A stretch of DNA of 64,000 bases, from NCBI RefSeq assembly GCF_024054195.1, contig NZ_JAMXLB010000001.1:1141646-1205645 (forward strand). The letters run 5' to 3'. Source of the DNA: Flavobacterium sp. NRK F7 (GTDB lineage: Bacteria > Bacteroidota > Bacteroidia > Flavobacteriales > Flavobacteriaceae). The notes under the pieces were generated by a model that worked only from the letters and a program-made list of their open reading frames with translations, was not told where the DNA came from and did not search any database. How positions within the stretch are numbered: the first letter of the stretch is position 1; every line of letters begins with the position of its first letter. This document shows, piece after piece, positions 1-64,000 of this stretch. The position numbers and the translations under genes are program-made.

Positions 1-1559
1 TTGATACCGCTAATCCAGTTTCCATCTGTATTGTCTCCTTTCCATTGATTGTCGCTTTGTCTTCCAGTGAAATTCCACATTAAGTACCTCCAATACATAT
101 AGCCAAATTGGTATTCAAACATGAATTTCATATTGTTAAAGAAGCTTGGTTTTTCAACGATTAAATAGTCTCCATATCCTTTTAAAAATTTATCATAATC
201 TTCATAATCTAAACGGTGGCTGTTAAATGCACTTCTAAATTCAGCAACTATTTGAATCAATTCTTGTTCGTCTGCATATTCCGGCTTAATTCTGAAATCT
301 AACGGTTCTGTAAATAGCATGTAATTTTCACTATGATCGCTACTCCACATTCTAGGCAAAAAAGCTTTGTGGTTGTCGTCAGTATTTTGATTGGCGTTTT
401 TATAATTATTAGTAATTATATATTTTCCAGATTTGTAATCTCTTTCATAATTTGGTTTTCCATCTGTATAAGGATTATTTTCGTCTAATCCAGAATAACT
501 ATCAGAAAATTGAGGGCCATAAAAAAGATGCTGTTCTCCATATTGTTCTCTGTTGTAATAGGCTAAGACTTCAGCTGCATCAGAAGGTTTATTTTCATTT
601 ATAGGAGGATTTGCATTGGCTCTAATGGGGAGCATTAACCATGTTGAGAATCCAATTAATATGAATAAAACGGATAAAATAATGGTATTGTAAAACACAT
701 GACCTTTCGCTTTTGTATATCGCAAACCAAAATAAAATAAAGATAATAATACAAGGAAAGCAATTATAGTTCCTGAATTAAAAGGTAGTCCTAAGTTATT
801 TACTGCAAAGATTTCTGTTTTTCCAAAAAAAGCTAAAGTATAGGGAAGTAATAATTTAAAAATAAAAAGCAAAATTGCAACTATGACCACATTAGCAATG
901 AGGAAACTTTTTAAAGTAATATTTTTATATTTCTTGAAAAAATAAAGAAAACCAATGGCAGGTAAAGTTAATAATGTCATAAAGTGAACTCCAAATGATA
1001 ATCCAATTACTAAGGATATAATTAAAAGCCATTTATTTCCTTTGGGCTTATCCATGTCTTGTTCCCATCGTAAGCCTAACCAAAATAAGATTGCAATTAA
1101 GAATGAAGCCATTGCGTATACTTCTGCTTCAACGGCATTGAACCAAAAACTATCTGAAAACGTAAATGCTAATGAAGCTACAAAGGCGCTACCTAAAATC
1201 ATAATAGCGTTCTCTGTTGAGGCATTTTCTTCTTTTATAAAAATTCTTCTCATTAAAAGTGTCAGTGACCAAAACATGAACAGTATGGTAAAAGCACTTG
1301 AGAATACCGACATCATATTTACCATTAAAGCAATTTTTGAGGTACTGGTTGCAAACATGGCGAAGAAAGCACCTAACATTTGGAATAAGGGAGCACCTGG
1401 AGGATGTCCGATTTCGAGATTGGCAGAAGTAGCAATATATTCACCACAATCCCAAAAACTCATTGTAGGTTCAACGGTTAAAGAGAAAGTTACCAAAGCA
1501 ATTGCAAAAGTGAGCCATCCAATAATCGTATTCCATTTTTTAAAATTAAATGCAGTCAT
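1..1559 (-). CDS. DUF2723 family membrane protein, probable glycosyltransferase (partial)
   Basis: Minus-strand reading frame open from the ATG at 1557-1559 to the window edge, giving 519 codons without a stop; the C-terminus lies outside. The protein begins MTAFNFKKWN and has many hydrophobic membrane segments. Near the N-terminus is FWDCGEY (Asp37, Glu40) followed by GHPPGAPLF (residues 51-59). This acidic pair after the first membrane segment, then an HPPG stretch, is the hallmark of the DUF2723/TMEM260-type GT-C fold, whose members are proposed protein O-mannosyltransferases in Bacteroidota. A polar, Tyr- and Asn-rich stretch after about residue 310 is probably periplasmic. The assignment rests on family recognition, and the sugar donor and acceptor cannot be read from the sequence. 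An opposite-strand open frame over its 5' part is a shadow. I found no good TAnnTTTG box upstream. Confidence 0.8.
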   Translation of the reverse strand, partial: MTAFNFKKWNTIIGWLTFAIALVTFSLTVEPTMSFWDCGEYIATSANLEIGHPPGAPLFQMLGAFFAMFATSTSKIALMVNMMSVFSSAFTILFMFWSLTLLMRRIFIKEENASTENAIMILGSAFVASLAFTFSDSFWFNAVEAEVYAMASFLIAILFWLGLRWEQDMDKPKGNKWLLIISLVIGLSFGVHFMTLLTLPAIGFLYFFKKYKNITLKSFLIANVVIVAILLFIFKLLLPYTLAFFGKTEIFAVNNLGLPFNSGTIIAFLVLLSLFYFGLRYTKAKGHVFYNTIILSVLFILIGFSTWLMLPIRANANPPINENKPSDAAEVLAYYNREQYGEQHLFYGPQFSDSYSGLDENNPYTDGKPNYERDYKSGKYIITNNYKNANQNTDDNHKAFLPRMWSSDHSENYMLFTEPLDFRIKPEYADEQELIQIVAEFRSAFNSHRLDYEDYDKFLKGYGDYLIVEKPSFFNNMKFMFEYQFGYMYWRYLMWNFTGRQSDNQWKGDNTDGNWISGI

Positions 1560-1659
1560 AAAATGTATATTTGTCTTTTTTAATTTGTAATACAAAGAAA
1601 CTACTTTTTTGTTAGTAGAAAAGATTTAAAATAAATTTTAATATTTTTTTTAGAAAAAC

Positions 1660-1689
1660 TTGCAGATTAAAAAATATGTTTTAAATTTG
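1660..1689 (+). promoter_or_regulatory. Promoter of tRNA-Gln
   Basis: TTG at 1660-1662, 19 bases, then TAAATTTG at 1682-1689. This fits the Bacteroidota primary sigma signature (TTG / TAnnTTTG) and sits 19 bases before the tRNA. Confidence 0.6.
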
Positions 1690-1708
1690 CACTCGCATTC
1701 AGGAAATA

Positions 1709-1779
1709 TGGCCCATGGTGTAATGGTAACACTCCGGTTTTTGGTACCGTCATTCAAGGTTCGAGTCCTTGTGGGCCAA
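1709..1779 (+). tRNA. tRNA-Gln (anticodon TTG)
   Basis: The acceptor stem TGGCCCA (1709-1715) pairs perfectly with TGGGCCA (1772-1778). The T arm is CAAGG-TTCGAGT-CCTTG, and the anticodon loop TTTTGGT carries TTG for glutamine. The anticodon stem has a C-T mismatch at its outer pair (CCGGT against ACCGT). CCA is not encoded. A promoter lies just upstream and a hairpin terminator directly downstream, so it is a single-gene transcription unit. Confidence 0.93.
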
Positions 1780-1780
1780 C

Positions 1781-1813
1781 AAAAAAAGCCTCTCATTTGA
1801 GAGGCTTTTTTTT
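1781..1813. terminator. Bidirectional terminator between tRNA-Gln and usp
   Basis: A stem AAGCCTCTCA / TGAGAGGCTT with a 2-base loop is flanked by an A-run on the left and a T-run on the right. It can stop both the rightward tRNA transcript and the leftward stress-protein transcript. Confidence 0.85.
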
Positions 1814-1826
1814 ATGTTTTTTTAAG

Positions 1827-2651
1827 TTATATTTTGAAGGTAATAACAGGTCTTTTAGCATGATTTACAAGATCTTCACTAATACTTCCATTAAAGAAGT
1901 GTGAAAGCCCTTTTCTTCCATGTGTGCTCATTCCAATAATATCTGCATCAATGCTTTTAGCGAAATGAAGGATTCCTTTCTCTACATTGATGTCGTTATA
2001 AATGTGTGTTGAAAAGCTATTGATGTTGAAATGTGAAACAAAATCATCCATGATTTTTTGCGCTACACGAGTTGATTTGAAATTGTTTGGGGTGTTTATG
2101 TTTACCAAATGAATGTGAGAATTAAATTTATTAGCGAAATCCACTACTTTTTCAAACGGACTTTTTATTTCGTCTGAAAAATCGGAAGCAAATACAAAAT
2201 CTTTGGCACTAAAGTCGGTTTCTTCTCTTTTGATAACTAAAACGGGTATTTCGGCATTTCGAACTACTTTTTCGGTATTTGAGCCAATGAACATTTCTTG
2301 AAAACCACTTGCTCCGTGAGATCCCATTACAATTAAATCGGCATTGTGTGTTTTTTGATTGCTCATGATACCGTCAAATGCAATTTCAAACTGAATTACT
2401 TTTGTAGTTTTTATGCCTTGTAAATAAGGAGCGTTCATCAAATTGTCTAATTTGGCAATTGCAGCATTTTTAAAAAGCATTAGTTCGGGTATTTCGTGTG
2501 AAGAAGTTATAGCGTCATTTCCGGTAGTAGGAAGTTCTAACATGTGAATAAGTATAATTTCACTATCGTCTTTTTTGGCAATTTGAGCAGCAACTTTTAA
2601 GGCATATTCGGCATGTTTGGAAAAATCTGTGGGTACTAAAATTTTTTTCAT
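1827..2651 (-). CDS. Universal stress protein, tandem UspA domains
   Basis: A 274-residue protein with two Usp domains, roughly residues 1-140 and 150-274, each starting with a beta strand and an Asp (KKILVPTDFS; DFVFASDFS). The first domain carries a nucleotide-binding loop of the form G-2X-G-9X-G-S (GSHGASGFQEMFIGS). The second has STHGRKGLSHFFNGS, where the first glycine is replaced by serine, so ATP binding may be confined to the first half. Tandem-domain Usp proteins of about 280 residues are common in Flavobacteriaceae and are linked to stress or starvation survival, with no defined substrate. It is a single gene, convergent with the tRNA and divergent from rimP. Confidence 0.88.
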   Translation of the reverse strand: MKKILVPTDFSKHAEYALKVAAQIAKKDDSEIILIHMLELPTTGNDAITSSHEIPELMLFKNAAIAKLDNLMNAPYLQGIKTTKVIQFEIAFDGIMSNQKTHNADLIVMGSHGASGFQEMFIGSNTEKVVRNAEIPVLVIKREETDFSAKDFVFASDFSDEIKSPFEKVVDFANKFNSHIHLVNINTPNNFKSTRVAQKIMDDFVSHFNINSFSTHIYNDINVEKGILHFAKSIDADIIGMSTHGRKGLSHFFNGSISEDLVNHAKRPVITFKI

Positions 2652-2749
2652 AAAATATATTTTTTAGTTTGAATTGTAAAAGTTTACATCATAAAGTTAC
2701 TGATTATATTCTAATTAAACAATTATTTTAAATTAAAAAAAATATTATG

Positions 2750-2757
2750 TATATTTG
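2750..2757 (+). promoter_or_regulatory. Promoter of the rimP-nusA-infB operon
   Basis: TATATTTG matches TAnnTTTG exactly. Transcription would start near 2763, right at the foot of the first leader hairpin. No clear TTG is seen about 20 bases upstream. Confidence 0.55.
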
Positions 2758-2762
2758 CATCG

Positions 2763-2813
2763 ATTATTTATATAGTAGTTAAATAATGAGGCACGCAACG
2801 CGTGCCTCTTTTT
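2763..2813 (+). promoter_or_regulatory. Two-hairpin leader with terminator-like second stem, upstream of rimP
   Basis: The first hairpin pairs ATTATTTA (2763-2770) with TAAATAAT (2780-2787) around a 9-base loop. The second starts at the very next base: GAGGCACGC (2788-2796) pairs perfectly with GCGTGCCTC (2800-2808) around a 3-base AAC loop, and is followed by five T residues (2809-2813). That is the form of an intrinsic terminator, lying between the promoter and the rimP start at 2822. Because this operon encodes NusA, a factor acting on RNA polymerase pausing and termination, the likely role (inference) is attenuation or autoregulation. Alternatively the stem only protects the 5' end or shapes translation initiation. 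Confidence 0.6.
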
Positions 2814-2821
2814 ATAAAAAT

Positions 2822-3289
2822 ATGACATTTAAAGAGGAAGTAAATCAATTGTTGCACAAAGCGCTTGAAGAGCGCCCTTCGCTTTTTTTGATTGATTTAA
2901 AAGTAGATGATGCCTATAAAATTAATATTATTTTAGATGGCGATAAAGGAGTTACTTTGCAAGATTGTATCGATGTGAATCGTGCTATAGATGCTAGTTT
3001 AGATGCCGAAAAATATGATTTTAGTATTGAAGTGGCTTCAGCAGGACTTTCGAGTCCGCTAAAGTTGGTGAGGCAGTATAAAAAGAATATTGGTCGTAAT
3101 TTAAAAGTAAAAACAACTTCTTCTGAAGAAATTGAAGCCTTACTTACTGCTGCCGATGATAATGGTATTACATTAGAATGGAAAGCAAGAGAACCAAAAA
3201 AAATCGGAAAAGGGAAAGAAACAGTAGAAAAATCTGTAAATTTGCCTTATTCTGAAATTAAAGAAGCTACAGTAATAGTATTATTTTAA
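2822..3289 (+). CDS. rimP: Ribosome maturation factor RimP
   Basis: RimP assists assembly of the 30S ribosomal subunit. I chose the ATG at 2822, giving 155 residues beginning [11 protein letters not shown], the usual length for this family. An in-frame ATG at 2786 would add 12 residues encoded by the leader hairpin and is unlikely to be used. The N-terminal alpha/beta domain contains [20 protein letters not shown] and the family segment [14 protein letters not shown] (compare the EVSSPGxxxPL consensus), followed by a C-terminal SH3-like domain. It is the first gene of the conserved rimP-nusA-infB operon, with nusA 13 bases downstream. Confidence 0.92.
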
Positions 3290-3302
3290 ATAAAGAGTTG
3301 AC

Positions 3303-4541
3303 ATGGAAAATATTGCGTTAATAGAATCGTTTTCAGAATTTAAAGACGATAAGCTCATAGATAGAGTTACCTTAATGGCAATTTTAGAAGATGTGTTTAG
3401 AAATGCATTGAAGAAAAAATACGGTTCAGACGATAATTTCGATATTATTATCAATCCTGATAAAGGAGATATGGAGATTTGGAGAAATAGAACTGTTGTT
3501 GAAAATGGAGAGGTTGAAGATGAAAACTCTGAGATTTCATTAGCAGATGCAAGAAAAATTGAGCCCGATTTTGAAGTTGGTGAAGAGGTATCTGAAGAAG
3601 TGAAGTTGTTTCAATTAGGAAGAAGAGCTATTTTAGCACTTCGTCAAAACTTGATATCCAAGATTCATGAACATGATAATACCAATCTATATAAACAATT
3701 TAAAGATTTGGTTGGCGATATTTATACTGCAGAAGTGCATCATGTTAGACCAAAAATGGTTGTTTTGATGGATGATGATGGGAATGAAATAGTATTGCCT
3801 AAAGAAAAACAAATTCCAAATGATTATTTCAAAAAAGGAGATAATGTAAGGGGAATCATTGAGAGTGTTGAACTAAAAGGAAACAAGCCTCAAATTATGA
3901 TGTCGAGAACCGCTCCTGAATTTCTTGAGAAATTATTTGAACAAGAAATACCTGAGGTCTTTGATGGTTTAATCAATGTTAAGAAGGTGGTGAGAATTCC
4001 TGGTGAAAAAGCAAAAGTAGCTGTGGATTCTTATGATGATAGAATTGATCCAGTAGGAGCTTGTGTGGGAATGAAAGGTTCTCGAATTCATGGTATCGTT
4101 CGTGAGTTAGGAAATGAAAATATTGATGTAATTAATTATACCAACAATGTTCAATTGTATATTACAAGAGCATTAAGTCCTGCTAAAGTTTCTTCCGTTA
4201 AAATTGATGAAGAAACTAAAAAAGCAGAAGTATTTTTAAAAGTTGAAGAAGTTTCTAAAGCCATTGGTCGTGGAGGATATAATATCAAATTAGCAAGTTT
4301 ATTAACGGGTTATGAGTTGGATGTTATTAGAGAAGGTGTTGTTGAAGTTGACGACGTAGAATTAAGAGAGTTTTCAGATGAAATTGATGCTTGGGTAATT
4401 GAAGAATTTGAAAAGATTGGTTTAGATACAGCAAGAAGTGTTTTAGGTCAGGATGTAGAAGATTTAGTAAGAAGAACTGATTTAGAAGAAGAAACAATAT
4501 TAGATGTTATTCGAATTTTAAAAGAAGAATTAGAAGATTAA
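3303..4541 (+). CDS. nusA: Transcription termination/antitermination factor NusA
   Basis: 412 residues. The order is an N-terminal polymerase-binding domain (about 1-130), an S1 domain (about 135-200, starting near GDIYTAEVHHVRPKMVV) and two KH domains, recognisable from VGACVGMKGSRIHGIVREL and from the later GRGGYNIKLASLL. The protein stops soon after the second KH domain with an acidic tail (EEETILDVIRILKEELED) and lacks the AR repeats of gammaproteobacterial NusA, as is usual in Bacteroidota. NusA binds RNA polymerase and nascent RNA and tunes pausing and termination. It is co-transcribed with rimP and infB. The terminator-like hairpin in the operon leader is a natural candidate for control by NusA itself. 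Confidence 0.96.
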   Translation: MENIALIESFSEFKDDKLIDRVTLMAILEDVFRNALKKKYGSDDNFDIIINPDKGDMEIWRNRTVVENGEVEDENSEISLADARKIEPDFEVGEEVSEEVKLFQLGRRAILALRQNLISKIHEHDNTNLYKQFKDLVGDIYTAEVHHVRPKMVVLMDDDGNEIVLPKEKQIPNDYFKKGDNVRGIIESVELKGNKPQIMMSRTAPEFLEKLFEQEIPEVFDGLINVKKVVRIPGEKAKVAVDSYDDRIDPVGACVGMKGSRIHGIVRELGNENIDVINYTNNVQLYITRALSPAKVSSVKIDEETKKAEVFLKVEEVSKAIGRGGYNIKLASLLTGYELDVIREGVVEVDDVELREFSDEIDAWVIEEFEKIGLDTARSVLGQDVEDLVRRTDLEEETILDVIRILKEELED

Positions 4542-4596
4542 TTCTTAAAAATTGGACAACAACACACAAAACAAAAAGAATTAGAAAAAAGATTAT

Positions 4597-7428
4597 ATGT
4601 CTGACAAAAGAGTTATAAGAATCAATAAAGTTTTAAGGGAGTTAAACATTTCTCTAGATAGAGCTGTGGACTTTTTAAAAGAAAAGGATCATGAAATTGA
4701 AGCAAGTCCAAATGCTAAAATATCTCAAGAGGAATACGATGTCTTATGCAGTCAATTTTCTGCCGATAAAGGCAAGAAAGTAGCCTCTCTTGAAGTAAGT
4801 GAAGAAAAGAAAAAAGAGAAAGAAGCGCTTAAAAAAGAGCTAGAAAAAGAGGTTGAAATTAAACGTCAGCATGAAGAACTGCAAAAACAAGAAGTAATTA
4901 AAGCAAGAGCTTCTTTAGCAGGTCCTAAAGCGGTTGGAAAAATCGATTTAAATCCAAAAAAGGTAGAACCTAAACAAGAAACTCCCGTTGTTGAGGAAAA
5001 ACCTGTCGTTGTTGAAGAACAAAAAGAAGAACCAAAAGTGGTGGCTGAAGAGCAGCCTAAAGTAGCGCCTGAAAAACCAGTTTTGAAGACAGTTGAAAAA
5101 GCGGTTGAAAAGGCTGAGCAACCTAAAGTGGTTACTAATTCTTCTGTTGAGAAAAACAATCCAACTCAAGAATCTACTGAGGATGATAAAATTGCAACCA
5201 ATTATCAAAAACTTTCTGGAGCTACTTTTACTGGACAAAAAATTGATTTAAGTCAGTTCAATAAGCCTAAAAAGAAAATTGAACCACGTAAAGATATTAA
5301 AAAACCAGGGGATGCTAAAGGACCTAATGTAGGTGGAGCAAATAGCAGCAATAATAATAACAATTCGAATAAGAATAAGAGAAAGAGAATAACAAAACCA
5401 GTTCCTGGTGCAAATAATAATAACGCTACAGGACCCCAAGCTGGTGGAGGCGTTAAAAAAGATTTCTCTAAAGATCGTTTTAATAAAGGTAAAAAAGTTG
5501 TTGTTCAAAAAACGGAACCAACTGAAGAAGAAGTAAAAAACCAAATTAAAGAAACTCTTGAAAGACTTCAAGGGAAAGGTAAAAAAGGTTCTAAAGCGGC
5601 TAAATATAGAAAAGATAAAAGAGAATCACACCGTCAGCGTGTTGATGATGAGTTACAACAACAGGACTTAGAAAGTAAAATCTTAAAAGTAACCGAGTTT
5701 GTAACTGTAGGTGAGATTGCCTCTTTAATGGATGTGCCAATTACAAAAGTGATTGGAACGTGTATGTCACTTGGAATTATGGTTACCATGAATCAACGAT
5801 TAGATGCTGAAACATTATCAATTGTTGCGGATGAATTTGGTTATGAAGTAGAGTTTATTACAACGGATATTGAAGAAGCTGCAGAAGTTATTGTAGATAA
5901 TCCAGAAGATTTAGTACATAGGGCTCCAATCGTAACGGTAATGGGCCACGTAGATCATGGTAAAACATCTTTATTGGATTATATTCGTAAAGAAAATGTT
6001 ATCGCTGGGGAGTCTGGTGGAATTACCCAACATATTGGTGCTTATGGTGTAGAATTAGATAACGGACAAAAAATTGCTTTCTTAGATACTCCTGGTCACG
6101 AAGCCTTTACGGCAATGCGTGCTCGTGGTGCTCAAGTTACAGATATTGCTATTATAGTAATTGCTGCTGACGACGATATCATGCCACAAACGAAAGAGGC
6201 GATTAGTCATGCACAAGCTGCTGGAGTACCCATGATTTTTGCCATTAATAAAGTGGATAAGCCAACCGCAAATCCAGAAAAAATTAAAGAAAAATTAGCA
6301 GGAATGAATCTGTTAGTAGAAGATTGGGGTGGTAAATACCAATCTCATGATATTTCTGCTAAAACAGGTTTAGGAGTAAAAGAATTATTAGAAAAAGTAT
6401 TGTTAGAAGCTGAAGTTCTAGAATTAAAAGCGAATCCAAATAGAAATGCTCTAGGAACGGTTGTAGAAGCGCAATTAGATAAAGGACGTGGTTATGTAAC
6501 TACCATTTTAGTACAAGCGGGTACTTTGAAAATTGGAGATTATATGTTGGCAGGTAAAAATCATGGTAAGATTAAAGCTATGTTTGATGAGCGTGGACAT
6601 AATGTTACAGAAGCTGGACCTTCAACACCGGTATCAATTTTAGGTTTGGATGGAGCTCCTACTGCCGGTGATAAATTCAATGTATATGATGATGAAAGAG
6701 AGGCGAAACAAATTGCTGCAAAAAGAACGCAATTGCAACGTGAGCAATCGGTTCGTACGCAAAAGCACATTACATTAGCAGAAATTGGTCGTCGTATTGC
6801 TTTAGGTCAGTTTAAAGAATTAAACATAATTTTAAAAGGAGACGTAGATGGATCGGTAGAAGCGTTATCGGATTCCTTCTCTAAATTGTCTACCGAAGAA
6901 ATTCAAATTAATATTATTCACAAAGGTGTTGGTGCCATCACTGAATCGGATGTATTATTAGCGTCTGCTTCTGATGCAATTATTATTGGGTTTAACGTGC
7001 GTCCGCAAGGAAATGCTAAAGCATTGGCTGAGAAAGAAGAAATTGATATCCGTAATTATTCTATTATTTATGCAGCTATCGATGATTTAAAAGATGCCAT
7101 GGAAGGAATGCTTTCACCAGAATTAAAAGAAGAAATTACAGGTACTGCTGAAATTCGTGAGTTATTCAAAATTTCTAAAGTGGGAACTATTGCTGGATGT
7201 ATGGTTACTGATGGTAAGATTTACCGAAATTCACAAATCCGTTTGATTCGAGAAGGGGTGGTTATCTACACGGGGGAATTAGCTACTTTAAAACGTTTTA
7301 AAGATGATGTTAAGGAAGTGTCAAAAGGATATGATTGTGGTATGCAGATTAAAAACTACAACGATCTTAAAGAGCTAGACTTAATTGAAGCTTTCCAAGA
7401 AGTAGAAGTGAAGAAAAAATTGAAATAA
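4597..7428 (+). CDS. infB: Translation initiation factor IF-2
   Basis: 943 residues. An IF2 N-terminal helical module (about 4-50) is followed by a long charged Lys/Glu/Val/Pro-rich linker and an Asn/Gly-rich low-complexity stretch (about residues 245-290). A second IF2-N module lies at about 367-420. The GTPase domain begins near residue 440 with the P-loop GHVDHGKT (450-457), DTPGHEAF and NKVDK. Beta-barrel and C-terminal domains that bind initiator tRNA complete the protein. IF-2 delivers formyl-Met-tRNA to the 30S subunit and promotes subunit joining. It lies 55 bases after nusA and is followed by a strong terminator. Several opposite-strand frames over the repetitive linker are shadows. 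Confidence 0.97.
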   Translation: MSDKRVIRINKVLRELNISLDRAVDFLKEKDHEIEASPNAKISQEEYDVLCSQFSADKGKKVASLEVSEEKKKEKEALKKELEKEVEIKRQHEELQKQEVIKARASLAGPKAVGKIDLNPKKVEPKQETPVVEEKPVVVEEQKEEPKVVAEEQPKVAPEKPVLKTVEKAVEKAEQPKVVTNSSVEKNNPTQESTEDDKIATNYQKLSGATFTGQKIDLSQFNKPKKKIEPRKDIKKPGDAKGPNVGGANSSNNNNNSNKNKRKRITKPVPGANNNNATGPQAGGGVKKDFSKDRFNKGKKVVVQKTEPTEEEVKNQIKETLERLQGKGKKGSKAAKYRKDKRESHRQRVDDELQQQDLESKILKVTEFVTVGEIASLMDVPITKVIGTCMSLGIMVTMNQRLDAETLSIVADEFGYEVEFITTDIEEAAEVIVDNPEDLVHRAPIVTVMGHVDHGKTSLLDYIRKENVIAGESGGITQHIGAYGVELDNGQKIAFLDTPGHEAFTAMRARGAQVTDIAIIVIAADDDIMPQTKEAISHAQAAGVPMIFAINKVDKPTANPEKIKEKLAGMNLLVEDWGGKYQSHDISAKTGLGVKELLEKVLLEAEVLELKANPNRNALGTVVEAQLDKGRGYVTTILVQAGTLKIGDYMLAGKNHGKIKAMFDERGHNVTEAGPSTPVSILGLDGAPTAGDKFNVYDDEREAKQIAAKRTQLQREQSVRTQKHITLAEIGRRIALGQFKELNIILKGDVDGSVEALSDSFSKLSTEEIQINIIHKGVGAITESDVLLASASDAIIIGFNVRPQGNAKALAEKEEIDIRNYSIIYAAIDDLKDAMEGMLSPELKEEITGTAEIRELFKISKVGTIAGCMVTDGKIYRNSQIRLIREGVVIYTGELATLKRFKDDVKEVSKGYDCGMQIKNYNDLKELDLIEAFQEVEVKKKLK

Positions 7429-7445
7429 GAAATTTCATTTGATAT

Positions 7446-7477
7446 AAAAAACCAAGCGATTTTAGCTTGGTTTTTTT
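7446..7477 (+). terminator. Terminator of the rimP-nusA-infB operon
   Basis: ACCAAGC (7451-7457), a 7-base loop, and GCTTGGT (7465-7471), extended by flanking A and T runs and ending in a T-tract. Confidence 0.85.
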
Positions 7478-7525
7478 ATTTGATGGTATTGAAGAGTAGG
7501 TAATAGAGTAGGTTTTTCAATAGAG

Positions 7526-7613
7526 CCCTGATAGAAGCGATATCCTGTCATTGTAAGCGATTCTTTATATCAATGTAAATGTGGTACAATGACAGATTTA
7601 GCGGATAGCAGGA
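7526..7613 (+). repeat. Structured intergenic repeat, copy A
   Basis: An 88-base GC-richer element in the gap between the convergent infB and TonB-receptor genes. It begins CCCTGATAGAAGCGATATC and ends GCGGATAGCAGGA. Inside is a perfect 11-bp stem, CTGTCATTGTA (7545-7555) with TACAATGACAG (7585-7595), around a 29-base loop. The outer CCTG and CAGG can also pair. Copy B at 62293-62351, in the opposite orientation, shares the outer segments but has an unrelated inner stem. From memory, similar elements recur between genes in Flavobacterium genomes; I could not check this. The rest of the 7429-7653 gap holds only the infB terminator and AT-rich sequence. Confidence 0.65.
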
Positions 7614-7653
7614 GGGATTTAAAACGAACTATTTTTTTTGTGCTCCCAAATGA

Positions 7654-9852
7654 TTAAAAAGTATATTTTAAACCGCCATATATATTACGACCTGGAGCAT
7701 TGATGCCAGATGCAAAAACACGGTACTGCGTATCTAGAATATTTTCTACACCTGCATATAATGTAGCATTTTTTAAAATAGTATAGCTGGCCTTTAAATT
7801 ATAGGTTTCCCAAGCTGGCATTCCGCCTTCAGGAGCATATTGTTCATTATCTTCTCCATTTGGGAAATAATCTTTACTGTGTTTTTTACCATTATACAGC
7901 ACATAAGCTTCTGCTTGCCATTTTCTTTTTTCATACTGCAATCCTAATTTACCAAAATAGGGTGAAATATGATCTAAAGGACGTTCTTGTTCTTCTACGA
8001 TTCTTCCATAAGTATAATTGAAAGTTGCATTGAATTGTAAATTTTCTATAAGATAGCCTTTGATTAAAGTTGAAATTCCTGTAATATATGCTTTTCCTTT
8101 GTTTTGATTTGCTAAAACGATACTGGTTTCGCCGTTGTAATCGATAGTATTCTGACCTTGATAAGTAAAAGTATCCGTCACAATGGCGTCGTACATACGC
8201 GTGTAGAAATAGGTATGTTCCAATTTGAAACGCTTGTTATTCGATTGAATTACGAATCCTAAATCACCCGTAATGGTTTTTTCCGGACTCAAATCTTCAT
8301 TAGGGACAATCAAAAAACCACCACCTGATTCAAATATTTTGCCAAAATCATCTATATTGGGTACTCGAAATCCAGAGGAGATATTCGCTTTTAATGCCAC
8401 ATTTTGTGAAGTGTTGTGTACAATACCTAGCGAACCACTGTAGGTGAAATTACCTTGTTTGATTTTAGAAAAAGGTAGTGGAAAATAGATGTCATCTGCA
8501 ATGTTACTATTTAAAGTAGTGTAGCCTAAACGTCCACCAGCAGACCAAGCTGTTTTAGGGGTTGTTTTTTCAGTGTAGGAAACATACAAATCATTTCGAA
8601 ACATATGATTGTCGCCATTAGGATAGCGCGAGTCTATACCATTTTGTTCACCTGTATTGCTATTTTGAGCATAAGCAGTCGATTGTAAAGTTTCAAAATA
8701 AGATTCAAAACCATAAAATAACTCTCCTTTGGTGAATTTTTTACTAAGATCAGTAGAAAAGGAGTATAGGTTTACGTTTTCTTCTCTATGTTGTAAATTA
8801 TAATTGGAAAAACGTCGGTTATGACGACTTTCTTTCATGTTTTGGAAAGCTAATGCAAGCGTTAAATCGCTACCTAAAAAGGCCTTTTGTTTTTCTAATG
8901 TATAAGCCGTTAGTATGCGTTGTTGCGGACCATAATACCAAACTGCGTTTCGTAGACCTGTTGAAGAGGAAGGGTCAGTTAAACGATCGTATCTTGGAAT
9001 GTTACTTGTAGTTGAAAATTGTAAATTTAACCCGTGTAAGTAACCTGATTCGGTTTTATAACTCAATTTTTGTAAGGCATTATATTGGGTGTAACCCGAA
9101 AACTTTTGTACATATTTGTCATCATTAGCTACTAATTGATCCACACCACTTATTGTAGCTACGTAAAAAGGTCTTTCTCCAAAATAATTTCCATGTGGGT
9201 TTTTTCTTTTCCCCATTTTTAAATCTCCAAAATCATTATAAGAGAAAATAGTTAAAGAAGCAAAGTTTTTTGTAGCGTAATTGAAGTCAAAAGAAACCGA
9301 CTTTTCTTTGTTGACACTTCCGTAACGGGTGTTGATTTGACCCCAAATCGTTTTGTTAGATGTGTCAGAAAATGACGTTTTTTTGGTAGTCATATTTACA
9401 GTTCCTCCTAAAGCATCACTCCCGAAAAGAGTCGAAGTTGGACCGTAAAAAATGTCTACATTTTCTAACATGTTTTCGTCAATAGTGATTACATTTTGTA
9501 AATGACCTGTTCTGAAAATCAAATTATTCATTCTGAAACCATCTACTAAAAGTAACACACGACTCGCTTCAAATCCTCTAATTGCAGGGCTTCCACCTCC
9601 TTGTTGTGATTTTTGCACAAACAAAGAGCCCGAATTGGATAACATCTCAGCAGTGGACTGAAAGTTTTGAAATTCAATTTGTTTTTTAGAAATGGATTCT
9701 ACTTGAATGGGTAGAATTTTTTTGTTTTTTGAAACCTTATTTGAAGTCACAATAACTTCTTCAAGACTTTTTGTGTTTATGGAGTCTTTTGTAGTTTGAG
9801 AATAGCTTAAAATGCTGGTAAAGAGAATACCAGTAAACAAAATTTTTTTCAT
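7654..9852 (-). CDS. TonB-dependent outer-membrane receptor (possibly heme or iron-compound type)
   Basis: 732 residues. A signal peptide (MKKILFTGILFTSILSYSQ) is followed by a short TonB-box region and then a plug domain (about 45-160) with SPAIRGFEASRVLLLVDG and YGPTSTLFGSDALGGTVN. The rest is a 22-strand-type beta barrel ending GLKYTF with the terminal Phe typical of outer-membrane barrels. The plug wording (NSGSLFVQKSQQGGGSPAIRG, RTGHLQN) resembles the hemoglobin/heme receptor branch in Bacteroidota, so heme or another iron compound is the best guess, but the ligand is not proven by the sequence. Its start lies 7 bases after the stop of the SPOR gene, so the two share a transcript from the promoter at 10268-10275. 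Confidence 0.85.
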   Translation of the reverse strand: MKKILFTGILFTSILSYSQTTKDSINTKSLEEVIVTSNKVSKNKKILPIQVESISKKQIEFQNFQSTAEMLSNSGSLFVQKSQQGGGSPAIRGFEASRVLLLVDGFRMNNLIFRTGHLQNVITIDENMLENVDIFYGPTSTLFGSDALGGTVNMTTKKTSFSDTSNKTIWGQINTRYGSVNKEKSVSFDFNYATKNFASLTIFSYNDFGDLKMGKRKNPHGNYFGERPFYVATISGVDQLVANDDKYVQKFSGYTQYNALQKLSYKTESGYLHGLNLQFSTTSNIPRYDRLTDPSSSTGLRNAVWYYGPQQRILTAYTLEKQKAFLGSDLTLALAFQNMKESRHNRRFSNYNLQHREENVNLYSFSTDLSKKFTKGELFYGFESYFETLQSTAYAQNSNTGEQNGIDSRYPNGDNHMFRNDLYVSYTEKTTPKTAWSAGGRLGYTTLNSNIADDIYFPLPFSKIKQGNFTYSGSLGIVHNTSQNVALKANISSGFRVPNIDDFGKIFESGGGFLIVPNEDLSPEKTITGDLGFVIQSNNKRFKLEHTYFYTRMYDAIVTDTFTYQGQNTIDYNGETSIVLANQNKGKAYITGISTLIKGYLIENLQFNATFNYTYGRIVEEQERPLDHISPYFGKLGLQYEKRKWQAEAYVLYNGKKHSKDYFPNGEDNEQYAPEGGMPAWETYNLKASYTILKNATLYAGVENILDTQYRVFASGINAPGRNIYGGLKYTF

Positions 9853-9859
9853 TAGCAGT

Positions 9860-10249
9860 TTAACGATTGGGTTTAATTAAGAAAGCCATTGGGTATTTCT
9901 TTTTAATTTCTACCAAGTCTTTTTCTGCGTTAATTCTTAATTTGTATTTGCCTACCCATACTTTATAAGTTGGATTCGTGTATAAATAGGTAGCATCTAT
10001 GTCTTTAAAGTCTTTTTTGAAGTTTACCAAAGTCTTTTTTGCAGCTTCTTTATCACCATAAAAAATTTGGATAGCGTAATTGTCATCCGAATCATTAGAA
10101 GCGTTTAAAAGTTGCTTTTCTTTTAACAATTTACTAAATCTTGGATCTTGAATTACAGTTGTTTTGTCATCTTGTGAAAAACTTTTAGAAGTAATAAATA
10201 AGCTAATGATAGCGATGTAAAAATAATTTATTGAAGTTAATTTTCTCAT
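9860..10249 (-). CDS. Secreted SPOR-domain protein
   Basis: 129 residues. An N-terminal signal peptide ends near SKSFSQ and is followed by a short linker. A SPOR-like domain fills about residues 55-129, containing YAIQIFYGDKEAAKKTL, a repeated strand-helix-strand pattern, YKVWVGKYKLRINAEKDL and a C-terminal strand (MAFLIKPNR). SPOR domains bind peptidoglycan stripped of stem peptides, usually in division proteins; here the domain stands alone as a small periplasmic protein. It is the first gene of a two-gene operon with the TonB-dependent receptor, so it may position the receptor or its TonB partner at the cell wall (inference). Confidence 0.78.
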   Translation of the reverse strand: MRKLTSINYFYIAIISLFITSKSFSQDDKTTVIQDPRFSKLLKEKQLLNASNDSDDNYAIQIFYGDKEAAKKTLVNFKKDFKDIDATYLYTNPTYKVWVGKYKLRINAEKDLVEIKKKYPMAFLIKPNR

Positions 10250-10267
10250 AATGAATAAAATTTAAAG

Positions 10268-10275
10268 CAAAAGTA
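10268..10275 (-). promoter_or_regulatory. Promoter of the SPOR / TonB-receptor operon
   Basis: On the minus strand this reads TACTTTTG, an exact TAnnTTTG match, 18 bases before the SPOR gene start. Confidence 0.55.
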
Positions 10276-10353
10276 CAATAATCTAAACGAAACAAAATAG
10301 GATAAATTATTTAGAATAAATATAAATTACATTTTAAGATAAAATTAAGGTTT

Positions 10354-10381
10354 TTAGAATAGTTCTAATATCGTATTTTTG
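10354..10381 (+). promoter_or_regulatory. actA operon promoter with upstream dyad
   Basis: TATTTTTG at 10374-10381 is an exact TAnnTTTG match, 86 bases before actA. Just upstream is an inverted repeat TTAGAA-TAG-TTCTAA (10354-10368) in place of a clear TTG element. A regulator bound there would overlap the polymerase site. The rest of the 10250-10467 gap is AT-rich with no other feature I can support, apart from the SPOR operon promoter. Confidence 0.45.
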
Positions 10382-10467
10382 TCGGAGTTTAAAATAATGT
10401 ATGCTTTTAAGGTGTAAGTTATATATCTAAAATCGTACCAAATCTAGTCGATAATCATTAATTAAAT

Positions 10468-11784
10468 ATGAAAAAGGTGGGTAACCATAAATCGTTTTCA
10501 AGGATTTTCTTCAGTTTAGCTTTAACGCTATCTTTTTCTTTATCTGTTTTTTCTCAAGATTCAACGTCAGTAGATGTTGCTGCTGCACCTGCTACAGGTG
10601 GTAATGCAGACGCAGGTAAAGCGCTATTTAATGCTAATTGTGCTGCTTGTCATGCTTTAGATAAAGTAATGACAGGGCCAGCTTTAAGAGGTGTCGCTGA
10701 CAAGTATGACAAAGAATTTCTTTACAAGTGGATCAAAAACAACACAGAACTTATTAAAGCTGGTGATCCAACTGCGTTAAAAATTTACAATGAAAATGGT
10801 CAAAAAGCAATGACTATTTTTCCTCAATTATCTAATACAGATATTGATAACATTTTAGCGTATACTTCACAGCCTAAGCCAGAACCAGTAGTAACTACAA
10901 CTCCTACAGGTGGTGGCGGAGCTACTTCAAATGATTCAGGAATTTCTAACAATGTAATTCTTGGAGCATTAGCATTAGTATTGACAATGTTAATCGTAAT
11001 GTTGTTCTTAGTGAATAACGTATTAACAAAGATTGCTAAAGCAAATGGTATTGAGGTTCAAAAAGATAGTAAGTCGTTACCAATTTGGAAAGCGTTTATT
11101 AAAAACCAATTCTTATTAGTTGTTACGGCTATTTTATTCTTATTATTTGCAGCATATTTTGCTTATGGATATTTAATGCAAGTAGGTGTGGATCAAGGAT
11201 ATGAGCCAATTCAACCAATTCATTATTCGCACAGAATTCATGCTGGAGATAATGGTATAGATTGTAAATATTGTCACTCTGCAGCTCGTGTTGGTAAACA
11301 CTCTAATATTCCTTCTTTAAATGTTTGTATGAACTGTCATAAAAATATTTCTGAAGTAGCAGAAGAGACTTTAGCAGAAGGAAACGAATATGGTGTAAAT
11401 TATAATAACGAAATTCAAAAGTTATACAATGCTGTAGGTTGGGATAAAACTACTCAAACCTATACAGGTAAAACAGAGCCAGTAAAATGGATTAGAATTC
11501 ATAATTTACCTGATTTTGTGTATTTCAACCACTCACAACACGTAACAGTTGCTGGGGTAGAATGTCAAACGTGTCATGGCCCAGTAGAAGAAATGGAAAT
11601 CATGAGACAGCATTCTTCTTTAACTATGGGATGGTGTATTAACTGTCACAGAGAGACAAATGTTAAGGTTGAAGATAATGCATATTATGCAAAAATTCAT
11701 GAAGAACTTTCTAAAAAGTATGGAGTTGAAAAGTTGACTGCAGCACAAATGGGAGGTTTAGAGTGTGGTAAATGCCACTATTAA
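10468..11784 (+). CDS. actA: Alternative complex III subunit ActA, multiheme cytochrome c
   Basis: 438 residues with six CXXCH heme c motifs. One is at 58-62 (CAACH) in an N-terminal class I cytochrome c domain that follows a signal peptide (to about residue 30). Five lie in the C-terminal domain: 266-270, 287-291, 366-370, 390-394 and 433-437. Two membrane segments (about 162-185 and 212-237) join the halves, after a Pro/Thr/Gly-rich linker. ActA is the electron-exit subunit of alternative complex III, a quinol:cytochrome c oxidoreductase replacing bc1, known structurally from Flavobacterium johnsoniae in a supercomplex with a cytochrome oxidase. The extra N-terminal heme domain could act as a tethered electron shuttle (inference). 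It is the first gene of the act-cox operon. Confidence 0.95.
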   Translation: MKKVGNHKSFSRIFFSLALTLSFSLSVFSQDSTSVDVAAAPATGGNADAGKALFNANCAACHALDKVMTGPALRGVADKYDKEFLYKWIKNNTELIKAGDPTALKIYNENGQKAMTIFPQLSNTDIDNILAYTSQPKPEPVVTTTPTGGGGATSNDSGISNNVILGALALVLTMLIVMLFLVNNVLTKIAKANGIEVQKDSKSLPIWKAFIKNQFLLVVTAILFLLFAAYFAYGYLMQVGVDQGYEPIQPIHYSHRIHAGDNGIDCKYCHSAARVGKHSNIPSLNVCMNCHKNISEVAEETLAEGNEYGVNYNNEIQKLYNAVGWDKTTQTYTGKTEPVKWIRIHNLPDFVYFNHSQHVTVAGVECQTCHGPVEEMEIMRQHSSLTMGWCINCHRETNVKVEDNAYYAKIHEELSKKYGVEKLTAAQMGGLECGKCHY

Positions 11785-11820
11785 TTAATATAATTTAAGA
11801 AGCTAATATCAATATACAAT

Positions 11821-14800
11821 ATGGCATCAAACAAAAAATACTGGAAAAGTGTTGAGGAACTAAACGAAAATAGTTCTATTGTTGAGACGCTAAGAAACAA
11901 TGAGTTTGTTGAACAAATTCCTGTTGATGAGTTTTTAGGAGACAAAGAAGCTTTATCAAGTAGTGCAACATCTCGTCGTGACTTTTTAAAATACGTTGGA
12001 TTTAGTACAGCTGCTGCATCTTTAGCGGCTTGTGAAGGTCCAGTTGTGAAATCAATACCTTACGTAGTGCAACCAGAAGAAATTATTCCTGGAGTAGCTG
12101 ATTTTTATGCAACTACTATTGCAGATGGTTATGATTTTGCAAATATTCTTATAAAAACACGTGAAGGTCGTCCAATTAAAGTTGAGAATAATAATTTAGA
12201 AGGAGCAAGAACAGGTGCGAATGCAAGAGTGCATGCTTCTGTACTTTCATTGTATGACAGTCTTCGTTTAAAACAACCAAAAATTGCTGGTAATAACGCA
12301 ACTTGGGGTGAAGTAAACGCAAAAGTTAAGGCTGGTTTAGAAGAAGCTAATACACAAGGTGGTGCTGTGGTTCTTTTAACAAATACAATGGCAAGTCCTT
12401 CAACAGATGCTTTAATTGATGAGTTAAAAGCAAAATATCCTACAGTTAAGCATATTATTTACGATGCAGTATCGGATTCAAATGCATTAGATGCTTTTGA
12501 GCAAGTATACGGTGTTCGTGCTTTAGCAAATTATGATTTTTCTAAAGCAGATGTTATTGTTTCTGTTGGTGCTGATATTTTAGGAGATTGGCAAGGTGGT
12601 GGATATGATGCAGGCTATGCTAAAGGAAGAGTTCCTAAAAACGGAAAAATGTCCAAGCATATTCAAATTGAAGCAAATATGTCTCTTGCAGGGGCAAATG
12701 CTGATAAGAGAATGCCAATGACCATTTCTCAACAAAAATCGGCTTTGGCTGATATTTACAATGCTGTAGTTAATGGTGCAACTCCTAAAAATGCTGAAAT
12801 AGCTAAAGTTGTGAATCAGTTAAAATCTGCTAAATCTAAAGGTGTAGTAGTTACTGGTTTGGATGATGTGAATGCGCAATTAGTAGTTTTAGCTATTAAT
12901 ACTGCTATTGCTTCTGAAGCATTTAATCCAACAAATGCTAAATTAGTAAGAAAAGGAAATGCTAAAGAAGTAAGTCAGTTAGTGGATTATATGAAAGCAG
13001 GAAAAGTACATACTTTAATAATGAGTGGTGTAAATCCTGTTTATACTTTACCAAATGCAAAAGACTTTTCTGAAGCACTTAAAAAAGTAAAATTATCAGT
13101 TTCGTTTTCAATGAAAGAAGATGAAACTGCTTCAATAACAACTATTGCAGCTGCAGCTCCTCATTATTTGGAGTCATGGTCAGATGTAACTATTGAAAGA
13201 GGACATTATAGTGTGGCTCAGCCAACAATTCGTCCATTGTTTGATACGAAACAATTCCAAGAAGCTTTATTAACTTGGACTGAAAATAGTGCTAGTTATT
13301 ATGATTATTTAAAAGGATTTGCTTCTTCAAATGTAAGTGGAAAATCATGGAATCAAATGGTTCATGATGGTTTTGTAATGACTGAAGCTTTACCATTAGT
13401 GGCTAATACTGTTGATTTTTCTGTTGCAGCCTCTCAATTAGCAAAAGCTAAAAATGCAGGTTTAGATTTAGTGTTATATACTAAAACTGGAATGGGAGAT
13501 GGTCAACAAGCAAACAACCCTTGGTTACAAGAGTTTCCAGATCCAATCACAAGAGTTTCTTGGGATAATTATGTTACCATTTCTAAAAAGGATGCGGAAC
13601 GCTATGATTTGAAAAACTGGAATGTAGCTAACGGAGGAATGAACGGAAATTACGTTACTTTAAAAGTGGGTAATGTAACCTTGAATAATGTACCTGTGGT
13701 GGTTCAACCAGGACAAGCAGTTGGTACTTTAGGTTTGGCTTTTGGTTATGGTAAAAAAGCAGCCTTAAAACAAGAAATGCAAGTAGGAGTGAATGCTTAT
13801 AGTTTGTATAAAAACTTAACAGCAAATCAAATTGTTTCTATTTCGAAAGAAGCTGGTGAGCATGAATTTGCTTGTGTTCAATTGCAAAAAACATTAATGG
13901 GTCGTGGTGATATTATCAAAGAAACGACTCTTGAAATATTTAATACAAAAGACGCTGAAGTTTGGAATCCTGTTCCAATGGTGTCTCTAGATCATCAAGA
14001 AACACCTACTACTGAAGTAGATTTATGGACTTCTTTTGATAGAACTATTGGTCACCATTTTAACTTGTCTATTGATTTAAATGCATGTACAGGATGTGGA
14101 GCATGTGTGATTGCATGTCATGCTGAAAATAATGTTCCTGTTGTAGGTAAATCTGAAGTGAGAAGAAGTAGAGATATGCATTGGTTGCGTATCGATAGAT
14201 ATTATTCTCATGAAGAGACATTCAGTGGTGATGTTGAATTAAAAGAAGGTACTTCTGGTTTATTAAATTCTGTAAGCACACTTTCAGAGATGGAAGACCC
14301 TTCAGAAAATCCCCAAGTGGCTTTCCAACCTGTAATGTGTCAACACTGTAATCACGCACCTTGTGAAACAGTTTGTCCAGTTGCAGCAACTTCTCACGGA
14401 AAAGAAGGTCAAAACCATATGGCTTACAATAGATGTGTTGGAACGCGATATTGTGCGAATAACTGTCCGTATAAAGTAAGACGTTTTAACTGGTTCTTAT
14501 ATAATAAAAACAGTGAGTTTGATTACCACATGAACAATGATTTAGGTCGTATGGTATTAAACCCTGATGTAAACGTACGTTCTCGTGGGGTAATGGAAAA
14601 ATGTTCGATGTGTATTCAAAAAACACAGGCAACAAAACTTCAAGCAAAACGTGAAGGTAGATTAGTAAAAGATGGTGAATTCCAAACGGCTTGTTCTGCT
14701 GCTTGTACTAGTGGAGCAATGGTATTTGGTGATGTAAATGATAAAGAGAGTCAAGTGGCTAAATTAGCTGAAGACGAAAGAATGTATCATTTACTAGAGC

Positions 14801-14856
14801 ATATTGGTACAAAACCAAATGTATTCTATCACGTTAAAGTAAGAAACGTTAAATAA
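11821..14856 (+). CDS. actB: Alternative complex III subunit ActB, iron-sulfur protein
   Basis: 1011 residues. The N-terminus has a Tat-like motif SRRDFLKYVGF (Arg52-Arg53) leading to LAAC with Cys71, consistent with Tat export and lipid attachment. The bulk resembles a molybdopterin oxidoreductase without evident cofactor use, followed by a ferredoxin-like domain with four cysteine clusters. The first is CTGCGACVIAC (Cys756, 759, 762, 766), the second starts at Cys840 (CQHCNHAPCETVC), the third at Cys872 (CVGTRYCANNC) and the fourth at Cys928 (CSMC, completed by CSAAC). The wider spacing in the third cluster suggests one site differs, in line with a 3Fe-4S cluster in this family. It carries electrons from the quinol site of ActC towards the hemes of ActA. 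Confidence 0.95.
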   Translation: MASNKKYWKSVEELNENSSIVETLRNNEFVEQIPVDEFLGDKEALSSSATSRRDFLKYVGFSTAAASLAACEGPVVKSIPYVVQPEEIIPGVADFYATTIADGYDFANILIKTREGRPIKVENNNLEGARTGANARVHASVLSLYDSLRLKQPKIAGNNATWGEVNAKVKAGLEEANTQGGAVVLLTNTMASPSTDALIDELKAKYPTVKHIIYDAVSDSNALDAFEQVYGVRALANYDFSKADVIVSVGADILGDWQGGGYDAGYAKGRVPKNGKMSKHIQIEANMSLAGANADKRMPMTISQQKSALADIYNAVVNGATPKNAEIAKVVNQLKSAKSKGVVVTGLDDVNAQLVVLAINTAIASEAFNPTNAKLVRKGNAKEVSQLVDYMKAGKVHTLIMSGVNPVYTLPNAKDFSEALKKVKLSVSFSMKEDETASITTIAAAAPHYLESWSDVTIERGHYSVAQPTIRPLFDTKQFQEALLTWTENSASYYDYLKGFASSNVSGKSWNQMVHDGFVMTEALPLVANTVDFSVAASQLAKAKNAGLDLVLYTKTGMGDGQQANNPWLQEFPDPITRVSWDNYVTISKKDAERYDLKNWNVANGGMNGNYVTLKVGNVTLNNVPVVVQPGQAVGTLGLAFGYGKKAALKQEMQVGVNAYSLYKNLTANQIVSISKEAGEHEFACVQLQKTLMGRGDIIKETTLEIFNTKDAEVWNPVPMVSLDHQETPTTEVDLWTSFDRTIGHHFNLSIDLNACTGCGACVIACHAENNVPVVGKSEVRRSRDMHWLRIDRYYSHEETFSGDVELKEGTSGLLNSVSTLSEMEDPSENPQVAFQPVMCQHCNHAPCETVCPVAATSHGKEGQNHMAYNRCVGTRYCANNCPYKVRRFNWFLYNKNSEFDYHMNNDLGRMVLNPDVNVRSRGVMEKCSMCIQKTQATKLQAKREGRLVKDGEFQTACSAACTSGAMVFGDVNDKESQVAKLAEDERMYHLLEHIGTKPNVFYHVKVRNVK

Positions 14857-14886
14857 GTATTAATTAAAGAAACAATATAAAGGATT

Positions 14887-16296
14887 ATGTCGTCTCATTA
14901 CGAAGCACCCATTAGAAAACCTTTAGTAGTAGGAAATAAATCTTACCACGATGTTACTGTTGATGTAGCTAGACCTGTAGAAGGAAGAGCGAATAAACAA
15001 TGGTGGATTGTATTTTCAATTGCCTTAACCGCTTTCCTTTATGGATTAGGTTGTATGATTTATACCATCTCTACAGGGATTGGTACTTGGGGATTAAATA
15101 AAACTGTTGGTTGGGCATGGGATATCACTAACTTTGTTTGGTGGGTTGGTATCGGTCATGCTGGAACCTTAATCTCAGCTGTATTATTATTATTCCGTCA
15201 AAAATGGAGAATGGCGATTAACCGTTCAGCGGAAGCTATGACTATTTTCTCGGTAATGCAAGCAGGTTTATTCCCAATCATTCACATGGGACGTCCATGG
15301 TTAGGTTATTGGGTATTACCTATTCCAAATCAATTTGGATCGTTATGGGTTAACTTTAACTCTCCCTTACTTTGGGACGTATTTGCAATTTCAACGTATT
15401 TATCAGTTTCATTAGTTTTCTGGTGGACTGGTTTATTGCCTGACTTTGCTATGTTACGTGATAGAGCTATTACACCATTTACAAAAAGAATCTACTCAAC
15501 TTTGTCTTTTGGATGGAGTGGTAGAGCAAAAGATTGGCAACGTTTTGAAGAAGTATCATTAGTTTTAGCAGGTTTAGCTACACCTCTTGTACTTTCTGTA
15601 CATACAATTGTATCTTTTGACTTCGCAACTTCAGTAATTCCTGGTTGGCATACAACAATCCTTCCTCCTTACTTCGTAGCTGGAGCAATTTTCTCAGGAT
15701 TCGCAATGGTAAATACGTTATTGATTATCATGAGAAAAGTATCGAATCTAGAAGAATACATTACCATTCAACATATTGAATTAATGAATATCATTATTAT
15801 GATTACAGGTTCAATCGTGGGTTGTGCATATATAACAGAGTTATTTATTGCTTGGTATTCAGGTGTAGAATATGAACAATATGCTTTCTTGAATAGAGCT
15901 ACGGGACCTTACTGGTGGTCTTATTTCTTAATGATGACTTGTAATGTTTTCTCACCACAATTTATGTGGTCTAAGAAATTAAGAACTAGTATTGCTTTCT
16001 CATTTATTATTTCAATTGTTGTAAACGTAGGAATGTGGTTTGAACGATTCGTAATTATCGTTACTTCATTACATAGAGATTATTTACCATCATCTTGGAC
16101 AATGTTTCAGCCTACATTTGTAGATGCAGGAATTTTTATTGGAACTATTGGTTTCTTCTTTGTATTGTTTTTATTATACTCTAGAAGTTTCCCTGTTATT
16201 GCTCAAGCTGAAGTTAAGACTATCTTAAAATCATCTGGTGATAATTACAAGAGAGAAAGAGAAGAACACGGACATAATCATTCAGACAATCATTAA
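14887..16296 (+). CDS. actC: Alternative complex III subunit ActC, NrfD-like quinol-binding membrane protein
   Basis: 469 residues, about ten membrane helices, NrfD/PsrC family. Typical features are WWVGIGHAGTLISAVL with a His likely in the quinol site, and FERFVIIVTSLHRDYLPSSW near the last helices. The C-terminal tail is His-rich (EEHGHNHSDNH). In alternative complex III, ActC and its paralogue ActF form the membrane core, and ActC next to the iron-sulfur subunit is the probable quinol oxidation site. It lies 30 bases after actB, and its stop codon is 4 bases before the actD start. Confidence 0.95.
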   Translation: MSSHYEAPIRKPLVVGNKSYHDVTVDVARPVEGRANKQWWIVFSIALTAFLYGLGCMIYTISTGIGTWGLNKTVGWAWDITNFVWWVGIGHAGTLISAVLLLFRQKWRMAINRSAEAMTIFSVMQAGLFPIIHMGRPWLGYWVLPIPNQFGSLWVNFNSPLLWDVFAISTYLSVSLVFWWTGLLPDFAMLRDRAITPFTKRIYSTLSFGWSGRAKDWQRFEEVSLVLAGLATPLVLSVHTIVSFDFATSVIPGWHTTILPPYFVAGAIFSGFAMVNTLLIIMRKVSNLEEYITIQHIELMNIIIMITGSIVGCAYITELFIAWYSGVEYEQYAFLNRATGPYWWSYFLMMTCNVFSPQFMWSKKLRTSIAFSFIISIVVNVGMWFERFVIIVTSLHRDYLPSSWTMFQPTFVDAGIFIGTIGFFFVLFLLYSRSFPVIAQAEVKTILKSSGDNYKREREEHGHNHSDNH

Positions 16297-16300
16297 TATC

Positions 16301-16825
16301 ATGAGTAATAAAGTTATACACGCTATATATAATGATGATGATGTTTTAATGGATGCTGTTAAACAAACAAGAGCAGCACATCATCATATTGAAGAAGTTT
16401 ACACACCTTTTCCAGTACATGGATTGGATAAAGCTATGGGATTAGCTCCAACAAGAATTGCAATAGCTTCATTTTTGTATGGATTAGTTGGTTTATCAAT
16501 CGCAACTACTATGATGCGTTTCATCATGATTGTAGATTGGCCTCAAGATATTGGAGGTAAACCAAGTTTTAGTTACATCGATAATATGCCAGCATTTGTT
16601 CCAATTATGTTTGAGATGACGGTGTTTTTTGCAGCTCACTTAATGGTAATTACTTTTTATATGAGAAGTAAATTATGGCCTTTCAAAAAAGCTGAAAATC
16701 CAGATGTAAGAACTACAGATGATCATTTTTTAATGGAAGTTGGTGTTCACGGAAACGAAGATGATATGGTTTCGTTTTTTAAATCAACTGGAGCTGTAGA
16801 AGTTAAAGTAATTGAAAAGCATTAA
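16301..16825 (+). CDS. actD: Alternative complex III subunit ActD (DUF3341)
   Basis: 174 residues from the ATG at 16301; an upstream in-frame ATG at 16238 would overlap actC by about 60 bases and add a non-conserved, hydrophilic extension, so I reject it. The N-terminal soluble part begins with the DUF3341 pattern VIHAIYNDDDVLMDAVK, with HHHIEEVYTPFPVHGLD after it. Two membrane helices follow (about 70-90 and 110-135). DUF3341 proteins are the small membrane subunit of alternative complex III, packing against ActC and ActF. Conserved operon position and motif make the call secure. Confidence 0.93.
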   Translation: MSNKVIHAIYNDDDVLMDAVKQTRAAHHHIEEVYTPFPVHGLDKAMGLAPTRIAIASFLYGLVGLSIATTMMRFIMIVDWPQDIGGKPSFSYIDNMPAFVPIMFEMTVFFAAHLMVITFYMRSKLWPFKKAENPDVRTTDDHFLMEVGVHGNEDDMVSFFKSTGAVEVKVIEKH

Positions 16826-16833
16826 TACAAGAT

Positions 16834-17379
16834 ATGAAAAGCTTATATAAAATAGTAGCAATAGCAGGTTTCTCTTTCATGGTAACTTCTTGCCATGATG
16901 ATGCAAAGCCTAACTATCAGTTTTTTCCAAATATGTATGAAGCCGTTCCTTATGAAACGTATTCTGAGCATGAAGTGTTTAAAAATGGTAAAGAAGGACA
17001 GTTGCCTGCACCAGGTACCATAAAAAGAGGGTTTGTTACTTACGAAATTCCTAATACAACTGAAGGTTATGCTTTGGCTAAGGAAACTTTAAAATCGCCA
17101 TTAGATTCTTTATCTCGTAATCCTGAAAATGGAAAAGCATTATTCAATATTTATTGTGCTATTTGTCATGGAGAAAAAGGAGATGGTAAAGGAAATTTAG
17201 TAAAAAGAGAGAAATTCTTAGGGGTTCCTAGCTATAAAGATAGAGAAATAACAGAAGGAAGTATTTATCACGTAGTAACTTATGGATTAAATTCTATGGG
17301 TTCACATGCTAATCAATTAACGCAAGAAGAGAGATGGCAAGTTGCTGATTACGTTTTAAAACTGAAGTCCGAATTATAA
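16834..17379 (+). CDS. actE: Alternative complex III subunit ActE, monoheme cytochrome c lipoprotein
   Basis: 181 residues. The signal peptide ends in a lipobox (FMVTSC, Cys20), so the mature protein is lipid-anchored. A class I cytochrome c domain carries CAICH at 108-112 with GEKGDGKG after it, and Met155 (GLNSMGS) is the likely second axial ligand. ActE is the monoheme subunit of alternative complex III and a probable exit point for electrons towards the oxidase. It lies 8 bases after actD and 30 bases before the ActF start. Confidence 0.94.
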   Translation: MKSLYKIVAIAGFSFMVTSCHDDAKPNYQFFPNMYEAVPYETYSEHEVFKNGKEGQLPAPGTIKRGFVTYEIPNTTEGYALAKETLKSPLDSLSRNPENGKALFNIYCAICHGEKGDGKGNLVKREKFLGVPSYKDREITEGSIYHVVTYGLNSMGSHANQLTQEERWQVADYVLKLKSEL

Positions 17380-17409
17380 TTGTAAAACACTTTTTTGAAA
17401 ATTATTAAT

Positions 17410-18762
17410 ATGTATACGTTTTCAAGTAAATTAAAAACTTTTTCAATTGTCCTAATGGTTTTAGGAATCATAGGAATTGGTATTGGTTTTATGACTGTGC
17501 CAAATAAAGAAGAAGTTAAAGAAATGATAGAAAATGCTCATGATGGTCATCATGGAAAAGCAACAGCTCATGATTCACATGCAACACATCATGAGGTAGC
17601 TCCAGCTTCTCATGATACACATAAATCTGAGGTGAAACACGAAACAAATGAGCACGATGCTCATATTGACCATGTTTTGCATCAACAACAAAATAAGCCG
17701 TGGTCTGCGTTTTATGTTGCTTGTATCTTTTTCATGTTGTTAACAGTTGGAGTTCTTGCTTTTTATGCTATTCAACAAGCAGCTCAAGCAGGTTGGTCTC
17801 CTATTTTATTCAGAGTAATGGAGGGTATTACTGGTTACCTATTACCAGGTTCTATCATATTTTTCGTAGTATTACTTCTTTCTGGTTTTCATATGAATCA
17901 TTTATTTGTATGGATGGATGAATCAGTAGTTGCAAAAGATCATTTATTACAGGCTAAAGCTGGATATTTAAATGTTCCTTTCTTTTTAATAAGAGCAGTT
18001 ATCTTTTTAGGAGGTTGGAATCTTTACAGATATGTTTCAAGAAAAAACTCTCTTGCTCAAGATGAATCTAATGATATTAGCAATTATAAAAAGAACTTTA
18101 AATGGGCAGCTGGATTCCTAGTTTTCTTTATAGTATCTGAATCTATTATGTCTTGGGATTGGATTATGTCTGTTGATCCACATTGGTATAGTACATTATT
18201 CGGATGGTATGTATTCGCAAGTTTCTTCGTAAGTGGAATTACAACGATTGCTTTAATTACTTTATATTTAAAATCTAAAGGATATTTAGAATATGTAAAT
18301 ACAAGTCATATTCATGATTTAGCTAAATTCATGTTTGGTATTAGTATATTCTGGACGTATTTATGGTTTTCTCAATTTATGTTAATTTGGTATTCTGATA
18401 TTCCTGAGGAGGTTACTTATTTCGTATTTAGAATTGAAAACTATAAACTACCATTTTTTGGTATGCTTGTTATGAATTTTGTATTCCCATTATTAATTTT
18501 AATTAATACAGATTTCAAGCGTTTATCATGGATTGTGGTAATGGCAGGAATTGTAATTCTTTGTGGACATTACATTGATTTTTATAATATGATTATGCCA
18601 GCTACTGTAGGTGATCAATGGTTTATCGGAGTTTCTGAATTAGGTTCAATAGCTTTCTTTTTAGGGTTGTTTATTTTTGTAGTATTTACTACTTTATCTA
18701 AAGAGTCTTTAATAGCGAAGGGTAATCCTTTGATGGAAGAAAGCAAACATTTTCATTATTAA
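17410..18762 (+). CDS. actF: Alternative complex III subunit ActF, NrfD-like membrane protein with His-rich loop
   Basis: 450 residues from the ATG at 17410 (MYTFSSKLK); a TTG at 17395 in the same frame is a less likely start. About ten membrane helices, paralogous to ActC. Between the first helix and the second (about residues 40-95) is a strongly His-rich stretch with 14 histidines in about 54 residues (for example HDSHATHH and HDTHKSEVKHE). ActF forms half of the membrane core and is proposed to conduct protons. The His-rich loop is not required by the known fold; metal binding or pH sensing is possible (inference). It is followed 19 bases later by coxB. Confidence 0.93.
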   Translation: MYTFSSKLKTFSIVLMVLGIIGIGIGFMTVPNKEEVKEMIENAHDGHHGKATAHDSHATHHEVAPASHDTHKSEVKHETNEHDAHIDHVLHQQQNKPWSAFYVACIFFMLLTVGVLAFYAIQQAAQAGWSPILFRVMEGITGYLLPGSIIFFVVLLLSGFHMNHLFVWMDESVVAKDHLLQAKAGYLNVPFFLIRAVIFLGGWNLYRYVSRKNSLAQDESNDISNYKKNFKWAAGFLVFFIVSESIMSWDWIMSVDPHWYSTLFGWYVFASFFVSGITTIALITLYLKSKGYLEYVNTSHIHDLAKFMFGISIFWTYLWFSQFMLIWYSDIPEEVTYFVFRIENYKLPFFGMLVMNFVFPLLILINTDFKRLSWIVVMAGIVILCGHYIDFYNMIMPATVGDQWFIGVSELGSIAFFLGLFIFVVFTTLSKESLIAKGNPLMEESKHFHY

Positions 18763-18781
18763 TATTTAAAGAAATAAACAA

Positions 18782-19945
18782 ATGACAAGTTTATTGATAT
18801 TCTTTGTTTTAGTTTTAATTGGAATTGCTATTTGGCAATTGACTAAAATATTCGATTTAACTCAAGTAGGTTCAAATTCAGGTGATTCTGAAGTTGCAAA
18901 CGATAAAGATAATAGTATTAATGGATACTTAATGTTTGCTTTTGTTGGTTTTATCTACATCTTTACTATTTATTCATTGGTAAAATGGAGTGATTTAGTA
19001 TTAGGTACACCTGCATCAGAACATGGCGCGGAAGTAGATAATCTAATGGCTATTTCAATGTACTTAATTTTCTTTGTACAAACAATAACACAATTTTTAT
19101 TACACTATTTTACTTTTAAATATAGAGGTAAACAAGGTCAAAAAGCTTTATATTTTGCTGACAATAATAAATTAGAAGCAATTTGGACAATTATCCCTGT
19201 GATTGTTTTAGCAGGTTTAATTTTATACGGTTTATATACATGGAATAACATCATGTATTATGACGATGAGGAAGAAGTAATTTATGTAGAGTTATATGCG
19301 AAGCAATTTGGTTGGGAAGTAAGATATTCTGGTGAAGATAATACACTAGGTAAAGCTAATGTTAGATTTATTGAAGGGGTAAACACTTTAGGAGTTGATC
19401 TTTCTGATCCTGCTGCCCAAGATGATAAAGTCGTAAATGAACTGCATTTACCAAAAGGTAAAAAAATTGTTTTCAAAATGCGTTCTCAAGACGTGCTTCA
19501 CTCAGCTTATATGCCTCATTTTAGAGCACAAATGAACTGTGTTCCAGGAATGATAACTCAGTTTGCGTTTGTTCCTAATATGACTACAGCTGAGATGCGT
19601 GAAGACGAAGCAATTATTGCAAAGGTTGATAAAATAAATAAAATTAGAGCTAAAAAGAGCATCGATTTAGTTGCCAAAGGGGAAGAAGCTTTAGAGCCTT
19701 ATACTTTTGATTATTTACTTTTATGTAACAAAATTTGTGGGGCTTCTCATTACAATATGCAAATGAAAATTGTAGTTGATACACCTGAAGATTTTAAAAC
19801 ATGGTTAAGCGAAAAACCAACTCTTTCTTCTCAATGGGCTGAAGCAAATGCGCCAGCACCAGCTCCAACACCAGAAGTAGAAGTAACAGAGCCTATGGAT
19901 GTTGTAATAGATACTACAAAAGTTGTAGCTCAAATTATTAAATAG
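18782..19945 (+). CDS. coxB: Cytochrome c oxidase subunit II
   Basis: 387 residues. After an N-terminal hydrophobic segment come two further membrane helices (about 55-75 and 85-110, plus LEAIWTIIPVIVLAGLIL). A periplasmic cupredoxin domain follows with the CuA ligands CNKICGASHYNM (Cys315, Cys319, His323, Met326) and an upstream His in DVLHSAYMPHF. CuA accepts electrons from cytochrome c or directly from ActA/ActE and passes them to heme a of subunit I. The C-terminus has an Ala/Pro-rich tail (APAPAPTPEVEV). There is no heme c domain, so this is not the caa3 fusion type. Its position directly after actF matches the supercomplex organisation known in Flavobacterium. Confidence 0.95.
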   Translation: MTSLLIFFVLVLIGIAIWQLTKIFDLTQVGSNSGDSEVANDKDNSINGYLMFAFVGFIYIFTIYSLVKWSDLVLGTPASEHGAEVDNLMAISMYLIFFVQTITQFLLHYFTFKYRGKQGQKALYFADNNKLEAIWTIIPVIVLAGLILYGLYTWNNIMYYDDEEEVIYVELYAKQFGWEVRYSGEDNTLGKANVRFIEGVNTLGVDLSDPAAQDDKVVNELHLPKGKKIVFKMRSQDVLHSAYMPHFRAQMNCVPGMITQFAFVPNMTTAEMREDEAIIAKVDKINKIRAKKSIDLVAKGEEALEPYTFDYLLLCNKICGASHYNMQMKIVVDTPEDFKTWLSEKPTLSSQWAEANAPAPAPTPEVEVTEPMDVVIDTTKVVAQIIK

Positions 19946-19972
19946 ATTAAGATATTAAAATAATATAAGATT

Positions 19973-21742
19973 ATGTCAGCACACGAACACGGTCATCATA
20001 AAGAAACATTTATTACTAAATATATTTTTAGTTTAGATCATAAGATGATTGCTAAGCAATACCTGATTACAGGTTTAATAATGGGAATTGTGGGAGTTTT
20101 ACTTTCTATTTTGTTCCGTATGCAAATTGCTTGGCCAGAACAATCTTTTGGTATATTTAAATTTCTTTTAGGTGAAAATTTTGCACCTGGAGGTGTAATG
20201 CGTAACGATATTTACCTTGCTTTAGTTACAATACACGGAACAATTATGGTTTTCTTTGTATTAACTGCTGGATTGAGTGGTACATTTAGTAACTTACTTA
20301 TTCCTTTGCAAATTGGAGCAAGAGATATGGCGTCAGGATTTATGAACATGCTTTCTTACTGGATGTTTTTCATTTCTTCAGTAATTATGTTGGCTTCCTT
20401 ATTTATTGAGTCTGGGCCAGCTTCTGCAGGTTGGACAATTTATCCACCATTAAGTGCGCTTCCACAAGCTATTCCTGGTTCAGGATTAGGTATGACTTTA
20501 TGGTTAGTTTCTATGGCTATATTTATTGCTTCTTCTTTAATGGGATCATTAAATTATGTAGTAACAGTAATTAACTTAAGAACAAAAGGGATGACGATGA
20601 CAAGATTACCTCTAACAGTTTGGGCATTTTTCGTTACAGCTATTATTGGTATTATCTCTTTCCCCGTTCTTTTTTCAGCAGCATTATTATTAATCTTTGA
20701 TAGAAGCTTTGGTACTTCTTTCTTCTTGTCTGATATTTTTATTCAAGGAGAAGTGTTACATTATCAAGGAGGTTCACCAGTATTGTTTGAACATTTATTC
20801 TGGTTTTTAGGACATCCAGAGGTTTATATTGTATTGTTACCTGCATTGGGTATTACTTCTGAAATTATAGCAACGAACTCTAGAAAACCAATTTTTGGTT
20901 ATAGAGCAATGATAGCTTCTATATTAGCAATTGCTTTCTTATCTACAATTGTTTGGGGTCACCACATGTTTATATCAGGTATGAATCCATTTTTAGGATC
21001 GGTATTTACATTTACAACCTTATTAATTGCCATTCCATCAGCCGTTAAAGCATTTAACTATATTACCACACTATGGAAAGGTAATTTACAGCTTAATCCA
21101 GCCATGTTGTTCTCTATTGGTTTGGTTTCTACTTTTATTACGGGTGGTTTAACGGGTATTATTCTTGGAGATTCTACATTAGACATTAACGTTCATGATA
21201 CTTATTTCGTAGTTGCTCACTTCCACTTAGTAATGGGTATATCTGCATTATATGGTTTCTTTGCAGGTGTATATCATTGGTTCCCTAAGATGTTTGGTAA
21301 GATGATGAACAAAACTTTAGGATATGTTCACTTTTGGGTAACTGCTGTTTGTGCTTATGGTGTGTTTTTTCCAATGCATTTTATAGGTATGGCTGGTTTA
21401 CCAAGACGTTATTATACTAATTCTGCTTTTCCGTTATTTGATGAGTTAGCAGATGTGAATGTTTTAATTACTGTTTTTGCTATTGTAGGAGCTGTATTCC
21501 AAGTAGTTTTCTTCTGGAATTTCTTCTATAGTATTTTCTATGGTAAAAAAGCCTCTCAAAACCCTTGGAGATCTAATACTTTAGAATGGACTACACCTGT
21601 TGAACATATTCATGGTAACTGGCCAGGTGAAATTCCTGAAGTACACCGTTGGGCTTATGATTATAGCAAACCAGGTCATGATGAAGATTTCGTATCTCAA
21701 ATTACTCCAATGAAAGAAGGAGAAGAAGAGTTACATCATTAA
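19973..21742 (+). CDS. coxA: Cytochrome c oxidase subunit I
   Basis: 589 residues, twelve or more membrane helices, heme-copper oxidase family A. The active-site residues are visible: His281 and Tyr285 in HPEVY (CuB ligand cross-linked to Tyr), His330-His331 (CuB), His416 (heme a3) and His418 (heme a), spaced exactly as in the Paracoccus enzyme with an offset of five. It reduces O2 to water and pumps protons. It is the last gene of the act-cox operon, followed by a terminator. Subunits III and IV and heme O synthase are encoded separately at 43987-46876. Confidence 0.97.
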   Translation: MSAHEHGHHKETFITKYIFSLDHKMIAKQYLITGLIMGIVGVLLSILFRMQIAWPEQSFGIFKFLLGENFAPGGVMRNDIYLALVTIHGTIMVFFVLTAGLSGTFSNLLIPLQIGARDMASGFMNMLSYWMFFISSVIMLASLFIESGPASAGWTIYPPLSALPQAIPGSGLGMTLWLVSMAIFIASSLMGSLNYVVTVINLRTKGMTMTRLPLTVWAFFVTAIIGIISFPVLFSAALLLIFDRSFGTSFFLSDIFIQGEVLHYQGGSPVLFEHLFWFLGHPEVYIVLLPALGITSEIIATNSRKPIFGYRAMIASILAIAFLSTIVWGHHMFISGMNPFLGSVFTFTTLLIAIPSAVKAFNYITTLWKGNLQLNPAMLFSIGLVSTFITGGLTGIILGDSTLDINVHDTYFVVAHFHLVMGISALYGFFAGVYHWFPKMFGKMMNKTLGYVHFWVTAVCAYGVFFPMHFIGMAGLPRRYYTNSAFPLFDELADVNVLITVFAIVGAVFQVVFFWNFFYSIFYGKKASQNPWRSNTLEWTTPVEHIHGNWPGEIPEVHRWAYDYSKPGHDEDFVSQITPMKEGEEELHH

Positions 21743-21760
21743 GATTTTATAGATATAATT

Positions 21761-21790
21761 AAAAACCTTTCCAATTTGGAAAGGTTTTTT
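21761..21790 (+). terminator. Terminator of the act-cox operon
   Basis: AAAAACCTTTCC pairs with GGAAAGGTTTTTT around a 5-base centre, ending in a T-run, directly after coxA. Confidence 0.8.
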
Positions 21791-21795
21791 GTTTT

Positions 21796-21813
21796 TAACT
21801 TTGCTTATCTTTG
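21796..21813 (+). promoter_or_regulatory. Two candidate promoters of ruvB
   Basis: TAACTTTG (21796-21803) and TATCTTTG (21806-21813) both match TAnnTTTG. The second lies only 4 bases before the ruvB ATG, which would give a leaderless or nearly leaderless mRNA. Confidence 0.5.
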
Positions 21814-21817
21814 CGAT

Positions 21818-22843
21818 ATGAATGAAAATTTAGATCCTAATAAAGAACGATTTTCTCCACAGGAAATTGATATTGAAAAAGCATTACGCCCATTATCTTT
21901 TGATGATTTTGCAGGTCAGGATCATGTTTTGGAAAATTTAAAAGTTTTCGTTCAGGCGGCTAATCAAAGGAATGAAGCTTTAGATCACGCGTTATTTCAC
22001 GGTCCTCCAGGTCTTGGAAAGACTACTTTAGCTAATATATTAGCCAATGAATTAGGGGTTGGTATTAAAATTACATCCGGACCTGTTTTAGATAAACCAG
22101 GAGACTTAGCTGGGTTATTAACCAATCTCGAAGAAAGAGATGTTTTGTTCATAGATGAAATTCATCGTTTGAGTCCTATAGTTGAAGAATATTTGTATTC
22201 TGCAATGGAAGATTACAAAATTGACATTATGATAGAGAGCGGACCAAATGCACGAACGGTTCAAATTAATCTCAACCCATTTACATTAGTTGGTGCTACT
22301 ACACGTTCTGGCTTATTAACCGCACCAATGCGTGCCCGTTTTGGTATCCAAAGTAGGCTACAATATTATAATACAGAATTATTAGCTACAATTATCGAGC
22401 GTAGTGCTTCCATATTACGTGTTGAAATAGATTTGGACGCAGCTATTGAAATAGCCGGTAGAAGTCGAGGTACTCCTCGTATCGCAAATGCATTATTAAG
22501 AAGAGTGCGAGATTTTGCTCAGATTAAAGGTAATGGTAGAATTGATGTCGAAATTACTAAATATGCTTTAAAAGCGTTGAATGTAGATGCGAATGGTTTG
22601 GACGAAATGGACAATAAAATTCTATCCACCATTATTGATAAATTTAAAGGAGGTCCAGTAGGTTTAACCACTTTAGCGACAGCAGTTTCTGAAAATGGTG
22701 AAACAATTGAGGAAGTTTACGAACCTTTCCTAATACAAGAAGGGTTTATAATGAGAACACCTAGAGGTAGAGAAGTGACTGAAAAGGCTTATCGTCATTT
22801 AGGAAAGATAAAAAGCAATATTCAAGGAGGTCTTTTTGAATAA
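21818..22843 (+). CDS. ruvB: Holliday junction branch migration helicase RuvB
   Basis: 341 residues from the ATG at 21818 ([12 protein letters not shown]); a frame start at 21776 lies inside the preceding terminator and is rejected. AAA+ ATPase with Walker [10 protein letters not shown] (from Gly62), Walker B DEIHR, sensor GATTRSGLL and a winged-helix C-terminus ([17 protein letters not shown]). RuvB forms hexameric rings that drive branch migration with RuvA, encoded here at 30592. It heads a probable operon with the P450 (9-base gap) and queG. Confidence 0.97.
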
Positions 22844-22852
22844 TAAATTGAT

Positions 22853-24187
22853 ATGAGTTCTGTAAAAAACATTCCTGAAGTATCCTTGCCTAAATTTATT
22901 AGGCATTCTCTTTCTATATTAAGAAATCCACTTCCTTTTCATAGAGCAAACTTTAATCAATATGGAAATTCATTTCGTTTAAATGTGGGTTTTGGAAAAT
23001 CGGTAATTTTTACACGAGATGCAGAATTATTGAGTTATGTTTTGCAAAAGAATCAAAAGAATTACCTAAAATCGCCTATTCAAACTAGAGATTTAGCAAA
23101 GTATATTGGAAAAGGACTGTTGACAGCAGAAGGTGAAAAATGGCAAAAACAAAGAAGACTGATTCAACCTGCTTTTCATAAAAGCCAATTGATACAATTG
23201 CTAGATACGATTCAAAGAACTATAGATAGTGAGTTAGATCAAATTAAAACGGATAAACCTTTTGATATTTTTCCAATCTTTAATGATTTAGCTTTTCAAA
23301 CGGTTGTAAAATCTTTATTTAGTTCTGAAATTGAAGATGCAGCTATTAAACAATTACAGCATACAACTGAAATCACTCAAAAAATGTTAGTTAAAGAGTT
23401 GCGACAACCTTATTTAGGTTGGTGGTTCAAACTCTCAGGGAAAATAAAATTTCACATTAATTTAATTGATCAATCTAGAGCTATTTTGCATAAAGTGGTA
23501 ACCCAAAGAAAGCAAAGTGGAATGAGGTATAATGATTTGTTAGACATGCTTTTAGATGCTAGATATGAGGATGGCTCTTCTATGGAAGAAACTCAATTAT
23601 TAGATGAGATTTTAATTTTATTTGCTGCAGGACATGAAACAACTTCTAATGCACTGACATTTACTTGTGAATTATTAGCGAGACATCCTCAAGCACAATT
23701 GAAGATTTTGGAGGAAATTCAAAAAAATAAAAAGGAGTCATTCGATTTAATGGATAGAATTAGCCATGCAACTTATACCAAATGGGTTATTCAAGAAGCC
23801 ATGCGGTTATATCCGCCAGCTTATTTTATTGATAGAGTGAACAAAGAAGAAGATTCTTTTCAGGAACTTGTATTACCTAAAGAATCTAATCTATTGTTTT
23901 CAGTTTATGAAATTCATCGTCACCCTGATTTTTGGACTAATCCAGAAGCATTTATTCCTGAACGTTTTTCGGATGAAACTGTAAAATTTTCTAAGAATTA
24001 TTATCCATTTGGAGCAGGACAACGCATGTGTATTGGGAATAATTTTGCTATGTACGAAATGATTTTAGCTATACTGAGTGTTGTAGAACGGTATGAGATT
24101 GTGGAGAAAAAATCCCCAATTCAAATAAAACCTTTAATTACTTTAAAACCTTTTGAATCCATTTTAGAATTTAAAAAAAGAGCATGA
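22853..24187 (+). CDS. Cytochrome P450
   Basis: 444 residues with no signal peptide or membrane anchor, so it should be cytosolic. The I-helix oxygen-activation motif AAGHETTS lies at 258-265, the ExxR motif is Glu315-Arg318 (EAMRLYPP), and the heme-thiolate loop [10 protein letters not shown] has Cys393 as the iron ligand. The arrangement resembles the CYP102/CYP4-like class of bacterial P450s acting on fatty acids or terpenoids, but the substrate cannot be read. No ferredoxin or reductase gene adjoins it. It sits between ruvB and queG, with its stop overlapping the queG start (ATGA, 4 bases), so translation is coupled. Confidence 0.93.
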
Positions 24188-25119
24188 GCCTCAAAGAGAA
24201 ATATACAGCTTTTATTAAACAGGAAGCAAATCGCCTAGGTTTTCTATCTTGCGGAATTTCAAAAGCAGGCTTTTTAGAGCAAGAGGCACCACGTTTGGAA
24301 AATTGGTTAAACCAAAACAGACATGGAAAAATGACTTATATGGAAAATCACTTTGATAAGCGTTTAGATCCAACCTTATTAGTGGATGATGCTAAAAGTG
24401 TAATTTCGTTGTTGCTTAATTATTATCCTGCTGAAGAAGTATCAAAAAAACAAGAAAAAGATTCATATAAAATTTCTAAATATGCTTACGGTCAAGATTA
24501 TCATTTTGTTATTAAGGGAAAATTAAACGAATTGTTAAGTGTTATTCAAGAAAAAATTGGAGAAGTAAGTGGTAGAGCTTTTGTAGATTCCGCACCCGTT
24601 CTAGACAAGGCTTGGGCTGCAAAAAGTGGATTAGGATGGATTGGAAAAAATGCTAATTTAATTACTCAAAAGGTAGGGTCATTCTATTTTATTGCAGAAT
24701 TAATTATTGATTTAGAATTGGAATATGATGTCGCTACTACGGATCATTGTGGAACCTGTACTGCTTGTATCGATGCTTGCCCTACAGAAGCTATTGTTGC
24801 CCCTTATGTGGTAGATGGTAGTAAATGTATTTCTTATTTTACCATTGAACTTAAAGATAATTTACCAGTAGATATGAAAGGGAAATTTCAAGATTGGGTT
24901 TTTGGTTGTGATGTATGTCAAGATGTTTGTCCATGGAATCGCTTTGCAAAGCCTCACAATGAACCGCTTTTTCATCCGAATGAATCACTTTTGAACTTTA
25001 CTAAAAAAGATTGGCAAGAAATTACAAAAGAAACTTTTACTAAAGTATTTCAAAAATCTGCTATTAAAAGGACTAAGTTCGAGGGGTTTCAACGGAATAT
25101 TACTTTTCTTAAGGACTAA
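24184..25119 (+). CDS. queG: Epoxyqueuosine reductase QueG
   Basis: 311 residues. It performs the last step of queuosine synthesis in tRNA, reducing epoxyqueuosine with a cobalamin cofactor and two 4Fe-4S clusters. The cluster motifs are [12 protein letters not shown] (Cys189, 192, 195, 199) and [10 protein letters not shown] (Cys242, 245, 249). The N-terminal cobalamin-binding half contains [20 protein letters not shown], highly characteristic of QueG. The length is slightly short compared with the 350-380 residues of proteobacterial forms that carry a HEAT-repeat tail; the tail appears absent here. The ATG overlaps the P450 stop by 4 bases. Confidence 0.95.
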
Positions 25120-25148
25120 AAAGTGAAGAAATAGTGAAGCAAATTATT

Positions 25149-25156
25149 TATATTTG
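25149..25156 (+). promoter_or_regulatory. Promoter of the large type B CTD protein
   Basis: TATATTTG, an exact TAnnTTTG match, 19 bases before the GTG start. Confidence 0.5.
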
Positions 25157-25175
25157 ACAAAATTTAAATAAACTC

Positions 25176-28169
25176 GTGAAAAACAATTACTTCTTAGCTA
25201 TTTTCCTACTTTCTCTAGCGATAGGTTTCTCCCAAAACTTACCAAATGATTGTCAAAATTATATTCAAGCATGTGATAATCAAAGTGTTTCGTATGATGT
25301 CTCAGGTGCAGGAGTTCAGGAAATTAATCCTCCTTCTTGTAGTAGTCAAGAAAATAATTCTTTGTGGTTAAGGGTTACTATTGATCAACCGGGTACATTA
25401 GGTTTTACTATTGTCCCAGATAGTAATAATATTAATGAAGATTATGATTTTTGGGTTTTTGGACCTGCTTCTACTTGTGGAAATTTAGGAGCTCCTATTC
25501 GATGTTCTACAACTAACCCTGCAGCAGCCGGATTAACTAATAATCATACAGGACTGAATGATTCGTCTTTTGATACAAGCGAAGGACCAGGTCCAAGTGG
25601 AGATAGCTTTGTGAGGGAGCTTAGCGTTTTGTCTGGAGAAAGTTATTTTGTTGTAATTGATCGTCCGGTAGGAAGTTCTCCTTTTTCTCTAAATTGGAAT
25701 GGAACGGCTACTATTTTAAATCCTTTTGCCAATTTAAATTTTCCAACTTTTCCTGATGTGGTTCTATGTGATGAAGGTAATGATAATATAGAGTTGTATG
25801 ATTTTTCTATGTTGGATGCTTCTTATCTAAGTGGGTTTTCAGGTTTTTTTATTACCTATTTTGAAACAATGCAAGATGCTGCATTAAACAATAATGCTTT
25901 AGTTGGTTCAACAAACATAAGTCAGGGAACTTATTATGCAAGAATTAATTCTGTATCAGCACAATGTACAGAGATAAAACCTGTAACGGTTATTTTTGAT
26001 GCGATAACAGCTAATGATTTTGATACGATTGTTTGTGAAAGTAACGCAACGGCTTCAATTGATTATAATTTAAGCACTCTTGATACACAGATATATTCTG
26101 GTGGACAAACTGTAAATTTTAGTTATTACAATACCTTAAGTGAGGCAACAAACTCATTGAATGCTATTGTAAATTGGCAAAATATTAATTTAAGTGTTGG
26201 TACACATCTGTTTTATGTAAGAGTAGAAAAAGGGACATGTTTTGATATTGCAGAATTAAGTATTGAAGTAGTAGAAAGACCAATTATAAATAATATGGTA
26301 AATTTAAAACAATGCGATGATGATACTGATGGATTTAGTGCTTTTAATTTAACAGAAGCAAATGAATTAATTAGTAATACCACTACTGGTTTGACTTTTA
26401 CCTATTTTTTCAATTTAATAGATGCTGAAAACAATACAAATCCAATTCTAAATGACATTAATTTTATTAATCAAACCGTAAATGTTCAAACTCTTTACTA
26501 TAGAGTGAGCAACAGTAATGGTTGTTATAGAACGGGTCAATTAAATTTAACGGTCGCAGCCACTCAAGTACCAGCTTCTTTTAATCCTATCCTCATTACA
26601 GAGTGCGACGATAATTTTGGTACTAATAATGATGGAATAGCTCAATTTAGCTTAGTAAATGCAAGCAACCAAATTTCAAATTTATTTGCAGGTCAAATCG
26701 TTCAAGTAACTTTTTATGAAAATATAGACGATGCATTGGCTGAGATAAATGCCATTACAAATCTTTCAAATTATACCAATTCTTCAAGCCCAAACTTTCA
26801 AGAGCTATTTGTGCGAGTAGATAGTAATATTAATAACGATTGTGTGGGTCTAGGTAAGTATGTCACTTTACAGGTAGAGACTTTACCAATAGTTACTGAG
26901 AAAATATTACGAGGTTGTGACGATGATCATGATGGTATTGTGGAATTTGATACTACAACTGTGGAAAGCCAATTTTTAAGCGAATTATCGAATACAAATG
27001 TTGCAATAACTTACACTGATGCTAATAATGTGGTATATACTGTTTTACCAAATCCTTTTCCTTCGGGTTCGCAAACCATGACGGTTACAATAACGAATAC
27101 CACTCCAAATGCCTGTACTTTTTCGACAACTTTAGAGTTTGTAGTTTATGAAACTCCAATAATTAATCCAATTGATCCAAATTTATTAGTCGCTTGTGAA
27201 ACAGAAGATCCTTTAGCTCAAGACGGTATTGAAATTTTTGACACATCATCTTTTGAAAACACAATAATTGGCAACCAAACAAGCGTAAGTATTGCTTATT
27301 TTGATGCCAATAATGATCCAATTCCTAATTTTATAGGCGCTTACGAAACAGGTACACAAGATGTTCTTGTTGTATTAACAAATAGTAACAATACAGAGTG
27401 TGAAGCAACTACTGTTCTTTCGTTTGTGGTTAATTCAAAACCAATAATTAACGCGCAAGGTAGTGATGAAGTGATTTGTACTGATACTCCAAATTCTTCT
27501 GTAGTTTTAAATGCGGGACTAGTAGATGAAGCAACTATAAGCGATTTTACGTACCAATGGTATTTAGATAATCAAGCAATTACTAGTGCAAATTTATATA
27601 CATTTCAAGCTACTACTATTGGTGATTATAGTGTAGAGGTTACAAATAATATTGGATGTTCAAGCACAAGAATAATACATGTAAATCCATCTAATATTGC
27701 AATAATTGATGATATTGCTATTGTAGATTTAGAAGAAAACAACACCGTTACAGTTATAGTAACGGGAGATGGAAACTATCAATACAGTATTGATGGTGAA
27801 AACTACCAAGACAGTCCTATTTTTTATGATGTGCTACCAGGCACTCTAACAGTTTATGTATATGATTTAAATGGTTGTGGAATTTCAAATAAATCCATAA
27901 GTGTTTTAGGAATACCTCAATTTTTTACTCCAAATGGAGATGGAATCAATGATTTTTGGAATGTAAAAGGATTTGACAGTCGTTTTGGAAGTCAAACTAC
28001 GATTTCCATCTTTGATCGCTATGGAAAATTAATTAAGCAAATCTCTTCTTCTTCTCTAGGTTGGGATGGAACTTTTAACAATGTTGCCATGCCAGCCTCG
28101 GATTATTGGTATACGATTAATATGTTAGACGGAAGAGTGCAAAAAGGCCATTTTTCATTAAAAAGATAA
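25176..28169 (+). CDS. Secreted repeat protein with T9SS type B sorting domain
   Basis: 997 residues, GTG start followed by a signal peptide ending near AIGFSQ. The N-terminal part (about 25-190) contains a jelly-roll-like domain (NSLWLRVTIDQPGTLGF, YDFWVFGP). Then come about six modules of 89-104 residues, each opening with a Cys plus acidic motif; the Cys are at 198, 287, 380, 477, 581, 674 and 768 (for example QCDDDTDGF and GCDDDHDGI). An Ig-like region follows. The C-terminal 90 residues (PQFFTPNGDGINDFWNVKG, then ISIFDRYGKL, ending HFSLKR) are the gliding-associated CHU_C/type B T9SS sorting domain. The protein is therefore predicted to be exported through T9SS and displayed or released, probably as an adhesin. 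No PorP/SprF gene adjoins it. Confidence 0.88.
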   Translation: MKNNYFLAIFLLSLAIGFSQNLPNDCQNYIQACDNQSVSYDVSGAGVQEINPPSCSSQENNSLWLRVTIDQPGTLGFTIVPDSNNINEDYDFWVFGPASTCGNLGAPIRCSTTNPAAAGLTNNHTGLNDSSFDTSEGPGPSGDSFVRELSVLSGESYFVVIDRPVGSSPFSLNWNGTATILNPFANLNFPTFPDVVLCDEGNDNIELYDFSMLDASYLSGFSGFFITYFETMQDAALNNNALVGSTNISQGTYYARINSVSAQCTEIKPVTVIFDAITANDFDTIVCESNATASIDYNLSTLDTQIYSGGQTVNFSYYNTLSEATNSLNAIVNWQNINLSVGTHLFYVRVEKGTCFDIAELSIEVVERPIINNMVNLKQCDDDTDGFSAFNLTEANELISNTTTGLTFTYFFNLIDAENNTNPILNDINFINQTVNVQTLYYRVSNSNGCYRTGQLNLTVAATQVPASFNPILITECDDNFGTNNDGIAQFSLVNASNQISNLFAGQIVQVTFYENIDDALAEINAITNLSNYTNSSSPNFQELFVRVDSNINNDCVGLGKYVTLQVETLPIVTEKILRGCDDDHDGIVEFDTTTVESQFLSELSNTNVAITYTDANNVVYTVLPNPFPSGSQTMTVTITNTTPNACTFSTTLEFVVYETPIINPIDPNLLVACETEDPLAQDGIEIFDTSSFENTIIGNQTSVSIAYFDANNDPIPNFIGAYETGTQDVLVVLTNSNNTECEATTVLSFVVNSKPIINAQGSDEVICTDTPNSSVVLNAGLVDEATISDFTYQWYLDNQAITSANLYTFQATTIGDYSVEVTNNIGCSSTRIIHVNPSNIAIIDDIAIVDLEENNTVTVIVTGDGNYQYSIDGENYQDSPIFYDVLPGTLTVYVYDLNGCGISNKSISVLGIPQFFTPNGDGINDFWNVKGFDSRFGSQTTISIFDRYGKLIKQISSSSLGWDGTFNNVAMPASDYWYTINMLDGRVQKGHFSLKR

Positions 28170-28238
28170 CAGAAATAATATTTTTTTACATTTTCACAAA
28201 AGAGTAGCCTTAAAATTTTTTTCTTTCATTGCTTATTT

Positions 28239-28246
28239 TAACTTTG
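28239..28246 (+). promoter_or_regulatory. Promoter of maeB
   Basis: TAACTTTG matches TAnnTTTG exactly, 23 bases before the maeB ATG. Confidence 0.5.
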
Positions 28247-28269
28247 TAAGTTCATATAAAAGTGATTAT

Positions 28270-30564
28270 ATGCACAAGGATACAAAACGAAGAGAAGCTT
28301 TATTATACCACGCGAAACCTACTCCTGGAAAGATTCAGGTAGTACCTACAAAAAAATATGCAACCCAGAGAGATTTGTCATTGGCTTACTCTCCTGGTGT
28401 AGCCGAGCCCTGTTTAGAAATTGCGAAAGACATCAATAATGTCTATAAATATACCGCTAAAGGAAACTTAGTTGCCGTTATTTCTAATGGAACTGCAGTT
28501 TTAGGATTAGGCGATATTGGTCCAGAAGCATCAAAACCAGTAATGGAGGGTAAAGGATTATTATTTAAAATTTTTGCCGATATTGATGTTTTTGATATAG
28601 AAGTTGGGACTAAAAATATAGAAGAATTTATCCAAACCGTTAAAAATATTGCACCAACATTTGGTGGAATAAATTTAGAGGATATTAAGGCTCCAGAATC
28701 TTTTGAGATTGAAAGAAGATTAGTAGAAGAATTAAATATACCTGTCATGCATGATGATCAGCATGGAACAGCGATTATTTCTTCAGCAGCTTTGTTAAAT
28801 GCTTTAGAATTAGCAGGAAAAGATATCGATAAAGTAAAAGTGGTTGTTTCAGGAGCTGGATCAGCGGCATTAGCTTGCGCCAATTTATATGTGTTACTAG
28901 GCGTAAAAGTGGAGCATATTTTTATGTTCGATAAAGATGGAATGTTAACGACATGCAGAGAGGATCTCTTGGATTTACAAAGAGTGTATGCCAAATCTTG
29001 TGAGCCTCAATCGTTGAAAGAGATGATTGTTGGAGCTGATGTGTTCTTAGGGTTGTCTGTAGGAAATATTTTTACTCCAGAGATGTTGCTTTCTATGAAT
29101 CATGATCCTATAGTTTTTGCTATGGCTAATCCCGTTCCAGAAATTGATTATAATTTGGCAATTGCAACCCGAGAAGATGTAATTATGGCAACTGGTCGCT
29201 CGGATCATCCTAATCAAGTAAACAATGTTCTTGGTTTTCCTTATATTTTTAGAGGCGCATTAGATGTTCGTGCTAAAAAAATTAATGAGGAAATGAAAAT
29301 GGCTGCGGTTAGAGCACTTGCTGAATTGGCTAAAAGCCCCGTGCCAGAACAAGTAAATATAGCTTATGGAGAAACCAAATTAAATTTTGGTCGCGATTAT
29401 ATTATTCCAAAACCTTTTGATCCTAGATTAATTGGTGTTGTTGCACCTGCCGTAGCAAAAGCGGCAATAGATTCTGGTGTAGCCCAAATAGAAATTAATG
29501 ATTGGGAAAAATATGAATTAGATTTATTAGAACGTTTAGGTTCTGATAACAAAATGATTCGTATGCTTGTAAATCGTGCTAAGACGAATCCAAAACGCGT
29601 TGTTTTTGCAGAAGCGGATCACTTAGATGTTTTGAAAGCAGCTCAGATTGTACATGAAGAAGGTATTGGCGAACCAATTCTTTTGGGTAATCAAGAGATT
29701 ATAAAAGAATTAAAAGTTGAGATCGGTTTTGATGCTGATGTGGAAATAATTGATCCTAAAACAGCAGAAGAAGATAAACGCAGGAAGAAATATGCAAAAG
29801 CATTTTGGAAGTCAAGACAAAGAAGAGGGGTTACCTTACTTGATGCTGAAAAATGGATGAGAGAGCGTAATTATTTTGGATTAATGATGGTGAACTCGGG
29901 TGAAGCAGATACCATGGTGACTGGATATTCGAGAAGTTATCCTACAGTTGTAAAACCAGTAATGGAGTTAATTGAAAAAGCTCCTGGTGTAACCCGAATT
30001 GCAACCACCAATATGATGATGACGTCCAGAGGACCTATTTTTCTTTCGGATACTGCAATCAATCCAAATCCATCAGCAGAAGATTTAGCTAAGATTGCTT
30101 TAATGACAGCCAAAACCGTCCGTATGTTTGGTATGGAACCTGTTATTGCTATGGTTTCTTTTTCAAATTTTGGATCTTCTGAAAACGAAAACCCAAAGAA
30201 AGTAAGAGAGGCCGTTTCTTATTTGCATAAATATTATCCTGATTTAATAATTGATGGTGAGATTCAAACCGATTTTGCTTTAAATCCAGAAATGTTAAAA
30301 AGTAAATTTCCTTTTTCTAAATTAGCAAATAAAAAAGTAAATACACTTATTTTTCCAAATTTAGATGCTGCAAATATTACTTATAAATTAATGAAGGAAT
30401 TGAATAAATCGGATTCTATTGGGCCTATTATGTTAGGATTGGATAAACCCGTTCATATTTTTCAATTAGGAGCGAGCGTAGAAGAAATGGTGAATATGGC
30501 AGCAGTGTCTGTAGTTGATGCTCAAGAAAAAGAAAGAAGATTTAAACAGACTATATTGAAATAA
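28270..30564 (+). CDS. maeB: NADP-dependent malic enzyme with phosphotransacetylase-like C-terminus
   Basis: 764 residues. The N-terminal half (about 1-420) is a malic enzyme with SLAYSPGVAEPC, the metal- and malate-binding HDDQHGTA and the Rossmann motif VVVSGAGSAALACA. The C-terminal half (about 430-764) is a phosphate acetyltransferase-like domain (RVVFAEADHLDVLKAA, MVTGYSRSYPTV, ending with QLGASVEEMVNMAAVSVVDAQ). MaeB-type enzymes oxidatively decarboxylate malate to pyruvate with NADP; the PTA-like domain is usually regulatory, sensing acetyl-CoA, rather than catalytic. The gene is followed by ruvA 27 bases later without a terminator. Confidence 0.95.
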   Translation: MHKDTKRREALLYHAKPTPGKIQVVPTKKYATQRDLSLAYSPGVAEPCLEIAKDINNVYKYTAKGNLVAVISNGTAVLGLGDIGPEASKPVMEGKGLLFKIFADIDVFDIEVGTKNIEEFIQTVKNIAPTFGGINLEDIKAPESFEIERRLVEELNIPVMHDDQHGTAIISSAALLNALELAGKDIDKVKVVVSGAGSAALACANLYVLLGVKVEHIFMFDKDGMLTTCREDLLDLQRVYAKSCEPQSLKEMIVGADVFLGLSVGNIFTPEMLLSMNHDPIVFAMANPVPEIDYNLAIATREDVIMATGRSDHPNQVNNVLGFPYIFRGALDVRAKKINEEMKMAAVRALAELAKSPVPEQVNIAYGETKLNFGRDYIIPKPFDPRLIGVVAPAVAKAAIDSGVAQIEINDWEKYELDLLERLGSDNKMIRMLVNRAKTNPKRVVFAEADHLDVLKAAQIVHEEGIGEPILLGNQEIIKELKVEIGFDADVEIIDPKTAEEDKRRKKYAKAFWKSRQRRGVTLLDAEKWMRERNYFGLMMVNSGEADTMVTGYSRSYPTVVKPVMELIEKAPGVTRIATTNMMMTSRGPIFLSDTAINPNPSAEDLAKIALMTAKTVRMFGMEPVIAMVSFSNFGSSENENPKKVREAVSYLHKYYPDLIIDGEIQTDFALNPEMLKSKFPFSKLANKKVNTLIFPNLDAANITYKLMKELNKSDSIGPIMLGLDKPVHIFQLGASVEEMVNMAAVSVVDAQEKERRFKQTILK

Positions 30565-30591
30565 TTATTATATAAACTACTATTAACAAAC

Positions 30592-31173
30592 ATGATAACT
30601 CATATTCAAGGAAGATTAGTTGAAAAAACACCAACAGAAGTTGTAATTGATTGTAACGGAATTGGTTATCATGTCAACATATCTTTGCATACTTTTTCAC
30701 TCATACCAGATGAAGAAAAAATTAAACTTTTTACTTTTTTGCAAATAAAAGAAGATGCCCATACGCTCTATGGATTCGTAGAAAAACAAGAAAGAGAATT
30801 GTTTAAATTATTACTTTCTGTTTCTGGAATTGGAGCAAGTATAGCAAGGACAATGTTATCCTCATTAGCGCCCCAACAAATTATTCATGCCATCGCATCA
30901 AATGACGTAGCGACTGTACAAAGTATTAAGGGAATCGGAGCTAAAACAGCACAAAGAGTAATCCTTGATTTAAAGGATAAAGTGTTAAAAGTGTATGCTT
31001 TAGATGAAGTTTCTCTGGTTTCAAACAATACTAATAAAGAAGAAGCGTTATCTGCTTTGGAGGTGTTAGGCTTTGCTAGAAAATCTGCTGAAAAAGTAAT
31101 TGAAAAGATAGTCAAAGAAGATCCTAATGCAAGTGTAGAAAATTTAATTAAACAAGCACTAAAAAACTTATAA
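30592..31173 (+). CDS. ruvA: Holliday junction DNA helicase subunit RuvA
   Basis: 193 residues. An OB-fold N-terminal domain (MITHIQGRLVEKTPTEVVID), the double helix-hairpin-helix DNA-binding region (LLSVSGIGASIARTMLSSL and IKGIGAKTAQRVILDLKDK) and a C-terminal domain that contacts RuvB (EEALSALEVLGFARKSAEKV). RuvA holds the four-way junction flat for RuvB. It is separated from ruvB by 8 kb and followed by sprA after 3 bases, so it is co-transcribed with the secretion gene. Confidence 0.97.
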   Translation: MITHIQGRLVEKTPTEVVIDCNGIGYHVNISLHTFSLIPDEEKIKLFTFLQIKEDAHTLYGFVEKQERELFKLLLSVSGIGASIARTMLSSLAPQQIIHAIASNDVATVQSIKGIGAKTAQRVILDLKDKVLKVYALDEVSLVSNNTNKEEALSALEVLGFARKSAEKVIEKIVKEDPNASVENLIKQALKNL

Positions 31174-31176
31174 GAC

Positions 31177-34100
31177 TTGGAAAAGAAATTAAAAGTGAAT
31201 ATTTTAAGTAGGCGATTTAAAGGGGTTAAAAGAATATTAGTAGGCATTCTTTTTTTCCTAAATATTGAAGGACAAGCACAGGAAAATGACTCTATACAAA
31301 CGGGGGCAGATTTAGGTAAAATTAAAGTGCCAAATCCTAAAAGCATAGTAGAAGCTTATACTTATGATGTTACCACAGATCGTTATATCTATACGAATAC
31401 TTTTGATGGTTTTAATGTGAACTATCCCTTAGTATTAACTCCACAACAATATCAAGAATTAGTTTTACGCGAAGAAATGCGTAAATATTATCGTGAAAAA
31501 TCAGCAGCAGTAGACGGAAAGAAAGAAGGAAGTGAGGAAAAGAAAAAAGATTTGTTGCCAAGATACTATGTCAACTCTAAATTCTTTGAAAGTATTTTTG
31601 GTAGCAATACTATCGATATAAAGCCAACAGGTTCTGTTGAAGTTGACTTAGGACTTCGTTATACCAAACAAGATAATCCTGCTTTTTCTCCAAGAAATAG
31701 GGTTACTACTACCTTCGATTTTGATCAACGTATTAGTGTAGGATTACAAGGTAAAGTAGGAACAAGATTAAACGTTAATATTAATTACGATACCCAATCT
31801 ACTTTTGCTTTTCAAAATTTAATCAAACTAGAATATAGTTCTACAGAAGATGATATCGTTCAAAAATTAGAAGTTGGTAATGTGAGTTTTCCACTTTCCA
31901 ATTCTTTAATTAGAGGTTCTCAGAGTTTATTTGGAGTAAAAGCACAATTGCAATTTGGGAAAACAACGGTAACAGGTGTTTTTTCCGAACAAAAATCACA
32001 AACTAAGACAGTTACTTCTCAAGGAGGAGGTACCTTACAAGATTTTCAATTATTTGCTCAAGAATATGATTCTGATAAGCACTATTTCTTATCTCAATTT
32101 TTTAGAGATAAATATGATGCAGCTTTAGAAACTTACCCTTATATCAATAGTCGTGTTCAAATTACAAGGATTGAAGTTTGGGTGACCAATAAACAAAACC
32201 GAATCAATTCAAATGAGAATAACTTAAGAAATTTAATTGCGCTACAAGATATTGGGGAAGCACCTTTAACGAATGTTGCACCTCAAGAAGTGGTTGGAGT
32301 GAATTTAGCAAGTAATCCTAACTTTTTTAATGCAGTTAGTCCTGATAGTCCTTCAGATAATAAAAACAATAAATTTGATCCGAATAAAATTGGAACAGCT
32401 TCCAGTTTTTTAACACAAGCCATTCGCGAAGTGGCTACTGCTAATAATGGTTTTACTATTGGTGTTGATGAAGGTTTAGATTATGCTAAATTAGAAAATG
32501 CTAGAAAATTAACGGCGTCTGAATTTACGTATCATCCACAATTGGGTTACATTTCCTTAAACCAACGTTTAGCAAATGACGAGGTTTTAGGGGTTGCCTA
32601 TCAATATACTATTGGAGATCAGGTGTATCAAGTAGGAGAATTTGGAACGGATGGAGTAGAGGCAACTCAAGTTGATAATTCAGGTATTCCTTCTTCTCAA
32701 GCGTTATTGGTTAAGTTGTTGAAAAGTAATTTAACAGCGGTCAAACAAAAAACACCAAATCAGGAATTGACTATGCCAACATGGAACTTGATGATGAAAA
32801 ATATTTATCAAATTCCTGGAGGATATCAATTGCAACAAGAAGATTTTAAATTCAATATTTTATATACAGATCCATCTCCTCTAAATTATATAACAAAAGC
32901 AGATGGAGGTCCGGATTTACCTGCGAATGTGAAAGATACTCCTTTGTTGAAAGTATTAAATGTTGATAAATTGAATTATACCAATGATCCACAGGCAGGT
33001 GGTGATGGTTTTTTTGATTATGTTTCAGGAATTACGATTGATCCACAATATGGCAGAATCATCTTTACCACTAAAGAGCCATTTGGAGAATTATTGTTTG
33101 ATAAATTGAATGCATCAGCTACCGAGGATTATGATGATGAAAACACCTATAATGCCAACCAAGAAAAGTATGTTTTTAGAACATTATATAAATCTACACA
33201 AGCTGCCGCTTTACAGGAAAGTGAAAAAAATAAATTTTTATTAAGAGGTCGTTTTAAATCTTCGGGTGGTGATGGCATTTCAATTGGTGCTTTCAACGTG
33301 CCTCAAGGGTCGGTTGTGGTTAAATCGGGAGGTAGAGTTTTAGTCGAGGGAGTGGATTACACCGTAAATTATCAGTTGGGAAAAGTACAGTTATTAGATC
33401 CTTCTTTACAGGCTTCTAATACACCTATAGAAATTTCAGTAGAAAACAATTCTGTTTTTGGGCAACAAACTAGGCGTTTTTGGGGTGTTAATGTAGAGCA
33501 TCAATTCAATAAAAACTTTCTTGTTGGAGGAACCATTTTAAACTTATCAGAACGTCCTTTTACGAATAAGTCAAATTATGGCCAGGAATCTGTTAATAAC
33601 ACTATTGTTGGTTTAAATACTAATTTTTCAACTGAAGTGCCTTTGTTAACGCGTTTGGTTAACAAATTACCAAATATTGATACTGACGTGCCTTCCAATT
33701 TATCTTTTAGAGGTGAAATTGCGTACTTGTTACCAGGAGCTTCTAAAGCTGATCAGTTTAATGGAGAAGCAACCACTTATGTAGATGATTTTGAAGGGTC
33801 TCAGTCTTCTATCGATTTGCGTTCGCCACAATCGTGGGATTTAGCATCTGTTCCTTTAGAATATAATTTTGACGGGAATCCTGACACTACTGAACCTTCT
33901 TCAAATGATTTGCGAGTAGGTGATAAAAGAGCGAAACTTTCTTGGTATTCTATAGATCCAATTTTCTATACACAAGCACCAAGTGGAATTAATAATGATG
34001 ACTTGTCATTAAATAGAACGAGAAGGATTTATAGTAGAGAATTGTATCCAAATGTCGATATTGCTCAAGGGAATACAAATGTGATAACTACTTTAGATTT

Positions 34101-37100
34101 AACCTATTTCCCAAGAGATAGAGGTCCTTACAATTACAATCAAAGTATAGCTGCAACAAATCAATTTTCTGCAACAGAAGCACCAGACAATTGGGCTGGG
34201 ATTATGCGTTCTATTAATTCTACAAATTTTGAACAATCTAACGTAGAGTATGTTCAGTTTTGGGTTCTAGATCCTTACTATGGAAACGCTCCAGATGTTG
34301 TTAATCCTGCTAACGCTGGAAAACTAGTCATTAATCTTGGAGAGATTTCTGAAGATATTTTAAAAGACGGAAGAAAACAATTCGAAAACGGATTGCCAGA
34401 AGTAGGGGCTACTATTCCAGCTTTACAAACTAACTGGGGGCAAGTTCCCAGTGCTCAGTCTTTAGTGTATGCTTTTGATACTAATGAGGCAAATAGAACG
34501 ATTCAAGATGTTGGATATGATGGTTTAAATGATGCAGGTGAGGCTGCAAAATTTACTGATTACGCTGGCTATAGTGATCCTTCAGCAGATAATTATCAAT
34601 TTTACTTGAGTGCTTCTGGTGATATTATTAATCGTTATAAAAATTACAATAATTTTGAAGGTAATTCACCAGTAAATGTTACCGATACCAATCGTGGTAA
34701 TGATACAAAACCAGACGTAGAAGATGTGAATCGCGATCAAACAATGAATACGATTAATGCTTATTTTAAGTTTGAAGTGCCCATTAATGCCTCTCCTCAA
34801 GTGGGTCAAGATTATGTGGTAGACATTAGAACTGTAAGTGAATCTGTACCAAATGGTAGTAATGTTTCTGCAAGATGGATTCAATATAAAATTCCTATTT
34901 TAGAGTTTACTAATGATAATGTAGTTGGTTCAATAGCTGATTTTAGATCGATTCGTTTCATGAGAATGTATATGACGGGCTTTAATGACGAAATTACCTT
35001 ACGTTTTGGTTCCTTAGATTTGGTGAGAGGGGAATGGAGAAGGTATGCAAGTTCATTAGATTTTAACGATCAAGTTACAACAGACGATAATACTGGTTTT
35101 GATGTAGTAGCGGTAAATATTCAAGAAAACGGAAGTAGAACTCCTATTCCTTATGTTTCACCTCCAGGGGTAACTCGCGAACAATTGTATAATAATAATA
35201 CCGTTATTAATCAGAACGAACAATCATTGTCATTACGTGTATATGATAAAGACTCTGGTTATGATGATGGTTTAGAACCAAATGATGCTCGGGCCGTATT
35301 TAAAAACGTGAGTGTAGATATGAGGCAGTTTAAAAAATTGCGTATGTTTTTACATGCAGAATCATTACCTACACCACCTGAAACGCAACCATTACAAGAT
35401 AATGAGATGAAAGCCTTTCTTCGTTTTGGTAACGACTTTACGGAAAACTTTTATCAAATTGAAATACCATTAAAAGTTTCCGCTCAAAATGCGGCTACTC
35501 CTGAAGCAATTTGGCCTTCCGAAAATGAAATAGAAGTGGCGTTAAGTATTTTAACTGCGTTAAAGTCAAAAATAATTAGTGATCCGAACTCTATCACTCC
35601 AGATGTGAACGGTATTCGTTTTGTAAATGAACAAGATTTAGGTTCTTCCGATAATAAACTTACTATTGGTATAAAAGGAAATCCAAATTTTGGTTTGGTA
35701 AGAACATTGATGGTAGGTGTTAAAAACAATACCAACCAAATTATTAGAGGAGAAGTTTGGTTTAATGAATTGCGATTATCTGATTTAGATAATAAAGGAG
35801 GGTATGCAGCTGTTGCAAATATGGATACTAATGTTGCTGATTTTGCCACTTTATCGGCTACAAGTAGAGTGAGTACCATCGGTTTTGGAGGAATTGAGCA
35901 AGGGCCAAATGAAAGAAGCAGAGAAGATGTGTTTCAATACGACGTGGTGACGAATTTGAATTTAGGTAAATTATTACCAAAAAAATGGGGAATCACCTTG
36001 CCATTTAATTATGCAGTTGGTGAAGAAACTATTACACCAAAATATGACCCTTTTTATCAGGATATTGAATTACAACAACTAATTGACAATACGGAAGATC
36101 AAGCTGAAAAAGAGAATATCAAAAATAGAGCTATTGATTATACAAAAAGAACAAGTATTAATTTTATAGGAGTAAGAAAAGAACGAGGTGAAGAACAAAA
36201 ACAACATTTTTATGATGTTGAAAACTTAACTTTATCGTATTCGTTTAATGAAACAGAACATCATGACTACGAAATTGAAAATTTAGTGGATCAGCAAAAT
36301 AGAACTTCTCTTGATTATGCATACGCCTTTAAACCATTAACGATTGAGCCATTTAAAAAATCTAATAAATTAGCTAAAAGCGGCTATTATAAGATGTTAA
36401 AAGACTTTAATTTTAATTTTTTACCAGCAAGTGTTTCTTTTAGTTCAAATATTGTAAGACAATTTAATAGACAACAATTTAGATTAGTTGATGTGGAAGG
36501 TATTGGATTGGATCCATTATATAGAAGAAATTATTTCTTTAATTATCAATATGGATTTAATTATAATATTACAAAATCACTACGCGTCAATTATACCGCG
36601 GCTACGAATAACATTGTTAGAAACTATTTAGATGAGAACGATGTGCCTGTAGATGGTTTGGATATTTGGGACGACTATTGGAATGTTGGGGAATCCAATC
36701 AGCATAATCAGCAAATCGTTGTAAATTATGATTTACCAATTAATAAAATTCCAGCTTTAAGTTTTGTAAAGTCTACCTATAGTTATACGGGAGATTTTAA
36801 CTGGCAACGTTCTTCTGATTTCTTAAGAGATTTTCAGGTAGGTAATGAAGTGTATGATTTAGGAAACACGATTCAAAACGCCAATTCACATAAACTCAAT
36901 ACTACTTTTAATATGGATTTGTTATATCGCTATGTTGGTTTAACAGGAAATAAAAAAAGTAAGAGTAAAAATAAAAAGGATGCAAATAAAGGGACAAAAG
37001 AAACTTTGCCAAAACCAGGTCAGAAGATTACTGCAAAAGGAAAAACAACTAAAAACGAAGGCAATATTTTTGTAAACGGATTAATTGGAATTGTAACGAG

Positions 37101-38400
37101 TGTTAAAAATATTCAAGCAAATTATACACAAACCAGTGGTACGGTTTTACCAGGTTATTTACCAGGATTAGGTTTCTTTGGAACGTCAAAACCTTCTTTA
37201 GGGTTTGTGTTTGGAAGCCAATCCGACGTTCGTTATGAAGCAGCAAGACAAGGTTGGTTGACCTCTTTCCCTGATTTCAATCAAAACTTTACACAAGTAG
37301 TGAACAAACAGATGAATTTCACAGCTCAAGTAGAACCATTTGCAGATGTAAAAATTGATCTAACAGCGGATCGAATGTATGCTGAAAATTATTCAGAACA
37401 ATATGATGTTACGAATGGACAGTATAATTCGCGTTCTCCTTATAACTTTGGTAATTTCAGTATTTCAACTATATTGATACAAACGGCTTTCAGCCAAAGT
37501 GATGAAAATTTTTCAGAATCATTCAATACTTTTAGAGCAAATCGTCTTTTGGTCGCAGATAAATTGGCAACGGCTCATTATGGAACAAATAATTATCCTA
37601 GAGATGCAGAAGGCTATCCAGTAGGTTTTGGTAAAAATAGTCAGCAAGTTTTATTACCTTCGTTTAGAGCTGCGTATTCTGGTAAAGATGTAGGTAAAGA
37701 GTCGGTAGGTGTTTTTAAAAATATTCCTTTGCCAAATTGGAATTTAAAATATACAGGTTTAATGAGATACAAATGGTTTAAAGATAAATTCAAGCGTTTT
37801 TCATTACAACATGGGTATAGAGCAAGTTATAACGTCAATTCTTTCCGATCTAATTTGAATGAAGCCCCAGTAGATGCGAATGGAAATTTTTATGCAAGCA
37901 CGATTATTTCAAATGTGAATTTAAGCGAACAATTTAATCCACTACTTCGCGTAGATTTTGAAATGAAAAATTCGATTAAGATTTTGGCCGAAATGAAAAA
38001 AGATCGAACTTTAAATATGAGTTTTGACAATAATCTCTTAACGGAAGTGAGCGGTAATGAATATACAATTGGATTGGGATATCGAATTAAAGACGTAATC
38101 ATCAACTCTAAATTGGCAGATAATCCAACGGGAGTAATTAAAAGTGATATCAATATTAAGACAGATTTCTCATTACGTAAGAATAATACCATTGTTCGTT
38201 ATTTGGATTATGATAATAATGAATTAGCTGGTGGACAAAATTTATGGTCTATTAAATTATCGGCAGATTATTCGTTTAGTAAAAATTTAACGGCAATATT
38301 CTTCTACGATCATCAATTTTCAAAAGCTGTAATTTCAACGTCTTTCCCAATTACAAATGTGCGAACAGGTTTTACTATTCGTTACAACTTTGGAAATTAA
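31177..38400 (+). CDS. sprA: T9SS outer-membrane translocon protein SprA (Sov)
   Basis: 2407 residues, the longest gene here. SprA forms the very large (36-strand) outer-membrane barrel through which type IX secretion substrates leave the cell; it is needed for gliding in Flavobacterium. I took the TTG at 31177, 3 bases after the ruvA stop, as start; a GTG at 31195 is an alternative. A signal peptide follows (KRILVGILFFLNIEGQAQ). Visible family wording includes LRYTKQDNPAFSPRNR early and the C-terminal barrel strand FTIRYNFGN. A Lys-rich low-complexity stretch lies near residues 1925-1965 (KSKSKNKKDANKGTKE). The order maeB-ruvA-sprA-gcvH is one I recall from other Flavobacterium genomes. A strong terminator follows. 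Confidence 0.95.
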   Translation: MEKKLKVNILSRRFKGVKRILVGILFFLNIEGQAQENDSIQTGADLGKIKVPNPKSIVEAYTYDVTTDRYIYTNTFDGFNVNYPLVLTPQQYQELVLREEMRKYYREKSAAVDGKKEGSEEKKKDLLPRYYVNSKFFESIFGSNTIDIKPTGSVEVDLGLRYTKQDNPAFSPRNRVTTTFDFDQRISVGLQGKVGTRLNVNINYDTQSTFAFQNLIKLEYSSTEDDIVQKLEVGNVSFPLSNSLIRGSQSLFGVKAQLQFGKTTVTGVFSEQKSQTKTVTSQGGGTLQDFQLFAQEYDSDKHYFLSQFFRDKYDAALETYPYINSRVQITRIEVWVTNKQNRINSNENNLRNLIALQDIGEAPLTNVAPQEVVGVNLASNPNFFNAVSPDSPSDNKNNKFDPNKIGTASSFLTQAIREVATANNGFTIGVDEGLDYAKLENARKLTASEFTYHPQLGYISLNQRLANDEVLGVAYQYTIGDQVYQVGEFGTDGVEATQVDNSGIPSSQALLVKLLKSNLTAVKQKTPNQELTMPTWNLMMKNIYQIPGGYQLQQEDFKFNILYTDPSPLNYITKADGGPDLPANVKDTPLLKVLNVDKLNYTNDPQAGGDGFFDYVSGITIDPQYGRIIFTTKEPFGELLFDKLNASATEDYDDENTYNANQEKYVFRTLYKSTQAAALQESEKNKFLLRGRFKSSGGDGISIGAFNVPQGSVVVKSGGRVLVEGVDYTVNYQLGKVQLLDPSLQASNTPIEISVENNSVFGQQTRRFWGVNVEHQFNKNFLVGGTILNLSERPFTNKSNYGQESVNNTIVGLNTNFSTEVPLLTRLVNKLPNIDTDVPSNLSFRGEIAYLLPGASKADQFNGEATTYVDDFEGSQSSIDLRSPQSWDLASVPLEYNFDGNPDTTEPSSNDLRVGDKRAKLSWYSIDPIFYTQAPSGINNDDLSLNRTRRIYSRELYPNVDIAQGNTNVITTLDLTYFPRDRGPYNYNQSIAATNQFSATEAPDNWAGIMRSINSTNFEQSNVEYVQFWVLDPYYGNAPDVVNPANAGKLVINLGEISEDILKDGRKQFENGLPEVGATIPALQTNWGQVPSAQSLVYAFDTNEANRTIQDVGYDGLNDAGEAAKFTDYAGYSDPSADNYQFYLSASGDIINRYKNYNNFEGNSPVNVTDTNRGNDTKPDVEDVNRDQTMNTINAYFKFEVPINASPQVGQDYVVDIRTVSESVPNGSNVSARWIQYKIPILEFTNDNVVGSIADFRSIRFMRMYMTGFNDEITLRFGSLDLVRGEWRRYASSLDFNDQVTTDDNTGFDVVAVNIQENGSRTPIPYVSPPGVTREQLYNNNTVINQNEQSLSLRVYDKDSGYDDGLEPNDARAVFKNVSVDMRQFKKLRMFLHAESLPTPPETQPLQDNEMKAFLRFGNDFTENFYQIEIPLKVSAQNAATPEAIWPSENEIEVALSILTALKSKIISDPNSITPDVNGIRFVNEQDLGSSDNKLTIGIKGNPNFGLVRTLMVGVKNNTNQIIRGEVWFNELRLSDLDNKGGYAAVANMDTNVADFATLSATSRVSTIGFGGIEQGPNERSREDVFQYDVVTNLNLGKLLPKKWGITLPFNYAVGEETITPKYDPFYQDIELQQLIDNTEDQAEKENIKNRAIDYTKRTSINFIGVRKERGEEQKQHFYDVENLTLSYSFNETEHHDYEIENLVDQQNRTSLDYAYAFKPLTIEPFKKSNKLAKSGYYKMLKDFNFNFLPASVSFSSNIVRQFNRQQFRLVDVEGIGLDPLYRRNYFFNYQYGFNYNITKSLRVNYTAATNNIVRNYLDENDVPVDGLDIWDDYWNVGESNQHNQQIVVNYDLPINKIPALSFVKSTYSYTGDFNWQRSSDFLRDFQVGNEVYDLGNTIQNANSHKLNTTFNMDLLYRYVGLTGNKKSKSKNKKDANKGTKETLPKPGQKITAKGKTTKNEGNIFVNGLIGIVTSVKNIQANYTQTSGTVLPGYLPGLGFFGTSKPSLGFVFGSQSDVRYEAARQGWLTSFPDFNQNFTQVVNKQMNFTAQVEPFADVKIDLTADRMYAENYSEQYDVTNGQYNSRSPYNFGNFSISTILIQTAFSQSDENFSESFNTFRANRLLVADKLATAHYGTNNYPRDAEGYPVGFGKNSQQVLLPSFRAAYSGKDVGKESVGVFKNIPLPNWNLKYTGLMRYKWFKDKFKRFSLQHGYRASYNVNSFRSNLNEAPVDANGNFYASTIISNVNLSEQFNPLLRVDFEMKNSIKILAEMKKDRTLNMSFDNNLLTEVSGNEYTIGLGYRIKDVIINSKLADNPTGVIKSDINIKTDFSLRKNNTIVRYLDYDNNELAGGQNLWSIKLSADYSFSKNLTAIFFYDHQFSKAVISTSFPITNVRTGFTIRYNFGN

Positions 38401-38424
38401 GTCATAATAATACGGTTATAAATT

Positions 38425-38453
38425 AAATCCGCTTAATACAAGCGGATTTTTTT
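38425..38453 (+). terminator. Terminator after sprA
   Basis: AAATCCGCTT, loop AATAC, AAGCGGATTT and a T-run: a perfect 10-bp stem. Confidence 0.88.
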
Positions 38454-38512
38454 ATGGAAAAGAATCTTTTAAAAATATTTGTGAACTTATTTTAGAATTA
38501 AATTAATAAAAC

Positions 38513-38520
38513 TACATTTG
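38513..38520 (+). promoter_or_regulatory. Promoter of gcvH
   Basis: TACATTTG, an exact TAnnTTTG match, 25 bases before the gcvH ATG. Confidence 0.5.
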
Positions 38521-38545
38521 TATAAAGATTAAAAAATAACACAAA

Positions 38546-38926
38546 ATGAACATACCATCAAACTTAAAGTACACTAAAGATCATGAATGGGTTGCAGTAG
38601 AAGGAGAAATAGCAACTATTGGAATTACAGATTTTGCACAAAAAGAATTAGGAGACATCGTTTATGTTGAAGTAGAAACTTTGGATCAAACTTTAGATAA
38701 AGATGAAGTTTTTGGTACAGTTGAAGCAGTTAAAACGGTATCAGATTTATTTTTACCTTTAACAGGTGAAATAATTGAATTTAACGATAGCTTAGAATCT
38801 GAGCCTGAAAAAGTAAATTCAGATCCTTATGGAGAAGGTTGGATGGTAAAAGTGAAATTTACAGATGCTAGTGAATTAGAAAAACTATTATCTAGTGAAG
38901 ATTACGCAGCACTTATTGGAGCGTAA
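38546..38926 (+). CDS. gcvH: Glycine cleavage system H protein
   Basis: 126 residues, standard length. It is the lipoyl carrier that shuttles the aminomethyl group between the P, T and L proteins of glycine cleavage. The lipoylated lysine is Lys63 in [12 protein letters not shown]. The start [15 protein letters not shown] is typical. The other glycine cleavage genes are not in the window. The 3' end overlaps the start of the VanZ-like gene by about 11 bases, suggesting coupled translation. Confidence 0.97.
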
Positions 38927-39263
38927 GTTTCTATATTTGGCTGTTTTATGGAGTGTCATTATATTGTACCTGTGTTTGGTGTCAATAAAAGGAACTCCAT
39001 CTTTAGTCAGTATACCTAATAAAGATAAAATAGTACATTTTATATTTTATTTTGTATTGTTTTACTTTTGGAAAAAAGCTTTAAATGTGTATGAATTTAA
39101 AAGACAATTAAAATTAGTTCTTATTTTAGTGGTGTATGGCATAATTATTGAAGTATTTCAATGGATGTTTACCAAGGATCGTCATGCAGACATCTATGAT
39201 GTTATAGCAAACGCTCTTGGAGCTGTTACCGCTTTGGTTTTTTTAAGATTTGTTAATAAATAA
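38916..39263 (+). CDS. VanZ-like family membrane protein
   Basis: About 115 residues from a TTG at 38916; a GTG at 38895 in the same frame gives 122. Four predicted membrane helices, with the VanZ-like motifs [18 protein letters not shown] and [20 protein letters not shown] followed by ANALGA, which contain the conserved acidic and aromatic residues of the family. VanZ proteins are associated with teicoplanin resistance in Gram-positives, but in Bacteroidota they are common small membrane proteins of unknown role. The gene overlaps gcvH and precedes tonB; this neighbourhood gives no functional clue. The start site is uncertain. Confidence 0.82.
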
Positions 39264-39326
39264 AACTTAAAAAAATTTTAAAACTATTTTTTTATTAATT
39301 ATATTAGCGACCTCAAAAACAAAATT

Positions 39327-40073
39327 ATGGAAGTAAAGAAAAATCCTAATGTTGACCCTAAAAGAAACAGCGGACTGTTTTTTCAAATAGGACTTGTAGC
39401 TGTTTTAGTACTTACCTACTTGGGTATTGAAATGAAATCTGAAGATCCAAGAGTTGAAAACGAAAAATTTGCATTAACAGATAATTTAGTATTGGATGAA
39501 GAAGATGTTGTGTTAACAATGCCTCCAGTACAAAGACTACCTCCACCACCTCCACCAGCTCCAGAAGTAATTGAAGTGGTTAAGAATGAAATCAAATTAG
39601 AAGAAAAGAAAATCGAAACTACTGAGATTGAAGAAAATAAACCAGTAACTGTGGTTGAAGCTTCTGAAGTAGGTGAAACAGGACCTAGCTTAGATGATAT
39701 TCCTGATGAGATGCCATTTGCTATTATTGAGCAAATTCCTATGTTCCCTGGATGTGAAGGTGTTGCAAAAAGCAAACAAATGGATTGCTTTAACGAAAAA
39801 ATGAATGCACACATCAAAAAATATTTCAGTTATCCAGAAAGAGCAGCTGAAAATGGATCTCAAGGATCTGTAGCAGTTCAATTTATGATTGATAAAGATG
39901 GTGTTGTAAAAGACATTCAAGTAAGAGGTAGAGGTATTAAACAAGATGCAGAATTGTTAGAGCAAGAAGCACAACGTATTATTTCTAAATTACCTAAATT
40001 TACTCCGGGTAAACAAAGAGGTAAGGCGGTAAGAGTAAAATACGGTTTACCAATTACATTTAAATTACAGTAA
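39327..40073 (+). CDS. tonB: Energy transducer TonB (first copy)
   Basis: 248 residues. One N-terminal membrane helix (about 16-36), then a Pro-rich periplasmic stretch (VQRLPPPPPPAPEV) and Glu/Lys-rich spacer, then a TonB C-terminal domain (about 135-248) with YPERAAENGSQGSVAVQFMI and the final strand VKYGLPITFKLQ. TonB transmits proton-motive force from ExbB/ExbD to outer-membrane receptors such as the one at 7654-9852. No exbB or exbD lies in the window. A Cys pair (MFPGCEGVAKSKQMDC) precedes the domain and recurs in the next TonB. Confidence 0.93.
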   Translation: MEVKKNPNVDPKRNSGLFFQIGLVAVLVLTYLGIEMKSEDPRVENEKFALTDNLVLDEEDVVLTMPPVQRLPPPPPPAPEVIEVVKNEIKLEEKKIETTEIEENKPVTVVEASEVGETGPSLDDIPDEMPFAIIEQIPMFPGCEGVAKSKQMDCFNEKMNAHIKKYFSYPERAAENGSQGSVAVQFMIDKDGVVKDIQVRGRGIKQDAELLEQEAQRIISKLPKFTPGKQRGKAVRVKYGLPITFKLQ

Positions 40074-40093
40074 TTACGTAATTCTTATATATA

Positions 40094-40125
40094 AAATTCC
40101 AATCGAAAAGATTGGAATTTTTTTT
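40094..40125 (+). terminator. Terminator after first tonB
   Basis: AAATTCCAATC, loop GAAAA, GATTGGAATTT and a long T-run: a perfect 11-bp stem. Confidence 0.88.
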
Positions 40126-40140
40126 GGCATATAATTTGTG

Positions 40141-40176
40141 TAGTATTTGTTAACAAGCTGTTAACATTAAATACTA
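40141..40176 (+). promoter_or_regulatory. Nested palindrome upstream of second tonB
   Basis: Outer arms TAGTATTT (40141-40148) and AAATACTA (40169-40176) enclose inner arms GTTAAC (40149-40154) and GTTAAC (40160-40165), with a 5-base centre and a 3-base offset on the right side. TGTTAACA also occurs as two direct repeats 11 bases apart. The structure ends 7 bases before the tonB start at 40184. It could be an operator or an RNA hairpin controlling initiation. No exact TAnnTTTG box is seen here; near matches (TA-N3-TTTG) occur at its left edge. Confidence 0.5.
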
Positions 40177-40183
40177 TATAATT

Positions 40184-40960
40184 ATGAGAGCAAAAGATGA
40201 TTTTAAAAGAAAGACAAAAAATAGTTTTATCTATTTTCAATTAGGTCTAATCGCAGCCATGGTCGTTACCCTTTTTATTTTAGAGTCTAATTTCAAAGAG
40301 GTAATTAAAAAATCGGATACAGGTACAATTTGGGAACCTGTTTATGATAGTACTTTTGTTTACAATCCAGCAGAACCTGAAGCTCCTGCAAAAGTGAAAC
40401 TTATAGCTCCTAAGAAAATAGCTAGTGTTGAACCAAGACCAAAAGTGGAATTAGTCGACAAATTTGATGTAAAAGATGATAATGAGAAAGTTGTCAAACA
40501 AGATTTAGGTACTCAAGATGATCCTGAAGTTGATAATACTCCTGTTGATACCAATCCAGTTGCTTCAAATACTGCTACAACTACTGGAGGAACTACGGAA
40601 CCTATGAATCCTTTTACTGTTGAGCAATTGCCAATGTTTAAAGCATGTAAAGGTCTAGCAAGATCAGAACAAAAAGCTTGTTTTGATGAACAATTGGCCA
40701 AAGCAATTTCTAAAAATTTAGTATACCCAGAAAGGGATTTTGATAATAGAAAACAAGGTACGGCTCTGATTGAATTTATAATAGATGAAAACGGGAATAT
40801 TACAAATGTTAAACCATTAGAAAACAATCGTGCTACAGAGGATATGAAAAAAGCAGCAGAAAAAGCAGTTAAAAAAATACCTCAATTAATTCCTGCGAAA
40901 CAAGGAACTAAAAATGTTAAAATTAAATACGCGATTCCAATTACCTTTCGATTAAATTAA
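40184..40960 (+). CDS. Energy transducer TonB (second copy)
   Basis: 258 residues, paralogous to the preceding TonB. One N-terminal membrane helix (YFQLGLIAAMVVTLFIL), then a Lys/Asp/Thr-rich spacer without the poly-Pro run of the first copy, then a TonB C-terminal domain (about 145-258) ending VKIKYAIPITFRLN. The segment before the domain (QLPMFKACKGLARSEQKAC) matches the corresponding Cys-bearing segment of the first copy, so the two arose by duplication of this subtype. The separate terminators and the palindrome upstream indicate independent control. It may serve different receptors from the first. Confidence 0.9.
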   Translation: MRAKDDFKRKTKNSFIYFQLGLIAAMVVTLFILESNFKEVIKKSDTGTIWEPVYDSTFVYNPAEPEAPAKVKLIAPKKIASVEPRPKVELVDKFDVKDDNEKVVKQDLGTQDDPEVDNTPVDTNPVASNTATTTGGTTEPMNPFTVEQLPMFKACKGLARSEQKACFDEQLAKAISKNLVYPERDFDNRKQGTALIEFIIDENGNITNVKPLENNRATEDMKKAAEKAVKKIPQLIPAKQGTKNVKIKYAIPITFRLN

Positions 40961-40977
40961 TTGGAATATTTACTAAA

Positions 40978-41006
40978 AAAAGAATCCCATATCAATGGGA
41001 TTTTTT
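40978..41006 (+). terminator. Terminator after second tonB
   Basis: AATCCCAT, loop ATCA, ATGGGATT followed by a T-run. Confidence 0.82.
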
Positions 41007-41036
41007 ATTTTTACCGTATATTCAAAATGAAGTGCT

Positions 41037-41780
41037 ATGTCTCTCGAACAATATCTAGATGCGACTTATTTAAAAACTGCTGCACAGGCTGGAATTTCTA
41101 AAAAAGAAAACGTACGCATCGTGGAGCAAAATATTCAAGAAGCAATACAGTATGATTTTAAGTTGATTATGATTCGACCTGAATTTGTTTCGTTAGCTAA
41201 AACGAGGATTGTAGAGGCGAAGTCCAAATTATGTATCGGAACTGTTATCGACTTTCCAAAAGGAGATAATTCTACTCAATTTAAAGTGGTAGAAGCTAAA
41301 AAAGCAATTCTAGATGGTGCTGATGAATTGGATTTTGTGTTGGATTACGAAGCTTTTAAAAGAGGTGAAATGACAATGGTAAAAGAGCAGGTTTTAACGT
41401 GCACAAAGTTGGCTCTTGAGAACAATAAGGTCGTAAAGTGGATTATTGAAGTAGCGGCTTTGTCTCATCATCAAATTATTCAACTATGTGTTTTGATAAA
41501 GAATGTGATTATTGCGAATTTTAAAGAATCTTTTTACGATCATGTGTTTGTAAAATCTTCTACAGGTTTTTATCAAACGCAGGATGGTTTACCAAATGGA
41601 GCTACTGTTGAAACCATTAAAATAATGTTGGAGAATGCCTTTCCTTTGCCTGTTAAAGCTGCTGGTGGTGTTCGAAATTATGAAGAAGCTATAGAGATGA
41701 TTAAGTTAGGTGTAAAAAGAATAGGAACTTCTGCGGCAAAGGCAATAGTGGAAGGTAAAGAATCTAATTCAGAGTATTAA
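41037..41780 (+). CDS. deoC: Deoxyribose-phosphate aldolase
   Basis: 247 residues, TIM barrel class I aldolase cleaving 2-deoxyribose 5-phosphate to glyceraldehyde 3-phosphate and acetaldehyde. Family motifs are CIGTVIDFPKGDN, ADELDFVLDYEAF, the Schiff-base lysine strand VKSSTGFY and the second active-site Lys in VKAAGGVRNYEEA. No other nucleoside-catabolism gene adjoins it. Its stop is 2 bases before the RemB-like start, so the two are probably co-transcribed, an odd pairing found by position only. Confidence 0.95.
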   Translation: MSLEQYLDATYLKTAAQAGISKKENVRIVEQNIQEAIQYDFKLIMIRPEFVSLAKTRIVEAKSKLCIGTVIDFPKGDNSTQFKVVEAKKAILDGADELDFVLDYEAFKRGEMTMVKEQVLTCTKLALENNKVVKWIIEVAALSHHQIIQLCVLIKNVIIANFKESFYDHVFVKSSTGFYQTQDGLPNGATVETIKIMLENAFPLPVKAAGGVRNYEEAIEMIKLGVKRIGTSAAKAIVEGKESNSEY

Positions 41781-41782
41781 AA

Positions 41783-43894
41783 ATGAAAATATATATTGGT
41801 CTTTTTGTTTTTTTAATGGGGTTTCAAACATTCGCTCAAGTTGAAAAGCAAACGTTTCCCGTTTTTTCTGAATGTAAAAATGAACTTCCTGAAAAGCAGG
41901 AAAATTGTTTTTATGTGACCTTACAAAATTTTATTTACACTAAATTTAAGGTTCCAAGCGAGGTTGTTGAAGAAAATTATAAAGGTGATGTTATTGTGGT
42001 GTTTGAAGTGGATACTATTGGTCAATTTAATACGCTTTATATTGATGCAATTTCCAATGATTTGAGACAAGAAACACAAAATGTATTCGAACAATTACCT
42101 GTAATTCAGCCAGCTACTTATTCAGGAAGGCCAACCTACAGTAAATTTACTTTAAAAATTGCAATTCCTTTGGTTGATCCCAATCTAAAACAAGAAGATT
42201 TGGTTGTTGCTGAAAATAGCCATTCAGTTAAACTTGTTGCAAATAATGAGAAAGAATTGACAGAATTTGAGGACGTTGAAAAATCGTATAAGCCATTTGA
42301 TAATCCTAATTTTCGAAGTAATTTAAATATCGCTTTTACCCATTTAAATTATTACAATTTTGAGGCAGTACTAAATCAAGTTGGAAGTAATAATCATACA
42401 GCTACAAAGCCCTATTCTTACAGCGAGGTAGCTAAATATTATGACTTTGATGCAGCTCAGAAGCAGTTGCTTAAAGAAAAAGAATCTTGGTGGGGAAGAA
42501 AGCTTTGGAATGAAAATTTAGTAGCGATTCAAGGTGAGGGATATTGGTTTACGGTAAATCCAATTTTTGATCTTAGAATTGGTAAAGATACAGGAAGCGA
42601 TTTGTCTAGTACATTTGTAAATACTAGAGGAGTGCAGGTACAAGGAGCTTTAGGGGAAACATTAACTTTTTCTTCGTCTATTTACGAAAGTCAAGGGCGC
42701 TTTGCAGATTATTATAATGCGTATGCTGTGAGTTTAAGGCCTTCTGGAGGAAATCCTGCAATCATTCCTGGAGTAGGAATTGCAAAGTTATTTAAAGAAG
42801 ATGCTTTTGATTTTCCAATGGCAGAAGCTAATTTAAAGTATAAGCCTAATTCATTTATTGATTTGCAATTAGGTTATGGAAGAAATTTTATTGGAGATGG
42901 TTATCGTTCGCTTTTACAGAGTGATGCTACAAGTCCGTATCCTTATTTTAAAATTAATACTACCTTTTGGAAAATTAAATATACCAATACCTATATGTGG
43001 TTGAAAGATGTAAGGCCTGAAGTAACTTTAGAAGGAACGTACGCAACCAAATATATGGCGAGTCATTATTTAAGTTATAATGTTTCTAAAAGATTGAATA
43101 TAGGTTTGTTTGAAAATGTGGTTTGGACCAATACAAATGATAGAGGATTTGATGTGAACTTTGTGAATCCTATTATTTTTTATAGAGCAGTAGAATTTTC
43201 TTCTTCTTCTAAAAGCGGAAATGCTGTATTGGGAGCAACAGCTAAATACAAATGGAGCAACAGTGTTAATTTTTACGGGCAATTCTTATTGGATGAATTT
43301 GCAATTGGTGATGTGAAAGAAGGTAATAAGAGTTGGAGAAATAAATTTGGATATCAAATTGGAACTAAATATTATAATGCATTTGGAGTAAAAAACTTCA
43401 TGTTGCAACTGGAATATAATCAAGTGAGACCTTATGTGTATTCGCATAGTAATCCGCTGACTAATTATGGACATAATAACCAAAGTATGGGGCATGCATG
43501 GGGTGCTAATTTTAGAGAATTAGTTGGAATTGCTCGTTATGCTAAAACAAGATATTTTGGAGAAGCTAAATTTACTTATGGACAAAGAGGTTTTGATTTT
43601 AATTCGGTAACAGATACTTATAATTATGGTGGAAATATTTACTTGAACTATGATGAAAATAGACCTTTTGATTCAGGTGTAGCTATAGCTCAAGGAAATA
43701 AAACAACAGTAATTATTGGGGAATTACAAATTGGTTATGTTGTTAATCCTGCTTCTAATTTAAAGGTTTTTGCGAATGCCATGTTTCGAGATTTTAATCC
43801 TAAATTTCAAACTGAAACACTTCAAAAAACAAATACAAGTTGGTTTTCAATAGGTTTAAGAAGTGATTTATTTAATTGGTATTTTGATTATTAA
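41783..43894 (+). CDS. RemB-like gliding motility outer-membrane protein with N-terminal TonB-C-like domain
   Basis: 703 residues. The signal peptide ends near GFQTFAQ. Residues about 20-130 resemble the C-terminal domain of the two TonB proteins just upstream: a Cys-bearing lead (FPVFSECKNELPEKQENC), GDVIVVFEVDTIGQF and the closing strand FTLKIAIPLV. The remainder (about 200-703) is rich in alternating aromatic strands, includes LGYGRNFIGDGYRSLL and ends in LRSDLFNWYFDY, consistent with an outer-membrane barrel. This layout matches what I recall of RemB, a Flavobacterium johnsoniae protein linked to gliding; the name is from memory and not checked. It follows deoC by 2 bases. Confidence 0.65.
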   Translation: MKIYIGLFVFLMGFQTFAQVEKQTFPVFSECKNELPEKQENCFYVTLQNFIYTKFKVPSEVVEENYKGDVIVVFEVDTIGQFNTLYIDAISNDLRQETQNVFEQLPVIQPATYSGRPTYSKFTLKIAIPLVDPNLKQEDLVVAENSHSVKLVANNEKELTEFEDVEKSYKPFDNPNFRSNLNIAFTHLNYYNFEAVLNQVGSNNHTATKPYSYSEVAKYYDFDAAQKQLLKEKESWWGRKLWNENLVAIQGEGYWFTVNPIFDLRIGKDTGSDLSSTFVNTRGVQVQGALGETLTFSSSIYESQGRFADYYNAYAVSLRPSGGNPAIIPGVGIAKLFKEDAFDFPMAEANLKYKPNSFIDLQLGYGRNFIGDGYRSLLQSDATSPYPYFKINTTFWKIKYTNTYMWLKDVRPEVTLEGTYATKYMASHYLSYNVSKRLNIGLFENVVWTNTNDRGFDVNFVNPIIFYRAVEFSSSSKSGNAVLGATAKYKWSNSVNFYGQFLLDEFAIGDVKEGNKSWRNKFGYQIGTKYYNAFGVKNFMLQLEYNQVRPYVYSHSNPLTNYGHNNQSMGHAWGANFRELVGIARYAKTRYFGEAKFTYGQRGFDFNSVTDTYNYGGNIYLNYDENRPFDSGVAIAQGNKTTVIIGELQIGYVVNPASNLKVFANAMFRDFNPKFQTETLQKTNTSWFSIGLRSDLFNWYFDY

Positions 43895-43948
43895 CAGTTT
43901 TAAGTTTTTTTCTCTTAAAAATTACACATAAATCAAAAATCTTATTTG

Positions 43949-43956
43949 TATCTTTG
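43949..43956 (+). promoter_or_regulatory. Promoter of the ctaB-cox3-cox4 operon
   Basis: TATCTTTG, an exact TAnnTTTG match, 30 bases before the proposed ctaB start. It shows that a TTG at 43954 cannot be the start codon. Confidence 0.55.
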
Positions 43957-43986
43957 CGCCCAATTAAACAAGGATATCTGTTCATT

Positions 43987-44889
43987 TTGGATACTTTAAA
44001 TCATACTATTACAAAACCATCACTTTTTTCAAGTTTTGTTGCTATTACCAAAGCTAGATTGGCCTTAAGTGTAGTTTTTTCTACCTTGGCGGGATATTTA
44101 TTAGGTGTTTCTGATTGGTCAAGTCAAAATTGGATTACTTTATTGTTCTTAATGGTAGGCGGTTATTGTATGGTAGGAGCGTCTAATGTTTTTAATCAAA
44201 TTATTGAAAAAGATTTAGATGCTTTAATGGATAGGACTAAAAATCGACCGCTACCAGCTGGTACGATTAGCAAACAAAATGCCTTTATTTTAGGAGTGGT
44301 ACTTACTGTTTTAGGTTTGGCAATTTTATATTATGTCAATGCTAAAACTGCTATGTTTGGTGCGATTTCTATATTTATGTATGTAAGTTTGTATACACCA
44401 TTAAAAACAATCACTCCATTGTCTGTTTTTGTAGGTGCTTTTCCAGGTGCTATTCCTTACATGTTGGGATGGGTTGCCGCAACAGGACATTTTGGAATCG
44501 AAGCTGGGACGTTATTTATTATTCAGTTTTTTTGGCAATTTCCTCATTTTTGGGCGATTGGCTGGTTTTTATACGACGATTATAAAAAAGCAGGTTTCTT
44601 TATGTTGCCAACGGGTAAAAGAGATAAGAAAACAGCTTTGCAAACCATTTTGTATACCATTTGGATGATTATAGCTTCTGTACTTCCAGCATTTGGTTTT
44701 ACAGGGAAATTATTCTTAACTAAAATTTCAGCAGGAATTGTATTCATTTTGGGATTATGGATGTTGTTTTATGCCGTAAAACTGTATAAAGAAATGGATG
44801 CTAAAGCGGCTCGAAAGTTAATGATTGTAAGTGTGTCTTATATATCATTATTACAAATTGTATTTATTTTGGATAAATTTTTAAGATAA
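43987..44889 (+). CDS. ctaB: Protoheme IX farnesyltransferase (heme O synthase)
   Basis: 300 residues from a TTG at 43987 (DTLNHTITKPSLF). An earlier TTG at 43954 lies inside the promoter box and is rejected. UbiA-family prenyltransferase with about nine helices; the first Asp-rich motif is NVFNQIIEKDLDALMDRTKNRP (shown in part: DLDALMDRT) and the second is FLYDDYKKAGFFMLP. It converts heme B to heme O for the aa3-type oxidase encoded at 18782-21742. One base separates it from the COX3-type gene that follows. Confidence 0.93.
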   Translation: MDTLNHTITKPSLFSSFVAITKARLALSVVFSTLAGYLLGVSDWSSQNWITLLFLMVGGYCMVGASNVFNQIIEKDLDALMDRTKNRPLPAGTISKQNAFILGVVLTVLGLAILYYVNAKTAMFGAISIFMYVSLYTPLKTITPLSVFVGAFPGAIPYMLGWVAATGHFGIEAGTLFIIQFFWQFPHFWAIGWFLYDDYKKAGFFMLPTGKRDKKTALQTILYTIWMIIASVLPAFGFTGKLFLTKISAGIVFILGLWMLFYAVKLYKEMDAKAARKLMIVSVSYISLLQIVFILDKFLR

Positions 44890-44890
44890 G

Positions 44891-45478
44891 ATGGAAACAA
44901 AAATGACTTTAGAAGAATATAATGCTAGGAAATCAAGAACTTATAAAATGTTGATGATTTTTGGTATGATTAGCATTATTATGATTTTTGCAGGTTTAAC
45001 AAGTGCTTATGTAGTAAGTAAGTCTAGACCCGACTGGTTGAATGAATTTCAATTGCCAAATGCCTTTTTGTGGAGTACTTTAGCGATGTTGAGTAGTAGT
45101 GTTACCTTTATATTTGCACAACGTAATATTAAAAAAGGAAATCATAAAAACACAAGCATCATGCTTTGGGCTACTTTTGTTTTAGGATGTTTGTTTGTTT
45201 TTTTTCAATTTAAAGGATTTGGTCAAGTTATTGAGAACGGTTATTTTTTTACGGGAAGTCAAAGTAATGTAACCACTTCTTTTTTATATATTGTAGTTTT
45301 AGTACATTTGGCACACCTTTTAGGAGGATTTATTTCCTTAATTGTGGTAATTTATAATCATTATAAACAAAAGTATAATGCGGTACAAACCCTTGGTATT
45401 GAACTAAGTGCAATGTATTGGCATTTTATGGATTTTATTTGGGTATATTTGTTTTTATTTTTCTATTTTTTCAAATAG
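44891..45478 (+). CDS. Cytochrome c oxidase subunit III-like protein, short form
   Basis: 195 residues, five membrane helices. COX3/CyoC family wording: FAGLTSAYVVSKSRPDW at the first helix, LVHLAHLLGGFISL with the conserved His-rich helix, and ELSAMYWHFMDFIWVYLF at the last helix. It is the short, quinol-oxidase-like version and lies directly before a longer COX3-type protein. Both are probably parts of the aa3 oxidase whose catalytic subunits are encoded 23 kb upstream. Confidence 0.9.
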   Translation: METKMTLEEYNARKSRTYKMLMIFGMISIIMIFAGLTSAYVVSKSRPDWLNEFQLPNAFLWSTLAMLSSSVTFIFAQRNIKKGNHKNTSIMLWATFVLGCLFVFFQFKGFGQVIENGYFFTGSQSNVTTSFLYIVVLVHLAHLLGGFISLIVVIYNHYKQKYNAVQTLGIELSAMYWHFMDFIWVYLFLFFYFFK

Positions 45479-45522
45479 AAAAAAAGTAATAAATTTGGGA
45501 ACTTTTTAACAATTAAATTTTT

Positions 45523-46506
45523 ATGGGAGCGACAGTTACTATACATGACGATCACGCTTTGCTAGACGGAGGACCAGGACCAATGGGAGCAACCTATGGT
45601 AAATTAATGATGTGGTTTTTTATCTTATCAGATGCATTAACTTTTTCAGGATTCCTTGCAGCTTACGGTTTTTCAAGATTTAAATTTATCGAAACTTGGC
45701 CTATTGCCGACGAAGTGTTTACACACTTTCCATTTTTACACGGTGTAGATGCACCAATGTACTATGTGGCATTAATGACTTTTATCCTTATCTTTTCTTC
45801 TGTAACGATGGTATTGGCAGTTGATGCTGGACATCAGTTAAAGAAAAGTAAAGTAGCTTTCTATATGTTTTTAACGATTATTGGAGGTTTAATATTCTTA
45901 GGTTCTCAAGCTTGGGAGTGGAAAAACTTCATTAAAGGAGAATATGGAGCTGTAGAAACGAAAGGTGGTTCTATTCTGCAATTTGGTAAAATGGATAAAG
46001 AAGGTCATTTTGAAAGAGTAGCTTTAGCTGATTTTGCTTTGGTATTGCCAGAAGAAAGAGAGCAGTTAACACGTAACAAAGGTTTTTGGTTTATGGAAGA
46101 ATCTTCTTTACCATCTTACTCAGTTAACGAAGTTATCGAAGGATTCAAAACTCAAAAAGATTTAGTTATTTTGTCTGAAAAAATTCATGACAAAGAAAAA
46201 GTAGCTTTGTCAAGAGAAGAATCATTAAAAAGAATAAATGATGCCAAATATGTGGTTGAAGGTGCTAATTTAATTAGAAATGAATACGGTCATAAATTAT
46301 TCGCTAACTTCTTCTTCTTTATTACTGGTTTCCACGGTTTCCACGTATTTACAGGAGTAATCATTAATGTAATTATTTTCTTCAATGTGATTTTAGGAAC
46401 CTATGAAAAGAGAAGAAGTTATGAGATGGTTGAAAAAGTTGGATTATATTGGCACTTTGTAGATTTAGTTTGGGTATTTGTATTCACATTCTTCTACTTA
46501 GTATAA
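45523..46506 (+). CDS. Cytochrome c oxidase subunit III, long form with loop insertion
   Basis: 327 residues. Membrane helices about 30-50, 80-105 and 115-135 match COX3. A hydrophilic insertion of about 110 residues (about 145-255, with repeated Lys/Glu segments such as ILSEKIHDKEKVALSREES) separates them from the last helices, FFFFITGFHGFHVFTGVII and GLYWHFVDLVWVFVFTFFY. The conserved GFHGFHV and WHFVD motifs mark it as subunit III. The insertion faces one side of the membrane and may contact alternative complex III or a chaperone (inference). Confidence 0.9.
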   Translation: MGATVTIHDDHALLDGGPGPMGATYGKLMMWFFILSDALTFSGFLAAYGFSRFKFIETWPIADEVFTHFPFLHGVDAPMYYVALMTFILIFSSVTMVLAVDAGHQLKKSKVAFYMFLTIIGGLIFLGSQAWEWKNFIKGEYGAVETKGGSILQFGKMDKEGHFERVALADFALVLPEEREQLTRNKGFWFMEESSLPSYSVNEVIEGFKTQKDLVILSEKIHDKEKVALSREESLKRINDAKYVVEGANLIRNEYGHKLFANFFFFITGFHGFHVFTGVIINVIIFFNVILGTYEKRRSYEMVEKVGLYWHFVDLVWVFVFTFFYLV

Positions 46507-46525
46507 TTATATAAAAAGAAAAGTT

Positions 46526-46876
46526 ATGGCACACGCACACGAATCAAATACAAAAAGAATCTGGATCGTTTTTGGTTTACTTTCAGTTATCACTACAGTT
46601 GAAGTTGCTTTAGGTATTATTAAACCTGATTTTTTATTCAGAGGACATTTATTATCAACTAGTTTATTGAACTGGATATTTATTATTCTAACTTTAGTAA
46701 AAGCATACTATATTATGTGGGCTTTTATGCACTTAGAAGGTGAAAAAGCTAGTTTACGTTGGTCTGTAGTAGCTCCTTTAGTGTTTTTAATTCTTTATCT
46801 ATGTTTTATTGTTCTTGTAGAAGGTGATTACATTTATGAAGTATTTAAAGACGGTCACTTAAAATGGATATTTTAA
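46526..46876 (+). CDS. Cytochrome c oxidase subunit IV, bacterial type
   Basis: 116 residues with three membrane helices: RIWIVFGLLSVITTVEVALG, NWIFIILTLVKAYYIMWAFMHLE and the third VVAPLVFLILYLCFIVLVEG. The motif KAYYIMWAFMHLEGEK is typical of the COX4_pro/CyoD-like small subunit. It begins 20 bases after the long COX3 gene and closes the operon before a terminator. Confidence 0.9.
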   Translation: MAHAHESNTKRIWIVFGLLSVITTVEVALGIIKPDFLFRGHLLSTSLLNWIFIILTLVKAYYIMWAFMHLEGEKASLRWSVVAPLVFLILYLCFIVLVEGDYIYEVFKDGHLKWIF

Positions 46877-46894
46877 CCTTTGTTTAGATATAGT

Positions 46895-46924
46895 AAATCC
46901 CGATTTTCATCGGGATTTTTTTTA
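46895..46924 (+). terminator. Terminator of the ctaB-cox3-cox4 operon
   Basis: AAATCCCGAT, loop TTTC, ATCGGGATTT and a T-run: a perfect 10-bp stem. Confidence 0.9.
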
Positions 46925-46930
46925 CTTTTG
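46923..46930 (+). promoter_or_regulatory. Promoter of the Sco / DUF420 gene group
   Basis: TACTTTTG, an exact TAnnTTTG match immediately after the preceding terminator and 31 bases before the next ATG. Confidence 0.5.
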
Positions 46931-46961
46931 TACTACTCAATTTGATCAAAAAGTATAATTA

Positions 46962-47669
46962 ATGAAAAATAAAATAATCCTTGTTATTCTATTCATCTTT
47001 CCTATAGTTACCTATTTAATTTTTGCATCTGCTAAGCATAATTCTTTGTTTTTACCTGTTTTGTCTGAAAATAATTCGGAAATTCCTTCCGATTGGACTG
47101 CTTTAGGAAATGAAAAGGTACACCTGCAAGATAAAATCACCATTCTAGGCTTTACAGGTACCGATATGAAGGAGTTTAAAGCCAATATGTTTAATTTAAA
47201 CCAAAAGATATATCACAAATACTTTGGGTTTGAGGATTTTCAAATGGTAATGATAGCACCTAGTGGAACGGAAAACGAAATTGAAAAAATGATAGTGGAG
47301 TTAAATCGTATTACAGAGGATATGAAAGGATGGAAGTTTGTTTTCGCTACTCCTGATGAAATTGAAAATTATTATGATGGCTTTAATTTTAAAACAGCCT
47401 TAGATACAACCAAAGGAACTTCTCAAGTATTTATTTTGGATAAGAATAAAAACCTTAGAGGAAGAAAAGGTAAGAATAAAAAAGGAGAAGAAGAATACAG
47501 AGAAAGCTATAACGCTTCTTCAGCAGCCGATTTACACAATGAAATGACAGATGATGTCAAGATTATTTTAAGAGAGTACCGTCTGGCTTTAAAAAAGAAC
47601 AAGCGAAAAGATGAATTTAGAGATCATATTGTAGATGGTGTAGAAAAGAGTTCGCAAGATAAAAAGTAA
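46962..47669 (+). CDS. Cys-less thioredoxin-like membrane-anchored protein next to Sco
   Basis: 235 residues. One N-terminal membrane anchor (about 4-23), then a soluble domain whose pattern (DKITILGFTGTDMKEF, FQMVMIAPSG, SQVFILDKNKNLRGR) resembles the thioredoxin-like fold of Sco proteins: a strand, a helix where the CxxxC would be, a second strand and a late VFILDKNxxLRGR strand. The protein contains no cysteine at all, so it cannot bind copper or do thiol exchange as Sco does. A Lys/Arg-rich tail follows. It lies 5 bases before sco in the same operon. I know of no named function; a structural partner of Sco or of the oxidase is plausible (inference). Confidence 0.72.
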   Translation: MKNKIILVILFIFPIVTYLIFASAKHNSLFLPVLSENNSEIPSDWTALGNEKVHLQDKITILGFTGTDMKEFKANMFNLNQKIYHKYFGFEDFQMVMIAPSGTENEIEKMIVELNRITEDMKGWKFVFATPDEIENYYDGFNFKTALDTTKGTSQVFILDKNKNLRGRKGKNKKGEEEYRESYNASSAADLHNEMTDDVKIILREYRLALKKNKRKDEFRDHIVDGVEKSSQDKK

Positions 47670-47674
47670 TAAAA

Positions 47675-48355
47675 ATGAAGAATAAATCGTATATAGGGAT
47701 ATCATTAATTATATTGATATTTGGAATTTGGACAGTTAAGGAGTTTCAAAAAAGATATGATGACGGTAATTTAGAAACAACTTATGATAATAATTTAAAT
47801 AAGAAAGAAGGTAAAAGTGAAAGTCTTTTTTTAATGGGAGAAGTTCCCATATTTGAATTGACCGATCAAAACAATAAAACAATTACCAATAAAGATTATT
47901 TAGGGAAAGTGTATGTAGTAGAGTTTTTCTTTTCTACGTGTCCAACTATTTGCCCTATCATGAATCAAAATATGTTGAAGTTACAAGAGGAATTCTACGG
48001 AAATCCAAAATTTGGTATTGCTTCTATTACTATTAATCCAGCTTTTGATACGCCTAAAGTTTTAAAAGATCATGCCGATTTGCTAGGGGTAAAACATTAT
48101 AATTGGCATTTGTTAACAGGCGATAAAGACTATATTTACAATTTAGCGAATAAGGGATTTAATATTTATACCGGTGAAAATAAAAAAGTAGCGGGTGGTT
48201 TTGAACATTCAGGCTTGTTTGCTTTAATAGATAAAGACGGAAACATTCGCTGTCGAAAAGATGAATTTGGTAATCCTATATTGTATTATGATGGTACTAC
48301 CGATGAGGGTGTAGTTGCCATTCAAGAAGATATCAAGAAATTATTAGAAGAATAA
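47675..48355 (+). CDS. Sco1/SenC/PrrC family copper chaperone
   Basis: 226 residues. N-terminal membrane anchor (about 7-20), then a thioredoxin-fold domain with the copper motif FSTCPTICPIM (Cys89 and Cys93) and the distal ligand His178 in GGFEHSGLFALI. Sco proteins deliver copper to the CuA site of oxidase subunit II, here CoxB at 18782. It sits between a Cys-less relative and a DUF420 gene, downstream of the cox3/cox4 operon, which fits an oxidase-assembly role. Confidence 0.93.
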   Translation: MKNKSYIGISLIILIFGIWTVKEFQKRYDDGNLETTYDNNLNKKEGKSESLFLMGEVPIFELTDQNNKTITNKDYLGKVYVVEFFFSTCPTICPIMNQNMLKLQEEFYGNPKFGIASITINPAFDTPKVLKDHADLLGVKHYNWHLLTGDKDYIYNLANKGFNIYTGENKKVAGGFEHSGLFALIDKDGNIRCRKDEFGNPILYYDGTTDEGVVAIQEDIKKLLEE

Positions 48356-48380
48356 AATTTACAATTTAAACATTCCATCA

Positions 48381-48926
48381 ATGGAAAATAATACTACAAT
48401 AGAAACAAAATATAATAAGTTAATAAAGGTATTGTCAATAGCTATACCCTTAGCAGTTGCAGCTCTTTTTGGAGTTAGTTTTAAACGTTTAGGATTAGAT
48501 GTAAAACCATTTACTTTTTTGCCGCCTATTTATGCGACGATTAATGGAATTACTGCAATATTGTTAGTAATTGCTGTAATAGCGATTAAAAACGGAAAGA
48601 GAAAGTTGCATGAAAACCTTATGAAAACAGCTATTGGTTGTTCAGTTGCTTTTTTGTTGATGTATGTGGCCTATCATATGTCTGCTGAGACTGCTTCATT
48701 TGGAGAAACCGGATTCATTTATTATGTGTATATGTTTATTCTAATTACGCATATCATTTTATCAATAGCTATTATTCCATTAGTTTTAATTACATATGTT
48801 AAAGCTTTGGCACAACGTTTTGATAAGCATAAAAAAATAGCAAAAATTACATTTCCAATATGGCTATATGTTGCTATCACGGGCGTTATAGTATATCTTA
48901 TGATTTCACCTTATTATGCAAATTAG
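48381..48926 (+). CDS. DUF420 membrane protein (CtaM-like)
   Basis: 181 residues, five membrane helices. Contains the DUF420 signatures KLHENLMKTAIGCSVAFLL, FLLMYVAYHMSAE and THIILSIAIIPLVLI. Some DUF420 proteins (CtaM of Staphylococcus) are needed to mature aa3-type oxidase. Its place after sco agrees with that, but the role here is inferred from context. Its end overlaps or abuts the next small gene. Confidence 0.85.
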   Translation: MENNTTIETKYNKLIKVLSIAIPLAVAALFGVSFKRLGLDVKPFTFLPPIYATINGITAILLVIAVIAIKNGKRKLHENLMKTAIGCSVAFLLMYVAYHMSAETASFGETGFIYYVYMFILITHIILSIAIIPLVLITYVKALAQRFDKHKKIAKITFPIWLYVAITGVIVYLMISPYYAN

Positions 48927-48963
48927 AATAAAAAGTAAAAAAATAAAAGTAAAAAGTAAAAAG

Positions 48964-49200
48964 TTGGGTGTTTTAAAAAAAATACTTTTCTCTTTTATCT
49001 TTTTACTTTTGCCTTTCTTCGTAGAAGCACAATGTGCCATGTGTAGAGCCGCTTTAGAAAGTGAAGAAAGTGGCGTGCAAGCAGAAGCCATCAACGATGG
49101 AATTGTCTATCTTATGGTTATTCCATATATTTTAGTCGCAGTGGCAGGTTATGCTATCTATCGATTGAAATTTGCTAAGAAAAAAGAAGTTACTCCTTAG
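48964..49200 (+). CDS. Small membrane protein with CAMC motif
   Basis: 78 residues from a TTG at 48964; an in-frame ATG at 48916 would give 94. The longer start adds a Lys-rich stretch (IKSKKIKVKSKK) encoded by a degenerate TAAAAAG tandem repeat (48930-48963) and delays the signal peptide, so I prefer the TTG. The signal sequence KKILFSFIFLLLPFFVEAQ is followed at once by CAMCRAALESEES, one further membrane helix (about 45-65 of the short form) and a basic tail. The CxxC placed just after the signal-cleavage site could bind copper or heme or act as a thiol pair. It has no family name that I know. Context in the sco/DUF420 group points to oxidase assembly (inference). Confidence 0.72.
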   Translation: MGVLKKILFSFIFLLLPFFVEAQCAMCRAALESEESGVQAEAINDGIVYLMVIPYILVAVAGYAIYRLKFAKKKEVTP

Positions 49201-49201
49201 G

Positions 49202-50593
49202 TTATTCCATTCCGTCAATAGTAATTTTCATTTTCCCATTGGTAGAAATAAACGCAATAATAGCTTTATTGGTTAATTCTACTTTTTCAAAAGTAAAATC
49301 GTTCATGTTTCCATTAATAAAAACGCCTTTCATTGGCGAGTAATTGTTTAAATAACTAGCCATACTTTTTTTCCCTTCATCCATATTTTCTTGAATGGAA
49401 TACCTACAGTTTTCTTGTATTTTTCTTAAAATAGTACCTTGGGCTAACCAATTGGCCGATTTTAAAAGGACGCTCTTAGTATTTAAAACATAATCCAGTT
49501 TGTCGAAAAAGATTTCTTTGGTAACTGAATTATATTGTGGATAACCAGATAAATAAATGGTGCCATTTACAGAGCCCAACAAATCTAAAGCAATAATTAA
49601 CTTGCCTTCATTTTGCCATAAATTCACTTTTTGAACACTTACTTTCTTGCCTCCTGAACCAAATTCTTGACCTTGAAAATTCTTTGTAATAACTTTAGAA
49701 GCACTTTCGTAAGTAGAAACTGCTGCTACAGCTACTTCAAATTCGTTAGGTATGGTTTTAACAGGTTTTAAGACTAATTTGTTTTTATCAAAGGTGTTTT
49801 TAGGTTCCTGACCAATCATCGTCTGCATGGTGCATTTTAATCCCATGTCTAAAGTAATTTTACCATTCTTTAGTGCTGCTTCGGTCACATATAATTCTAC
49901 GGGAACTAATTTGAACCAAGCTTCATAAGCTTCATTAGTTAATACAGGTGTACTGATTTTTTCCATCGCATCCAAAACCATGGGTTTAAAATCGCAAGAG
50001 GTATCAATAGCTTCATCAATCGTTTTGGCAATCTTGTTTTTAAAAATAGAAATTGTCGGATTGATGAGATAGGTAATTGGTACTTTTTTACCTGCAATAA
50101 CTATATTTGGACTTTCACTCCATTCAAAATTTGTGATAGAGGATTGCGTGGTAAGTTTCCAATTGTATAAATGCGCTTTACTATTTAAAGTAATAGTTCC
50201 ATTTAAATTGATTTCTTTAGTATCGTTTAAAGCCATGAAACTGGTTCCGTATTTTACTTTAGTCCAAATTTTTAAAGGAATTACTGAAAGAATCTCACCG
50301 TTTTTTTCTGTCAAACGAATAGGGGCTGTTTTCCAAATTTTCATCTCAGTATTATCATCTGAAAGCTCATTATCCTCATAGATTAAGCCTTCCATATTTT
50401 TGTTTAAAAGTGTTTCAATATCTTTTAAGGTAATTTCAGTTGGTAAAGAAATAAAGGAAGTTTTATTTTTAAAAACCATTGGGCTATCATCTGATAAAGG
50501 TGGTTTTAAAGCTTCAATTTTTTGAGCAGAACTACACGAAACAATCAAAAATAAGATAGAAACTAAAAGAATAAGACTAAAGATGTATTTCAT
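49202..50593 (-). CDS. DUF4403 family lipoprotein
   Basis: 463 residues. Signal peptide with lipobox (LFLIVSCSS, Cys20), so a lipid-anchored envelope protein. The mature part begins with PTEITLKDIETLLNK and includes WKTAPIRLTEKNGEI, typical of DUF4403, whose repeated beta-rich halves resemble lipid-binding BPI/SMP-like or type II domain duplicates. No function has been assigned to this family that I know of. It is convergent with the small CxxC gene; the two stop codons are only one base apart, so there is no room for a terminator between them. Confidence 0.82.
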   Translation of the reverse strand: MKYIFSLILLVSILFLIVSCSSAQKIEALKPPLSDDSPMVFKNKTSFISLPTEITLKDIETLLNKNMEGLIYEDNELSDDNTEMKIWKTAPIRLTEKNGEILSVIPLKIWTKVKYGTSFMALNDTKEINLNGTITLNSKAHLYNWKLTTQSSITNFEWSESPNIVIAGKKVPITYLINPTISIFKNKIAKTIDEAIDTSCDFKPMVLDAMEKISTPVLTNEAYEAWFKLVPVELYVTEAALKNGKITLDMGLKCTMQTMIGQEPKNTFDKNKLVLKPVKTIPNEFEVAVAAVSTYESASKVITKNFQGQEFGSGGKKVSVQKVNLWQNEGKLIIALDLLGSVNGTIYLSGYPQYNSVTKEIFFDKLDYVLNTKSVLLKSANWLAQGTILRKIQENCRYSIQENMDEGKKSMASYLNNYSPMKGVFINGNMNDFTFEKVELTNKAIIAFISTNGKMKITIDGME

Positions 50594-50693
50594 TTTCAGA
50601 GAATTTGATTACAAAAATAAAATATTATATGATTAGTGTAACAAAAACTTCTTTTTTTGGTCTTATAAGAAATTCATTTATAATTCATCTAAA

Positions 50694-52016
50694 ATGATCA
50701 CTAAAAGAATACTTATTTTTTTCTTACTCCTAGGGATACCCATTTTTGCACAAGAAAAAAAATGGACGTTGCAGGAATGTGTCAACTATGCGATTGAGAA
50801 TAATATTTCAGTAAAACAATCGGAACTCGATTTAAAAACAACAGAGGTTGAGAAATTAGAGGCAATTGGAGGGTTTTTACCTTCATTGAATGGAAATGCT
50901 AATTATAGTATTAATACAGGAGCCAACATTAATCCTGCGACTAACCAATTCGAAAATCAGACTTTTAAATCTTTTTCCGCTTCTGTAAATTCCAATATTA
51001 CACTTTTTAACGGACTGGCAAATTGGAAAACGTATCAAAGAGCCAAATTAAATAAGATTGCAAATGCATATCGTTTGGATAAAATGAAAGATGATATTGC
51101 TTTATCTGTTGCAAATTCCTACTTACAAATTTTATTCAATAAAGAGCAATTAAAAGTTCAAAAGAATCAGAATTTGATTACCAAAGACAATCTTAAAAGA
51201 ACACAAGAATTAATTGATGCAGGATCTGTTCCAGCTGGTGATATTTATGAATTAAGAGCTACAGATGCCACTCAAGAACAACAAATTATAAGTACAGAAA
51301 ATGCATTAATAATTTCAAAAATAGCGCTTTGTCAAACGTTGTTGTTAGATAATTATGCCTCTTTTGATATCTCAGATGAAGAAATTGAAATTCCAATGAC
51401 CGATATTGTAAATGAAAGTCAGGAAGCTATTTTAGCGAAAGCTAGAGAGGCGGTAAATGATATCAAAATCGCAGAATCTAATGTCTCAATAGCAAAAAAA
51501 GATTTATCTATTACCAGATCTTCTTATTTGCCAACTTTAACCGGTTTTGTAGGTTATAATACAAGATGGTCAGAAAGTGCGGTGTTAAGTTTTTCAGATC
51601 AGTTGTCTTTATTTGATGGTACTGCTATAGGTTTACAGTTAAATGTGCCTATTTTAAATGGATTTTCAACTAGAGGTCGCGTACAACGTTCTAAAATTAA
51701 TTTGCAACGTTCTGAGTTTCAATTGAAACAAGCCGAGTTAGATTTAGAAAGAAATGTGTACCAAGCATACAATGATGTCATCAATGCACAAAAATCTTTT
51801 GAAGCGGCTCAAAAGACGTTAGAAGCTAGAAAATTAGCCTATGATTTTGCAAAAGAAAGATATGAAGTAGGCTTAATGAACGGTTTTGATTTTTCTCAGT
51901 CTTCGATTACTTTAGAAAATGCACAATCTGAAGTCTTAAGAACCAAGTATGATTATATTTTTAGAACCAAGATACTAGAATTTTATTTCGGAATACCATT
52001 AATTCAAAAACAATAA
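50694..52016 (+). CDS. TolC-family outer-membrane efflux protein
   Basis: 440 residues. Signal peptide (ILIFFLLLGIPIFAQ), then two repeated halves of long helices and short barrel strands typical of TolC/OEP. The halves start with LQECVNYAIENNISVKQSELDL and show NVPILNGFSTRGRVQRSKI before the second helical pair. TolC proteins form the outer-membrane exit duct of efflux or type I secretion. The next gene, 4 bases later, is its periplasmic adaptor; no inner-membrane pump follows. Confidence 0.92.
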   Translation: MITKRILIFFLLLGIPIFAQEKKWTLQECVNYAIENNISVKQSELDLKTTEVEKLEAIGGFLPSLNGNANYSINTGANINPATNQFENQTFKSFSASVNSNITLFNGLANWKTYQRAKLNKIANAYRLDKMKDDIALSVANSYLQILFNKEQLKVQKNQNLITKDNLKRTQELIDAGSVPAGDIYELRATDATQEQQIISTENALIISKIALCQTLLLDNYASFDISDEEIEIPMTDIVNESQEAILAKAREAVNDIKIAESNVSIAKKDLSITRSSYLPTLTGFVGYNTRWSESAVLSFSDQLSLFDGTAIGLQLNVPILNGFSTRGRVQRSKINLQRSEFQLKQAELDLERNVYQAYNDVINAQKSFEAAQKTLEARKLAYDFAKERYEVGLMNGFDFSQSSITLENAQSEVLRTKYDYIFRTKILEFYFGIPLIQKQ

Positions 52017-52019
52017 ACC

Positions 52020-53327
52020 ATGTCAAAGAAATCGATATACATCTTATTAGGAAGCATTGTAGGTTTAATCGTGCTTTTAATTGCCTTAAAAAAAGGAGGC
52101 GTTATAGGTAATAATGATGATAGTAAAGAGGTTGAAGTTGCTAAAGTAGACCAAATGAACATCGTAGAAACTGTTTCTGCTACAGGAAAAATTCAACCAG
52201 AAATTGAAGTAAAAATTTCTTCTGAAGTATCGGGTGAAATTATTCAATTGCCTATTAAAGAAGGACAACAAGTTAAAAAAGGAGATTTATTGGTAAAAAT
52301 AAACCCAGACATTTACGTTTCTGGAGTAAATAGAACGGCTGCAAGTTTATCAACTACTAAAGCAGGTTATAGCCAAGCAGAAGCACAAGTTAAAGAAGCA
52401 AAAGCAAATTACGATAGAAACAAACCTTTATTTGAAAAAGGAGTGATTTCAAAATCAGAATGGGATCGAATTGTATCGGCTTATGAAGTTGCAGAAGCGA
52501 ATAAACAATCGGCTTATTTTAATGTACAAAGTGCAACAGCTACTTTAACAGAAGCGCGTGATAATTTAGGTAGAACTACCATTTATGCGCCAGCTGATGG
52601 AACTATTTCTTTGTTATCAGTAGAATTAGGAGAGCGTGTTTTAGGAACCCAACAAATGGCTGGAACTGAAATTCTTCGTGTGGCTAATTTAAATAATATG
52701 GAGGTTGAAGTAGATGTAAATGAAAACGACATTGTAAAAGTTACTGTGGGTGATTCTGCAAAAATTGAAGTAGATGCTTATTTAAAGAAAGAATTTAAAG
52801 GTGTTGTAACCAGTATTTCTAATTCGGCTAGTTCTGCATTAACAGCAGATCAGGTAACTAATTTTAAAGTTAAAGTTAGAATTTTAAAAGAATCTTACGA
52901 AGACTTGTTAAAAGGAAAAGCACCTAACTATTCTCCTTTTCGTCCAGGTATGACTGCTACGGTTGATATTATTACCACTAAAAAACAAAATATAATTGGA
53001 GTGCCTATTAGTGCTGTAGTAGTTAAAGAAGATACCACTTCTACTAAAAAAGACATAGTAGCCGAATTAGAGAAGGAAGAAAAACAAAACAAAGGCACCT
53101 ATAATCCAGATCAAAAGTTTGAATGTGTTTTTGTAAAAGTAGGAGATAAGGCTAAATTAAGAGTCGTGAAAACAGGAATTCAAGACGATACCAATATCGA
53201 AATTATGGAAGGCTTGAAAAAAGGAGAAGAAATTATTACTGGACCATATTTAATGGTTTCGAAAGATTTGAACACCAATGACAAAGTAAAAGTTCAAAGT
53301 AAGAAAGACGATAAAGCAAAAAAGTAG
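52020..53327 (+). CDS. Periplasmic adaptor (membrane fusion) protein, HlyD/MacA type
   Basis: 435 residues. One N-terminal membrane anchor (IYILLGSIVGLIVLLIAL), then a biotinyl-lipoyl-like half motif (GEIIQLPIKEGQQVKKGDLL), a coiled-coil hairpin (about 95-180, with SAYEVAEANKQSAYFNVQ) and beta-barrel domains (FRPGMTATVDIITTKK). Such adaptors bridge an inner-membrane ABC or RND pump and TolC. MacA-like proteins pair with MacB, but no pump gene lies next to it: a terminator follows directly. The C-terminal tail is Lys/Asp-rich. Confidence 0.9.
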   Translation: MSKKSIYILLGSIVGLIVLLIALKKGGVIGNNDDSKEVEVAKVDQMNIVETVSATGKIQPEIEVKISSEVSGEIIQLPIKEGQQVKKGDLLVKINPDIYVSGVNRTAASLSTTKAGYSQAEAQVKEAKANYDRNKPLFEKGVISKSEWDRIVSAYEVAEANKQSAYFNVQSATATLTEARDNLGRTTIYAPADGTISLLSVELGERVLGTQQMAGTEILRVANLNNMEVEVDVNENDIVKVTVGDSAKIEVDAYLKKEFKGVVTSISNSASSALTADQVTNFKVKVRILKESYEDLLKGKAPNYSPFRPGMTATVDIITTKKQNIIGVPISAVVVKEDTTSTKKDIVAELEKEEKQNKGTYNPDQKFECVFVKVGDKAKLRVVKTGIQDDTNIEIMEGLKKGEEIITGPYLMVSKDLNTNDKVKVQSKKDDKAKK

Positions 53328-53352
53328 TTAATAGTTAAGGTTATTTTTTTGA

Positions 53353-53380
53353 GACGCAAATTTTATTTGCGTCTTTTTTT
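53353..53380 (+). terminator. Terminator after the TolC-adaptor pair
   Basis: GACGCAAA, loop TTTTA, TTTGCGTC and a T-run: a perfect 8-bp stem. Confidence 0.88.
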
Positions 53381-53402
53381 GTTTTAGTAAAGTACTAGTT
53401 TG

Positions 53403-53410
53403 TATTTTTG
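53403..53410 (+). promoter_or_regulatory. Promoter of tsaB
   Basis: TATTTTTG matches TAnnTTTG; a TTG at 53379-53381 lies 21 bases upstream. The ATG follows 19 bases after the box. Confidence 0.5.
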
Positions 53411-53429
53411 CAATCATATAAAAATCAAA

Positions 53430-54089
53430 ATGGCCATCATTTTAAACTTAGAAACAGCAACTAAAAATTGTTCGGTTTCAATAGCCAAAGAAGGCAAAAC
53501 ATTACTTTGTAAAGAAATTGCAACTGAAAATTTTTCACATGCTGAAAAATTGCATGTTTTTATAGGAGCAATTTTAGAAGAAACGCAGTATCGTTTTAAC
53601 GACATTCAAGCAATTGCAGTAAGTCAAGGTCCTGGTTCATACACCGGTTTGCGAATTGGAGTTTCGTCTGCTAAAGGCTTGTGTTATGCATTAGGTATTC
53701 CGTTAATTGCTATTGATACGTTGGCTTTGTTAGCCAAACAAATTACCATTGAGGAAGGTATTATAATTCCGATGATTGATGCAAGAAGAATGGAAGTGTA
53801 TACAGCTTTTTATGATAAAAACTACGGTAGAATTAGAGCTACTGAAGCTGAAATTATCGATGCGAATTCCTATGATACTCTAACGGAAACCCTACACTTG
53901 GTTGGTGATGGTGCGCTCAAATTTAAAGCCATTTTAACCAAAAGTAATTTTGTTTTTCATGACGATATTGTTTATCCTTCAGCAAATGAAATGAGTAGTT
54001 TGTCCTATGAAAAGTACAAAAAAAGCGACTTTGTAGATGTCGCTTATTTTGAACCTTTTTATTTAAAAGATTTTGTCTTAAATAAATAG
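53430..54089 (+). CDS. tsaB: tRNA threonylcarbamoyladenosine biosynthesis protein TsaB
   Basis: 219 residues from the ATG at 53430 (MAIILNLETATKNC); a frame extension upstream to 53400 overlaps the promoter and is rejected. ASKHA-fold protein with AVSQGPGSYTGLRIGVSSAKG, the hallmark of TsaB/YeaZ. It acts with TsaD and TsaE to install t6A at position 37 of ANN-reading tRNAs, mainly as a scaffold for TsaD. It is convergent with mscS, whose stop is 6 bases away. Confidence 0.94.
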   Translation: MAIILNLETATKNCSVSIAKEGKTLLCKEIATENFSHAEKLHVFIGAILEETQYRFNDIQAIAVSQGPGSYTGLRIGVSSAKGLCYALGIPLIAIDTLALLAKQITIEEGIIIPMIDARRMEVYTAFYDKNYGRIRATEAEIIDANSYDTLTETLHLVGDGALKFKAILTKSNFVFHDDIVYPSANEMSSLSYEKYKKSDFVDVAYFEPFYLKDFVLNK

Positions 54090-54095
54090 TTTGTA

Positions 54096-54914
54096 TTATT
54101 TTTTTTGAATCTCCACTTGATGCGGATAAGGAATTTCGATTCCAGCTTTGTCAAATGCCACTTTACATTGTTCTAAGGTCTGACTATGAACAGTTAAAAA
54201 GTTTTCTGCTTTTGCCCATGGTCGCACCGCTAAATTAATGGAGCTATCCGCTAAAGCCATTACAACTACCGCTGGCGCAGGTTCTTTTAAAACCAATTCA
54301 TTTTTACTTAATACTTCTAAAATGACTTCTTTTACTTGTTTTAAATCGGAATTGTAATCAACACCAATAGTTAAGTCAATTCTACGAATGCCTTCTTGGG
54401 TATAATTTTTAATGACACCATTTGATAAAGCACCATTTGGAATATAAACGGTTTGATTATTGGCTGTTAAAAGTCGAGTATTGAAAATTTGAATTTCTTT
54501 TACAGTGCCAATTTCGCCTTGCGCTTCAATAACATCATCTAACTTAAATGGCTTGAATAAAATTATTAAAATCCCACCAGCAAAATTAGATAAAGAACCT
54601 TGTAGTGCTAAACCTACCGCTAAACCAGCGGCACCTAAAATAGCAACAAAAGAAGAAGTAGGAACACCTAAATTAGAAACTACTGTAATAAATACGAGAA
54701 TACGAAGGGTCCAAAAGATAAAATTGCCAATAAAATTTGAAAGGGTAATATCAACTTCTCTTTTTAGAAGTATTTTTTTTATGGTTTTTGTAAGAATGCT
54801 GGTTAGCCACAATCCTAAAAATAAGATGATAATTGCCGTTACTACTTTGGGAGAATATTCAACTATGGTTTTAATTACAATTTCAGTATATTTTTCAATT
54901 TTTTCGCTAGTCAT
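54096..54914 (-). CDS. mscS: Small-conductance mechanosensitive channel, MscS family
   Basis: 272 residues. Three membrane helices (about 20-42, 58-82 and 90-115), the third being the pore helix with GAAGLAVGLALQGSLSNFAGG, the Gly/Ala pattern of MscS. Then a beta domain (KPFKLDDVIEAQGEIGTVKEI, PNGALSNGVIKNYT) and an alpha/beta C-terminal domain. It releases solutes on hypo-osmotic shock. Its ATG overlaps the stop of the DUF255 gene by 8 bases, so the two are translated together. Confidence 0.92.
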   Translation of the reverse strand: MTSEKIEKYTEIVIKTIVEYSPKVVTAIIILFLGLWLTSILTKTIKKILLKREVDITLSNFIGNFIFWTLRILVFITVVSNLGVPTSSFVAILGAAGLAVGLALQGSLSNFAGGILIILFKPFKLDDVIEAQGEIGTVKEIQIFNTRLLTANNQTVYIPNGALSNGVIKNYTQEGIRRIDLTIGVDYNSDLKQVKEVILEVLSKNELVLKEPAPAVVVMALADSSINLAVRPWAKAENFLTVHSQTLEQCKVAFDKAGIEIPYPHQVEIQKK

Positions 54915-56931
54915 TTTTTATTTGGTTTATAATGTTTTCTACTTTAATCTCAGGAATTTGACACGTCTTATTAGTGCAAAGATACAGGAAGTCTTGGTCT
55001 TTGTCAAATCTATCCTGTAAAAAGGGAAGGTTGACTGCAGTAGTAGTTCCTGCAATTAAAAGTTGGGGTGCATAGTTTTTTTGAACCTGAATAGTATTTG
55101 CTACAGCATTATTTCCGCAAATAGCAAGTTCTTTTTGTCCTTCTAAAGTGTTCATCCATAAGGAGAGCCAATTGGAAAAAGCAGAAGCATAATCAATGGT
55201 CGGTAAAATTTGAGCCAACATATTTTGGTACACTTTTTCATAATAACTATTGTCATAGTAAATACTCAACTTATAAAGATTATGCCCCATAACTGAATTA
55301 GAAGCAGGAATAACATTGTCTTCTATTTCAAAATGTGTAGCAATTAAGGCAGGTGCATTTCTGGAAGTAAAAGTAAAAAATAACTCGTTTTCATTGTAAA
55401 AGTTTTCGAAGCAATAATCTGTCAATTGCTTGGCTTGAGATAAATAATGAAAATTAAAAGTAACTTGATACAATCGAATAAAGGCCTGAATGGTAAAAGC
55501 ATAATCATCTAAAAAGCCATTAATTTTACTTTCTTCATTTTTATAGGTGTGCCAAAGGCTTCCGTCTACAGCTGTGAGCTGGTCCTGTATAAAAGCAGCT
55601 ATTCCTTCCGCTTTATCCAAATAATCTATGTTTCCTAAAGCCGTATAGCTATCAACAAGTCCTTTAATGAGCAAAGCATTCCAAGAAGTAATACTTTTAT
55701 CATCTAAACGAGGTTTGTTTCTTTCTTTACGAATGTGAAACAATTTTTCTTCCCAAATTTTCTTTTTTTCTTTGACGAAAGCAACAGAAACAGAAGTTTT
55801 TTTTGCAATTAATTCAAGACTTTCCTTTTGAATAAAGACGTATTTTTTTTCTTCTTCCCAATATCCAAAAGGATTAATATTAAATACTGTTGAAAATAGA
55901 TCATAGTCATCCTCTAAAATTGCCTGTAATTCTTCTTTGGTCCAACTATAATAGGCTCCTTCTTCTAAATGCTGGTTTGCATTTAAACTATCCGCATCAA
56001 GGGAGGCGAAATAGCCTTTTTTCTTATTTAGAAGTTCATTATCACAAAAGCGAATGGTTTTTTCAATGACTTCTTTATATAACTCATTTTTTGTGCGTTT
56101 GTATGCATCTGCATAAACAGAAAGCAATTGGGCATTATCATAAAGCATTTTTTCAAAATGAGGAATGTGCCATTTACTATCTACGGAATATCTGGAAAAA
56201 CCACCTTCAACGGTATCAAATAAACCACCCCAAGCCATTCTTGTAAGAGTTAAATCTACATAGTGTAACAATTGTTGGTTGTTATTTTGAAAACCATAGC
56301 GTTGTAAAAATTCTAAATTTGTTGGCATCATAAACTTTGGTGCTCGAGAATAACCTCCATATTCTAAATCAAAACTTCTTTGCCATTTTTCGATTAATAG
56401 ACTCATGTTTTGTTTGGAAAAAAGGATAGTTTCTTTAGGTTTTTGAACTAAACCTAGCAATTGAATGCCTTGATGTAATTTAGTAGCATATTCCTCCATT
56501 TTTTGCGGATTATTTACAAAAAGTTCTTGGAGTTGTTCCAAGGCATTTGTCCATTCTTCTTTACGAAAATAAGTGCCTCCCCAAACTGGTCTTCCATCGG
56601 GTAGACATACTACATTCAAAGGCCATCCCCCTTGTCCACTCATAATTTGAATCGCTTTCATGTAAATGGCATCCACATCAGGTCTTTCTTCACGATCTAC
56701 TTTTATAGATACATAGGAACGATTCATCACTTCTGCTACCTGTTCATCTTCAAAAGATTCATGTTCCATAACATGACACCAATGGCAAGCAGCATAACCA
56801 ATACTAACGATGATTAATTGATTGTTTTTTTGAGCAAAATTAAGTGTTTCGGTATGCCAAGCTTTCCAATGGATTGGGTTTGTGGCATGCTGTAGTAGAT
56901 AAGGACTTGATTCTAAATGTAGTTCGTTCAT
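54907..56931 (-). CDS. DUF255 thioredoxin-domain protein (YyaL/SPATA20 family)
   Basis: 674 residues. The N-terminal thioredoxin-like domain (about 1-165) carries YAACHWCHVMEHESF with Cys49 and Cys52, plus IKVDREERPDVDAIYM. The rest is an alpha/alpha-barrel region like N-acylglucosamine 2-epimerases and glycosidases (FSRYSVDSKWHIPHFEKMLY, then NALLIKGLVDSYTALG). The family is widespread from bacteria to mammals, yet its reaction is not established. No signal peptide, so cytoplasmic. It overlaps mscS by 8 bases, and the dodecin terminator lies just upstream. Confidence 0.92.
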   Translation of the reverse strand: MNELHLESSPYLLQHATNPIHWKAWHTETLNFAQKNNQLIIVSIGYAACHWCHVMEHESFEDEQVAEVMNRSYVSIKVDREERPDVDAIYMKAIQIMSGQGGWPLNVVCLPDGRPVWGGTYFRKEEWTNALEQLQELFVNNPQKMEEYATKLHQGIQLLGLVQKPKETILFSKQNMSLLIEKWQRSFDLEYGGYSRAPKFMMPTNLEFLQRYGFQNNNQQLLHYVDLTLTRMAWGGLFDTVEGGFSRYSVDSKWHIPHFEKMLYDNAQLLSVYADAYKRTKNELYKEVIEKTIRFCDNELLNKKKGYFASLDADSLNANQHLEEGAYYSWTKEELQAILEDDYDLFSTVFNINPFGYWEEEKKYVFIQKESLELIAKKTSVSVAFVKEKKKIWEEKLFHIRKERNKPRLDDKSITSWNALLIKGLVDSYTALGNIDYLDKAEGIAAFIQDQLTAVDGSLWHTYKNEESKINGFLDDYAFTIQAFIRLYQVTFNFHYLSQAKQLTDYCFENFYNENELFFTFTSRNAPALIATHFEIEDNVIPASNSVMGHNLYKLSIYYDNSYYEKVYQNMLAQILPTIDYASAFSNWLSLWMNTLEGQKELAICGNNAVANTIQVQKNYAPQLLIAGTTTAVNLPFLQDRFDKDQDFLYLCTNKTCQIPEIKVENIINQIKND

Positions 56932-56937
56932 AGGGAT

Positions 56938-56963
56938 AAAAAAAGCGTTCGTAAAGAACGCTT
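56938..56963 (-). terminator. Terminator after dodecin
   Basis: Read on the minus strand: AAGCGTTC, loop TTTAC, GAACGCTT and a T-run, directly downstream of the dodecin stop and just before the DUF255 gene. Confidence 0.85.
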
Positions 56964-56985
56964 AAAGGTAAGTAAAGAATTAAAA

Positions 56986-57186
56986 TTAATCTAATTCAAA
57001 GGTGACTTTTAAATTCACACGAAATTCAGTTACCTGATTGTTTTTTACTGCTGCACTTTGTTCTTTAACATATACAGATCTAATGTTGTTCAATGTTTTT
57101 GATGCTTTTTCAACTGCTTGTTTTGTTGCATCTTCCCAGCTTTTTTCTGAGCTGGATAAAATTTCTATAACTTTTAATACTGCCAT
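56986..57186 (-). CDS. Dodecin family flavin-binding protein
   Basis: 66 residues, the normal dodecin length. A beta-alpha-beta-beta fold begins MAVLKVIEILSSSEKSWEDA, with Trp17 the likely aromatic platform against the flavin, and includes the closing strand EFRVNLKVTFELD. Dodecins form hollow dodecamers that store riboflavin, FMN or CoA-related compounds. Single gene with its own terminator, divergent from the phosphate transporter. Confidence 0.92.
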   Translation of the reverse strand: MAVLKVIEILSSSEKSWEDATKQAVEKASKTLNNIRSVYVKEQSAAVKNNQVTEFRVNLKVTFELD

Positions 57187-57344
57187 AATTTGTTTATTTT
57201 GTTGTTAATAATGTATTTAAAGGTAGTCAAATTATTGAGAAATTGCAAATTGTATATTTTTAAAAATAAAAATTAATAACATTAACTTAACATTGAAAAG
57301 AAATAGTTGCAGGACTTTTGCAAAAGAAAAAACTTTAAGAGTAG

Positions 57345-59588
57345 ATGGAACAAATATATCTTGTAATGCTTGTGGCATTAGCATTATTAGCGTCAATAGA
57401 TTTAATGGTTGGAGTAGCTAATGATGCTGTTAATTTTTTAAATTCAGGAATAGGATCTAAAGCAGTATCTTTTAAAACTTTAATGATAGTTGCAAGTATT
57501 GGAATTGCACTAGGAGCCTTGTTTTCAAGTGGTATGATGGAAATTGCTCGTAGTGGTATTTTTGTCCCTGCCATGTTTACCTTCAATGATGTAATGATTA
57601 TTTTCTTGGCAGTAATGATTACAGATGTCTTGTTATTAGATATCTTTAATTCATTAGGATTGCCAACTTCTACTACAGTTTCTGTTGTTTTTTCTTTGTT
57701 AGGAGGTGCTGTTTGTTTAGGGGTTTATAAAATGATTTCCAATGCTAATAATACCAACACGATTTTAGACTTTATCAATCAAGAGAAAGCAACTGAAATT
57801 GTCTCGAGTATTTTAATTTCTGTAGCGCTTTCATTTACTATTGGGGCATTAATACAATATGTATCTAGAATTATATTTTCTTTTCACTATGAAAAAAGAA
57901 TAAAATACTTTGGTGCTATTTTCGGGGGTATTGGTATTACAGCTATTACTTACTTTATTTTATTTAAAGGTTTGAAAAGTTCTTCTTTCATGACCGCTGA
58001 TGTAAAAGAGTTGATGAAATCAAATCAAATGCTAATTATTGCAGTTTGTTTTGTGTTTTGGACGTTATTGTCTCAAGTTTTAATCAGTTTAAAAGTAAAC
58101 ATCTTTAGAATTATTATTATAATTGGAACTTTTGCTTTAGCACTAGCTTTTGCAGGTAATGACTTAGTAAACTTTATTGGGGTGCCTATTGCTGCTTTAC
58201 AATCCTATGATATTTATATCGCAAGTGGTAGTGATTCTACGATGTTGATGGGTGCTTTAGCATCTTCCGAATTAAAAGCTAATTTTTGGTTGCTATTGAT
58301 TGGTGGTGGTATTATGGTATATACGCTTTGGACTTCCAAAAAAGCAAAAGAAGTAATTGCTACAGGAGTAGATTTATCAAGGCAGAGTGAAGGAACGGAA
58401 CGTTTTGATGCGAATAATTTATCAAGAGTTATTGTAAGAGGTGTTATGTATATTGGTCAAGTATTAAATTACTTTTTGCCAAAATCATTAGAAGTTAAAA
58501 TTGATAAGCAGTTTACCAAAGTAGTACCTACTTCTAAAAAGAGTGAACAACCTGCTTTTGATATGGTGAGAGCATCAGTAAATTTAATGGTTGCTAGTAT
58601 CTTAATTGCCATAGGGACTTCTTTAAAATTACCTTTATCTACAACCTATGTAACCTTTATGGTAGCTATGGGTACTTCCTTTGCAGATAGAGCTTGGGAT
58701 AGAGAAAGTGCTGTTTATCGAGTAGCGGGAGTTATTAATGTTATTGGAGGTTGGTTTGTAACGGCGTTTGTTGCTTTCTTAATGGCTGGAACGATAGCCG
58801 TACTTTTAACCTTTGGGAAAGTGTTTGCATTTTTTGCTTTAATGGTGACTGTTGGAATTCTTTTATATAGAAGTGCTAGAAAGCACATGAAAAAAACAAA
58901 GGAAAAAGAAGAAGAAATAAAATTAAAGAAAGAAGATATATTTTCTATTAAAGAAGTTATTTCTGAAAGTTCTTCTCAAGTAGGTAAAGTGATTCGTAAA
59001 ACGAATGCATTGTATACAGATGTAATTAACAATTTAGGATTGCAAGATTTAGCCAAACTAAAAGATAATAAAAAGAAACTTAAAAAGTTAGAAAAAGATA
59101 TTGATGACTTAAAGAGTAATGTATACTATGTAATTAAAAATTTAGATGAAACCTCATTAGAAGCAAGTAAGTTTTATGTTCTTATTTTAGGCTACTTACA
59201 AGATATGGTTCAATCGATTGGATATATTACGGTAAATAGTCATTCTCATATTAATAACAATCACAAGCAATTAAAGTTCAATCAAATTAGAGATTTAAAG
59301 TCGGTTGATAACAAATTAAAGCATCTATTTGATAGACTTACAGTAACTTTCCAGAAAGAAGACTTTTCTCAAATTGATGAAATATTAAAAGAAAAGGCAA
59401 ATCTTTTGGAATCTATTTCAGAATTAATTCAGAAGCAAATCATAAGAATTAGAACTACTGAAAATAGTCCAAAAAACAGTAAATTATATTTTGGATTGCT
59501 TTTAGAAACCAATGATTTAGTAAAAGCAACTATGAATTTACTAGAGTTGTTTAAAGAATTTAATAAACAAGTCGAAAAGAAAAAATAA
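57345..59588 (+). CDS. Inorganic phosphate transporter (PiT family) with C-terminal PhoU-like helical domain
   Basis: 747 residues. The membrane part (about 1-515) holds two copies of the PiT signature, at VGVANDAVNFLNSGIGS and FAGNDLVNFIGVPIAA, and GLPTSTTVS / KLPLSTTYVTF. The C-terminal part (about 515-747) is soluble, helical and charged, with long coiled-coil-like helices (LKKLEKDIDDLKSNVYYVI, KYFGLLLETNDLVKATMNL-like spacing), resembling PhoU/DUF47. PiT transporters import phosphate with protons or sodium; a fused PhoU-like domain probably regulates flux. It is a single gene with a bidirectional terminator after it. Confidence 0.88.
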   Translation: MEQIYLVMLVALALLASIDLMVGVANDAVNFLNSGIGSKAVSFKTLMIVASIGIALGALFSSGMMEIARSGIFVPAMFTFNDVMIIFLAVMITDVLLLDIFNSLGLPTSTTVSVVFSLLGGAVCLGVYKMISNANNTNTILDFINQEKATEIVSSILISVALSFTIGALIQYVSRIIFSFHYEKRIKYFGAIFGGIGITAITYFILFKGLKSSSFMTADVKELMKSNQMLIIAVCFVFWTLLSQVLISLKVNIFRIIIIIGTFALALAFAGNDLVNFIGVPIAALQSYDIYIASGSDSTMLMGALASSELKANFWLLLIGGGIMVYTLWTSKKAKEVIATGVDLSRQSEGTERFDANNLSRVIVRGVMYIGQVLNYFLPKSLEVKIDKQFTKVVPTSKKSEQPAFDMVRASVNLMVASILIAIGTSLKLPLSTTYVTFMVAMGTSFADRAWDRESAVYRVAGVINVIGGWFVTAFVAFLMAGTIAVLLTFGKVFAFFALMVTVGILLYRSARKHMKKTKEKEEEIKLKKEDIFSIKEVISESSSQVGKVIRKTNALYTDVINNLGLQDLAKLKDNKKKLKKLEKDIDDLKSNVYYVIKNLDETSLEASKFYVLILGYLQDMVQSIGYITVNSHSHINNNHKQLKFNQIRDLKSVDNKLKHLFDRLTVTFQKEDFSQIDEILKEKANLLESISELIQKQIIRIRTTENSPKNSKLYFGLLLETNDLVKATMNLLELFKEFNKQVEKKK

Positions 59589-59613
59589 AAAAGAGCCTTT
59601 AAGGCTCTTTTTT
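59587..59613. terminator. Bidirectional terminator between pit and nfu genes
   Basis: AAGAGCCT, loop TTA, AGGCTCTT flanked by A and T runs on both sides, serving the two convergent genes. Confidence 0.88.
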
Positions 59614-59614
59614 G

Positions 59615-60514
59615 TTATGCATTAGTAGCTTCAACCACAATTCCACTGTCGTTAAGCATTTGTTTTAACATATTTTCAATCCCGTTTTTTAAGGTAAAAG
59701 TTGATGAAGGACATCCACTACAAGCTCCCTGTAAAATTACTTTCACTTTTTTGGAGTCTGCATCAAAGGATTCAAACATAATGTTACCTCCGTCACTTTG
59801 TACCGCGGGTTTTACATACTCTTCTAGAATATTTACAATTTGTTGAGAGGTTACATCTAAATTTTCAAAATATGTTTCTTGTTGTTTCTTATGGGTTTCA
59901 GTCGTTACAATTTGTGATTCATCCACTACTAGATTCCCGTTCTCAATATATTCTTTTATAAAAGAGCGTAATTCCATTGTGATTTCACTCCAATCAGCAA
60001 TTTCATATTTAGTAATTGAGATGTAATTTTCATCAATAAAAACTTCTTTGACAAAGGGGAATTGGAACAATTCCTTAGCTAAAGGAGAAGCTTTAGTTTG
60101 ATCAATATTTTTACATTCAATTAAGGTTTTGGTTAATAATTTATTGCTTACAAACTTTTGAACCGCTGGATTAGGAGTGGTTTCTGCATAAATCGTAATA
60201 GGTTGTTTTTTTACAGAAGTAACTTCTTGTTTCAGAATTTCTCCTCCATTTTTGATAAATTCTTCAATTTGATTGGCTACCGCATCTTGAACATCTTCCC
60301 ATTCTACTATAGAAAATTTTTCTATTGCAATAAAATTACCTGAAATATATACTGTTTTAACAAAGGGTAAATAAAACAGTTGCATGGCTAATGGTGAATT
60401 TTTAGTCTCGTCAATGTTTTTAAATTCAAAATTTTGACCTTTAATGATGGTCTCTTCCAATTCAAATTTTAAAATGGAAGGATTAGTGGTGTTTTTTATG
60501 GTTATTTTTGACAT
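59615..60514 (-). CDS. NifU-type iron-sulfur scaffold with duplicated Nfu N-terminal domain
   Basis: 299 residues. Two homologous Nfu_N modules (about 5-95 and 105-195) share NPSILKFELEE / NPAVQKFVSNK, NIDETKNSPLAMQLFYLPFV / NIDQTKASPLAKELFQFPFV and a following IAIEKF / ISITKY strand. A C-terminal NifU-like domain (about 215-299) contains VKPAVQSDGGNI and the cluster-binding GACSGCPSS (CxxC). Nfu proteins carry 4Fe-4S clusters to client enzymes. Nfu proteins usually have one N-module; the tandem copy here is a clear internal duplication. Promoter TATCTTTG lies at 60533-60540. Confidence 0.93.
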   Translation of the reverse strand: MSKITIKNTTNPSILKFELEETIIKGQNFEFKNIDETKNSPLAMQLFYLPFVKTVYISGNFIAIEKFSIVEWEDVQDAVANQIEEFIKNGGEILKQEVTSVKKQPITIYAETTPNPAVQKFVSNKLLTKTLIECKNIDQTKASPLAKELFQFPFVKEVFIDENYISITKYEIADWSEITMELRSFIKEYIENGNLVVDESQIVTTETHKKQQETYFENLDVTSQQIVNILEEYVKPAVQSDGGNIMFESFDADSKKVKVILQGACSGCPSSTFTLKNGIENMLKQMLNDSGIVVEATNA

Positions 60515-60532
60515 TATTTAGTAATCTTTTTG

Positions 60533-60540
60533 CAAAGATA
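60533..60540 (-). promoter_or_regulatory. Promoter of the nfu gene
   Basis: On the minus strand reads TATCTTTG, an exact TAnnTTTG match, 18 bases before the ATG. Confidence 0.5.
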
Positions 60541-60596
60541 ACGAACTTATAACGTAAAAAAGAATTTAACTTTTAAATCTGTAAGCAAAAACCATT

Positions 60597-60623
60597 GATA
60601 ATAACATAAAATTTATATCTTTG
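60597..60623 (+). promoter_or_regulatory. Promoter of the PorP/SprF gene
   Basis: TATCTTTG at 60616-60623, with TTG at 60595-60597, 18 bases upstream. Exact TAnnTTTG match. Confidence 0.55.
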
Positions 60624-60671
60624 AAAAATTAGACAAAAGGCATTTAATCAAATAAAATCTTGATAAAAGAA

Positions 60672-61676
60672 ATGGATTTTAAAAAAAGTTATTTAATTAT
60701 TGTGTTGTTTTTAACACAACTCTCATTTTCCCAAGAAGGAATTGCTGTTTACTCCGATTATCTATCTGATAATTATTATTTAATTCACCCTTCCATGGCA
60801 GGTGCTGCAAATTGTGGAAAAATACGTTTAACAGGTCGCCAACAATGGTTTGGACAAGAAGACGCACCCTCTTTGCAAACGTTAAGTTTTAATACTTCGA
60901 TAGATCAAGACGGTAAATCAGGTATAGGAGCTATTGTTTTTAATGATAAAAATGGATATCACTCTCAAAGAGGAGCTAAATTAACTTATGCGCACCATTT
61001 GCGTTTTTCAAGAGGAACGACTGACTTAAATCAATTGTCTTTTGGATTAAGTGCAGCGTTTATTCAAAGTCAATTAGATGAGACTAGTTTTACAAATCAA
61101 GCTTTTGACCCTTTTATTTTTGGAGGGATTTATCAAAAAGACGCTTATTTTAATGTTGATTTAGGGGTATCGTATCATTTTCTTGATTTTTTTACTCATG
61201 TGACTGTTAAAAACTTTTTAGCCAATAGAAGAGAAATTTATACTGAAGGAATTGAGTCTGATAATTTAAGAAAATTCTTATGGAGTGCTGGAGCAGTTTT
61301 TGGAGATGAGGATAGATTATTATGGGAGCCTTCTTTTATGTTTCAATATACGCAAGAAACTACTGAAAAGGCAATTGATTTAAACTTAAAAGTTTATAAA
61401 GGTGTTGAATTTGGTAGAGTATGGGGAGGTCTTTCTTACAGAAGAAGTTTTGACGGAGCTGAATATTTAGATGGAAATGCAATTGGAGAGCAAAAATTAC
61501 AATATATCACCCCAATTTTAGGAGTTAATTACAAACAATTTATGTTTGCTTACACCTATTCTCACATTATAGGCGATATTAAATTTGATAATGGTGGATT
61601 TCATCAAATTACTTTAGGTATTGATGTGTTCTGTAAAGCGAAAGAATGGAGTTGTAATTGTCCTGCGGTTAATTAA
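60672..61676 (+). CDS. PorP/SprF family type IX secretion system membrane protein
   Basis: 334 residues from the ATG at 60672; a TTG at 60660 would add 4 residues. Signal peptide ending QLSFSQ. The mature start AVYSDYLSDNYYLIHPSMAG and GRQQWFGQEDAPSLQTLSF is the PorP/SprF hallmark, followed by an outer-membrane barrel (LSFGLSAAFIQSQLDE, WGGLSYRRSFDG). Such proteins are needed to secrete or anchor partner proteins bearing a type B CTD, and are usually encoded beside that partner. Here it stands alone, with a terminator after it; the partner may be the protein at 25176 (inference). Confidence 0.92.
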   Translation: MDFKKSYLIIVLFLTQLSFSQEGIAVYSDYLSDNYYLIHPSMAGAANCGKIRLTGRQQWFGQEDAPSLQTLSFNTSIDQDGKSGIGAIVFNDKNGYHSQRGAKLTYAHHLRFSRGTTDLNQLSFGLSAAFIQSQLDETSFTNQAFDPFIFGGIYQKDAYFNVDLGVSYHFLDFFTHVTVKNFLANRREIYTEGIESDNLRKFLWSAGAVFGDEDRLLWEPSFMFQYTQETTEKAIDLNLKVYKGVEFGRVWGGLSYRRSFDGAEYLDGNAIGEQKLQYITPILGVNYKQFMFAYTYSHIIGDIKFDNGGFHQITLGIDVFCKAKEWSCNCPAVN

Positions 61677-61702
61677 TTCCTTGAATAGATACAAATAATT
61701 AA

Positions 61703-61727
61703 TGTCCCGATTTTTCGGGACATTTTT
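61703..61727 (+). terminator. Terminator after the PorP/SprF gene
   Basis: TGTCCCGA, loop TTTT, TCGGGACA and a T-run: a perfect 8-bp stem. Confidence 0.88.
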
Positions 61728-61739
61728 ATATAACTTATT

Positions 61740-62258
61740 ATGATTATTAAAGAAGTAAGAGGTAAATTCCCTCAAATACCTGAAGATTGTTATGTGGCAG
61801 AAAATGCGACTATTGTGGGAGATGTGCAATTAGGCGAAAAATGTAGTGTTTGGTTCAATGCTGTTATTAGAGGCGATGTTAACCGAATTGAAATAGGGAA
61901 TAAGGTGAACATTCAAGATGGTGCCGTCATTCATTGTACCTATTTAAAGCATCCTACTAAAATTGGAAATAATGTTTCAATTGGTCATAATGCAATTGTT
62001 CACGGCTGCGAAATTAAAGACAACGTTTTAATTGGAATGGGTGCTATTGTGATGGATAATTGTGTTGTAAATAGTAATTCCATTATTGCGGCAGGTTCTG
62101 TAGTTACTCAAAATACCGTTGTTGAATCGGGAACCATTTATGCAGGTGTGCCAGCTAAGAAAGTAAAAGCAATTGATGAAAGCGATTTTTCGGGTGAAAT
62201 TGAACGTATTTCGAATAATTATGTAATGTATTCTAGTTGGTTTAAAGAAGAAGAATAG
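61740..62258 (+). CDS. Gamma carbonic anhydrase family protein
   Basis: 172 residues, left-handed beta helix of hexapeptide repeats (VWFNAVIRGDVNRIEIGNKV, IGNNVSIGHNAIVHGCEI, LIGMGAIVMDNCVV). Metal-binding histidines are in GAVIHCTYL, IGHNAIVHG. Family members (YrdA, PaaY, CaiE) bind zinc or iron; carbonic anhydrase activity is proven for only some. Starts 13 bases after the preceding terminator. Confidence 0.92.
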   Translation: MIIKEVRGKFPQIPEDCYVAENATIVGDVQLGEKCSVWFNAVIRGDVNRIEIGNKVNIQDGAVIHCTYLKHPTKIGNNVSIGHNAIVHGCEIKDNVLIGMGAIVMDNCVVNSNSIIAAGSVVTQNTVVESGTIYAGVPAKKVKAIDESDFSGEIERISNNYVMYSSWFKEEE

Positions 62259-62260
62259 GA

Positions 62261-62283
62261 ACGAGTCTTTTAGGCTTGTTTTT
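62261..62283 (+). terminator. Weak terminator after the gamma carbonic anhydrase gene
   Basis: AACGAGTC and GGCTTGTT pair with G-T wobbles around a 5-base loop, followed by a T-run. Confidence 0.55.
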
Positions 62284-62292
62284 TAACCGTAA

Positions 62293-62351
62293 TCCTGCTG
62301 TTCGTTTTAGTTTCTAAAATTAATTTTAGAAAGCTATCACTTCCATCAGGG
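62293..62351 (-). repeat. Structured intergenic repeat, copy B
   Basis: Second copy of the element at 7526-7613, on the minus strand and 59 bases long. It starts CCCTGATGGAAGTGATAGC, identical to copy A at 16 of 19 positions, and ends in CGAACAGCAGGA. The inner stem is a perfect 22-base palindrome (62311-62332; arms TTTCTAAAATT and AATTTTAGAAA), unrelated in sequence to the copy A stem. Like copy A it lies between convergent genes. Confidence 0.65.
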
Positions 62352-62383
62352 TTAAAATGGGTTGTTTTGTGTATTATTTGGAA

Positions 62384-63163
62384 TTAAAAATCCCTCTCAA
62401 ACACACTTTGTTCGTGATTTAAAATGCTTTCTAATACACGAGGATTAGCATTGGTATAGAATTTTTGCCAACTAGCTTCTGTAGTGTTAGAAAGCAAATC
62501 ATGTTTCTCTAATACTTTTTTAGTTTGTCGTGCTACGGCTTCACCAGAATCGATTATTTGGATATGTTCTGGTATGATTTTTTTAATTTGAGGAATAAGA
62601 TACGGATAATGGCTGCAGCCTAATACTAAATAATCGATATTCTGATCAATCATAGGTTTTAAATAACTTTCCAATAGTTCATTCATTTCTGCAGAATTGA
62701 TATCACCATTTTCAATTAATTGTACCAAACCATGGCCAATTTGTTCAATTACTTTGATGTTTTTAAAGTGAGAGAGTTTTTCATGAAACAAATCACTGTT
62801 TAATGTCCCTTTTGTGGCTAAAATGCCAATAGTTTGTGTCTTTGATTGGTTGGCAGCAGGTTTTATTGCCGGTTCAATACCTATAAAAGGGACATCATAT
62901 TTTGCTCGTAATTCGTTTATAGCATTTGTAGTTGCAGTATTGCAGGCTACCACAATGATTTTAGCATTCTTATTTAATAAGAATTCTGTGTTTTTCATGG
63001 ATAGTGCTATAATTTCATCTTTGGTTTTTAAACCATATGGAGCATTTTTACTATCGGCAAGATAGATGGTGTTTTCATTGGGTAATAACGCGTGAATTTC
63101 TTTCCAGATTGAAGTGCCTCCAATACCAGAATCAAAAAGGCCTATAGGGTAATCCTTACTCAT
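62384..63163 (-). CDS. murI: Glutamate racemase
   Basis: 259 residues. Interconverts L- and D-glutamate for peptidoglycan. Motifs: GLFDSGIGGTSIW at the N-terminus, the first catalytic Cys in VVACNTATTNA and the second in LVLGCSHYPYL. The promoter box TACATTTG (63168-63175) ends only 4 bases before the ATG, suggesting a leaderless mRNA. The terminator of the upstream ompH gene lies just before it. Confidence 0.96.
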   Translation of the reverse strand: MSKDYPIGLFDSGIGGTSIWKEIHALLPNENTIYLADSKNAPYGLKTKDEIIALSMKNTEFLLNKNAKIIVVACNTATTNAINELRAKYDVPFIGIEPAIKPAANQSKTQTIGILATKGTLNSDLFHEKLSHFKNIKVIEQIGHGLVQLIENGDINSAEMNELLESYLKPMIDQNIDYLVLGCSHYPYLIPQIKKIIPEHIQIIDSGEAVARQTKKVLEKHDLLSNTTEASWQKFYTNANPRVLESILNHEQSVFERDF

Positions 63164-63167
63164 AAAA

Positions 63168-63175
63168 CAAATGTA
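63168..63175 (-). promoter_or_regulatory. Promoter of murI, leaderless geometry
   Basis: On the minus strand reads TACATTTG, an exact match, with only 4 bases to the murI ATG. Confidence 0.5.
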
Positions 63176-63213
63176 AAAAAAAACTGTTCAAATTAATTAA
63201 AATTTGAACAGTT
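63175..63213 (-). terminator. Terminator after ompH
   Basis: AACTGTTCAAATT (minus strand), a 6-base loop, AATTTGAACAGTT and a T-run of nine: a perfect 13-bp stem, though AT-rich. Confidence 0.85.
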
Positions 63214-63239
63214 AAATATGCTTTTGTTTTGTTTTTTTA

Positions 63240-63743
63240 TTAGAAACCTAATTCTTTTTTCACATCAGCAAGAATGTTTGGTCCATTTGCTACTAATAAA
63301 CCACTTCCTTCTGTTGCGTCAATTACATAATCATAACCTTTAGCAGTTGCTACTTTTTTAATTGCAGCTTGCGCTTTTTCCATGATTGGTTTTAATAAAT
63401 CCAATTCTTTTTGTTGTAATTGTTTACTAGCACTTTGTTGGAATTCTTGGATACGTTGTCCCATTCCTTGCATTTCTTTAGAACGTGTTTCGTTTAAAGC
63501 TTCTCCAGCAGTAGGAGCTTCTTGCTCATACTTTTGTAATTTTGTTTGATACTCTTGAACCATACCTTTGTATTCTTTATCATAAGTATCTTGGATTGTT
63601 TTTAATTGCGATTGAGCCGCTTTCATTTCTGGCATATTCGTCATCAATTCCTTAACATCAATATGAGCCATTTTTGATTGCGCTGATACTTGAGCTGTAA
63701 TAAAAAGTACGAATGCAATAGCTAAAGTTTTTAATTGTTTCAT
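63240..63743 (-). CDS. OmpH/Skp family periplasmic chaperone
   Basis: 167 residues. Signal peptide (MKQLKTLAIAFVLFITAQ), then MAHIDVKELMTNMPEMKAAQ at the N-terminal strand-helix, a long coiled-coil arm (about 40-120, rich in Gln, Lys and Glu) and the closing strand GYDYVIDATEGSGLLVANG. Skp/OmpH proteins are trimeric chaperones that hold unfolded outer-membrane proteins on the way to BamA. It lies 27 bases downstream of a second OmpH-like gene on the same strand. Confidence 0.93.
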   Translation of the reverse strand: MKQLKTLAIAFVLFITAQVSAQSKMAHIDVKELMTNMPEMKAAQSQLKTIQDTYDKEYKGMVQEYQTKLQKYEQEAPTAGEALNETRSKEMQGMGQRIQEFQQSASKQLQQKELDLLKPIMEKAQAAIKKVATAKGYDYVIDATEGSGLLVANGPNILADVKKELGF

Positions 63744-63770
63744 TTTTCTATTTTAAATTTATTTAGGTTA

Positions 63771-64000
63771 TTATTTATCTTCTTTTTCGTCTGTTTTATC
63801 TTTTTCAATTACTGTGCCATTTTTTTCAGCTTCGAGTTGTTTTCTTTTTTCTAGGGCTGCTTTTTTTCGCTCTTCAATAATTTTTTCTCTTGCTGCTTTT
63901 CGTTCTTCCATTAATTTTTCTCTAGCGGCTTTCTTTTCATCTAAAGCTTTTTGTCTTTCTGCTAAGGCTGGATTTTCATCTTGAATATCTTCTTTAGCTT
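63771..64000 (-). CDS. Second OmpH-like protein, C-terminal part only
   Basis: Open minus-strand frame of 76 codons ending in TAA at 63771-63773; the 5' end is outside the window. The visible tail is extremely charged and helical, with near-repeats AAREKLMEERK, AAREKIIEERK and AALEKRKQLEAEKNG, ending DKTDEKEDK. Tandem ompH genes downstream of bamA are common in Flavobacteriaceae, and the longer first copy often ends in such a Lys/Glu-rich tail, so I call it the upstream ompH. The identification rests on position and composition because the family core is not visible. Confidence 0.65.
   Translation of the reverse strand, partial: AKEDIQDENPALAERQKALDEKKAAREKLMEERKAAREKIIEERKKAALEKRKQLEAEKNGTVIEKDKTDEKEDK

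Follow-up and report, generated by a model that had tools for sequence, protein, structure and literature searches.

A conserved terminator-like hairpin ahead of rimP-nusA-infB in Flavobacterium, a probable NusA-feedback attenuator with counterparts in most sampled Bacteroidota

The passages of PMC2965389 on rimP leaders (Naville and Gautheret 2010) describe leaders with a terminator and no visible antiterminator, and name NusA as the best candidate. In B. subtilis, as summarised in a section of the review PMC12288461, NusA-stimulated intrinsic termination in the leader limits transcription of nusA. In the rimP leader of Streptococcus agalactiae, a predicted intrinsic terminator ends transcription only 31 nt from its start, and NusA feedback is proposed in the relevant part of PMC4448216. 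For F. psychrophilum, PMC9723704 reports a structured 5' element ahead of rimP that occurs in further Flavobacteriaceae genera and gave no Rfam hit; the same paper places a TAnnTTTG box at -12 to -5 in this species. Here we describe a leader hairpin (P2) of Flavobacterium which, with its T-run, is probably a promoter-proximal intrinsic terminator attenuating the rimP-nusA-infB operon under NusA feedback. The window, i.e. the whole stretch of 64,000 nucleotides of DNA that was analysed, carries the following features at this locus.

2750-2757, + strand: promoter box of the Bacteroidota -7 type, TATATTTG (TAnnTTTG), read from the sequence
2762, + strand: probable transcription start (G), 5 nt past the last G of the -7 box by the rule in PMC9723704
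2763-2787, + strand: P1, weak A-U stem at the RNA 5' end, accessory and lineage-specific (sequence, RNAfold)
2788-2808, + strand: P2, terminator-like hairpin GAGGCACGC-AAC-GCGTGCCTC (sequence, terminator scan, RNAfold, covariation)
2809-2816, + strand: T-run and tail, TTTTTATA; expected 3' end of the terminated RNA of about 52-55 nt
2822-3289, + strand: rimP, 155 aa (Pfam PF17384 and PF02576 above cut-off)
3303-4541, + strand: nusA, 412 aa, proposed sensor and main target (Pfam NusA_N, KH_5)
4597-7428, + strand: infB, encoding IF2 (Pfam IF-2, IF2_N, GTP_EFTU)
7446-7476, + strand: ordinary terminator 3' of infB, counterparts of which in relatives served as drift control (terminator scan)

In P1, ATTATTTA (2763-2770) pairs with TAAATAAT (2780-2787), giving 8 bp around a 9-nt loop, and in P2, GAGGCACGC (2788-2796) pairs with GCGTGCCTC (2800-2808), giving 9 perfect pairs, 7 of them G-C, around the loop AAC. 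P2 abuts P1 with zero bases in between and is followed by TTTTT (2809-2813) and, 8 bases on, by the rimP ATG at 2822. If transcription starts at G2762, one base before P1, the whole leader would be 60 nt long. The original prediction, that two abutting hairpins, the second terminator-like, make up the entire leader, was exact, coordinates and RNAfold being in agreement. RNAfold returned precisely P1 and P2 at -18.2 kcal/mol, as compared to -7.8 ± 2.4 kcal/mol for dinucleotide shuffles (z -4.3; 0 of 200 shuffles equally good); P2 alone folded at -14.5 kcal/mol, and the 5' part carrying P1 reached no more than -2.2 kcal/mol on its own. A terminator scan picked up P2 as well, with 13 sites in 12 kb against 6.4 ± 2.8 in shuffles, P2 being counted on both strands, so that a consensus match to a terminator alone would prove little. 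By a loose pattern, each of the 83 distinct leaders parsed from Flavobacterium had a box of the -7 type (L051 was left out, as its contig begins within the leader). An in-frame ATG at 2786 would add 12 residues to RimP through the hairpin (2786-2821); it was rejected as the start because its frame is lost in relatives, in which the hairpin-to-ATG distance ranges from 11 to 16 nt.

The hairpin and T-run were seen in the window and in all of the best 80 of 308 relatives; the closest rimP relative among the records returned was F. profundi, with 97% protein identity. Besides L051, the rows left out were L086, L087 and L090 (unanchored by the pattern) and L153 (no tblastn match). In the covariation alignment of 82 leaders (77 distinct rows), 97.7% of P2 cells were paired. 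Five inner pairs of P2 carried changes on both sides, including columns 39-51 (GC in 40 rows, CG in 37) and 41-49 (AU in 38, CG in 37), and the outer GAGG/CCUC at the stem base was invariant, save that 2 rows differed at the outermost pair. Double-sided changes affected 103 cells of P1 and P2 together, 2 of which were in P1, as compared to 41 in shuffles, and RNAalifold on the genus leaders returned P2 only. The tail following P2 was TTTTTATA in 78 of 81 leaders, TTTTTTAT in 2 and TTTTCATA in 1. P2 had a pair probability of at least 0.987, with no competing fold, in 79 of 79 Flavobacterium leaders analysed (4 of the 83 were omitted: L053 was misanchored and in the others the box-to-hairpin gap exceeded 32). 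Neither RNAalifold nor the folds of these 79 leaders revealed a classic antiterminator or a conserved competing structure 5' of P2. The alignments confirmed that P2 is a real conserved element.

A covariance model of the leader (R1) had its top score at rimP in 60 of 61 Flavobacterium genomes, the rimP places being matched by eye, and in the only miss the contig begins inside rimP. Fourteen of the 61 genomes, including the window's own, had contributed a sequence to R1, and since the model was built partly from the same genus, the matches in those 14 are by construction. The weakest rimP match (G016, E 0.0013) was hardly better than the best match elsewhere (G013, E 0.0021), and the next-best match in the window's own genome (E 0.08) was an A-run/T-run terminator. 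A dispersed repeat was rejected, the exact hairpin being at one place in the genome; a loose hairpin pattern was found at rimP in 13 of 13 genus genomes, and at one more place in 3 of these. On L251 of genome G013, a Flavobacterium, three near-identical hairpins GAGGTAGGCA..TGCCTACCTC with a T-run, preceded by TTATTGAATAGATTAACC, lie at about 186, 1642 and 3097, that is, about 1455 nt apart; they resemble the rimP leader and are sited elsewhere.

P1 was paired in 92.7% of cells in the same alignment, with changes that were nearly all one-sided wobbles, and its covariation score (0.157) did not exceed that of shuffles (0.155). The stem was lost or mismatched in one Flavobacterium clade (the L008 group), and a mostly paired 5' part was found in 62 of 79 Flavobacterium leaders as compared to 6 of 53 parsed leaders of other Flavobacteriaceae. 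On these alignments P1 is outside the core device, an optional Flavobacterium add-on which perhaps keeps the A-rich 5' strand off the U-tract or protects the 5' end. The two hairpins had originally been taken for one device, for which covariation and retention in relatives were put forward as the check; P2 passed it and P1 largely failed, so that the one-device claim was not supported. As an addition to the main explanation, P1 might still tune pausing, termination or decay at P2 in Flavobacterium, a proposal we make tentatively. It draws on the pairing of P1 in most Flavobacterium leaders, flush on P2 at the RNA 5' end, on one-sided wobble changes that preserve this pairing, which sliding the partner destroys, and on the recurrence, by eye, of a short 5' stem of other sequence in another Flavobacteriaceae clade; the shuffle-level covariation, the loss in the L008 clade, the rarity outside Flavobacterium and a 5' part averaging only about -1.5 kcal/mol count against it. 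The 5' stem of the other clade (L123, L136, L139, L184, L192 and L198), seen by eye, is GRATA/TATTC, lies 2 bases before the hairpin and differs from P1 in sequence.

Other genera of Flavobacteriaceae were represented by 68 leaders (28 loci and 40 more), taken from 117 matching genomes that included two of Flavobacterium. Their stems were exactly GAGGGGAC..GTCCCCTC in 51, GGGGAC..GTCC in 10 and different in 7, and P2 probability was low in 2 of the 53 parsed leaders (L173 and L203), 15 of the 68 being unparsed. A wider set of 137 leaders comprised these 68 and 69 from other families. A single hairpin of -8 kcal/mol or below with a T-run was present in 128 of the 137 leaders (64 of 69 outside Flavobacteriaceae), as compared to 57 of 376 background segments of flanking DNA, from which segments with a GAGG..CCTC match had been removed. 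By eye, most of the 9 leaders missing the cut show a weaker hairpin or an interrupted T-run. A terminator score, at 30, separated the two less cleanly, being reached by 84 of 137 leaders against 79 of 794 background segments, a background filtered in the same way that also contains true terminators; a mono-nucleotide shuffle, which is a weak control, gave 0 of 685. The stem sequence differs between families, and among the 64 leaders outside Flavobacteriaceae GGG in the 5' arm went with CCC in the 3' arm in 33 and the reverse in 25. Judged by position only, nusA followed rimP at a distance of at most about 1.5 kb in all but one of 138 loci, and in the exception the contig ends near rimP. Two terminator-like hairpins in tandem were visible by eye before rimP in L227, L228, L240, L244, L245, L160, L168 and L233, and the tandem hairpins of some families recall an arrangement of this kind reported in Gammaproteobacteria.

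The control consisted of the terminators 3' of infB in 19 genomes from other genera and 20 from Flavobacterium, with one hairpin-picking rule for all. Mean identity of the 5' arm was 0.37 (other genera) and 0.45 (Flavobacterium) for infB terminators and 0.79 for the 68 other-genera leaders, the rule having picked another hairpin in L189 and, in L209, a poor one; for leaders in the 17 genomes common to both sets it was 0.89. Leaders picked by motif (GGGGAC pattern, 58 of 68) gave 0.88, a value inflated by selection, and infB terminators 0.38 and 0.57. By arm identity, the leader terminator is sequence-constrained beyond ordinary terminators. Four or more of the five bases preceding the stem were A in 15 of 19 and 16 of 20 infB terminators as compared to 2 of 68 leaders; the leader terminator is thus devoid of the A-run with which it would work in both directions. 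With no A-run before the stem, and a T-run broken after five T, the strength of P2 is uncertain. Conservation of the stem beyond what a terminator needs suggests that something else reads its sequence, and bears on the question of how NusA chooses its terminators. Possibly, though we hold this doubtful, the GAGGGGAC/GTCCCCTC stem, nearly unchanged in Flavobacteriaceae where ordinary terminators drift, doubles as terminator and operator, its sequence being read by NusA (KH or S1 domains) or by the polymerase; the device would then be an ancestral, nusA-tied NusA sensor of Bacteroidota that outlasted rimP losses in three families, P1 being a later Flavobacterium addition.

Genomes devoid of rimP provided a natural comparison. 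Pfam RimP_N was present in 374 of 392 Bacteroidota genomes and missing in 18, and 3 of 120 Flavobacteriaceae had no RimP match, none of them with RimP_N above cut-off. NusA was sought in all 21 genomes of the rimP-less set, and the start of nusA was readable in 13: one Flavobacteriaceae genome (G063), eight of family f30 and four of family f54. The 8 not counted had no NusA match (G150, G329, G428, G472 and G525) or a NusA cut at the contig end (G503 and G528), or were set aside (G097). RimP_N was absent from all sampled members of f30 (G283, G340, G375, G464, G490, G522, G530 and G545) and of f54 (G448, G483, G556 and G560). A hairpin with T-run was found 5' of nusA in 13 of the 13 readable genomes, in 11 of which a script placed it 68-172 nt from the nusA match; in the other two (L291 and L308) it was picked by eye. 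Examples are GAAGGGGGACATTGTCCCCTTC in G063, where the T-run is interrupted, TGGGCTCACAAAAGCCCA in f30 and GGCGCTCCTAAAAGCGTC in f54, and GGGC..GCCC was seen by eye in all 8 rimP-less f30 leaders. Their energies ranged from -6.6 to -12.2 kcal/mol, and five of the 13 were weaker than -8 kcal/mol (-6.6 to -7.3), a level which 76 of 376 background segments reach at a cut of -6 kcal/mol. There is no room for rimP between the hairpin and nusA in these loci; a strongly diverged RimP may lie elsewhere. As members of the same family are non-independent and three separate families are involved, we infer three independent losses of rimP.

Since the hairpin is kept before nusA without rimP, RimP is needed neither as sensor nor as first gene. 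The natural losses thus suggest that nusA (or infB) is the target of the element. IF2 may be an alternative sensor, infB following nusA wherever it was detected, namely in 6 of the 13 rimP-less loci within the short stretch examined. Among the data compared here the rimP losses discriminate best; they fit a NusA feedback by intrinsic termination and argue against RimP as sensor. They also bear on a fixed early terminator or pause, which would give constant low output or insulation against read-through and would not sense NusA at all. The absence of a visible regulatory partner sequence and the folding of P2 without competition are what such a fixed element would show. We nevertheless consider it unlikely: insulation would be costly directly after the operon's own promoter, the gene product is pointed to by the link between hairpin and nusA operon throughout the phylum as sampled and by the retention in all 13 readable rimP-less genomes, and the sequence constraint is above that of infB terminators.

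The position of the hairpin relative to its neighbours gave further information. In the 64 of 68 Flavobacteriaceae leaders parsed by pattern, the box-to-hairpin distance was 26.8 nt (sd 2.8), whereas 19.5 nt (sd 17.7), and at most about 110 nt, separated the hairpin from the beginning of the rimP match. In L171, L189 and L205, for instance, the hairpin is near the promoter and 68-112 bases separate it from the rimP match. Being fixed to the promoter and variable with respect to rimP, the hairpin therefore fits a transcriptional device; for a device that acts on the start codon, the opposite pattern of spacing would be expected. A translational or mRNA-stability element, i.e. a hairpin to which RimP, IF2 or a ribosomal protein binds, or one protecting the mRNA, is thus very improbable, for although the hairpin of Flavobacterium ends only 11-16 nt before the rimP ATG and its invariant stem base suggests a binding site, the rimP gap widens in other genera at a nearly fixed promoter gap, the T-run is conserved, and the element persists before nusA where RimP is dispensed with.

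The NusA-feedback model needs the fewest additional assumptions for the Flavobacterium leader. The polymerase would start at about 2762 and reach P2 at about +27, and some polymerases would stop at about +52, releasing a short RNA (about 52-55 nt). NusA, itself encoded by the operon, would strengthen hairpin-dependent pausing and termination, so that high NusA would result in less read-through and low NusA in more. The terminator itself would be the sensor, and an antiterminator would be unnecessary. The sequences establish how the leader is built, that P2 covaries, that most relatives sampled in the phylum have such a hairpin, that its position is fixed to the promoter and that it is kept before nusA without rimP; from these findings we infer termination in vivo, its partial nature and its modulation by NusA. 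Autoregulation by attenuation before the nusA operon had been suggested at the outset; a terminator-like attenuator there, with NusA feedback as its likeliest role, is supported, P2 showing covariation as well as conservation well outside the genus. The accompanying idea, that the short room at the 5' end demands an unusual mechanism, was not borne out: the rimP-leader passages of PMC2965389 include leaders without antiterminator, termination at 31 nt is reported for S. agalactiae, and NusA-stimulated termination is reviewed for B. subtilis. NusA helps to decide where transcription stops, and a brake on its own gene would be a basic control loop of the cell. The data suggest that this loop is widespread in Bacteroidota, in Flavobacterium with a leader of 60 nt and no switch partner, a compact system in a phylum with promoter and translation signals unlike those of model bacteria.

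Comparison with Rfam families revealed no match at the leader at E up to 5. The Gammaproteobacterial rimP leader RF01770 belongs to the same operon, but its covariance model is unmatched here; its only match between 1500 and 4000 (1753-1823, sub-gathering score) is the end of a tRNA-Gln and its terminator. This part of the window, in which tRNA-Gln (TTG, 1709-1780) is followed by a strong symmetrical terminator (1781-1812), attracts many sub-threshold Rfam leader matches. Flavo-1 is a family in Rfam. At the leader there was no match to Flavo-1, which is mentioned in the text of PMC9723704. Among the matches listed, titles and abstract openings of the open-access literature gave no description of this attenuator in Bacteroidota, and the word rimP is absent from the transcriptome paper on B. 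thetaiotaomicron (PMC7366714). The main text of PMC2965389 has no word beginning with Bacteroid or Flavobacter, and its supplement may include Bacteroidota species.

The original prediction had regarded nothing similar as known in Bacteroidota, which the mention of a structured element 5' of rimP in PMC9723704 contradicts. The F. psychrophilum element is at the same place in the same genus and is very probably the element of the window, which has thus probably been published already as a transcribed structure; the section on 5' cis-regulatory RNAs, unlike the present analysis, gives no structure, terminator role or NusA link, and the word nusA is absent from the main text of that paper. The rimP leader as portrayed in the main text by Naville and Gautheret shares with ours the terminator hairpin and T-stretch 5' of rimP-nusA-infB, the lack of an antiterminator and the G-rich 5' arm, as in most Flavobacteriaceae leaders, but its signature GGGc(...)gCCC is missing from the window stem GAGGCACGC/GCGTGCCTC. 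Among leaders above the hairpin cut, 64 were from Flavobacteriaceae and 64 from other families; GGGC..GCCC occurred in 1 of the former and 7 of the latter, and a 5' arm with GGG was combined with a 3' arm with CCC in 52 and 33 of them, respectively. As this signature was not found, the leader is a variant working like the rimP-leader and no strict member. The NusA leader of B. subtilis, as reviewed, also has a terminator in the leader of a transcript carrying nusA, which here is judged by position only, and is longer (180 nt, as cited in a passage of PMC2965389, vs 60 nt). The S. agalactiae leader, as far as the section on it goes, is alike in its very early termination and differs in belonging to another phylum and in having RNA evidence, the evidence here being that of sequence. 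What is new here, as compared to these systems, is the anatomy of the leader, its covariation, its reach in the phylum, its promoter-fixed position and its persistence without rimP.
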